Below, in pieces: positions 1 to 35,454 of a DNA stretch of 35,454 nt. This DNA comes from Planctomycetaceae bacterium. Lineage in GTDB: Bacteria > Planctomycetota > Planctomycetia > Planctomycetales > Planctomycetaceae. The notes beneath the pieces are model-generated. The model worked only from the letters and a program-made list of their open reading frames with translations. It searched no databases and was not told where the DNA came from. The DNA lies in assembly GCA_002726205.1 (NCBI GenBank), contig PBSL01000060.1, positions 1 through 35,454 of the forward strand. Reading direction: 5' to 3'. Each line of letters begins with the position of its first letter. The stretch's first letter is position 1. The position numbers and the translations under genes were made by a program.

Positions 1-329
1 CCGTCGTCGATTTCAGCCTCGCCGGACCGGTTTTTCGCTTCGATCACGTCGCAGATGTAGCCGATCGAACCTCGCTGTTCGAGAAACTCGGCGAACTGTC
101 GGTAACCGGTCGTATCGGTGAAGACCGACACGAATGGAGAAAAGAAGTGCATTGCCTGGGACCCGATGAAGCTCAGCGGCCGACTCATCTCCAAGGCCAT
201 CAGGGTCGGTGTGGTCAACCCGCGGCGAATCACCTCGTCGGCGATCCGGTCGACGGCCAGTCGCTGGGATTCGGTTGGTTCGGCCGGACCGGGCGGATCG
301 ACGGCGAACGCGTGTTTGAACCAATGCAC
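1..329 (-). CDS. small conserved hypothetical protein (3' end cut by window edge)
   Basis: An open frame of at least 109 codons leaves the window at base 1. I placed the start at the GTG at 329 because a GGGAGGT Shine-Dalgarno sequence lies six bases upstream; the same frame stays open further upstream without a better start. The product begins VHWFKHAFAV and contains a Glu/Arg-rich helix, then LEMSRPLSFIGSQ, FFSPFVSVFTD and a FAEFLEQRGSI segment, consistent with a soluble alpha-helical protein. It is not a family I can name. A small planctomycete-type protein of unknown function is an inference from context. It is co-oriented with the TatD gene 164 bases upstream. Confidence 0.6.
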   Translation of the reverse strand, partial: MHWFKHAFAVDPPGPAEPTESQRLAVDRIADEVIRRGLTTPTLMALEMSRPLSFIGSQAMHFFSPFVSVFTDTTGYRQFAEFLEQRGSIGYICDVIEAKNRSGEAEIDD

Positions 330-493
330 GAGGAGACCTCCCTGCCTTCCCTTCGTCGGGGCACCGCCACGAATCTCCAACAACAAGATCACGACCGGCA
401 GCGTCGAAACGAACCCGACCGCGGCAAGATACCGCGCGGACAGGCGAATTGACAGCCTGTAATCGAGGCGATTTCGTCGCCGGTTTGTGCGGA

Positions 494-1297
494 TCACCCG
501 GCGCGAGAGGCACTTTTGTCGTCGGTCGTCAGTCCGAACAGCCGCAACGCGTTGTCCGTGGTCGCGGTGGCCAGCGCCTCCAGATCCAGTCCCTGGACCT
601 CTGCCAGGCATTCGGCGGTGTGACGGACGTGGGCCGGTTCGTTTCGCTTGCCGCGGAAGGGAATCGGGGCCAGATAGGGAGCATCGGTTTCCACCAGCAG
701 CCGTTCCAGCGGCACGCCGGCTGCAACCTCCCGTAACGCGTCGTTTTTCTTGTAGGTCAGCATGCCGGAAAGGGAGATGTGCATGCCGAGTTCGACGCAG
801 CGTGCCGCCGTGGCGGCGTCGCCGCAGAAGGAATGCATGATTCCCCGCAAGGGTCCCCGCAGGGCCTCCCGCTCCAGTTCCGTCAACACGTCGGCCTCGG
901 CTTCACGGCAGTGCACCACGAACGGCAGGTCGTGTTCTCGCGCCAGAGCCATGTGACGTCGGAACATCTCCACCTGCAAGTCCGCCGGCGCGTGGTCCCA
1001 GTAGTGGTCCAGTCCGGTTTCGCCGATGGCGATGACAACGGGTCTCTCGGCCAGTCGGCAGATCGTCTCCCAGTCGTCCCCGGCCGCCTCGGCGACGTAA
1101 TTCGGCTGGATGCCGACAACGGCGTGGACGCCGGGGAATCGATCGGCCAGTTCGACGGCCGCGCGGCTGCTGGCTGCCGTCGTCCCGATCGTGGCCAGGC
1201 CCAGCAACCCTTCGGCCTTCGCACGGGCGACGACCTCCTCGACGTCCTGCGCGAACGCTTCTTCGTCGAGATGGCAGTGCGTGTCAAAGAGCTGCAT
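494..1297 (-). CDS. tatD: TatD family metal-dependent hydrolase / DNase
   Basis: The 267-residue product matches the usual length of TatD proteins, which are TIM-barrel, two-metal hydrolases with DNase activity acting in the cytoplasm. Visible metal ligands are H7 and H9 in DTHCHLD, E93 in IGETGLD, H129 in VVHCRE, H155 in MHSF and D204 in ETDAPYL, so the active site looks complete. I chose the ATG at 1297, where the THCH motif falls at the canonical N-terminus; longer upstream frames give non-TatD sequence. The gene begins 10 bases after the hypothetical gene upstream (ending 1308) and is probably cotranscribed with it. Whether it is orthologous to TatD or to the paralogue YcfH is not resolved. 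Confidence 0.92.
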   Translation of the reverse strand: MQLFDTHCHLDEEAFAQDVEEVVARAKAEGLLGLATIGTTAASSRAAVELADRFPGVHAVVGIQPNYVAEAAGDDWETICRLAERPVVIAIGETGLDHYWDHAPADLQVEMFRRHMALAREHDLPFVVHCREAEADVLTELEREALRGPLRGIMHSFCGDAATAARCVELGMHISLSGMLTYKKNDALREVAAGVPLERLLVETDAPYLAPIPFRGKRNEPAHVRHTAECLAEVQGLDLEALATATTDNALRLFGLTTDDKSASRAG

Positions 1298-1307
1298 GCC
1301 GACGCCT

Positions 1308-1727
1308 TTATCCGGACAGCGTCTGGAGCTCCTCGAGCGTCCGCCGTTCCTCTTCCAATGCATCCGCCAGCAGTTCGGCCGCGGGCTCGTCGTCATCACA
1401 ACCGTCCGCGGCCGATATCAGCCCGTCGACGATCGCCTGCTCGTTGGCGATCAGGCGAGGATAGAGATCCTGCAACGACAGGAAGTGCAGGTCGGTGAAT
1501 TCGGTCGGGTACCGTCCGAACTCGATGGTCCAATCCCGTCTTTCGAGCAGGTCGATGATCCGGGCGATCTGCAACTGCTGCCGGCGGCGAAACAAGGCCA
1601 GGGCCGCGATTTCGGTCTCGTCGTCCCCGGCAATCCACGGTTCACAATCACCGGTGAATTGTACCAGGCTGCCGGAGAGTGCCGCCACGGCGGCATTGAG
1701 TCGGGCGTTGGGGGTCGGGTCGGTCAT
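1308..1727 (-). CDS. hypothetical protein, acidic, helical
   Basis: This 139-residue protein starts MTDPTPNARL and is rich in Leu, Glu and Asp, with predicted helices throughout (for example RRRQQLQIARIIDLLERR) and an acidic C-terminal part containing DGCDDDEPAAE. It has no signal peptide or membrane segment and I recognise no domain. It sits 31 bases downstream of nuoN and 10 bases upstream of tatD on the same strand, so it may be read through from the nuo operon. Its codon bias resembles its neighbours, which supports a real gene. A link to complex I would be a guess. Confidence 0.75.
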   Translation of the reverse strand: MTDPTPNARLNAAVAALSGSLVQFTGDCEPWIAGDDETEIAALALFRRRQQLQIARIIDLLERRDWTIEFGRYPTEFTDLHFLSLQDLYPRLIANEQAIVDGLISAADGCDDDEPAAELLADALEEERRTLEELQTLSG

Positions 1728-1758
1728 CGGGTTGAAAACAGCGTGCGATCGAGGAGAA

Positions 1759-3399
1759 CTAGAGGAACAGATCCCTGGCAGCGTCCTCGGCGGCCTGGCT
1801 GAGCTTGCCGATCAGCGGCGAGGCTCCCAGCAACAGGATCGGGATCGACACCAGGGCAACATAGAGCTTGTCAACGGAATCGGGTTTCGCCACCGGTTGG
1901 CCGGTGGGGCGATCGTCGATGAACATCGCGACCAGGATCCGCAGGTAATAGAACAGGCTGAAGACCGTGTTCAACAGGGCGACGCCGACCAGCAGCCACA
2001 TGGCTGGATGGATGTCGCCGGCCTTCCAGACCGGGGCCAGTACGAAGAACTTGGCCACGAAACCACCCAGCGGCGGCAGGCCGACCAGGCTGAACAGGCA
2101 CACGGCCATGGCAACGCACAACAGGGGGGCCTGTTTTGCCAGTCCCTTGTAGTCGGCGATTTCCTCGCTGTAGATCTGGTTGCGAACCAGGGCCACGATG
2201 GCGAAGGCACCCAGGTTCATGAACAGGTAGACGGTCAGGTAGAACAGCACCCCACTGACACAATCCCTGGCCAGGTCGGTGTCCCCGGCATGCCGGGCCA
2301 GGATCATTGCCGAGACACCCAGCAGCATGTAACCGGCATGGGCGATCGTCGAGTAGGCCAGCAACCGCTTGATGTTCGTCTGGGAATAGGCGGCCAGGTT
2401 GCCGAAGGTCGAGGAGGCGGCGCCGACCAGGCCCAGCCCGATCGCCAGCGAAATCGCCAGGCCCTCGAGCCCGGGCACGGGGATCTCCGGCGGCACCGCT
2501 GCGGGGCCGGCCAGTTGGCCGGCGACGCGGATCAACAACGCGAAGGCGGCCCCCTTGGAGGCGACCGAGAGGAATCCCCCCACCTCGGCGGGAGCCCCCT
2601 CGAACGCATCGGGACACCAGAAGTGGAAGGGGACCAGCGAGAGTTTGAAGGCCAGCCCGACCAGGATCATCATCACGCCCAGCAGGATCGTGCGGAGCGT
2701 GGCGCCGGTCAGCGTCAGCTCGCTGAGCTTCCCGGCAATCTGGTCGATTTCGGCGGTTCCCAGCAGGCCGGCGACCAGGCTGGTACCGTAAAGCATCACG
2801 CCCGCCGCCCCGGCACCGTAGACCACGTACTTCAGGGCCGCTTCACTGCTGGCCCGCCGTCCCTTGAGAAAACCGACCAGCACGTAGCTGGGAACGCTGG
2901 CCATCTCGACGGCCAGGAAGAGGATCAGCAGGTGGTTGGCCGAGACCATCAGCATCATGCCGATCGTCGCGCCCAGCAGCAGCGTGTAGAAGTCCGGTCC
3001 ATCCTCGTTGTCGGGGATCCCGCTGAGGACCGTCAGGGCGATCACCAGGACCAGGAACAGCAGCAGGAACAGGCGGAAAAATATTGTCATGCCGTCGTTG
3101 ATCAGCAGGCCGCTGAAAAGCTCGCTCCGGGAGATCTCCGCGGTGGCTTCCACGCTGGAAAGCTCGATGCCACCCAGGGCCGCGTTGAAGCTGAAACCGA
3201 AGGCGATCAACGTGCCGACCAGCGCGGTCCAATGACCGGGAATCCACCGGTCGGTCCCCAGCAGCCGACCCAGCAACAACGCGATCACCGTTCCACACAG
3301 AACCAGTTCCGGGAGGAAGGCGAAAACATCGCCTGGCAGCGTCTTGGTCAGCTCGTTGAAGAGCTGTTCGAAAACGGGGATCGAGGTATTGGCCAGCAT
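1759..3399 (-). CDS. nuoN: NADH-quinone oxidoreductase subunit N
   Basis: The 546-residue polytopic membrane protein is one of the three antiporter-like proton-pumping subunits of complex I. Hallmarks are E165 in FLAVEMASVPSYVLVGF (the conserved TM5 glutamate), the lysine in YGAGAAG-adjacent ALKYVVYG, and the lysine of FKLSLVPFHFWCPDAFEGAP. It is somewhat longer than the E. coli protein (about 485 residues). Around residues 72-95 is a hydrophilic loop. It lies 53 bases downstream of nuoM and is the last nuo gene of the cluster. The ATG at 3399 gives a plausible cytoplasmic or periplasmic N-terminus but has no clear Shine-Dalgarno sequence. Confidence 0.96.
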   Translation of the reverse strand: MLANTSIPVFEQLFNELTKTLPGDVFAFLPELVLCGTVIALLLGRLLGTDRWIPGHWTALVGTLIAFGFSFNAALGGIELSSVEATAEISRSELFSGLLINDGMTIFFRLFLLLFLVLVIALTVLSGIPDNEDGPDFYTLLLGATIGMMLMVSANHLLILFLAVEMASVPSYVLVGFLKGRRASSEAALKYVVYGAGAAGVMLYGTSLVAGLLGTAEIDQIAGKLSELTLTGATLRTILLGVMMILVGLAFKLSLVPFHFWCPDAFEGAPAEVGGFLSVASKGAAFALLIRVAGQLAGPAAVPPEIPVPGLEGLAISLAIGLGLVGAASSTFGNLAAYSQTNIKRLLAYSTIAHAGYMLLGVSAMILARHAGDTDLARDCVSGVLFYLTVYLFMNLGAFAIVALVRNQIYSEEIADYKGLAKQAPLLCVAMAVCLFSLVGLPPLGGFVAKFFVLAPVWKAGDIHPAMWLLVGVALLNTVFSLFYYLRILVAMFIDDRPTGQPVAKPDSVDKLYVALVSIPILLLGASPLIGKLSQAAEDAARDLFL

Positions 3400-3452
3400 G
3401 AGTCAGGTTCGTCGGGTGCGTCGGATCAACGGGTCGTCGTCAGAAAATTCAG

Positions 3453-5012
3453 TCAGGAGCCGATCTTTCCGGCCATCCCGTTGGCCAGATGTTGGATCGA
3501 GTCGTCCATGATGGAGAACATCGTGTTGGGAAAGATTCCCAGCAGGATCGCGAAGGCCAGCAGCACACCCGCAACGATGAGCTCACGGGGACGGATCGGT
3601 GTCAGGGCTTCCTCGTGCGGCCCCTTGTACTCGGCTCCCAGGTACACCCGCTGCAGGGTCCAGAGGATGTAACCGGCCGTCAGGATCACGCCCGAGGCGG
3701 CGATGATCGCCATCAACTTGCTGAATTGCCAGGCGCTGAGGACGACGAAGACCTCGCCGACAAAGCCGCACAGACCCGGCAGTCCCAGTCCGGCGAAAAA
3801 GATGCCGGCTGCCAGCCCGGTGTAAAGCGGCATCCTGCTTGCCAGGCCGCCGAACTCGTTGATGTTACGGTGGTGGACCCGGTCATAGACCACCCCGACC
3901 ATGAAGAACATGCCGGCCGAGGAAACGCCGTGGCCGAGCATCTGGAACATGGCGCCGTTGATGCCCATCGCCCAGTAGTCAGAGCCGATGAATCCCTCGC
4001 CGTGGGCGGCACCCACGACACCGACAACGCCCATTCCCAGCACGACGTAGCCCATGTGGCTGACCGAGCTGTAGGCGACCAGACGCTTGAAGTCTGTCTG
4101 GGCCATGGCGGCAAAGGCCCCGTAGATGATGCTGATCACACCGATGGCGACCAGGATCGTACTGGCATGGCCGACCGCTTCGGGACACAGCGGGAAGGCG
4201 ATCCGCAGGATCCCGTAACCACCCATCTTCAGCAGCACGCCGGCCAGGATCATGCTGATCGGCGTGGGAGCCTCGACGTGAGCGTCGGGCAACCAGGTGT
4301 GGAAGGGAACACTGGGAATCTTGATCGCGAAGCCGATGAACAACAGCCAGAAGGCCCACTTCTGCATTGTCAGGTCGACCAGCAGTCCCCCTTCGGGATC
4401 CTGGGCCTGCTCGGCGAGTCCGACCAGGTCGAAGTGCTGGCCTCCGTTGTAGTAGATCATCAGCAGGGCGATCAGCATCAGCACGCTGCCAAACAACGTG
4501 TAGAGGAAGAACTTGATCGCCGCGTACTCCTTCCGCGGGCCGCCCCAGATTCCGATCAGGAAATACATCGGCAGCAGCATCACTTCCCAGAAGACGTAGA
4601 ACAGGAAGAAATCGGTGGCCATGAAGACGCCCAGCATGCCGGTTTCCAGCAGCAGGAACAGGATCAGGTAACCCTTGACCTGCTTGGTGACGCTCCAGGA
4701 GGCCAGCATCGCCAACAGGCAGATGAAACTGGTCAGCAGCACCAGCGGCAGGCTGATGCCGTCAATGCCCAACTGGTAGTTGATGTTCCAGTTGGGGATC
4801 CAGGCGGCAACCACCTCGTGCTGCATTTTCGGATCGTCAAAGTCGAATCCTCCCAGCAGCATCAACGTCAGCACGAACGTCACGACCGTGATGGTCAGTG
4901 CGGTGTACCGCAGTCCTTCCACGTTGTCACGTGGCATCAACGCCAGGATGATCGCACCGAACGTCGGAGCAAAGATGACCAGGGTCGGCAGAAGTATGTG
5001 GAAGTCGTCCAT
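3453..5012 (-). CDS. nuoM: NADH-quinone oxidoreductase subunit M
   Basis: The 519-residue product is the central antiporter-like subunit of the complex I membrane arm. E143 in YVFWEVMLLPMYFLIG and K231 in AIKIPSVPFHTWLPDAH correspond to the essential glutamate and lysine of the family (E144 and K234 in E. coli), and the following APTPISMILAGVLLKMGGYG block is classic NuoM. Length matches the family (about 510). It lies 50 bases downstream of nuoL and 53 upstream of nuoN, so the three pump genes form one transcription unit. The start is the ATG at 5012, giving MDDFHILLPTL before the first membrane helix. Confidence 0.97.
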   Translation of the reverse strand: MDDFHILLPTLVIFAPTFGAIILALMPRDNVEGLRYTALTITVVTFVLTLMLLGGFDFDDPKMQHEVVAAWIPNWNINYQLGIDGISLPLVLLTSFICLLAMLASWSVTKQVKGYLILFLLLETGMLGVFMATDFFLFYVFWEVMLLPMYFLIGIWGGPRKEYAAIKFFLYTLFGSVLMLIALLMIYYNGGQHFDLVGLAEQAQDPEGGLLVDLTMQKWAFWLLFIGFAIKIPSVPFHTWLPDAHVEAPTPISMILAGVLLKMGGYGILRIAFPLCPEAVGHASTILVAIGVISIIYGAFAAMAQTDFKRLVAYSSVSHMGYVVLGMGVVGVVGAAHGEGFIGSDYWAMGINGAMFQMLGHGVSSAGMFFMVGVVYDRVHHRNINEFGGLASRMPLYTGLAAGIFFAGLGLPGLCGFVGEVFVVLSAWQFSKLMAIIAASGVILTAGYILWTLQRVYLGAEYKGPHEEALTPIRPRELIVAGVLLAFAILLGIFPNTMFSIMDDSIQHLANGMAGKIGS

Positions 5013-5062
5013 GGTTCGTCAGGTTCCTGTTCGGGGCGGTCCCGTCTCGGAGGTGTCAGTGG

Positions 5063-7462
5063 TCAAGTCTGGGGAAATAGAGCAAACATCAGGAGAAACA
5101 ACGTGACAACGCCCAGGGCGATAAACATCACGTACTGTCTCAGCCGGCCGGTCTGAACAACACTCAAGGATTGTCCGATCGCCTGGACCCGCACGGCTAT
5201 CCAGTTGACGATGCCGTCGACCAGGCTTTCGTCGAACCAGCGATTCCAGCGGGCAAGGACAACACCGGTGTGGGCGAACCAGTGCAGCACGCCGTCGAGA
5301 ACACGGCGATCAAAACTGGAGAACCAGGCCGCCACGACGTGAACCGGGCGGATAAACATCGCGTCGTAGAGCTCGTCGAATCGCCATTTTTCGACCAGGA
5401 ACTCGTGGGTTCCGGCGAACTGCCGCCGAATGATGCCCGGATCGGGACGGCCGACGCCGTACATCAACCAGGCCAACAACGTGCCCACCGCGGCCACCAG
5501 CAGTGCCAGAATGCCGGCCTGCTGGTGGTAGCCGGCGATCTGCTTGTGCGAGGGCAGCGTGATGGCCGAGTCGGCGATGTGCTCGGGGATTGTCTCGGAG
5601 TGGCTGATCGCCGTGTACAGCGGACCACCCTCACCCCCCACGGCACAGAAGATCGCGAAGAATGCCAGGATCATCAAGGGGACGGTCATCACCCGCGGTG
5701 ATTCGTGGCAGTGGTCATAGAGTTCCTGGTCGCGGGGCTCGCCGGCGAAGGTGTAGAACCAGAGCCGGAACATGTAGAAGGCGGTGATCCCGGCGGTAAC
5801 CAGCGGCGCCAGGAACAGCAGCGAATGGGCCGGGTTGAGATGCGCGTAGGTCATCGCCGTGGCGACGATGGCATCCTTGGAGTGGTATCCGGAGAAGGCG
5901 ATCTTGTAGCCCCAGAGCGAGACACCCGGCACGGCCAGGCCACAGATAGCGATCACGCCGATGAGCATCGTGCAGGCGGTGATCGGCATTTTCTTGCGCA
6001 AGCCGCCCATCCGGGGCATCTCCTGCTCGTGGTGGCAGCCGACGATCACGCTGCCCGAGCACAGAAACATCAACGACTTGAAGAAGGCGTGGGTGATCAG
6101 GTGGAACAGCCCCGCGCCCCACCCACCCAGGCCGATGGCCAGCATCATGTAGCCCAGTTGGCTGATTGTCGAGTAGGCCAGCACCCGCTTGATATCGGTC
6201 GCCACGATGGCAATCGTGGCGGCGACGAACAGCGTGATCGCTCCCACGTAGGCAATCGTCAGCAACACCTCGGGCAGGAAGACCGGGAAGAACCGGGCGG
6301 CCAGGTAGACCCCGGCGGCGACCATCGTTGCCGAGTGGACCAACGCCGAAACCGGCGTGGGGCCCTCCATCGCATCCGGCAGCCAGGTCTGCAACGGGAA
6401 CTGGGCGCTTTTGCCAACGCAACCGGCAAAGATCCCCAGCCCGGCGGCAACCAGCAACCAGTAGGGAATCGACGCTGACTTGTCGTCATGGTCCTGGATC
6501 CTGACGATGCTGCCGTGGTCGGTCTTCTCGACATCGACCTTGCCGTGATCGTCGCGGACCATCTCGAACAGGCCCGGTTCCGGATGGGCCCCGTCGTTGC
6601 CATCGGTGTAGCTCTTGAATCCGAAGGTCCCAAACGAGGTCCAGAGGATCATCAACCCGATGATGAAGCCGAAGTCGCCGACACGGTTGACGATGAAGGC
6701 CTTGTTGGCCGCCGTCGAGGCCGAACGGCGTTCGACGTAGAAACCGATCAGCAGGTAGCTGCAGATGCCGACCAGTTCCCAGAAGACAAACACCATGAAG
6801 ATGTTGCCGGCCAGGACCAGGCCCAGCATCGAGAAGCAGAACAGCGACATGTAGCTGAAGAACAGGTAGAAGCGGCCCGGGCGGTGCAGGTGTGAGCCGT
6901 CGGCCAGGTGCACCTGGTGGTCGGTGTGGTCCTCGGTCCGCTCGTCGTCCATGTAGCCGATCGCGAACACGTGGATGCAGGTGGCGATCAACGTGACCAT
7001 CGTGAACATGATCAGCGTCAGGCTGTCGACGTAGTAGTCGATGGCAATCCGCAATTTGCCGAAGGTACCCAGCGTGTAGATCTCGCCACTGACATACTTT
7101 TGTCCACCACCGTGGCCGGTTTCACCCGTGTCGGCATCCTCACCGTGAGGAACGTTGGCGACAGTGAAATGGGCTGTCGCGTGGGCGTCTGGATTGTCGG
7201 ATTCCAGTGGAGCTGCCTGGGAGTGCGAGGTCTGGTGCTCGAGCAGTCCCCAGTCACTGATTCCACTGATCAGCGCCGAGAGGCTCAGCAGGAACCCTCC
7301 GCCGATGCAGCCGACGGCGAGGTAGGCGGCCGTTCGCGACTTGTAGCGGCCCCCCGGACAGCGGTGCGACCAGTAACCGGCGAAGACCTCGATGACGAAA
7401 CCGCAAAGCGGCAACAGCCACGCGATGATCAGCAGCCAGGCTTTTGAGTCGATGTGGGTCAT
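5063..7462 (-). CDS. nuoL: NADH-quinone oxidoreductase subunit L, enlarged
   Basis: NuoL is the distal proton-pumping subunit of complex I and carries the long lateral helix. Conserved residues visible are E229 in FVFWELVGICSYLLIGF, K351 in VGKSAQFPLQTWLPDAMEG and the histidine in SALVHSATMVAAGVYL. The product is 799 residues, well above the roughly 610 of E. coli. Part of the extra length is three hydrophilic His/Asp/Glu-rich stretches near residues 75-135, 172-197 and 303-330. The start is set at the ATG at 7462 (MTHIDSKAWLL), 22 bases after the nuoK stop. A longer frame would add non-conserved sequence overlapping nuoK. No Shine-Dalgarno sequence is visible. Confidence 0.96.
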   Translation of the reverse strand: MTHIDSKAWLLIIAWLLPLCGFVIEVFAGYWSHRCPGGRYKSRTAAYLAVGCIGGGFLLSLSALISGISDWGLLEHQTSHSQAAPLESDNPDAHATAHFTVANVPHGEDADTGETGHGGGQKYVSGEIYTLGTFGKLRIAIDYYVDSLTLIMFTMVTLIATCIHVFAIGYMDDERTEDHTDHQVHLADGSHLHRPGRFYLFFSYMSLFCFSMLGLVLAGNIFMVFVFWELVGICSYLLIGFYVERRSASTAANKAFIVNRVGDFGFIIGLMILWTSFGTFGFKSYTDGNDGAHPEPGLFEMVRDDHGKVDVEKTDHGSIVRIQDHDDKSASIPYWLLVAAGLGIFAGCVGKSAQFPLQTWLPDAMEGPTPVSALVHSATMVAAGVYLAARFFPVFLPEVLLTIAYVGAITLFVAATIAIVATDIKRVLAYSTISQLGYMMLAIGLGGWGAGLFHLITHAFFKSLMFLCSGSVIVGCHHEQEMPRMGGLRKKMPITACTMLIGVIAICGLAVPGVSLWGYKIAFSGYHSKDAIVATAMTYAHLNPAHSLLFLAPLVTAGITAFYMFRLWFYTFAGEPRDQELYDHCHESPRVMTVPLMILAFFAIFCAVGGEGGPLYTAISHSETIPEHIADSAITLPSHKQIAGYHQQAGILALLVAAVGTLLAWLMYGVGRPDPGIIRRQFAGTHEFLVEKWRFDELYDAMFIRPVHVVAAWFSSFDRRVLDGVLHWFAHTGVVLARWNRWFDESLVDGIVNWIAVRVQAIGQSLSVVQTGRLRQYVMFIALGVVTLFLLMFALFPQT

Positions 7463-7484
7463 GAAATCGGAGGTTATCGGAGGT

Positions 7485-7793
7485 CTAGCCGCGCAGCTTG
7501 TCGCCGCGGTCGACATCAATGGTCTGATGGTTGTTGTAGAAGTTCAGCGCGATGGCCAGCGCCACGGCGGCCTCGGCGGCGGCCAGCACGATGACAAACA
7601 GCGAGACGATCTGCCCGTCGAGTCCCAGCGGGGTGTAGTGTGCAAAGGCCACGAAGTTGACGTTGGCACCGTTGAGTACCAGTTCGACCCCCATCAGGAC
7701 GGCAATGCCGTTCCGCTTGGTGGCCATGCAGACGATGCCGCTGACAAACAGCACGGCACCGACAAACAGGTAGTAGGCCAGGGGAGTTTCCAT
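7485..7793 (-). CDS. nuoK: NADH-quinone oxidoreductase subunit K
   Basis: This 102-residue protein has three membrane helices and the two buried glutamates typical of NuoK, in LMGVELVLNGANVNFVAF and in VLAAAEAAVALAIAL, which lie on the proton path of complex I. Length equals the family norm (about 100). It starts two bases after the nuoJ stop, so translation is probably coupled, and ends 22 bases before nuoL. The motif GIVCMATKRNGIAVLMG is characteristic. Confidence 0.97.
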   Translation of the reverse strand: METPLAYYLFVGAVLFVSGIVCMATKRNGIAVLMGVELVLNGANVNFVAFAHYTPLGLDGQIVSLFVIVLAAAEAAVALAIALNFYNNHQTIDVDRGDKLRG

Positions 7794-7795
7794 GA

Positions 7796-8395
7796 TCAGT
7801 TCTCGCCCCCGGTTGATCCGTCAGCAACCCGGCGCTTGGCCCGGGCGAGGTAGGCGGCACCGACCAGGACGACCAGCAGGTGGATCGACACGATTTCAAA
7901 CGGCAGCAGGTAGCCGGTTCGGCCGCCACGTCCCTCGTGCACACCGATCTCGTGGTCGGCCGGAATCCCGACCAGCCTCAGCCCGATCGCCCGCGCCGTG
8001 TTGCCTGATTCCGCCCCCGGGCTGGCTTCGGTCCGAGCGGCATTCAGCGTGTCCCATTCGACGTCGATCACGGTGAAGGCGATCACCGAGAGCAGCAACA
8101 ACCCGACAGCGGCTCCCAGGAAGGTCTCGCCGGGTGACACCCTGATCTGTTGGAAGGGGCCACTGGCGGTCAGCATTACGCCGAAGATCAACAGCACCAG
8201 TGTGCCACCGACATAGACGAGCAACTGCGTGGCGCCGACGAAATCGGCTTCGAGCAGGAAGAACAGCCCGGCGGTCGAGCCGAGCGAGACGATCAGCGAG
8301 AAGGCCATGCGGACGATGTTCTGGGAGATCACCACGCCGACGGCACCCCCACAGGTCAACAGCGCAAAGATCCAGAAGAGCGGTTGATTGCTCAC
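7796..8395 (-). CDS. nuoJ: NADH-quinone oxidoreductase subunit J
   Basis: The 199-residue protein has about five membrane helices and the NuoJ core ATQLLVYVGGTLVLLIFGVML, which includes the conserved tyrosine region involved in coupling. The C-terminal helix (VSIHLLVVLVGAAYLA) precedes a basic tail. Its ATG overlaps the nuoH stop in an ATGA (8392-8395), a strong sign of translational coupling. In most complete nuo operons nuoI lies between nuoH and nuoJ; here it is absent. Confidence 0.95.
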   Translation of the reverse strand: MSNQPLFWIFALLTCGGAVGVVISQNIVRMAFSLIVSLGSTAGLFFLLEADFVGATQLLVYVGGTLVLLIFGVMLTASGPFQQIRVSPGETFLGAAVGLLLLSVIAFTVIDVEWDTLNAARTEASPGAESGNTARAIGLRLVGIPADHEIGVHEGRGGRTGYLLPFEIVSIHLLVVLVGAAYLARAKRRVADGSTGGEN

Positions 8396-9615
8396 GGCAA
8401 GTCCCCCTCCCGCCCGGTCATCGTCGTGTCGGCCTGGATCTCCAGGGCGGGCGCCGCACGTTCACCGAGCGGCTCGCCCAGCAGCGTTGTTTTCCCGGTT
8501 GTGGCCGAGAGCACCAGCGGCCAGATCACCGCACCCAGGAAGAGCGTGCAGCTGATCGGTACGAGGTATTTCAGGCAGGTCATCATCACCTGGTCGATCC
8601 TCAGCCGCGGCAACGTCCAGCGAACCCAGATCTGGACACAGACCAGCAACGAGGACTTGACGAAAAAGACGCCGAACCCCAGCACGTTGGCCAGCCAGCT
8701 CAGGGGCCAGCTTGCCGAGGAGCCGCGGAGGCCCTGGACCGACTCGTCGAGCCCGGGAATGCCGGTGTGCCAGCCGCCCAGAAAGAGCAGGGTTGCGATC
8801 CCGCAGACGGCAAACATGCTGGCGTACTCTGCCAGGAAAAAGAAGCTCCAGCGGAAACCGCTGTACTCGGTCAGGAAACCCGCCACCAGTTCACTTTCGG
8901 CCTCGGCCAGGTCGAAGGGGGCCCGCTTGCAACTGGCCGTGGCACAGACGAAATACACGAAGAAGGTGGCGAAGGTGAACGGGTCGTGGAAGATCAGCCA
9001 GTTGCCCAGCCAGCCACCCTGCAGGGCCCCGATTTCGTTGAGGTTCAGGGAGCCGGCGGCCACCACCGGGATCACCACGCAGATGGCCATCGGGATCTCG
9101 TAGCTGACCATCTGGGCCGCCTCCCGCATGGCTCCGAACAGGGCCCACTTCGATCCGCTCGAGTAACCGGCCAGGATCACTCCGATCACTTCCAGCGACA
9201 TCACCGCCAGCATCAGGTACAGACCGATGTCGAGGCTGACTGCGATCCAGCCGTCGGAGAACGGCAGGAACATGAAGGCAGCCAGCGAACTGACAACGAC
9301 AATGTAGGGGGCCATCGGGAACAGAATCTGGTCGGCGGCCTTCGGGGCCAGGTCCTCTTTCTGGAGCAGCTTCAGCCCGTCGGCGGGGGCTTGCAGCCAG
9401 CCGAAACGGCCACCCACACGGGTCGGCCCCAGCCGGTCCTGGATGCGAGCGGAGATTTTTCGCTCGGCCCAGATGAAGATTCCGGCCGGCACTCCGAAAA
9501 ATCCGGCGACCAGCGCGACGTGGACCACCGCTGCCAGGAGCGAGGCCCACCCGGCGTTGCCAATGGCCCCGTCGAGAAATGATCGGATCGTGGCTTCGGC
9601 CAGGCTCGGAATCAT
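8392..9615 (-). CDS. nuoH: NADH-quinone oxidoreductase subunit H
   Basis: NuoH forms the membrane part of the quinone-binding site of complex I. Family signatures are AERKISARIQDRLGPTRVGG, LQAPADGLKLLQKEDLAP, SYEIPMAI and FDLAEAESELVAGFLTEYSG. With the ATG at 9615 the protein is about 407 residues, longer than the usual 325. The excess lies in a loop after LLFLGGW and in a hydrophilic C-terminal tail. The start is uncertain: the frame is open further upstream and no good Shine-Dalgarno sequence decides it, but sequence upstream of MIPSLAEATI looks non-conserved. It is the first gene of the nuo cluster and follows a 238-base gap after exbD, which probably holds the operon promoter. Confidence 0.94.
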   Translation of the reverse strand: MIPSLAEATIRSFLDGAIGNAGWASLLAAVVHVALVAGFFGVPAGIFIWAERKISARIQDRLGPTRVGGRFGWLQAPADGLKLLQKEDLAPKAADQILFPMAPYIVVVSSLAAFMFLPFSDGWIAVSLDIGLYLMLAVMSLEVIGVILAGYSSGSKWALFGAMREAAQMVSYEIPMAICVVIPVVAAGSLNLNEIGALQGGWLGNWLIFHDPFTFATFFVYFVCATASCKRAPFDLAEAESELVAGFLTEYSGFRWSFFFLAEYASMFAVCGIATLLFLGGWHTGIPGLDESVQGLRGSSASWPLSWLANVLGFGVFFVKSSLLVCVQIWVRWTLPRLRIDQVMMTCLKYLVPISCTLFLGAVIWPLVLSATTGKTTLLGEPLGERAAPALEIQADTTMTGREGDLP

Positions 9616-9853
9616 CGTGGTTTCCAGGTCACCGGCGGCCTGCCAGCCCGTCTCCACATACAAAATCCAGGCCGTTTGGCATGAGCATCGGCAACTGCCG
9701 AGGGTGATCACACCTGGACCCGGGGCCCTCTTTCAACGCGACCGGAACCGTACGTGTCACCGGTCAACGATAGAACTATGCCAGATGGCCACGGGGCTTT
9801 CAAGAGAACGAGAAGCGGGCCAGGTCTTTGGGGTTTCGGCTGTCGGCCCCGGA
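9616..9853. other. intergenic region upstream of nuoH
   Basis: This 238-base gap separates the ExbB/ExbD operon from the nuo operon on the same strand and is the largest spacer in the left third. It must hold any separate nuo promoter. On the minus strand I see a TTGACC hexamer near 9767 but no convincing -10 partner, and a short CGGCA/TGCCG inverted repeat near 9689-9700. No U-tract terminator is visible. Confidence 0.4.
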
Positions 9854-10348
9854 TCAGTGGCGGGCAGCGGAGCCGGAACGTCGGTCGGGTTTGGTGATGT
9901 CGATGGCGAAGTGAATCGCATCAAAGTCGGCGACGCGGGCGGCGTCGTAGGCGGCCAGAGCCTCGCCCAACGGGACCTCGGGATCGATGTCGAGAATCAC
10001 CGGCAGATCTGGAGCGGCTGCGGCCAACGATCCCAGGAACTGTGCCAATTCCCGGTACCGTTCCGGTCCGGCGAATGTCCGGCCCTCAACTTCCACCCGG
10101 ATCCCGCTCGTGCCGTCGCCGGGCCCGATCAATCGCACCCAGGCCTCGCCCAGCGGCCGTTCCGTGGCCGCAACCTCCGCGGCGGTGACCGATCCACCCG
10201 AGAGTTTCGTCGGCAGCAGATTTTCGTGGACCTGCCCAACCGATGCACAGACAAAAAAGATCAGCAGCAGGAAGACGACATCGATCATCGATGTCATCGC
10301 CGTGCCGTCGTCGCGACGTCGGTTGTGGTGGGACGAGGGGATGCGCAT
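9854..10348 (-). CDS. ExbD/TolR-family proton channel subunit (second ExbD)
   Basis: The 164-residue product has a short cytoplasmic N-terminus, one membrane helix and a periplasmic domain, as in ExbD/TolR. The proton-carrying aspartate is D23 in MTSMIDVVFLLLIFFV. The periplasmic domain (about residues 45-150) contains the peptidoglycan or partner-binding fold region with PEVPLGEALAAYDAARVADFDAIHFAID. The start is the ATG at 10348, just after the first ExbD stop at 10356; longer in-frame starts would overlap that gene. Together with ExbB it would use proton motive force to drive a periplasmic partner. Confidence 0.9.
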   Translation of the reverse strand: MRIPSSHHNRRRDDGTAMTSMIDVVFLLLIFFVCASVGQVHENLLPTKLSGGSVTAAEVAATERPLGEAWVRLIGPGDGTSGIRVEVEGRTFAGPERYRELAQFLGSLAAAAPDLPVILDIDPEVPLGEALAAYDAARVADFDAIHFAIDITKPDRRSGSAARH

Positions 10349-10355
10349 CGGTGGC

Positions 10356-10772
10356 TCAATGAGGCAAAACGGCATAGCCGACACGGGTAACACCCGCCTC
10401 GGCACAGGCGATCATCAACGGTTCGACAACGTGAAAAGGAACCAGGCGATCGCCTCGGATCCGGACCTCGAAGGAACCCATCGCATCTTCCCGGGTCGCG
10501 TCCAGGACACTGCGAATGGCGTCGAGCGTCACCACCCGACCGGCGACGTGCAGCAGGTGATCGGCGGTGACGGTCACCACCAACCGATCCGGTGAGGACG
10601 TTGCCTGGTTTTCGCCCCTGGTGGCCACCGGCAGATCCACCGGTTCGGTCGATTCGGTTCGCGCGACATGGCTGGCGACCAGGAAGAAGATCACCAGCAG
10701 GAAGACAATGTCGATCAGGGGGGTGAGGTTGAGCGAGATACCCTGTTCCCGGATTCGCGCAGGGACTTTCAT
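10356..10772 (-). CDS. ExbD/TolR-family proton channel subunit (first ExbD)
   Basis: This 138-residue protein has the canonical ExbD layout: a basic N-terminus (MKVPARIREQG), then LNLTPLIDIVFLLVIFFLV with the proton-carrying D21, then a periplasmic domain ending FHVVEPLMIACAEAGVTRVGYAV. Its ATG overlaps the exbB stop as ATGA (10769-10772), indicating coupled translation. The usual family length is about 135-145. Two adjacent ExbD genes with different periplasmic domains suggest a heteromeric channel, as seen in some TolQ/TolR-type and planctomycete clusters. Confidence 0.94.
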   Translation of the reverse strand: MKVPARIREQGISLNLTPLIDIVFLLVIFFLVASHVARTESTEPVDLPVATRGENQATSSPDRLVVTVTADHLLHVAGRVVTLDAIRSVLDATREDAMGSFEVRIRGDRLVPFHVVEPLMIACAEAGVTRVGYAVLPH

Positions 10773-11653
10773 CGCTCGGTTTCCTCGGGACGCTCGATGG
10801 CCACCGGGGGCACCCGTGACCCGGAGCGGGCAGCTTGACGGCCTGAGGCCTTGCCGGGCGAGGTCCGTTGGCGGGTTTCGCCGGTCGAAGCGCCCAGGCT
10901 GGCCCGCTTGAAGTCGGTGAAGGCATGTTCGGCCGTCATCGCAGCCTCGGCCACGTACTCGTCGATCCGATTCCGGAAGATGGCAAAACCGGCCAGGGCT
11001 GGTACGGCGACCCCCAGTCCCATCAACGTCGTGACCAGGGCCTGGTAGATGCCGGGGGCCAGTTCACTGACGGGCGGATTGATCTTCGTGGCAAATTCCT
11101 GGAAGGCGATGATCATCCCCCAGACGGTCCCCAGTAATCCCAGCATCGGCGCGATGGTTCCGATCACCGAGAGATACTCGATCTTGCGGAACAGCCGGGC
11201 TGCCTGTTCGGCGGCGGAATCCTCCATGGCCTTTTCGACGGCCGGGTATCCCAGTGGGATTTCGGCGATGCCTTCGTGGAGGACATGTCCCAGGAAACTC
11301 CCTTGTTGGCGACACTCCTTCTCGGCTTCGGCATATCGCCCGGAGGCGATCATCGACGAAACCGACTCGGCCAGCCCCGCCGGCATCAGTGACCCGCGAC
11401 GGATCGTCAACATGTGTTCGACGACCAGGGCGACCATTGCCATCGAGAGGGCCAGGATCACCAGGCCGATCGATCCTCCCGCACGGAGCAACTGCCTGAG
11501 GGTCATTTCCTGGTCGGCAGGGGTTGGGGGCTGATCGGTTGCGGCGGCCGGGCGGGTCACCGGCGTTTCGGTTGCCGGTGCCTGTGCCGGCAGATCCGGG
11601 GCGAAAGCCAGACAGGCAAACGCCAGAAGAAAAACGGTCACTCTCCAGGTCAT
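10769..11653 (-). CDS. MotA/TolQ/ExbB proton channel family protein with N-terminal signal peptide
   Basis: The 294-residue product is an ExbB/TolQ-type stator subunit. It begins with an apparent signal peptide (about residues 1-23, ending LPAQA), followed by a Pro/Thr-rich periplasmic linker (24-50), a first membrane helix (61-78), a cytoplasmic region (80-158), and the two conserved helices containing IGTIAPMLGLLGTVWGMI (164-181) and LVTTLMGLGVAVPALAGFAIF (206-226). A basic tail of about 45 residues follows. The ATG at 11653 overlaps the upstream stop as ATGA. The signal peptide plus extra periplasmic segment is a known variant of ExbB. With the two ExbD proteins it should form a proton-driven motor in the inner membrane. 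Confidence 0.93.
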   Translation of the reverse strand: MTWRVTVFLLAFACLAFAPDLPAQAPATETPVTRPAAATDQPPTPADQEMTLRQLLRAGGSIGLVILALSMAMVALVVEHMLTIRRGSLMPAGLAESVSSMIASGRYAEAEKECRQQGSFLGHVLHEGIAEIPLGYPAVEKAMEDSAAEQAARLFRKIEYLSVIGTIAPMLGLLGTVWGMIIAFQEFATKINPPVSELAPGIYQALVTTLMGLGVAVPALAGFAIFRNRIDEYVAEAAMTAEHAFTDFKRASLGASTGETRQRTSPGKASGRQAARSGSRVPPVAIERPEETER

Positions 11654-12705
11654 GGGGACGTGCGCCTCCTGCGCGGCGGATTCTCGCGTGGTGCGGCTTC
11701 GCGGGCGGCCGGTGTTCCGGGGAATCGCCTGGCGAGGTCGCGGTACAATGTGCGTGCGGCCGAAGTCTGATTGTCGGCGAGCAGGGCGTCGGCGGCGTGT
11801 TGGGTGGCGCGGGCGGCCAGGTGGTGGTCGTTGCGAAAGACCAGTGATGTCCAGAGAAATGCCGAGGCGGCGGATTGAAATCGCCGTCGTTTCACGCGGG
11901 CCAGGCCGATGACGAACCAGGGGCCTCCCCGCTGCGATCCGGGAAGGTCGCGTGCCTGTCGCAGCCATTCGTCGAGCCGCGCGGCCGAGACTTCACCGCG
12001 ACGCAGCTCGATCCGCCAGGACTGCGCGATCGCCAGGCCGCGGACACGGGAGTCGGTCGAGATTCTCAGTCGCCGGATTTCGTTTTCGGCCTCGGCACCG
12101 AACGTGCGGTCCCGCAGCAGGTGACTGGCCGCCAGCAGGCGGGCCACGTCGCCTTTTCGACCACGCCAGGCCCGCGCCTCGCCGGCGACAGCCGCCGCGG
12201 TTGTGCCGCCGATGTACCAGTCGAGCGGAGCGAGTTCAAAGTGACGGGAACGCGGTGTGCTGTCGCAGAGGTTGAGGAATTGTGAGCCGGCCCGCTGGTA
12301 ATCGCCCTCGTGCAACGCGCACCGCACCAGGCCGGCCAGCAATTCGCCCCGAACCCACCGCCGCGAGGCTTCATCCAGGGCCAGGCGAAAAGCCGCGCGG
12401 GCTTCGGGGATCTCGCCTCGCTCCAGTCGTTTGAGTGCCTCGTCGTGAACGGGAATTCGTGTGCTGTTGACCGAGACGATCCGGGCTGCGGGGATTTTCC
12501 AGATCTGGCCGCCGATACGACTTTTCAGAACCAGTTCGACCGCGTCGTATTCGATGATCGTGCCGGTTCGTGCCAAGCGACCTCGCCCGTCGGGTTGCCG
12601 GAAGACGACCTGGTCACGTGACTGCGCTGGCAGTGACCCAGCGGCCAGCAACAGCAGCAGGCAGCCACCCCAGCGGCTAACGCGAGGAAAAGGACTTGAT
12701 GTCAC
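11650..12705 (-). CDS. exported protein with helical (TPR-like) repeats
   Basis: The 351-residue product has a hydrophobic signal segment (WGGCLLLLLAAGSLPAQS), then a beta-rich N-terminal part (GTIIEYDAVELVLKSRIGG, an Sm- or SH3-like strand pattern), then about 230 residues of paired helices with TPR-like spacing, for example KRLERGEIPEARAAFRLAL and LLADNQTSAARTLYRDLARRFP. A periplasmic scaffold role is inferred. The start is uncertain: I use the GTG at 12705, which overlaps the end of the vWA gene by 29 bases and gives a proper signal peptide, but no Shine-Dalgarno sequence supports it. Its stop overlaps the exbB start by four bases. I cannot assign it to a named family. Confidence 0.8.
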   Translation of the reverse strand: MTSSPFPRVSRWGGCLLLLLAAGSLPAQSRDQVVFRQPDGRGRLARTGTIIEYDAVELVLKSRIGGQIWKIPAARIVSVNSTRIPVHDEALKRLERGEIPEARAAFRLALDEASRRWVRGELLAGLVRCALHEGDYQRAGSQFLNLCDSTPRSRHFELAPLDWYIGGTTAAAVAGEARAWRGRKGDVARLLAASHLLRDRTFGAEAENEIRRLRISTDSRVRGLAIAQSWRIELRRGEVSAARLDEWLRQARDLPGSQRGGPWFVIGLARVKRRRFQSAASAFLWTSLVFRNDHHLAARATQHAADALLADNQTSAARTLYRDLARRFPGTPAAREAAPRENPPRRRRTSP

Positions 12706-13651
12706 GATACCGGTACCGGCCACCGTTGCGGGTGGCGAGACGCTTGACGTAGTGATTGGGAGCCAATTCGGCACCCAGGCCGAACTTGATTGCGTGGATC
12801 CGGCACCGGCCCCGGTTGCGGGACGAGAGCCGGTCGAGGTCGGCGGGGGTGATCTGCGAGTTGACGTCGGCATCGGTCAGGAAGTAGATCACCTCTGGTC
12901 CAAGCGACAAGGCCTTCATCAGGGCCGGAAAGTGCCGGGTGCCGCCGTCGGGAGTCACCCCGGCGATGTGCTGGCGGGCAAGCGTCTTGTTGATGTCGGT
13001 TGCCCGGTGCATGGCGTTGTCGCGGTCACCGAGCGTGAGCAGTCTTGGAGTGGCCTCGTTGTAGAAGATCACCTGGAAATGCTGGGTTTCGTCGAGATGC
13101 TGAAGGCTGGTGAGCAACTCGGCCTTGGCCACCTCCAGGGCGTGATGCTGGAACATGCTGGCCGAGCGGTCGAGTACGTAGACAAAACGGGTGCCCTTGT
13201 CACGGATCCCCAGGAACCGGGTCTCGCCTTTCTCCAGTCCCGACAACGGTGATCCGCCCTTGACCGACCGATTTGTCAGCAGGCGTGACGGATTGGCCAA
13301 CGGTGAGTCGGGCATACGGGCACCGGGACCGAGGATCGCGGGAGCGGTGGTGGCCGGCAACGCGAGCAGTTGTTCGACTGTCGAATTCTCTCGAGGTTCC
13401 TCGGCAGGCGGGCTGTTGTCTTGTCGGGGGGCGGGGGGGTCGGCCTTGGCCGGCGTTTCCCGGGGACTGGTGGTGGCCGTCTTGACGAACAGGCCGACGT
13501 CGCGGTACTCGCCGGGGCCTTCACCGGGTGCAGCCTGGCAACTCCGCAGGCTGATCGCGCAGGCAATCAACAGCAGGCCGTGAAGGATCACCGAGACGAT
13601 CCACCCGGGGATGGCTCGTCCCTGGACGGTGCGGACACCCTGCATCGTCAT
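12677..13651 (-). CDS. TonB-like N-terminal membrane anchor fused to von Willebrand A domain
   Basis: The 324-residue protein has a short cytoplasmic N-terminus, a single membrane helix (about 17-36) reading IVSVILHGLLLIACAISL, a Pro/Glu/Asp-rich linker (about 60-92), and a C-terminal vWA domain (about 155-320). The helix carries S20 and H24 in the S-x3-H arrangement and the S-V-x-x-H-G context of TonB, the signature contacted by ExbB/ExbD. The vWA metal site (MIDAS) looks intact: D161, S163 and S165 in VLDRSASM, T238 in PDGGTRH, and D260 in FLTDAD. The gene lies in one operon with exbB and two exbD genes. My inference is a TonB-type energy transducer whose effector is a ligand- or metal-binding vWA domain. 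It could alternatively be an ordinary anchored vWA protein. Confidence 0.9.
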   Translation of the reverse strand: MTMQGVRTVQGRAIPGWIVSVILHGLLLIACAISLRSCQAAPGEGPGEYRDVGLFVKTATTSPRETPAKADPPAPRQDNSPPAEEPRENSTVEQLLALPATTAPAILGPGARMPDSPLANPSRLLTNRSVKGGSPLSGLEKGETRFLGIRDKGTRFVYVLDRSASMFQHHALEVAKAELLTSLQHLDETQHFQVIFYNEATPRLLTLGDRDNAMHRATDINKTLARQHIAGVTPDGGTRHFPALMKALSLGPEVIYFLTDADVNSQITPADLDRLSSRNRGRCRIHAIKFGLGAELAPNHYVKRLATRNGGRYRYRDIKSFSSR

Positions 13652-13666
13652 CTCTCCGGGACTCGA

Positions 13667-14707
13667 CTAGCGGGTGCCCTTGCGGGGTGGCGTCTTGGCC
13701 TTGGCCTTGGTGCCCGACTGGCCCGGGGCCGGTTCTGCAGAGCGGATCTGGCGAACCTGCTTGATGAACTCATTGGTGACGTCCTGGACCTGGACACCCT
13801 TTCCGGCCTTGAAGACGAACACCGAGTCGTCGATCGTCGCATTGACCTCGACCTTGCGAAATTCCAGCGACACCATTGGCCGCAAGCCTTCGCGGTCGGG
13901 CTGTTTCTTCATGTAGACGATGCGATGAGGAAACTGGGTTGTCTTGTCGAAGTAGATTCGTACGCGGTCGGGAATGTACTCGGGCAGTTCCCCGGAGGAA
14001 GGACGACGGTCATCGGTCAGGGTCTCCAGAAACGTGGCGTTCCAGGAACCCTCGATGATCACGAACGGGCGCCCCTGGACCTGACGTTCACGACGCAGTG
14101 TGAAGGTCATCGTCCGCTCCAGCGAGGTGAGCAGGGCCTCGATTCCACCAAGGCCGAGATCGGTTTCGAATTGGCGCGGCCGTGGCTTGGTACCGGCCTG
14201 CGAAAGTTGCTTCAACTCCTTGATGATCCGTGGAACATCCCGCCGGGTGGCCTGGACGGTCGCACCGATCGTGTTCTGAGTCCACAGCGTTTTGCCGTTG
14301 CAGACCTGGACGAGAGTTCCCTTGGTCCGTCCGATCTCCAGCTCGAACTCGAGCCTCAATTTCAAGCCCTTGCCTTGCAGGTACTTGCCCTTGGCCCGGA
14401 ATGTCTTTTCTCGCACCACGATCGTCTCGACGATCTCCGCTCGAAATGGCTGGAGAGATTTCAACTTCTCCTGGGAAAGTCGCAGTTCATCAACCGGCCG
14501 CCGTCGCCTGGATGTTGATTTCGCCGCGTCCTTGGCCTGGGTCGCGGTCTTCGACTTGGCCTGATCCTGGGCGCCCGCGACGCCGTTGATCGCCCCCGCG
14601 AACAACAGGCCCGCAAGGCAGGCTCCCTGCAGGCCACAAATCAACCCTGAAACTCGCCAGCCAGGGTGGCCCGAGAACCGATTAGAGAAGCTGGGCAATG
14701 TGTTCAT
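13667..14707 (-). CDS. exported LolA-like / outer-membrane lipoprotein-sorting-like protein
   Basis: The 346-residue protein has a signal peptide (hydrophobic stretch about 22-45, cleavage probably after VAGA), a basic segment ([13 protein letters not shown]), a long beta-rich region (about 85-310) and a Lys/Pro-rich tail. The strand pattern, with phrases such as [26 protein letters not shown] and [20 protein letters not shown], resembles the LolA/LolB half-barrel used to carry lipids or lipoproteins across the periplasm. The fold assignment is from pattern only. It is the first gene of the ExbB/ExbD operon, 15 bases upstream of the vWA gene, and its promoter should lie in the 168-base divergent gap to 14876. 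Confidence 0.75.
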
Positions 14708-14749
14708 GTTGTTCGGAAAATACGGGAATTACCAAAGATCCGGAGAGTG

Positions 14750-14768
14750 AACAGTCGAGAACACTGTT
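14750..14768. promoter_or_regulatory. inverted repeat in the divergent intergenic region (possible operator)
   Basis: AACAGT (14750-14755) and ACTGTT (14763-14768) form an inverted repeat with a 7-base spacer, about 43 bases upstream of the LolA-like start at 14707 and 108 bases upstream of the lipoprotein start at 14876. Position and symmetry fit a regulator site, but six-base arms can occur by chance. I see no reliable -35/-10 pair in either direction here. Confidence 0.25.
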
Positions 14769-14875
14769 GGACATCCATGGATGGGACGCGCTGCGTGGCG
14801 TCGAAGCGTACTCATTCTAAGGGCAAAACGACGGACAGGTCGATGGCAAACAGGGTGAGTCAAGAGGGCTCCGCG

Positions 14876-16048
14876 ATGAAATACTATTTTCTGGCGCTGG
14901 GAACATTGTTGGTGGTTTGCGTGGGATGCCACGTGGACGGCCGGAGTTTCGAGGATACCGGGGAGTTTCACGCTCCACCGGCAGCGAGGCTGCAACGCCC
15001 GGGACCGATGATTGACGGGCCGGGGCCCGGGGTTATGCCGATGCAATCGGCACCGGGACCGCGTGCCTTTGCCACTCGCCAGACACAGATCCGGTTCATC
15101 AGCCCGTTGGGAATGAGCATCGGCTGGAAGGTTGGCGACAGCTATGCGGAAAATCAACTCGTCGTGCCCGCGACCTACGACTTTGTCCAGGGGGTAACCT
15201 ACCGCCTGAAACTGACCGCGATTGCCGGTCGTGAAGGGATGACTCTCTATCCCACGCTCCAGGTGTATCCGGCGCATGGCAACACCGATGCCTACCTGTC
15301 TCACAACAGCGTGCCGCTGGAACTGACCGATGAGGATCTCGACCAGATCCGCAGCAACAACTTTGTGACCAAGGTGATTTACCTGCCCGATCCTCGGCAC
15401 CAGGAACTGGCGGTTGCCGGTGTCGAGATGCTCGTCTCCACGCGGCTCGACCCGGGTGTCGATCCGGTTTCGGAAGCGGATCGCCGCGGCACGATCATGG
15501 CGGTCTTGCGTGTCGGAAACATGGACATGCAGACAGCAACGGCCAATCCCGCCAAGGGGGCCGGTGCTGCCCGCCTGGGGCCGGGAGGAATTGCTCCGAT
15601 CGCCTACCACGCGGCGGTGGTTGCCGATGGTGCCAAGGGCCAGTTCGTTCCGCCCATGCCGATTGCGATCATGGACCAGGGGATGCCGGGCATTCCCGGG
15701 CCAATGTTGATGGGCCGAGTCGGTGGTCCCGGACAACCGGGGATCAACCCGATTGCCGGCACCGGGGGAACTCCCCAGTGGGGCATGCCCTCGACGCCAA
15801 CGCCAATTGGACTTCCCGGGCCGGCACATCTTCCGATGGGAGGCCCGGCCGGACTCCAGTCCTACACGATCAGGAACAACACGCGGACCGAGATCCACGA
15901 TCCGGTCAAGCATTTCCGGGTCAACGTGAAACACGAGCCGGGCATCCGGTTGCCGAAGCCGGTCTCGGAGGTGCACTACAGCGAGAAGCATCCGAGTTTC
16001 GCGCCCGGACTGCTCAGTCGTCCGGCCTGGGCTGCCCCGGGCCAGTAG
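14876..16048 (+). CDS. putative lipoprotein, paralogue A, with Pro/Gly/Met-rich segment
   Basis: The 390-residue product starts with a lipoprotein-type signal ([13 protein letters not shown], lipid cysteine C18; the Cys at -3 is unusual). A Pro-rich stretch follows (33-62), then a beta-rich domain with the block [10 protein letters not shown]...LYPTLQVY...PLELTDED...[10 protein letters not shown] (about 109-173), which recurs in the next gene. Residues 225-325 are low-complexity Gly/Pro/Met-rich, and the C-terminal 60 residues contain [18 protein letters not shown] chose the ATG at 14876, preceded by AGAGGG; an upstream in-frame ATG at 14843 lacks a good signal context. Envelope location is inferred. 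Function unknown. Confidence 0.82.
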
Positions 16049-16120
16049 AACTCGTCAGCTCGGGGGGACCGAATGGGTCGCCCCGGTCGGTGATCATTCG
16101 AGACAGGATACCCTCCGGCC

Positions 16121-16990
16121 ATGCTTCCGGGTCGCACGCGGACACGTTCGAATTTCCGGCGGATGGTTCTGTTCATTCCTCTGGGGCTGCTGCTGGCCTG
16201 GGTACCTCCGGCGACCGCGCAGGGCCCGTCCAGCGGTGGGGTCTACCATCCCCTGGACACGAAGATGACGCCGGGATTGGCTGGTCGTTGGGCGGCACAG
16301 CTTGGCCCTGCCGGTGCAGTACCGCTTCGCTACTTTCAGCCGGTCGAGGTGCGGTTGGTCCAGACCGGTCCCGCCGGTGGTGGACGAGTGACCTGGTTTG
16401 ATGGCCCCGCACGCCGGGCCGTTCCCGTCGCCGCGCCGGCCGCGGTCGGGTTGCTTGTCGGTGAGATCTACCGGTTGCAGATCAGTGACATGGCCGCCTT
16501 TCCTGGCGTGTCGTTGTATCCCACGATCGAAATTCTCGATCGGTTGCATCCTCCTGCTGGTCGTCGATACCAGTTTCCCGTTCCGGTGGAACTGACCGAT
16601 GAGGACATCCGGCTGGCTTTGCAGGGACACCTGGTCACCCGTGTCGTCTTTCTCGAAGAACCACGACTGTCCGGGGGAACCGAAACCACCACGCCGACGA
16701 TGGTCCGCGATCGCTCGCCGGAAGCGAACCTGTTGGCCGAGGCCGACCGCGTAGGACGGCCGATGCTCGTCGTTCGCCTGGGTGGCCGATTGCCTCCTGT
16801 CAGAAATGTCCCTGGAATGTTCTTTGGGAACGGCGCGTTGATCGAGTTTCCACCGAAAACGCCGCCGGCTTCGGTTTCACGGATCCGTGCCGCCGATCCT
16901 GATTTCGCCGGGCAGAACAGACGACGTCGATCGACTGATCGAGTGCAACCAGGTCAGAACATCGTGCGGATCACTGGAGGAAACCGGTGA
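16121..16990 (+). CDS. exported protein, paralogue B of the upstream lipoprotein
   Basis: The 289-residue product has a cleavable signal peptide (VLFIPLGLLLAWVPPATAQ, cleavage near residue 34) and the same block as the preceding gene: EIYRLQISDMAAFPGVSLYP, PVPVELTDED and VTRVVFLEEP (about 117-182). The two therefore arose by duplication. A basic Arg-rich stretch (NRRRRST) lies near the C-terminus. The start may be 16121 or the internal ATG at 16163; the first is used because the added basic residues extend the n-region. It begins 72 bases after paralogue A and overlaps the next gene by four bases. Function unknown. Confidence 0.8.
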   Translation: MLPGRTRTRSNFRRMVLFIPLGLLLAWVPPATAQGPSSGGVYHPLDTKMTPGLAGRWAAQLGPAGAVPLRYFQPVEVRLVQTGPAGGGRVTWFDGPARRAVPVAAPAAVGLLVGEIYRLQISDMAAFPGVSLYPTIEILDRLHPPAGRRYQFPVPVELTDEDIRLALQGHLVTRVVFLEEPRLSGGTETTTPTMVRDRSPEANLLAEADRVGRPMLVVRLGGRLPPVRNVPGMFFGNGALIEFPPKTPPASVSRIRAADPDFAGQNRRRRSTDRVQPGQNIVRITGGNR

Positions 16991-18240
16991 TCGGATGTGT
17001 TCAGGATGCCGGCCGTTTCCTGGGACTGCTGGCTTGCGGTATTGTCTGCGGCTGTGCCGCGGTGCCGACCGGCGAGGCGACCGGGTCGCGGATTCGCCCA
17101 GTGTCCGGGTTGACCGGGTCAGCTCTTGATCAACAGCAACGGGTTGCCGATCGTCAGGGGACGGGCAGTCCAGCCGGCCGGGAAAAACCGGCAGAGCTGT
17201 CTCGTGTGCGACCCGTCTCGTTTCCGGCGATGCCCCGGGAACCCAACACGACCGGTCAGGTCGGTGCGATCGAGGAGGCGAGAGTCGATCAGCACCCCGA
17301 CGAGTACGTGATCGACGGGGGCGATCGGGGGAATCCGATCCACTACGATTCGTTCCTGCGGTACGGTGTGGAGACAGAGGACACGATTGCCGAGTTCACC
17401 GACGACACGGGCAAGAGTCACGTGTTGCCGACCAATCGCGTGGCGATCTACGCTCCGCGGTTTGGAGTTGTAAGATCGGTGCGATTGCCGATTGCCAGTT
17501 TCGGGGTCGAGCGGATGGCCTCCTCCCATCGGTTGGTTCGTGAAAGCCGTTACACCCAGAAGGTTGCCACGCGCCAGCATCGGCAGCAGGAGGCGGTCGC
17601 CAGCAGCCGCGTGCGGAGCCGTTCCAGCGGGTTGTTCGGTGAATCGATCACGGCCGGCGTGTCGAGGTCCCTGCGGACTCGAGAGCACGTCAAGCTCTAC
17701 AACCTCTTCCAGGAAACCAATCGCCTGATCGCCGGTCAGATGGATCAGAAGGACCAGGCCCGCCTGGCAAAGACGATCGACAACGTTGCTGCCTGGGCGA
17801 CCGATCTTCAGCCGGTCGTCACCGCGACAACCGCGGCAGGGCAATCGATTCAATCAACACCGTGGGTTGCGGCAATCACCGGAGTGGAGGTCGATCAGAA
17901 GGAGATCGGCCAACTCAAGATCCTCAAGCTCGCCGATCGCCGCAGCGCGAGTTCCGGGGACATCGTGACCTTCACCTTGAGGTTCGACAACATCGGCGAG
18001 CGACCGTTGCACGACGTGCGGATCATCGACAACCTCTCTCCTCGTCTCGATTACGTTCCCGACAGTGCCACGCTGGGCTTCAGCGACGAGGACGAAAAAA
18101 CACCGCCGGAGAAAGCACGCAGCGGACGCATTACCGACGAGGACAACGACGAGGGCAGCCAGGTGCTCGTGTTTGAACTCGACGAGCCACTGCCCGGCGG
18201 TGTCGGTGGCGTGATCACCTTCCAGGCGAGGGTTCGTTGA
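16987..18240 (+). CDS. putative lipoprotein with C-terminal DUF11-like repeat domain
   Basis: The 417-residue product begins at a GTG (16987) that overlaps the previous stop as GTGA and is preceded by GGAGG six bases upstream, so the start is well supported. It has a lipoprotein signal (LLACGIVCGC, lipid cysteine C23), a Gln/Arg-rich middle with helical stretches, and a C-terminal domain (about 310-415) reading SSGDIVTFTLRFDNIGERPLHDVRIIDNLSPRLDYV. This is the DUF11 / 'conserved repeat' beta-sandwich pattern common in planctomycete surface proteins. A cell-envelope or surface-layer structural role is an inference. A strong terminator follows 80 bases downstream, closing the three-gene unit. 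Confidence 0.88.
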   Translation: MIGCVQDAGRFLGLLACGIVCGCAAVPTGEATGSRIRPVSGLTGSALDQQQRVADRQGTGSPAGREKPAELSRVRPVSFPAMPREPNTTGQVGAIEEARVDQHPDEYVIDGGDRGNPIHYDSFLRYGVETEDTIAEFTDDTGKSHVLPTNRVAIYAPRFGVVRSVRLPIASFGVERMASSHRLVRESRYTQKVATRQHRQQEAVASSRVRSRSSGLFGESITAGVSRSLRTREHVKLYNLFQETNRLIAGQMDQKDQARLAKTIDNVAAWATDLQPVVTATTAAGQSIQSTPWVAAITGVEVDQKEIGQLKILKLADRRSASSGDIVTFTLRFDNIGERPLHDVRIIDNLSPRLDYVPDSATLGFSDEDEKTPPEKARSGRITDEDNDEGSQVLVFELDEPLPGGVGGVITFQARVR

Positions 18241-18320
18241 GCCGACTGCGGGCAGTGCCCGTAAAGACAAGAAACATCGACCGGATCTTCCCCGGTTATG
18301 GCGGATTCCCGCGAATCCGT

Positions 18321-18353
18321 AGCCCGTCACGGTCAGCCGTGGCGGGCTTTTTT
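18321..18353 (+). terminator. rho-independent terminator after the lipoprotein operon
   Basis: AGCCCGTCACGG (18321-18332), a TCAG loop, and CCGTGGCGGGCT (18337-18348) form a 12-bp stem with a single mismatch position, followed directly by a run of six T (18348-18353). It reads only in the plus direction and ends the three-gene lipoprotein unit. Confidence 0.92.
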
Positions 18354-18434
18354 CGTAGCCTCTCGTCGAAACGCTCGTGAGCCGTTCTCGTGACGGGCTT
18401 GCGGTTGCCGTCGGCATCACCTGCAATCGTTGGC

Positions 18435-19559
18435 ATGTTCGAAAGCTGCGATCCCCAGACCGTCGGACTCGACCCGAAACGCTGGCAGGCCGTACTCGAT
18501 CTGGCCGACGGCTGGTGTCGCGCCGACGAGTTGCCGTCGATCGGGATTTTCGTGGCCCGCGGCAACAGGACGACCGGGACCCACCTGTTTGGTCGTCAAC
18601 ATCTTGGCGGGAACCCCGGCACGATTCGCGACGACGCGATGTTTCTGATCGCGTCGATCACCAAGCCGCTCGTCGCGATGTCAGGGCTGTTGCTTGTCGA
18701 ACGCGGCGACGTACGACTCGGCGATCGGGTCAGCCGCTACGTGCCCGAATTTGCCAACAATGGCAAGAACGGGATCACTCTCCGCCACCTGATGACGCAC
18801 ACGTCGGGGCTGCCGGACATGCTGCCGGAAAACCGCGAACTGCGTGAGGCCGGCGCCGGGCTCGATGCGTTCGTCAGCGGAACCTGTGCTGTCACGCCGG
18901 AGTTTCCTCCTGGCCGCGGGGTTCAATACCAGAGCATGGGTTTCGCGATGCTCGGCGAGGTGATTGCCCGCGTGACCGGGATGGCGTGTGCCGACTGGGT
19001 CCGGCAGGAACTGTGCGATCCACTCGACCTCGACGACACCCGGTTGGGCGCTCCGCCGGGGTGGTTTGATGGTGAGTCGGCCGTGGCCGATCGGATCGCC
19101 GAAGTCAGGACCCCCCCGGAACAGGAAGGGGTCGACTGGAACTGGAACCAGCGCTACTGGCGGATGCTGGGCGCGCCGTGGGGTGGGATGTTGACGACCC
19201 CCCGCGATCTCGCCGTGTTGGGTCGAATGATGCTCGACGGCGGCCAGGGCCTGCTCTCGCCGGCGACGGTGCCCGCGGCCAGCCGCAACCAGTTGGCCGC
19301 GATGAAGGACGTCCCCGAGGTCGAGCGTCGCTGTCGGCCCTGGGGCCTGGGCTGGCGATTGAACTGGCCCACGACCAGTGCCAACTTCGGAGACCTGCTC
19401 GGCCCGGCCAGCTACGGGCACTGGGGAGCCACCGGGACACTGCTGTGGCTGGATCCCGACAGCGACACCGTCTGTGTTATCCTCACGACCCAACCGCAGG
19501 AACCTCGTGGAACCTGGATCTCGCGGCTCTCCAACGCGATCGCGGCATCGTTGGCCTGA
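18435..19559 (+). CDS. serine hydrolase of the beta-lactamase / class C penicillin-binding family
   Basis: The 374-residue product has the three motifs of the family: S74-I-T-K77 (nucleophile and base), Y165-Q-S167 (the Y-x-N position, here with Ser), and HWGATG near the C-terminus in place of K-T-G. LRHLMTHTSGLPD and ML-TTPRDLAVLGRMML are typical of esterase or D-aminopeptidase members rather than true beta-lactamases. No signal peptide is visible from the chosen ATG at 18435, so it may be cytoplasmic; a start at 18390 adds a few non-conserved residues. The substrate is unknown. It stands alone between a terminator and the tRNA gene. Confidence 0.9.
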   Translation: MFESCDPQTVGLDPKRWQAVLDLADGWCRADELPSIGIFVARGNRTTGTHLFGRQHLGGNPGTIRDDAMFLIASITKPLVAMSGLLLVERGDVRLGDRVSRYVPEFANNGKNGITLRHLMTHTSGLPDMLPENRELREAGAGLDAFVSGTCAVTPEFPPGRGVQYQSMGFAMLGEVIARVTGMACADWVRQELCDPLDLDDTRLGAPPGWFDGESAVADRIAEVRTPPEQEGVDWNWNQRYWRMLGAPWGGMLTTPRDLAVLGRMMLDGGQGLLSPATVPAASRNQLAAMKDVPEVERRCRPWGLGWRLNWPTTSANFGDLLGPASYGHWGATGTLLWLDPDSDTVCVILTTQPQEPRGTWISRLSNAIAASLA

Positions 19560-19582
19560 GCCCGGACGGGGTCGTGGCGTTG

Positions 19583-19610
19583 TTGAAGGCGACGCAGCGG
19601 GTGCTATACT
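19583..19610 (+). promoter_or_regulatory. promoter of the tRNA-Leu gene
   Basis: TTGAAG (19583-19588) and TATACT (19605-19610) are separated by 16 bases and resemble the housekeeping -35/-10 hexamers. Transcription would begin near 19617, about 15 bases before the mature tRNA. This is the clearest promoter in the window. Confidence 0.72.
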
Positions 19611-19631
19611 GGGCTGATGCCACGGATTACT

Positions 19632-19717
19632 GCGCAAGTGGCGGAATTGGCAGACGCGCCAGGTTGAGGGCCTGGTGGGCCTAACGGCCCGTGGAGGTTC
19701 GAGTCCTCTCTTGCGCA
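19632..19717 (+). tRNA. tRNA-Leu (anticodon GAG)
   Basis: The 86-base sequence folds as a class II tRNA. The acceptor stem is GCGCAAG/CTTGCGC (19632-19638 with 19710-19716) with discriminator A at 19717. The D-arm is GCG...CGC. The anticodon stem CCAGG/CCTGG encloses the loop TTGAGGG with anticodon GAG at 19666-19668, reading CUC/CUU. There is a long variable arm GGGCC/GGCCC, and the T-arm has loop TTCGAGT. The 3' CCA is not encoded (CTT follows), so it is added post-transcriptionally. Confidence 0.97.
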
Positions 19718-19720
19718 CTT

Positions 19721-19745
19721 GGCGGGACGGCAACTCGTCGCCGCC
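19721..19745 (+). terminator. GC-rich hairpin just after the tRNA (possible processing or termination signal)
   Basis: GGCGGGACG (19721-19729) pairs with CGTCGCCGCC (19736-19745) apart from one bulged base, with loop GCAACT. No T-run follows, so intrinsic termination is doubtful. It lies between the tRNA and the convergent sulfatase stop at 19759. Confidence 0.3.
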
Positions 19746-19758
19746 AGTCGCCGGGAAT

Positions 19759-21264
19759 CTAGTCGGTCAACTGGTACGGGTCGCCAAGTCGCTTCATTTC
19801 CCGTTTCAGCAGGTCCTCGAGTTCCCGGCGTTTCGCCGCGTGTTGTGGAGAACCCGCCAGGTTGATCTGTTTGGCCCGCGGCGTGTGCCCGAGCAGTTTG
19901 GTCACGCCCGGCGAACGGTGTTCGACCAGGAATTCGCGGGGGTTGTTTCTGAGATCAAAGAGTTGGGTCCTGCGAACTGTGCCGCCCAGGACGTCGTATT
20001 TGATCAACTTCCAGCCGTCGGTCTTGATCGCTCGCATGCCCGGTTTGGTTCCGCCGGTATAGACCCCGTAAAGGACATCCCGGACGCGTTCGGCCTTACC
20101 TTCCAGGACAGCCCGAAAACTCTTGCCCTCGACGCTCGCCGGTGCGGCGATTCCCGCCAGGTCACAAAGCGTCGGCAATACGTCGAGCAGGTAGGTGTAA
20201 CCGGAGGCTCGCGTGCCGGGTTTGATTCCCGGACCAGTGGCGATCAGGGGGACCCGCCAGGTGTGTTCGTAGAGGTTCTGCTTTCCGGTCAACCCGTGCC
20301 GTCCGACTGCAATGCCGTGATCGGAGGTGAAGAAGACGTAGGTATTGTCGCGTTCACCGAGCGCGGCGAGTTTTTTGAGCACGCGTCCAACCTGTCGATC
20401 GATGTTCTCGATGCAGGCATACTCGCGCCCCAGCTCGTTTCGGATCGTGGCCTCGTCCCGCCGTTTCAGCACGCCCTGGACACGGACCTCGTCGCGGAGT
20501 CCGGGATGTCCGTGGGGGAAGGGATGGGCCGGCAGGTAGTTGAGCGGTAAGGGGGGCGCTTTCGGGTTGGGAACAGTCAGCTCACCCCGGTTGACGGCGC
20601 CGTAACGGGCCGCCAGTTCCGGAATGGCATTGCGTGGATCGTGTGGATGAGAGAATCCGAAGTAGATCAGGAAGGGATCACGGTCCCGGGTCTCTTGACG
20701 CTGCTCGAGAAACTCCAGTACCTGGTCTCCATGCCAGCGGCTGCCCCCCTCGGGGGTCCCCTGCCGCTTGGTTGCGACCCGGCTGACGGTGAACTCCGAG
20801 TTGGCCTGCTTGAAGCTGTTTCCTCGTTTGCAGGTGCGAAAGGTGTCGTAGCCGGCCCGGTTGAAGACCGCGGCCAGGCTTTCGCGGGCCGCCTGGGCAC
20901 GAAACATCTTCGACTGGGAAATCCCCGGTCCACGGGCACCAGGGATTCGCCAGACCGTACGACCGGTCATGATCATTGTCCGCGAGGGAGTGCAGACGGC
21001 ACCCGACCAGGACCCCATGTGGTGGGCGTCGTCCAACACGATGCCCCGCTTGGCCAATCGGTTGATATTGGGCGTTTGGCAAACGGTGTTGCCATAGGCG
21101 GAGAGCGTTTCGGGCGACTGGTCGTCGGTCAGGATGAACAGGAAATTGGGGCGTTTCTGCTTCGGCGCAGTCGCCGCCCGGACCGGGGCGATCCAGAGAG
21201 TGACGGAAAACGCGGCGACCAGACTCGCCGACAAACCGGATCGAGACAGGCGAAAAGACATCAT
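19759..21264 (-). CDS. exported sulfatase (type I, formylglycine-dependent)
   Basis: The 501-residue product has a signal peptide (about 1-30, ending PVRA) and the sulfatase fold. RPNFLFILTDDQ gives the calcium-binding Asp pair, C91-T-P-S-R95 is the cysteine to be converted to formylglycine, and GFSHPHDPR and FFTSDHGIAVGRHG are further metal-site segments. Such enzymes hydrolyse sulfate esters, in planctomycetes mostly from algal polysaccharides. The exact substrate cannot be read. The start is the ATG at 21264, preceded by GAGGG at seven bases; an adjacent ATG at 21261 is equally possible. It is convergent with the tRNA and divergent from map. Confidence 0.95.
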   Translation of the reverse strand: MMSFRLSRSGLSASLVAAFSVTLWIAPVRAATAPKQKRPNFLFILTDDQSPETLSAYGNTVCQTPNINRLAKRGIVLDDAHHMGSWSGAVCTPSRTMIMTGRTVWRIPGARGPGISQSKMFRAQAARESLAAVFNRAGYDTFRTCKRGNSFKQANSEFTVSRVATKRQGTPEGGSRWHGDQVLEFLEQRQETRDRDPFLIYFGFSHPHDPRNAIPELAARYGAVNRGELTVPNPKAPPLPLNYLPAHPFPHGHPGLRDEVRVQGVLKRRDEATIRNELGREYACIENIDRQVGRVLKKLAALGERDNTYVFFTSDHGIAVGRHGLTGKQNLYEHTWRVPLIATGPGIKPGTRASGYTYLLDVLPTLCDLAGIAAPASVEGKSFRAVLEGKAERVRDVLYGVYTGGTKPGMRAIKTDGWKLIKYDVLGGTVRRTQLFDLRNNPREFLVEHRSPGVTKLLGHTPRAKQINLAGSPQHAAKRRELEDLLKREMKRLGDPYQLTD

Positions 21265-21363
21265 GATGACCCTCGGGTTCTCGGGAAGGGGGGCTCTCGA
21301 AGAATCTCGCATTCGATCCCGGGCGTCAACCGGGCAGAGACGCGCGACTGCGAACCGTCGTTG

Positions 21364-21393
21364 TTGGCAGCGAACCCGACAAGTCGTTATCGT
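21364..21393 (+). promoter_or_regulatory. possible promoter of map
   Basis: TTGGCA (21364-21369) and TATCGT (21388-21393) lie 18 bases apart in the 218-base divergent gap between the sulfatase and map, about 90 bases before the map start. The match to housekeeping consensus is moderate. Confidence 0.3.
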
Positions 21394-21482
21394 TGGTCGC
21401 GAATCCGGACACGGGGAAAACCAGGCCGCGTGTCGGTGTCGGACTGGTTGACGAGAAACCGATTGGGGACGGGTTGTCCATC

Positions 21483-22289
21483 ATGCGTCGTCGTATTCCA
21501 CTGTTCAACACCGAGGCCGAGCGGGACGGGTTGCGTCAGGCCTCGAGGTTCAACGCCGAACTGCTGGATTTTCTCAGGCCTCAGGTGGTCGCCGGCACCA
21601 CCACGCAGGAAATCGATCGGCTGGCCTATTCCTACACGCTCGATCACGGACACACGCCCGCCTGCCTCGGCTACCCCGGCCCGGTCGTGCCCTATCCCAA
21701 GAGCATTTGCACGAGCATCAACGACGTGGTGTGCCACGGTGTTCCCGACGACCGACCGCTGGAATCCGGGGACATCATCAACGTCGACTTGACGACAATC
21801 GTCGATGGCTGGTTCGGTGACCAGTCGGAGACGTTTCTGATCGGAGAGGTCAGTGACGAGGCGCGTAAGGTGGTGCAGGTCGCCTTCGATTGTCTGTACC
21901 TGGGCATCCAGGCGATCGGGCCTGGCGGACATGTTGATGAGATCGGCCGGGCCATTTACGACCATGCCCGCGGCCAGGGAATGGACGTTGTCCGCGAGTA
22001 CCAGGGACACGGGATCGGCCGCAAGTTTCACCAGGAACCCGGGATCCCGCACCTGCCCTCCCGGACGCCCAACCGGACCGCGATTCCACCGGGCACCTGC
22101 TTCACGATCGAGCCGATGATCAACACGGGAACCTGGCACACCGTCATGGACGAAAGTGACGGCTGGACCGTACGCACCCGCGACGGGGGACTCTCGGCAC
22201 AGTGGGAGCACACGTTGCTGATGACCGAGGAGGGAGTCGAGATTCTCACGCGGACTGAAAACGGGCCACGCGAAGGGCATCGGTTCTAG
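21483..22289 (+). CDS. map: methionine aminopeptidase, type I
   Basis: The 268-residue enzyme removes the N-terminal methionine of nascent proteins. All five metal ligands of the family are visible: D102 in INVDLT, D113 in GDQSETF, H176 in QGHGIGR, E210 in FTIEPMI and E242 in QWEHTLL. The substrate-pocket segment [11 protein letters not shown] contains H85. Length matches the type I enzyme of E. coli (264). The start ATG at 21483 gives [13 protein letters not shown]; the open frame continues 30 codons upstream with non-conserved sequence. It stands alone rather than in the usual ribosomal-protein/adk context. Confidence 0.96.
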
Positions 22290-22298
22290 AAACCGACC

Positions 22299-22328
22299 TT
22301 GCCTTGGAACCGCGACGCCGGGTATAGG
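22299..22328 (+). promoter_or_regulatory. possible promoter of the metallophosphoesterase gene
   Basis: TTGCCT (22299-22304) and TATAGG (22323-22328), 18 bases apart, lie just after the map stop and would start transcription near 22335, about 40 bases before the ATG at 22376. Confidence 0.35.
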
Positions 22329-22375
22329 ATCGGGCGACCCGACGGCTTTCCGCGTGATTGTTCGAGTCCTCGCTG

Positions 22376-23206
22376 ATGCCTTGCCAGATGCCGACTTCCC
22401 GGGATGAATTGCCTGCCGGACCATCACTGCCCACGCGGATCAATGGACCCGTGGCGTTGATCGGCGACGTGCACGGACAGTTGGAACTCCTCGATCGGCT
22501 GCTGGATCGGTTGGCTTGTCTCAGCGATTTTCAGCAACGCTGGATCGTGTTGCTGGGTGACCTGGTCGATCGCGGTCCGGATTCCCGTGGCGTGATCGAG
22601 CGTGTGCTCGAACTGACCGTCTCTCATCCACGCACAACCGTCGTGTGTGGGAACCACGATCTGGCGATGGCCGCAACACTGGGACTGCTGCCGGTACCCG
22701 AGGAGGCCCAGTGGCCCCAGCGGTGGACGCGTGGATACCAGTGCGAGCCGACGTTCGCTTCCTACGGGGTCTCACCGCATGACATCGACGGTCTCAGGCA
22801 GGCGATTCCCGCCACGCACGCCAAATTGCTGGCCGCTTTGCCCTGGGTGGTCGAGCATCCCGAGGTGCTGTGTGTTCACGCCGGACTCCCCGACGAGATG
22901 CCACTGGAGACCCAGTTGAAGATCCTGCGACAACGGGACTTCTCGCTGCACCGTCCTCCGTGGCTGTGCCGCAAGGACCTGGGCGAGACATCCGGACCCC
23001 GCGGCTGTCGGGTGCCGATCGCGTCCGGCCACGTGCCTCGACACGAGGTCCATGTCGGAGCACGCCGTTACCTGCTGGATACCACCGGCGGCCTCGGCGG
23101 GGAACTCAGCGGGTTGTTGCTGCCGGAACTTCAACTGGTGACGTCTGCACGTGACCCGCGACCGATTCGCAGGGGTTGGTGGCCGTTCCGCAAACGCGTC
23201 GCCTAG
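22376..23206 (+). CDS. PPP-family metallophosphoesterase (ApaH / serine-threonine phosphatase-like)
   Basis: The roughly 276-residue product has the full calcineurin-like signature: D31 and H33 in IGDVHGQ, D62 in LLGDLVDRGPDS, and N93-H94 in VCGNHD, followed by later histidines in VLCVHAGLP and IASGHVPRHEVHV. These bind two metals and hydrolyse phosphomonoesters or dinucleoside polyphosphates. Members include bis(5'-nucleosyl)-tetraphosphatase and protein phosphatases, and I cannot decide between them. The start is uncertain among the ATGs at 22376 and 22388; neither has a Shine-Dalgarno sequence. It is convergent with the following sulfatase, whose stop lies 14 bases away. Confidence 0.92.
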   Translation: MPCQMPTSRDELPAGPSLPTRINGPVALIGDVHGQLELLDRLLDRLACLSDFQQRWIVLLGDLVDRGPDSRGVIERVLELTVSHPRTTVVCGNHDLAMAATLGLLPVPEEAQWPQRWTRGYQCEPTFASYGVSPHDIDGLRQAIPATHAKLLAALPWVVEHPEVLCVHAGLPDEMPLETQLKILRQRDFSLHRPPWLCRKDLGETSGPRGCRVPIASGHVPRHEVHVGARRYLLDTTGGLGGELSGLLLPELQLVTSARDPRPIRRGWWPFRKRVA

Positions 23207-23220
23207 GCGGTCGGTCGGTC

Positions 23221-24705
23221 CTACTTCTTCAGCTGGCCGGCCGGCCGAACGCCCCGGCCCTTGAGCTTTCTTGCCGAGTCTCCCAACTCGGTTCGTGCCT
23301 GGTCGGCCAGTCGCTTCAGCCGGGCCACGATTTCGGGGTGCCCGGTCAACACGTCGGTCGTTTCGCCGATGTCCTTGTCCAGGTCAAACAGGGCCGTTTT
23401 CGTGCGGGCCTGCTCGTATCGCACCGGCTTGCCCCCGCTACCGCCCTTGCGACCACCCAACGAGCGGTAGGCGTGCGGAAAATGGAGTTTCCAGCGTCCA
23501 CTGCGGATCGCCTGCAGGTGCCGACCCCAGTAGAAGTAGTAGGCCTCGTGCGGGCTGCGGGCGTCCTTGGCATTGGTCATCAACGGCCAGATATCCTTGC
23601 CGTCGATCGGGTGGGGCTGGGGCAGTTTTTCGACACCGGCCAGGTGGGCCAGGGTGGGCAGGATGTCGATCGTGCCCGCCACTTCGTCGCAGACATGCCC
23701 GGTCGGAATCTGTCCGGGCCACCACATCACCGTGGGCTCGCGCTGGCCACCGTCCCAACTGGTCCCCTTGCCTTCTCGCAACGGCAAGGCCCGGCCCGAG
23801 TGAGTCCCGTAGTTCAGCCAGGGACCGTTGTCGGAAGTGAAGATGACCAGCGTGCGGCGATCCAGCTTGTGTTCTCTGAGCGTCTTGACGATCTCCCCGA
23901 CCGACCAGTCGATTTCCATGATCACGTCGCCGTAGAGCCCACGCTTGGATTTCCCGGCAAACTTCTTGCTGACGTAGAGCGGAACATGGGGCATCGAGTG
24001 CGGCACGTACAGGAAAAACGGCCGGTCCTTGTTCTGCTTGATGAAGCCGACGGCTCGCTCGGTGTACCAGGTGGTCAACTGGGCCTGTTCCTTGCCGGTG
24101 ACACGGGGATTGACGATCTTTTCGCGGTCAAACAGGGGCAGGTGAGGCCAGCGTTTCAGCCGTTCGGCAAATGGCAGGTGAGCGACCCCGGGATGGAAGG
24201 GCCACATGTCGTTGGAATAGGGCAGGCCGAAGTAATCGTCGAATCCGTGTCGTGTGGGCAGGAACTGGGGGTGGTGACCGAGGTGCCATTTCCCGTAGAT
24301 CGCCGTGGCGTAGCCGCGGGTCTTGAGCACCTCGGCGATCGTCCACTCGTTGTCGTGAATCCCGTTACGTGACCTGGGTCCCAGTGCACCCTGGATCCCA
24401 ATGCGATTGGGATAGCAGCCGGTCAACAGTGCCGCCCGGGAGGCCGAACAGACCGCCTGCGCCGAATAGAAGCTGGTGAAGCGGGCGCCTTGCCTGGCCA
24501 ACCGATCGAGGTTGGGCGTGAGAATGTCGGGTGAACCGAAGCAGCCAAGATCCTGGTAGCCCTGGTCATCGGTGAAGACCACCACGAAATTCGGCCGATC
24601 GTTGTCCGCCCGATCAGCGGTGGCCGCAGCCGATATCGGCGACAAACCGATGCAGAAAGCGAGGACGGCAAACGACGAGAGAACCGGTGATCGGACGCGG
24701 TCCAT
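23221..24705 (-). CDS. exported sulfatase (arylsulfatase-type)
   Basis: The 494-residue product has a signal peptide (about 1-28, ending ISAAA) and sulfatase motifs: RPNFVVVFTDDQGYQDLGCFG at the N-terminal metal site, C86-S-A-S-R90 as the formylglycine site (Ala in place of the more common Pro), GKWHLGHH, and VIFTSDNGPW. It belongs to the arylsulfatase A-like group that is greatly expanded in planctomycetes. The substrate is not deducible. The start is the ATG at 24705 where the signal peptide begins; the frame remains open far upstream into the divergent redoxin gene, which is a coding shadow. Confidence 0.95.
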   Translation of the reverse strand: MDRVRSPVLSSFAVLAFCIGLSPISAAATADRADNDRPNFVVVFTDDQGYQDLGCFGSPDILTPNLDRLARQGARFTSFYSAQAVCSASRAALLTGCYPNRIGIQGALGPRSRNGIHDNEWTIAEVLKTRGYATAIYGKWHLGHHPQFLPTRHGFDDYFGLPYSNDMWPFHPGVAHLPFAERLKRWPHLPLFDREKIVNPRVTGKEQAQLTTWYTERAVGFIKQNKDRPFFLYVPHSMPHVPLYVSKKFAGKSKRGLYGDVIMEIDWSVGEIVKTLREHKLDRRTLVIFTSDNGPWLNYGTHSGRALPLREGKGTSWDGGQREPTVMWWPGQIPTGHVCDEVAGTIDILPTLAHLAGVEKLPQPHPIDGKDIWPLMTNAKDARSPHEAYYFYWGRHLQAIRSGRWKLHFPHAYRSLGGRKGGSGGKPVRYEQARTKTALFDLDKDIGETTDVLTGHPEIVARLKRLADQARTELGDSARKLKGRGVRPAGQLKK

Positions 24706-24833
24706 GTGCTGATTCTCCGGATTCGAGGGACTGGGTGACCATCCACAGCCTATTCCCTCGATGGTCGCTTGTGTACCGACAGGGCCGATGCCGCGGCTGG
24801 CTGCCGATGATCCCGTCGGAGCCGGCAGGTCGG

Positions 24834-24839
24834 TATACT
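24834..24839 (+). promoter_or_regulatory. -10-like element upstream of the redoxin gene
   Basis: TATACT stands out in GC-rich sequence in the divergent gap and is the same hexamer used before the tRNA. No good -35 partner is visible. If real, transcription would start near 24846 and favour the internal redoxin start at 24886. Confidence 0.3.
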
Positions 24840-24855
24840 CTGGAGAGGATTCCCC

Positions 24856-25497
24856 GTGATGGCCTGGCGTTCGGGAGCGACGGCGATGTGGCGTGATGTC
24901 CGGGTGTGGTTGATTGGTGTGGTGCTGGCCGGGGCTGGTGTTCTGGACGCCGGCAAGTTCAACGAGAAACTGGACGTGGGCGACCCGGCCCCGCCGTGGA
25001 GCGGGTTGCTGGGCGTGGATGGCAAGCGGCACTCGCTGGGGAATCTCAAGGACGCCGGGGCGGTCCTGCTGGTCTTTCTCTCGAATCGTTGCCCGATGAC
25101 GCGGGCCTACGAGGGCCGGCTCAAGGCCCTGGCCGCCTCTTTCAAGAAACGCGGGTTGCGGGTCGTGGCCGTCAGCATCGGCCAATCGCCCACCGACCGC
25201 TTCGACAAGATGATCGCCCGGTCGGCACTCTCGAAGTACAATTTCCCCTACTGCATCGATCCAACGCAGGAACTGGGCCGTCGCTACGGTGCCACCTGCA
25301 CACCCCAGGTCTTCTTGATCGACAGGAACCGCAAGCTCGCCTACATGGGGGCGATCGACGACAACGCCGATGCCGCCAAGGTGGAATACCATTACCTGGC
25401 CGACGCGATCCGGGCGGTGCTGGCCGGGAAGCGGCCCGAGGTCTTCGAGACGCTGCAGAAGGGCTGCGAGATCAAGTACGCCGGGGAGAGGCGGTGA
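24856..25497 (+). CDS. exported redoxin (thioredoxin/peroxiredoxin-fold protein)
   Basis: The 213-residue product has an N-terminal hydrophobic segment (VWLIGVVLAGAGVLDAG) and an AhpC/TSA-Redoxin domain. C79 in LSNRCPMTRAYEGRL is the likely peroxidatic or redox cysteine, and a second cysteine lies in GATCTPQVFLID, where the cis-Pro loop follows. Proteins of this type reduce peroxides or thiols outside the cytoplasm. Start choice is open: the GTG at 24856 or ATG at 24859 follow GGAGAGG, whereas the ATG at 24886 gives a more typical signal peptide. The gene overlaps the next one by one base (TGATG), so the two are translationally coupled. Confidence 0.9.
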   Translation: MMAWRSGATAMWRDVRVWLIGVVLAGAGVLDAGKFNEKLDVGDPAPPWSGLLGVDGKRHSLGNLKDAGAVLLVFLSNRCPMTRAYEGRLKALAASFKKRGLRVVAVSIGQSPTDRFDKMIARSALSKYNFPYCIDPTQELGRRYGATCTPQVFLIDRNRKLAYMGAIDDNADAAKVEYHYLADAIRAVLAGKRPEVFETLQKGCEIKYAGERR

Positions 25498-26132
25498 TGG
25501 AGGCTGTCGGGTTGATCGCCAGCGGCGTGTTTGTCGGCCTGGCGCTGGGCTGGTTCCTCTTCTCCGGCTCACGTGAGGCGGTCGAGGATCTGACGCGTCT
25601 GCAGGCCGAGTCGCGGACCGACCCGCTGACCGGACTGCCCAATCGGCGAGCCTTCGAAGAGGCCCTCGCGCAGATCTCTTCGGCCTCGCCGACAGTCCTG
25701 GCCCTGGTGGACCTGGACGAGCTGAAGTCGATCAACGATCGGCTTGGTCATGCCGCCGGAGACCAGGCGCTGCGGAGTGTCGCCGGCGTGCTCGAAGGAT
25801 CGGTGCGTACCGATGACCTGGCCTGTCGATGGGGTGGTGACGAATTCGCGCTGGTACTGCCGGGCGCGACGTTGCAGGATGGATGCCGGGTCGCCGAGCG
25901 GATTCAGGCGGCGTTGCGCGACGCTCCGGCCGCGTTGACCGTCAGTGTCGGGATCGCTGCCCGGCAACCCGGCGATACCGCCTGGCAACACTCCGACCAG
26001 GCACTCTTGGCGGCCAAGCGGCAGGGAGGAGACGCGGTCGCCGTTTGCGACGATCGGGGGTGCCGTATTGTCGAGACCCGTTGGGATCGGGATGATCGCA
26101 GCGGCGTTATTCCGTCAAGTCGTCCACGCTGA
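25497..26132 (+). CDS. membrane-anchored diguanylate cyclase (GGDEF)
   Basis: The 211-residue protein has one N-terminal membrane helix (LIASGVFVGLALGWFLF, about 6-23), a short linker and a GGDEF domain (about 40-195). The synthesis motif is intact at 113-117 (WGGDEFAL), DLDELKSINDRLGH and the DPLTGLPNRRAF signature are present, and R104-T-D-D107 five residues before GGDEF fits the inhibitory I-site. It should make cyclic di-GMP from two GTP and be product-inhibited. It has no separate sensor domain. The overlap with the exported redoxin suggests redox control, which is inference. The 3' end overlaps the convergent threonine-synthase-like gene by 26 bases. Confidence 0.94.
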   Translation: MEAVGLIASGVFVGLALGWFLFSGSREAVEDLTRLQAESRTDPLTGLPNRRAFEEALAQISSASPTVLALVDLDELKSINDRLGHAAGDQALRSVAGVLEGSVRTDDLACRWGGDEFALVLPGATLQDGCRVAERIQAALRDAPAALTVSVGIAARQPGDTAWQHSDQALLAAKRQGGDAVAVCDDRGCRIVETRWDRDDRSGVIPSSRPR

Positions 26133-27192
26133 TCGTTGGACACTCGACGTCGGCCAACATCCTGTCGACCGAGGCTTCGTCCTTGAATCCGCTGCCGGTG
26201 ACCAGGCAGACGATCACCGCGTCGCGTTGGATCCGGCCGGCGGCCGCCGCAGCAAGGCAGCCGGCCAATGCGGTCGCCCCGGCCGGCTCGGTGAAAATAC
26301 CTTCCTCGGTCGCCAGTCGCCGTTGTGTTTCCCAGACGGCTTCATCGGTGACCAGGTGGCCGCTGCCGCCGGTTCGGCGACATTCGTCGACGACCAGGTG
26401 ACCGTCGTTGATGTTGGGGACCTGCAGTCCGCTGATCCGCGTGGTGCAGGTGACCGGTCGCGCCTGCTCGGCGCCATCGCGCAGGGCCGAAGCCATCGTG
26501 TCGTTTCCCTCCGGTTGCACGCACTCGATTGCCGGGGACCGATCAATTCGCTGCTCGCTGACCAGCCGGTCAAATCCCCGCGCTACTGCCACGCAGAGAC
26601 CGCCGCCGCCGGCCGGGCAGAAGACGTGGTCGATCGACCGCGGCAGTTGCGCCTCGGCCTGTTCACCCAGCTCGAAACTGATTGTCTCGACACCGGTCAT
26701 CCCCGGCACGCTGTAAATATAGGAGCTGACCTGCAGGCGGACTTCGGGTTGTTCGCCGATGGCCGTCAGCACCGCGAAGGCGCGTGACGAGAGGTCCGGA
26801 TCGAGTCCGAAGCCGCGGATGCGGTAGACGTGAGCACCGTAGGCCATCATCTGTCGAAGCTTGCCGGTGGGCGCGGTTTCGACGACGGCGATCTCGCAGC
26901 GGAGTCCGGCCGCCGCCGAGTAAGCCGCGACGGCCGAGCCGGTGTTGCCGCTGGAGGTGGCCACGCAACGGGTCTGGCCGTTGGCGAGCATGTGCGAGAT
27001 CGCTGCCGCGCCGAACCGGTCCTTGAACGATCCGGCCGGATTGCCCGATTCGACCTTCAGCCAGAGGTTGGGGAGTCCGGCGGCCGGGCCGATCTTCTGC
27101 GAATGGACCAGCGGCGTGTCACCCTCTCCAAGCGTTACCCGATGCGGTTCGGGTACCGGTTCGATCCAGTCGGCCCACCGCCAGATGCTCAT
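26107..27192 (-). CDS. threonine synthase-like PLP-dependent enzyme
   Basis: The 361-residue protein is a fold type II pyridoxal-phosphate enzyme. K57 in SGNPAGSFKDRF is the cofactor lysine in the form typical of threonine synthase (threonine dehydratases have SFKxR without the Asp). ATSSGNTGSAVAAYSA binds phosphate and CPAGGGGL is the glycine-rich loop. Threonine synthase converts O-phosphohomoserine to threonine, but cysteate synthase and diaminopropionate-type enzymes share the motif. The genomic setting is a catabolic-looking cluster rather than a thr operon, so a different substrate is possible. It lies 34 bases downstream of the AstE/AspA-like gene. Confidence 0.87.
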   Translation of the reverse strand: MSIWRWADWIEPVPEPHRVTLGEGDTPLVHSQKIGPAAGLPNLWLKVESGNPAGSFKDRFGAAAISHMLANGQTRCVATSSGNTGSAVAAYSAAAGLRCEIAVVETAPTGKLRQMMAYGAHVYRIRGFGLDPDLSSRAFAVLTAIGEQPEVRLQVSSYIYSVPGMTGVETISFELGEQAEAQLPRSIDHVFCPAGGGGLCVAVARGFDRLVSEQRIDRSPAIECVQPEGNDTMASALRDGAEQARPVTCTTRISGLQVPNINDGHLVVDECRRTGGSGHLVTDEAVWETQRRLATEEGIFTEPAGATALAGCLAAAAAGRIQRDAVIVCLVTGSGFKDEASVDRMLADVECPTISVDDLTE

Positions 27193-27226
27193 CCCGTTCT
27201 CCCTGGTCCGCAGCCGCCGACGCGGT

Positions 27227-28144
27227 CTAACCGTCGCCGGGCTGAAGGTCTTCCATGATCACGATCACCGAGTCGTTCTCGTGAACCCGCGGGTAAGTTC
27301 TTATCGCCAGCACGTAGCCGTCCTGGGTGCAGGTGATTTCATGGACCTGCGAACCCGAGACGTTGGTGACGAATCCGAGGAGATCGTCGGGTCGAACCCG
27401 TTGGCCCAGTGAAACCGCCGGGGTGAACTGCCCGGTGATCGGCGAGGGGTTCTGGACTTGCATGTGGCCGGAACCGGGGCGGGGATCTTCGATCCGGAGG
27501 GTGACTGCCGAGGCCGGTCGCTCCCGCTTCAGCAGCTCCAGTTCGGCCATCACGTTCAGGCAGCCCTCGAAATAGGCGTCGGCACCCTCGGGCGAGCAAC
27601 GGCCGCCACCGAGGTACTCGGTGTAGATCGCCGCAACACCGGCATCGCGAGCGACCGACAGCGAGCGGCCGTTGAGATTGCCGGCGGTACCCCAGATGAC
27701 CGGCAGGTTGAACGCGTGGGCCATCCGTCGTTGCACGTCGAGGATCGCGGGGTCATCGCTGAGCCCGTAACCCGACATCGGCCAGACATCCATGATGATG
27801 CCGCCGGAGTGCAGGTCGATGTAGTAGTCGGCCGATTCGATCAACTGCGAGAGCGCGACGGCGGTTCGCAGCGTGACACTGCCCTCGGGGTCTCCCGGGC
27901 AGACCCGGGCCAGGTCCAGGCCGTCTTCGGCCGTGCGGTTCCCGGCCAGGAATGCGGCCTCGTTGACGACCGGGACCAGTGTCAATCGGCCCGACAGTTC
28001 CGACGCGTCGACGGCGATTGCCAACCGGCGGATCGCCGTCATCGATTCGAACTCGTCACCGTGCACGCCGCCGGTGATCAACAGGTGTGGGCCCTCGGCC
28101 TTCCCCACGACCTCAATTGTCTGCAATTCGATGGTGTCGGTCAT
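27227..28144 (-). CDS. succinylglutamate desuccinylase / aspartoacylase family zinc deacylase
   Basis: The 305-residue product is an AstE/AspA (M14-related) zinc amidohydrolase. Zinc ligands are H28 and E31 in GGVHGDEFES and H112 in YIDLHSGG; NRTAEDGLDLAR is the substrate-binding N-R...D-L-x-R segment. The C-terminal 80 residues (PAVSLGQRVRPDDLLGFV...) form a lipoyl-like beta barrel, as in N-alpha-acetyl-diaminobutyrate deacetylase (DoeB) and related members. It likely removes an acyl group from an acylated amino acid. Start at the ATG at 28144 or in-frame ATG at 28156; neither has a Shine-Dalgarno sequence. It is divergent from the RraA-like gene. Confidence 0.87.
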   Translation of the reverse strand: MTDTIELQTIEVVGKAEGPHLLITGGVHGDEFESMTAIRRLAIAVDASELSGRLTLVPVVNEAAFLAGNRTAEDGLDLARVCPGDPEGSVTLRTAVALSQLIESADYYIDLHSGGIIMDVWPMSGYGLSDDPAILDVQRRMAHAFNLPVIWGTAGNLNGRSLSVARDAGVAAIYTEYLGGGRCSPEGADAYFEGCLNVMAELELLKRERPASAVTLRIEDPRPGSGHMQVQNPSPITGQFTPAVSLGQRVRPDDLLGFVTNVSGSQVHEITCTQDGYVLAIRTYPRVHENDSVIVIMEDLQPGDG

Positions 28145-28162
28145 GATGCGTGGCATACTATA

Positions 28163-28176
28163 GGCTGTCGACAGCC
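28163..28176. promoter_or_regulatory. perfect 14-bp palindrome in a divergent promoter (putative operator)
   Basis: GGCTGTCGACAGCC reads identically on both strands. It lies in the 82-base gap between the divergent deacylase and RraA-like starts, directly beside an AT-rich TACTATAGG stretch that could serve as a -10 region in either direction. This is the expected place for a dimeric repressor that controls both operons. Confidence 0.55.
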
Positions 28177-28226
28177 AAGGGAAACCCGCGGCAACGGTTC
28201 CTTCGCCCCGGGGGGGGCAGACCACG

Positions 28227-28895
28227 ATGACGGACGTCTCACCCGAGACAATCACTCTCGAGATGATCAGGGAGTCGCTCTATGCGGCGGTTGTCTGCGA
28301 TGCGCTGGACGCGCTGGGCTACCGGCGGCAATCGCCGCGGGTGCCCCTGGAACCGCTGACTGTCGAGACCGTGCTCGTGGGCCGCTGCCGGACCACTCTG
28401 TGGGGGGACCTGTTTCATTCCGACCCGAGTCCGTATGAACTGGAACTGAAAGCCGTCGACGCCTGCCAGCCCGATGACGTGCTGATTGCTGCTGCCGGCG
28501 GTTCAAACCGCTCGGGGATCTGGGGCGAGTTGCTCTCGACGGCCGCCTGCAACAGTGGGTGCGTCGGCGCGATCGTCGACGGGGCCGTTCGCGATCTGCG
28601 ACAGATGCGCGAGATGGCATTTCCCGTCTTCGCCCGCCATCGAAACATCTACGACAGCAAGGATCGGCAACGCGTTGTCGAGATCGATGTCCCCGTCGAA
28701 ATCGACGGCGTCCGCTTCTGCTCGGGTGATCTGGTCGTCGCCGATGCTGACGGCGTGGTCGTGGTCCCGGCCGAAATCGAGGAACAGGCGATCCGCGATG
28801 CGTGGCAGAAGGTCCACGCCGAGAACATCACCCGCGATGCAATCCGGGGTGGCATGAAGGCGACCGATGCGTACGAGAAATACGGCGTGCTTTGA
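28227..28895 (+). CDS. RraA-like protein (HMG/CHA aldolase family)
   Basis: The 222-residue product carries the RraA/aldolase signature GIWGELLSTAACNSGCVGAIVDGAVRD, in which the G-E-L-L loop and R and D of DGAVRD bind the oxo-acid and divalent metal. FPVFAR and VVADADGVVVVP are further family landmarks. Members act as 4-hydroxy-4-methyl-2-oxoglutarate aldolases or oxaloacetate decarboxylases, while the E. coli namesake inhibits RNase E. In this metabolic cluster an aldolase or decarboxylase role is more likely, by inference. It lies 23 bases upstream of an aminotransferase on the same strand. Confidence 0.9.
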   Translation: MTDVSPETITLEMIRESLYAAVVCDALDALGYRRQSPRVPLEPLTVETVLVGRCRTTLWGDLFHSDPSPYELELKAVDACQPDDVLIAAAGGSNRSGIWGELLSTAACNSGCVGAIVDGAVRDLRQMREMAFPVFARHRNIYDSKDRQRVVEIDVPVEIDGVRFCSGDLVVADADGVVVVPAEIEEQAIRDAWQKVHAENITRDAIRGGMKATDAYEKYGVL

Positions 28896-28918
28896 ACGAG
28901 ATCCGGCAGGAGACAACC

Positions 28919-30267
<1,349 letters not shown>

Positions 30268-30271
<4 letters not shown>

Positions 30272-31059
30272 ATAACGCAGCGAGCGCGATCTGCACGGCG
30301 TCGGCCGTCGACGAGTACACCCGCTACCGCGATGACTACCTGCGGGACGGTTACGTCATAATCCCCGGCTTCTACCAGGGCGCCGCATTTGAAGAACTCG
30401 TCGGGGAACTCGATCGGTACGTCTCCGAGGTGGTCCCCACGCTGCCGGATTCGGCGGCCTTCTTCCAGGAGCAAGGTTCACCGGAATCTCTCAGCCAGAT
30501 GCAGCACATGGTGGATCCGTACTTCGCCGAGTTCGGGATCCGCGAGCCGTTCGTGAGCCTGGCCGAGGCGTTGATGGGCGAACCGGTCCGGGTGGGCAGA
30601 CCCGAGTGGTTCAACAAGCCGCCGGGAACCGCTCATCCGACGCCCCCGCACCAGGACAACTTCTACATCAACCTCGATCCATCCCCGCTGACCATGTGGC
30701 TGGCCCTGGATCCGGTGGACACGGAAAACGGCTGCCTGAAGTACCTGCCGGGCACGCACCGCGACGGCCTGCGGCCTCATACACGGACCCGGGTGCTGGG
30801 ATTCTCCCAGGGGATTTCCGACTGGAGCGACGAGGAGGCGGCGGCCCAGGTGCCGGCCTGCCTGCAGCCGGGCGATCTCACCGTCCATCACGGCGACACG
30901 ATCCACAGTGCCGACTGCAATACGACCACCGATCGTCACCGGCGGGCGTTTGCCCTGGTCTACCATACCGCCTCGGCACAACGAAACGAGGCAGCTCACG
31001 TCCGGCACACCGCGACAGCCCGCGAGCAGCACCTGGGCATGGGGCTCGACGTCGACTGA
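30268..31059 (+). CDS. phytanoyl-CoA dioxygenase (PhyH) family protein
   Basis: The 263-residue product is a non-haem iron, 2-oxoglutarate-dependent oxygenase. The iron triad is H128 and D130 in PPHQDNFYI plus H213 in HHGDTIHSADCN, and an arginine shortly after (DRHRRAF) can bind 2-oxoglutarate. MWLALDPVDTENGCLKYLPGTHRDG is characteristic of the family, which includes ectoine hydroxylase and many small-molecule hydroxylases in bacteria. Translation is coupled to the aminotransferase by a four-base overlap, so it probably hydroxylates a substrate or product of that enzyme. It converges on the MocA-type dehydrogenase 16 bases away. Confidence 0.93.
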
Positions 31060-31075
31060 CCGGTCACCGGACCCG

Positions 31076-32080
31076 TCACACGTCCTGCCAGGTGGCCGTG
31101 TCGGCAGCGGTCATGATCGCCAGGTTGCCCCGCAGCGTCTGCAAGCCCTCGTCGAACGGGCACAGCGGTGGCCTTTTGCCGGCGACGTAGTCAAGGAAAC
31201 AATGGGCCTGGCTGATAAAGACGTCGTCGCGCTGCAGTGGCTGGATCGTGTGATCGGTCCACGGGGTGTCCGGAGCGGTGACCAGCTGCCAGCGGTTTCG
31301 GTGCGTTTCGACCTTGATCGTGCCCCGCTCGCAGATCACCACCAGGGTGCTCTCGTTGGGAGCCTGGTGCTGGTTGAGCGTGTAGCCGACCATCACGTCA
31401 CCGTGCCGGGCGATGGCGTGTACCGAATCCTCGATCTCGACACCTTCGAGTCGCAGGTGGTCGCAGTCGGCGGCCACCCGGGTCATCGGGCCGACCAGCC
31501 ACTCGACCAGGTTGACCATGTGCGTCAGGCCGTCCTGGATCACCCCGCCACCGGTGGCGCGGTCGGTGTAGTAGATCTCCCGGTAGGCCGGGCGGTAGTG
31601 CGGGAAGTGCTGGCCGGAGACCATGATCACCTCGAGCGGTCGGCCCAGTTGGCCGGATTGCAGTTGCTCGCGAACGGCGATGTGCAGCGGATGGGCACGG
31701 TGGACATAGGCCATCGAGAACCGGGCCGTGTCGGCCCGGGCCAGTTCGGCCAAACGCCGGGTTCCCTCCAATGATGTCGAGAGTGGTTTCTCGCAGAGCA
31801 CGGCAATCCCCGCCTCGAGCAATCTTGTCGCCATGCCCACGTGCAGGTGAGCCGGCGTACAGATCACGGCGATGTCGGGCGGCCCGGACGGATTCGACAG
31901 GGCCGTGTCGAGGTCGGCGTGGGCGGCCCGCAGGTCATACAGGTCCTGGACTCGCGAACGCACCTCGTCGTTGGTCTCGCAGATGGAAACCTCGGCCCGC
32001 CCCGTCGTCAGGAAACAGCGGGTGTGCCGCTCGCCGATCGACCCGGTTCCGATCACCAGCACATGGGGAGCCGTTTCCAC
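31076..32080 (-). CDS. Gfo/Idh/MocA family NAD(P)-dependent oxidoreductase
   Basis: The 334-residue product has an N-terminal Rossmann fold (HVLVIGTGSIGERH, residues 6-19), the EKP motif with the catalytic lysine in VLCEKPLSTS, and a C-terminal alpha/beta domain with GLTHMVNLVEWL in the substrate site. Such enzymes oxidise or reduce sugars, inositols and amino-sugar-like compounds. I chose the GTG at 32080, preceded by AGGGGT at about seven bases, four bases after the upstream aminotransferase stop. No signal peptide is present, so it is cytoplasmic, unlike the many Tat-exported paralogues in planctomycetes. Confidence 0.92.
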   Translation of the reverse strand: METAPHVLVIGTGSIGERHTRCFLTTGRAEVSICETNDEVRSRVQDLYDLRAAHADLDTALSNPSGPPDIAVICTPAHLHVGMATRLLEAGIAVLCEKPLSTSLEGTRRLAELARADTARFSMAYVHRAHPLHIAVREQLQSGQLGRPLEVIMVSGQHFPHYRPAYREIYYTDRATGGGVIQDGLTHMVNLVEWLVGPMTRVAADCDHLRLEGVEIEDSVHAIARHGDVMVGYTLNQHQAPNESTLVVICERGTIKVETHRNRWQLVTAPDTPWTDHTIQPLQRDDVFISQAHCFLDYVAGKRPPLCPFDEGLQTLRGNLAIMTAADTATWQDV

Positions 32081-32084
32081 CGGG

Positions 32085-33452
32085 TTACCCCTGCTCACCG
32101 AGCACCTCGACGATGCTCTGCTCGAGGATGGCGAGCATCTCGTCGATCTGCTCGTCATTGACCGTCAGCGGAGGACCCAGGGCAAGCCAGTGAGGATCGA
32201 AGCGGGTGATCAAGCCGTTCTCCAACGCGCGGCGGCCGATCAGCTGCCCGATCGGCGGGTCGAACTGCTGCTTGGTGTCGGGGTCCTTGACGATCTCGAC
32301 ACACTGCAGCAGTCCCTTGCCTCGCAGGTCGCCGACGATCCCGTGCCGGGACAACGCGGCCAACCCGGCCCTGAGTCGCTCGCCCTGGCGGCGAACGTTG
32401 GCGCACAGGTCGTGTTCGATGATTTCCGAGAGCGTGGCCATCCCGGCGGCCGAAGAGATCGGGTTGCCCTCGAACGTGTGCCCCTCGACGAAACCGGGGT
32501 TCGTTTCCAGATCGCCCCAGAAGGCGTCGGCGACGTGTTGACGGCACAGCAACGCGGCAATCGGGGCGTAGCCGCCGGAGAGTCCCTTGCCGAGGCAGAG
32601 CAGGTCGGGGGTGACGCCGAAGGTCTGGGCGGCGAACATCTCGCCGGTGCGGCCCATCCCGGTGATGATCTCATCGAAGATCAACAACACGTTGTGCCGG
32701 TCGCAGTACTCCCGCAGCATCGGCAGGTATTCCTCGGGCGGATCGATCACACCGCCGGTATGCCCGATCGGTTCGACGATCACCGCGGCCACCGTGTCGG
32801 GGTCCTCCAGGTCGATCACGTCGTCGACCAGGCGAGCACAGGTCAGGTCGCACTCGGGGTAGGACTTGTCGAACGGGCAGCGGTAGCACGTCGGGGGAAA
32901 GACATGCAGGAATCCAGGTGCCAGTGGTTCGTTGACGGCCCGGCGGGATTTCAGGCCCCCGGCCGAGAGTGACCCCATCGTTGATCCGTGCCACGAGTGG
33001 TAGCGGCCGATGATCTTGTACTTGGTCGCGTTGCCGGTCAGCCGGTGGTACTGCCGGGCCATCTTGATGGCCGCCTCGGTCGTCTCCGAACCGCCCGAAA
33101 AGAACTTTGTTGCCGCCATGTCATCGGGGGCGACCTCGACGAGCTTGTTGGCCAACTGCACCGCCAGCGGATTGGTGCCGTGCATCACCGGCGAGAAGGT
33201 CAGCGTGTCGAGCTGCTGCTTGATCGCCTCGATCACGCGACGGTTGTTGTGGCCGACGCTGGCGACATAAATCCCCGAGAGTCCGTCGAGATACTGCTTG
33301 CCGTTGACGTCCCAGTAGTGCACGCCGTCGGCCCGGACCATGATCAGTGGATTCGCGACGAATTCCTTCATCTGCGAACGCACCATGATCTGCCGCAGGA
33401 ACTTTTCCTCGGTGGTCTGGGCATCGGAGATGATCTCGGTGACGGTCGTCAT
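32085..33452 (-). CDS. class III aminotransferase (omega-amino acid : pyruvate type)
   Basis: The 455-residue PLP enzyme has the class III motifs: FFSGGSETTEAAIKMAR, YHSWHGSTMG, D260 in LIFDEIITGMGRTG and K289 in LLCLGKGLSGGYAP. The overall pattern matches omega-amino acid:pyruvate and taurine:pyruvate-type aminotransferases, which convert terminal amines to aldehydes. Residues 189-205 hold four cysteines (TCYRCPF...ECDLTC), a feature I recall from some relatives. The ATG at 33452 follows AGGGAG at eight bases. It lies between the class IV aminotransferase and the MocA-type dehydrogenase, the latter four bases downstream. The physiological amine is unknown. Confidence 0.93.
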   Translation of the reverse strand: MTTVTEIISDAQTTEEKFLRQIMVRSQMKEFVANPLIMVRADGVHYWDVNGKQYLDGLSGIYVASVGHNNRRVIEAIKQQLDTLTFSPVMHGTNPLAVQLANKLVEVAPDDMAATKFFSGGSETTEAAIKMARQYHRLTGNATKYKIIGRYHSWHGSTMGSLSAGGLKSRRAVNEPLAPGFLHVFPPTCYRCPFDKSYPECDLTCARLVDDVIDLEDPDTVAAVIVEPIGHTGGVIDPPEEYLPMLREYCDRHNVLLIFDEIITGMGRTGEMFAAQTFGVTPDLLCLGKGLSGGYAPIAALLCRQHVADAFWGDLETNPGFVEGHTFEGNPISSAAGMATLSEIIEHDLCANVRRQGERLRAGLAALSRHGIVGDLRGKGLLQCVEIVKDPDTKQQFDPPIGQLIGRRALENGLITRFDPHWLALGPPLTVNDEQIDEMLAILEQSIVEVLGEQG

Positions 33453-33497
33453 GGGACGACTCCCTTGCGTTGGTGGTTTCCGATCCGCGTGAGCCTG

Positions 33498-34457
33498 TCA
33501 GCAATGTTCCGGCAAGGTCGCCAGCGAAGCACGGCGGAGCTGGGCACCCTGTCGGATTTGTTTTCGAATGTCCAGTCCGACCAGCGTGTCCCACGCCGTC
33601 AGCAGGCGGTCGGCGATCGGGCCGGGCTCGCCGTCACCGACCGGCTGTCCGTTGATGCGGGTCACCGGTGCCAGGCAATACGGAGTGCTGGCCACCAGGG
33701 CCTCGTCGGCCCGGTCCAGGTCGGCGGCTTGAAGCTCCTGTTGTTCGAATTCCAGCCCCAGGTCGTCGCACAGCTCCCGGAGGACCTGCAAGCTGATGCC
33801 CGGCAGCACCCGCTCGGCGACCGGCGAAATGACTTGTGTGCCGACGACGATCAGGAAACTGGCGGCAACCGTTTCGGTGATCCGGCCCTGCTCGTCCAGC
33901 AGCAGCGCCCGGGCGTTTTCGTCGTCACGGCGGGCCTCGCGGTCGGCCAGGTAGTAGTGCAACCGGCTGCGGTGCTTGATCGCCGGATCGACGCACGACG
34001 CCGGCAACTGCCGCACCGAGGGAATCACCAGGTGCAGGCCCTGCGACTGCATGTCGTCCCACAGTTCAAATGGCAGCGGAAACGTGTGGATGCAGACGGT
34101 CGGCCGGGCCGGACCGTGTCGAGCCACTTCGCCGGCATAGGTCGCATAGGCTCCGGCGGTCACGAACAGGACCAGGCCGAGGTCGGCTTCCGCCTCGAGA
34201 CCGACGGTGTTGTGAGCCACCAGGTCCCGGCAGGTTCCGGCCAGGTCATCGAGAGAGATCCCGATGTCAAACCCGACCGAATCCAGCGACCGCGCCAGCC
34301 TCTGCAGGTGCTCGTCGAGACGGAACAACCGCTGGGCGAAGGTGCGGAGAGTCTCGGAGACCGTCGCGCCCTGGACGATGCCGGCATCAAAGACCGGCAG
34401 CAGCGCCTGGTCGCCGGGAATCAACTGTCCGTTGAGATAGGCCAGGGGTTGGTGCAT
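33498..34457 (-). CDS. class IV aminotransferase (branched-chain / D-amino acid / aminodeoxychorismate lyase family)
   Basis: The 319-residue product is a fold type IV PLP enzyme. YLNGQLIPGDQALLPVFDAGIVQGATVSETLRTF is the conserved N-terminal pattern (residues 8-40), K161 in AIKHRSRLHYYLADREA is the cofactor lysine, and LLDEQGRITETVAASFLIVV is the typical E-x-x-x-x-N/S region. Whether it acts on branched-chain amino acids, D-amino acids or aminodeoxychorismate is not clear. The start is the ATG at 34457; upstream residues are not conserved. It is the first gene of a three-gene unit and divergent from the TerC gene across 139 bases. Confidence 0.91.
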   Translation of the reverse strand: MHQPLAYLNGQLIPGDQALLPVFDAGIVQGATVSETLRTFAQRLFRLDEHLQRLARSLDSVGFDIGISLDDLAGTCRDLVAHNTVGLEAEADLGLVLFVTAGAYATYAGEVARHGPARPTVCIHTFPLPFELWDDMQSQGLHLVIPSVRQLPASCVDPAIKHRSRLHYYLADREARRDDENARALLLDEQGRITETVAASFLIVVGTQVISPVAERVLPGISLQVLRELCDDLGLEFEQQELQAADLDRADEALVASTPYCLAPVTRINGQPVGDGEPGPIADRLLTAWDTLVGLDIRKQIRQGAQLRRASLATLPEHC

Positions 34458-34596
34458 CGTGAACCGGGCCGGCAAAACAGAAGAAGACAGGTCAAGCCAG
34501 GGAAAGAGTGGCTCTGGATGGACAACAGAGGCTATCGTATCGGTTCAATCGACGCGGAACAAACCGCCCCGGCGGTGGCATTCGGGAGAGAGAATC

Positions 34597-35454
34597 ATGG
34601 AGTGGTTTCTGGCGCTGGTGGCACTGACCGGCATGGAAATCGTGCTGGGCATCGACAACGTGGTCTTCATCGCCATTCTCTGCGGCCGATTGCCTGCAGA
34701 CCAGCAGGGACTCGCCCGCCGGCTGGGCCTGGCCGCCGCGTTGCTCACCCGGCTGCTGTTGCTGATCCTGCTGTTCTCGATGGTCAATTCCGGTGAGGAC
34801 AGTTTCTTCAGCAGCCCGCTGCTGACATTCTCGGAATGGGGCTTCCCGGAGAGCTGGTTGCCGGAAGACGACATTTTCAGCGTCAAGGACCTGATCCTGT
34901 TTGCCGGTGGGCTGTTTCTGATCGGCAAGAGCGTTCACGAGGTGCACGATGCGCTGGAAGGGGAAGCCGGCGACGAGGATGAAGAGACATCGGTCAGTTT
35001 CGGCAGCGTGATCTTTCAGGTCGCCCTGCTCGATATCGTCTTTTCGCTCGACTCGGTGATTACCGCCGTGGGGATGGCCAACGACCTGTCGGTGATGGTG
35101 ATCGCGATCATTCTCGCCGTCGGCGTGATGCTCTTCTGCGCCGATGCGATCAGCCGGTTCATCGATGAAAATCCCACGTTGAAGATCCTCGCGTTGAGCT
35201 TCCTGATCCTGATCGGCGTGATGCTGACAGCCGAATCGACCGGCATGCACATCCAGAAAGGCTACATCTATTTCGCGATGGCGTTTGCCCTGTTCGTCGA
35301 GTTTCTCAACCTGCGAATGAGGGCCAAACACGACCGGAAGAAGCAGCCCCCGACCGAGGAATCTGCCGAGGAATCTGCCGAGGAATCTGCCGAGGAATCT
35401 GCCGAGGAATCTGCCGAGGAATCGGCTGAGGAATCGGCCGAGGAATCGGCCGAG
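34597..35454 (+). CDS. TerC family integral membrane protein (3' end cut by window edge)
   Basis: At least 286 residues are visible. The core (1-245) has about seven membrane helices with the TerC signatures MEIVLGIDNVVFIAIL and DIVFSLDSVITAVGM, whose acidic residues are implicated in metal-ion transport (Mn/Ca export or metallation of secreted proteins in studied relatives). An acidic cytoplasmic or periplasmic loop (GEAGDEDEET) lies mid-protein. After residue 253 comes a tandem Glu-Glu-Ser-Ala tail that continues past the window. The ATG at 34597 follows a GGGAGAGAGA purine run. The gene stands divergent from the aminotransferase operon. Confidence 0.93.
   Translation, partial: MEWFLALVALTGMEIVLGIDNVVFIAILCGRLPADQQGLARRLGLAAALLTRLLLLILLFSMVNSGEDSFFSSPLLTFSEWGFPESWLPEDDIFSVKDLILFAGGLFLIGKSVHEVHDALEGEAGDEDEETSVSFGSVIFQVALLDIVFSLDSVITAVGMANDLSVMVIAIILAVGVMLFCADAISRFIDENPTLKILALSFLILIGVMLTAESTGMHIQKGYIYFAMAFALFVEFLNLRMRAKHDRKKQPPTEESAEESAEESAEESAEESAEESAEESAEESAE
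35356..35454 (+). repeat. 12-bp in-frame tandem repeat encoding Glu-Glu-Ser-Ala
   Basis: Eight complete copies of a 12-base unit are present, and the array runs off the window. The first five are identical (GAGGAATCTGCC, 35356-35415). Copy six ends TCGGCT (35416-35427), and copies seven and eight end TCGGCC. All stay in the TerC reading frame. The identity of the first five copies implies recent expansion by slippage. Confidence 0.95.

What the first reader, a model, noticed from the sequence alone, without database searches (positions are those of the whole stretch)
26107..34457. Eight-gene amino-compound cluster with three aminotransferase-fold enzymes, RraA, PhyH, deacylase and MocA dehydrogenase
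Three facing operons bring together a threonine-synthase-like PLP enzyme, an AstE/AspA deacylase, an RraA aldolase-like protein, a GSA-aminomutase-like and an omega-aminotransferase, a class IV aminotransferase, a PhyH hydroxylase and a Gfo/Idh/MocA dehydrogenase. A plausible scheme is deacylation, hydroxylation, transamination or isomerisation, oxidation and retro-aldol cleavage of an acylated amino compound. No transporter is present in the window, and the substrate is unknown.
Basis: partly seen in the sequence, partly recalled or inferred. Interest (0 to 1): 0.62.

Follow-up and report, generated by a model that had tools for sequence, protein, structure and literature searches.

The report
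Conserved planctomycete amino-compound degradation gene module
Seven of the eight genes belong to sets that planctomycete bacteria repeatedly keep together, probably to break down an acylated amino compound such as an amino-sugar acid, although the actual food molecule is still unknown.

Summary
All eight ORFs exist and carry the stated domains. AstE-PALP and RraA-GSAM-PhyH diverge from a 70-bp gap; MocA-AT3-AT4 converges on the latter. In 170 genomes of the order, leaving out the four closest, pairs recur within 15 kb in distant genera: GSAM-PhyH in 28 of 39 genomes holding both, AstE-MocA 18 of 85, PhyH-MocA 10 of 70, RraA-PALP 8 of 65, PALP-AstE 7 of 60 (chance below 0.4 each). AstE and GSAM co-occur with odds ratio 72 but are seldom close. 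AT3 showed no co-location, in only 2 to 11 genomes per pair. In other families of the phylum AstE and PALP sit with M81, RidA and a sodium symporter in part of the loci. By score cut-offs the PALP is not threonine synthase, the AstE is not DoeB and GSAM is not HemL. Best reading: a catabolic module for an N-acylated hydroxy-amino acid, most likely an amino-sugar acid: deacylation, PLP-dependent ammonia elimination, then breakdown of a 2-keto-3-deoxy acid by RraA or HpcH. Substrate and step order are inferred. Two loosely coupled modules remain a serious rival.

The parts
26107..27192 (-). PALP: PLP enzyme, threonine-synthase-like fold but with a GGGGL loop; probable 2-amino-3-hydroxy-acid ammonia-lyase
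   Evidence: Pfam PF00291; below the cut-off of each threonine synthase model shown; GGGGL in 16 of 16 aligned sequences where the aligned threonine synthases read GNAGN; separate ThrC in the genome
27227..28156 (-). AstE/AspA-family deacylase (ORF runs to 28255; likely ATG at 28156)
   Evidence: Pfam PF24827; H65, E68, H149 and E213 (numbered from 28255) in 50 of 50; DLAR in 50 of 50 where the aligned solved relatives read NR
28157..28226 (.). 70-bp divergent gap between AstE and RraA
   Evidence: length depends on the assigned AstE start
28227..28895 (+). RraA-family protein, probable class II aldolase or lyase of a 2-oxo-4-hydroxy acid
   Evidence: Pfam PF03737; Arg122-Asp123 in 45 of 45, like the RD pair that PMC5065237 describes
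28919..30271 (+). GSAM-like class III aminotransferase or aminomutase (ORF opens at 28802; likely ATG 28919)
   Evidence: Pfam PF00202; Lys of FAKSISNG in 14 of 14; below hemL cut-off
30268..31059 (+). PhyH-family Fe(II)/2-oxoglutarate dioxygenase
   Evidence: Pfam PF05721; HxD, distal His and Arg in 15 of 15
31076..32080 (-). Gfo/Idh/MocA oxidoreductase (ORF runs to 32158; likely GTG 32080)
   Evidence: Pfam PF01408 and PF22725; EKP motif in 11 of 11
32085..33452 (-). class III omega-aminotransferase; probably not part of the conserved module
   Evidence: Pfam PF00202; 20 of 170 genomes at E 1e-140, no co-location outside the close group
33498..34457 (-). class IV aminotransferase (ORF runs to 34475)
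   Evidence: Pfam PF01063; co-located with PhyH, MocA or GSAM elsewhere

Best explanation
The stretch is the local version of a catabolic module found in many Planctomycetota that degrades an N-acylated, hydroxylated amino-acid-like compound, most likely an N-acetylated 2-amino-2-deoxy sugar acid. Inferred scheme: AstE removes the acyl group from an N-acyl alpha-amino acid. The PALP enzyme eliminates the 3-hydroxyl and then ammonia, giving a 2-keto-3-deoxy acid; RidA helps in some relatives. RraA, or HpcH/HpaI in relatives, cleaves or otherwise breaks that acid, most simply to pyruvate plus an aldehyde. MocA and, in relatives, short-chain dehydrogenases and an amidohydrolase-2 lactonase would make or trim the acid. 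PhyH hydroxylates an upstream form. GSAM and AT4 move or remove a second amino group. A sodium:solute symporter imports the substrate in relatives. Shown by computation: the gene families, intact catalytic residues, repeated clustering and co-occurrence. Not shown: the substrate, the order of steps, and any enzyme activity.
For: Co-location outside the four closest genomes, within 15 kb: GSAM-PhyH 28 of 39 genomes (13 genera), the 38-48% GSAM type with PhyH 15 of 47 (7), AstE-MocA 18 of 85 (6), PhyH-MocA 10 of 70 (7), RraA-PALP 8 of 65 (4), PALP-AstE 7 of 60 (3), AstE-PhyH 7 of 75 (3), RraA-AstE 3 of 82 (2). Co-occurrence over 170 genomes: AstE-GSAM odds ratio 72, AstE-MocA 23, GSAM-PhyH 22, RraA-PALP 9. 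Outside the order AstE lies near PALP in 5 of 8 loci, a symporter in 4, M81 in 3, RidA in 2. Recurrent partners are sugar-acid types: HpcH/HpaI nearest HpaI, GarL and RhmA models, SDRs nearest sugar or gluconate dehydrogenase models, Amidohydro_2, an enolase nearest galactonate dehydratase; the NCBIfam matches are below cut-off. RraA keeps the Arg-Asp pair, and an RraA-family enzyme acting on a 2-keto-3-deoxy sugar acid is published (PMC8563752, passages). A published pathway for N-acetylglucosaminic acid uses a symporter, a deacetylase, a PLP ammonia-releasing enzyme and a RidA protein (PMC9537276, passages and section 13).
Against: No substrate evidence. RraA is never within 15 kb of GSAM (0 of 32; 0 of 55 for the second GSAM type), PhyH (0 of 72) or MocA (0 of 77) outside the close group; PALP-PhyH is 0 of 47, PALP-GSAM 0 of 18 and 1 of 44, PALP-MocA 2 of 52; AstE-GSAM is 1 of 40 and 3 of 59. 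AstE and PALP differ in family from the published deacetylase and ammonia-releasing enzyme. The nearest solved structures of the PALP model are threonine synthases (Z 35-39, rmsd 2.3-3.0), which have another reaction. PhyH, GSAM and AT4 have no settled step. In the window's own genome the HpcH and amidohydrolase relatives lie on other contigs. 3 of 8 PALP loci outside the order show no other enzyme of the set. Most co-locations are minorities of genomes, related genomes are not independent, and genome incompleteness inflates co-occurrence.
Confidence: 0.4

Rival explanations
1. Two catabolic modules that happen to adjoin in this genus: AstE-PALP-RraA (with M81 and RidA elsewhere) for an N-acyl hydroxy amino acid, and GSAM-PhyH-MocA-AT4 (with amidohydrolase and symporter elsewhere) for another amine. 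They share intermediates at most.
For: RraA with GSAM, PhyH or MocA: 0 of 32, 0 of 72, 0 of 77; PALP-PhyH 0 of 47. RraA has M81 nearby in 11 of 37 loci, while GSAM clusters mainly with PhyH.
Against: AstE bridges both halves: AstE-MocA 18 of 85, AstE-PhyH 7 of 75; AstE and GSAM occur together in 100 genomes against 6 with AstE alone and 12 with GSAM alone. L085 holds AstE, PALP, MocA and a GSAM-type gene on one stretch, L034 holds AstE, PALP, RraA and MocA.
Confidence: 0.27
2. A biosynthetic cluster that makes or remodels a hydroxylated amino compound (natural product, surface sugar or osmolyte) with PhyH, aminotransferases and MocA.
For: Several PhyH relatives in the PDB are named as enzymes that I recall as biosynthetic (SnoN, SnoK, EvdO2, MysH), beside human PHYH and PHYHD1; GSAM relatives include C-6' aminotransferases.
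Against: The recurrent neighbours that were annotated are hydrolases, aldolases, sugar-acid-type dehydrogenases and sodium symporters, with an IclR regulator in some; none of those annotated is a synthase, ligase or glycosyltransferase, but not every neighbour was scanned.
Confidence: 0.14
3. Ectoine or hydroxyectoine degradation, with AstE as DoeB/EutE, PALP as EutB and M24 as DoeA.
For: DoeB is the only NCBIfam hit of AstE; an M24 hydrolase lies near AstE in L047, L066, L091 and L154.
Against: DoeB score 97.3 against a cut-off of 402.7; AR replaces NR in 50 of 50; EutB model 63.3 against 413; no M24 among the eight genes; the one M24 protein scanned matches PepQ and aminopeptidase models at E 1e-20 or better, far below cut-off, and no ectoine model.
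Confidence: 0.06
4. An unlinked run of ordinary genes that stays together only by general synteny among close relatives.
For: In the close genus the flanks (GGDEF, sulfatase, MAP, TerC) are kept too. One distant AstE-PhyH locus (L087) also has a MAP relative (61-65%) about 4 kb away.
Against: The flanks are not kept beside RraA in the 37 distant loci apart from one weak GGDEF match, nor in 19 of the 20 loci, while the pairs recur in distant genera.
Confidence: 0.04

Closest known systems
ong cluster for oxidised chitin monomer (N-acetylglucosaminic acid) in a marine bacterium, strain ACAM 620 (PMC9537276)
   Same: Logic of import by a sodium:solute symporter, deacetylation, PLP-dependent ammonia release to a 2-keto-3-deoxy acid, with a RidA protein
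   Different: Deacetylase is D-aminoacylase-like and the ammonia-releasing enzyme is fold type III there; here AstE and a PALP. Here there are also PhyH, GSAM, MocA and RraA (HpcH in relatives); a KDG kinase was not searched for
Ectoine/hydroxyectoine degradation (DoeB/EutE, EutB, DoeA)
   Same: AstE-family deacylase, PALP enzyme, M24 hydrolase in some relatives
   Different: AstE and PALP fall far below the family cut-offs; the NR motif of solved DoeB reads AR
FlDet, an RraA-family enzyme of oxidative alginate metabolism (PMC8563752)
   Same: RraA family, acting on a 2-keto-3-deoxy sugar acid
   Different: Dehydratase/decarboxylase there; the reaction here is unknown; no direct sequence comparison was made
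HMG/CHA aldolase (PMC5065237; PDB 3noj)
   Same: RraA family, Arg-Asp pair
   Different: 63.6 bits to 3noj; below its NCBIfam cut-off (101.4 against 179)
Threonine synthase (ThrC)
   Same: Fold (Z 35-39 to solved enzymes), SFKDR
   Different: GGGGL for GNAGN; below the cut-off; the genome has a separate ThrC

Membership tests
DoeB / EutE (N-acetyl-diaminobutyrate deacetylase) | NCBIfam TIGR02994 score above cut-off | tested here: not met
   97.3 bits against 402.7
DoeB / EutE (N-acetyl-diaminobutyrate deacetylase) | Asn-Arg motif of solved DoeB, 3cdx and 2qj8 | tested here: not met
   Ala-Arg in 50 of 50
AstE/AspA deacylase family | Pfam gathering score and metal/catalytic residues | tested here: met
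   88.1 bits against 25; H65, E68, H149, E213 in 50 of 50; their roles are recalled
Threonine synthase (ThrC) | NCBIfam TIGR00260 score above cut-off | tested here: not met
   125.1 bits against 167.1; another gene of the genome scores 202.8
Threonine synthase (ThrC) | GNAGN loop seen in the aligned solved threonine synthases | tested here: not met
   GGGGL in 16 of 16
PALP ammonia-lyases | ammonia release from a 2-amino-3-hydroxy acid | not testable with these tools
   needs an assay
HemL (glutamate-1-semialdehyde aminomutase) | NCBIfam TIGR00713 score above cut-off | tested here: not met
   246.7 bits against 527.3
HMG/CHA-type class II pyruvate aldolase (RraA family) | Arg-Asp pair for enolate and metal | tested here: met
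   45 of 45; role from PMC5065237 passages
HMG/CHA-type class II pyruvate aldolase (RraA family) | NCBIfam cut-offs of the named aldolases | tested here: not met
   NF006731 101.4 against 179; TIGR02798 88.7 against 304.5
PhyH dioxygenases | Pfam score and HxD...H...R residues | tested here: met
   111.9 bits against 22; 15 of 15
ong pathway (N-acetylglucosaminic acid) | sodium:solute symporter in the cluster | tested here: inconclusive
   none hit in the window; present in 8 of the 20 loci, one of them at 28%, and in 4 of 8 loci outside the order
ong pathway (N-acetylglucosaminic acid) | D-aminoacylase-type deacetylase and fold type III ammonia-releasing enzyme | tested here: not met
   AstE and PALP in the window instead; among the loci an Ala_racemase_N/D-ser_dehydrat protein clusters only in L082 and L083
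ong pathway (N-acetylglucosaminic acid) | KDG kinase | not tested
   not searched for

The most novel reading that the evidence does not exclude
An undescribed route of Planctomycetota that takes N-acylated amino-sugar acids (or close relatives) to pyruvate without phosphorylation, with a new AstE clade as deacetylase, a threonine-synthase-like ammonia-lyase, RraA as the cleaving enzyme, and a PhyH hydroxylase plus a GSAM enzyme that in other genera is fused to an amidohydrolase or to a D-2-hydroxyacid dehydrogenase domain.
Probability: 0.27. Interest if true: 0.66.

Novelty: new variant of a known kind. Interest (0 to 1): 0.5.

Why it matters
Planctomycetes are thought to be important degraders of organic nitrogen and sugars (recalled), but few of their catabolic gene sets have a known substrate. 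A gene set that recurs across genera of one order and, in part, in other families of the phylum gives concrete enzymes to assay, and would tie AstE, threonine-synthase-like and RraA clades, whose nearest model names do not fit, to real reactions.

Tried and rejected
Considered and rejected or marked down: ectoine/hydroxyectoine degradation (cut-offs and motif); the 2026 paper on ectoines in Planctomycetota (PMC13342039, passages for five terms) showed no degradation genes in the passages seen. AT3 as part of the module (0 co-locations outside the close group, in 2 to 11 genomes per pair). The idea that the rest of the pathway sits beside the amidohydrolase on contig C26 of the same genome: it lies there with a weak symporter match (29%), but the HpcH relative 26 kb away is in a stretch with chorismate synthase and a LarA-like protein. 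Enolase, ceramidase-like, PQQ-propeller and HEAT neighbours were treated as weak hints because such families are common in planctomycetes (recalled).

Led nowhere: the PhyH model had mean pLDDT 54.2 and was not used. No solved structure matched the amidohydrolase at E 0.001. PDB matches of MocA and AT4 were too broad to name a substrate. PMC12632266 (L-glucose route, passages) and PMC12343721 (archaeal chitin users, passages) gave no matching gene set. Of ten paper searches no listed title or abstract start described this gene set; searches returned no paper and one unrelated paper. Listings were capped (10 of 268, 10 of 23, 10 of 14), and the library holds open-licence papers only.

Rows dropped before the counts: RraA rows of G040, G138, G021 and the second of G070 (partial or about 40% identity), so 118 of 121 genomes; the last 14 PhyH rows (35-41% identity), so 95 of 108 genomes; AT4 rows weaker than E 1.2e-85, so 75 rows in 64 genomes (the list was itself cut). 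Class III hits were split by identity into 48 rows (61% or more) and 69 rows (38-48%). The chance figure assumes a 6.8-Mb genome and independence; Fisher tests ignore relatedness and incompleteness. The comment '17 rows' in the script is wrong; it was 14. On checking, the counts of neighbours were redone by tblastn, and confidence in the best reading was lowered from 0.42 to 0.40 and of the novel case from 0.28 to 0.27, with the two-module rival raised from 0.25 to 0.27 and the biosynthetic rival from 0.13 to 0.14, because AstE and GSAM are seldom close and not every neighbour was scanned.
Full report
What is there. The window is one whole contig, C61, of a genome of 4.86 Mb whose closest named records are Planctomycetaceae. 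All eight ORFs of the finding are present and exceed their Pfam gathering scores. From the left: PALP (-), AstE (-), RraA (+), GSAM-like (+), PhyH (+), MocA (-), class III aminotransferase AT3 (-), class IV aminotransferase AT4 (-). Start codons judged from orthologues give GSAM at 28919, AstE at 28156, MocA at 32080 and AT4 at 34457. GSAM and PhyH then overlap by 4 bases, MocA starts 4 bases after the AT3 stop, and AstE and RraA diverge from a 70-bp gap. So there are three short operons by spacing, two divergent and the third facing the second.

Close relatives. A pattern-based scan of one genome per species for 84,980 species with AstE gave 36 loci. Three of them hold the block: L003 and L004 with all eight genes, L002 with six up to the contig end; the flanking GGDEF, sulfatase and MAP genes are kept as well. 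That is ordinary synteny and proves little.

Distant relatives. The same 170 genomes of the order were searched with each of the eight proteins: RraA in 121 at E 1e-30, PALP in 76 at 1e-75, AstE in 106 at 1e-50, GSAM in 112 at 1e-75, PhyH in 108 at 1e-35, MocA in 101 at 1e-60, AT3 in 20 at 1e-140, AT4 in 159 at 1e-45 with paralogues. Co-location within 15 kb, with the four closest genomes (G000, G167-G169) left out: GSAM-PhyH 28 of 39 genomes holding both, in 13 genera; the 38-48% GSAM type with PhyH 15 of 47, 7 genera; AstE-MocA 18 of 85, 6 genera; PhyH-MocA 10 of 70, 7 genera; PhyH-AT4 10 of 45, 4 genera; RraA-PALP 8 of 65, 4 genera; PALP-AstE 7 of 60, 3 genera; AstE-PhyH 7 of 75, 3 genera; GSAM-AT4 7 of 23, 2 genera; MocA-AT4 6 of 42, 4 genera; GSAM-MocA 6 of 35, 4 genera; second GSAM type with MocA 5 of 54, 3 genera; RraA-AstE 3 of 82, 2 genera. 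Each expectation by chance is below 0.4. Against: RraA with GSAM, second GSAM type, PhyH, MocA or AT4 is 0 of 32, 55, 72, 77 and 37; PALP-PhyH is 0 of 47, PALP-GSAM 0 of 18 and 1 of 44, PALP-MocA 2 of 52, PALP-AT4 0 of 29; AstE-GSAM is 1 of 40 and 3 of 59, AstE-AT4 2 of 43; AT3 is 0 in every pairing, but the pairings hold only 2 to 11 genomes. Presence over the 170 genomes agrees with a link: AstE-GSAM odds ratio 72, AstE-MocA 23, GSAM-PhyH 22, GSAM-MocA 21, RraA-PALP 9, the other pairs among these six 2.3 to 8.8, and no significant link for AT3. Incomplete genomes inflate such figures; AT3, with odds ratios of 0.5 to 2.6, is a rough control.

Neighbours. In 37 RraA-centred loci of other genera (selected from the 121 genomes with a hit, not drawn at random) M81 lies within the locus in 11, PALP orthologues in 4, AstE in 2, M24 in 2 and an enolase in 3. 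In the 20 loci, most of them chosen because genes of the set were near each other, tblastn finds a sodium:solute symporter in 8 (one at 28%), an HpcH/HpaI aldolase in 8 (6 at 58% or more, 2 at 33-35%) and an amidohydrolase-2 protein in 9, four of them at the N-terminus of the GSAM protein. Pfam confirms the amidohydrolase-GSAM fusion in L083 and L085, and a D-2-hydroxyacid dehydrogenase-GSAM fusion in L089. Outside the order, PALP is found in 8 of 25 positive genomes of a phylum sample of 392; AstE lies near it in 5 of those 8 loci, a symporter in 4, M81 in 3, a class III aminotransferase at 31-35% to GSAM in 3, RidA in 2, and AT4 with M24 in 1; three loci show none of these. L032, a Verrucomicrobiales record, has AstE and PALP side by side, and L034 has AstE, PALP, RraA and MocA with an IclR-type regulator, RidA, M81 and two SDR-like proteins.

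The enzymes. PALP scores 125.1 bits to ThrC against a cut-off of 167.1, and another gene of the same genome scores 202.8. Its model (pLDDT 83.2) is nearest to threonine synthases (Z 35 to 39, rmsd 2.3 to 3.0 over 310 to 326 residues), then CapA2 (Z 34.0), serine dehydratase and serine racemases (Z 32 to 33). Where the aligned threonine synthases read GNAGN it reads GGGGL, in 16 of 16 aligned sequences; that this loop is typical of serine and threonine dehydratases is recalled. AstE keeps its metal and catalytic residues in 50 of 50, but has DLAR in 50 of 50 where 3cdx, 2qj8 and the two DoeB structures have an NR pair. RraA has the Arg-Asp pair in 45 of 45, PhyH HxD, distal His and Arg in 15 of 15, GSAM its lysine in 14 of 14, MocA EKP in 11 of 11. 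These alignments hold only sequences above identity and length floors that I set, the window included.

How it may work. The recurrent partners point to sugar-acid chemistry: the aldolase is nearest HpaI, GarL and 2-keto-3-deoxy-rhamnonate aldolase models, the SDRs nearest glucose, rhamnose or gluconate dehydrogenase models among many, the enolase nearest galactonate dehydratase, each below the curated cut-off. AstE enzymes act on N-acyl alpha-amino acids (recalled), and an N-acetylated amino-sugar acid is one. A PALP ammonia-lyase on a 2-amino-3-hydroxy acid would give a 2-keto-3-deoxy acid, and RidA proteins go with such enzymes (recalled). RraA-family enzymes can act on such acids (PMC8563752, passages). 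The published route for N-acetylglucosaminic acid uses a symporter, deacetylation and PLP ammonia release, with a RidA protein (PMC9537276, passages and section 13), but with other enzyme families. I therefore take an N-acylated amino-sugar acid, or another N-acylated hydroxy amino acid, as the most likely substrate. PhyH, GSAM and AT4 have no firm place in this scheme. That seven genes form real, recurring gene sets I hold at about 0.9; that it is one pathway, about 0.55; the substrate class, about 0.35.

What would change this. The strongest rival is two modules joined here by chance, because RraA and PALP rarely or never meet GSAM and PhyH elsewhere, and AstE is the bridge. Biochemistry of AstE, PALP and RraA would settle most of it.

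Noticed in passing
L083:13414-15774 and L085:18054-19901: GSAM-type aminotransferase fused behind an amidohydrolase-2 domain (Pfam). Of the 69 rows of 38-48% identity, 57 lie in open frames of 740 aa or more, whose partner domains were mostly not checked. The window's genome has a separate relative of that domain (59%) on contig C27.
   Followed up: partly
L089:5817-8165 (-): GSAM orthologue (66%) fused behind a D-2-hydroxyacid dehydrogenase, an alternative fusion partner.
   Followed up: partly
L082:5777-6904 (-) and its homologue in L083: An Ala_racemase_N/D-ser_dehydrat protein, nearest 3-hydroxy-D-aspartate aldolase BhcC (176 bits, cut-off 690), between MocA and an amidohydrolase.
   Followed up: partly
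L033:5185-12245: A Gemmatimonadetes record with AstE (53%) and PhyH, RraA, second AstE and MocA relatives at 26-31% within 8 kb, a similar gene set outside the phylum.
   Followed up: no
L087:5103-8261 and L088:4973-8168: PhyH, a polysaccharide-deacetylase protein and AstE in a row in two genomes of one genus.
   Followed up: partly
window:19759-21312 (-): Sulfatase with an N-sulphoglucosamine sulphohydrolase C-terminal domain about 5 kb from the cluster.
   Followed up: no
window:34459-35454 (+): TerC-family protein whose C-terminus is an EESAE repeat running off the contig end.
   Followed up: no
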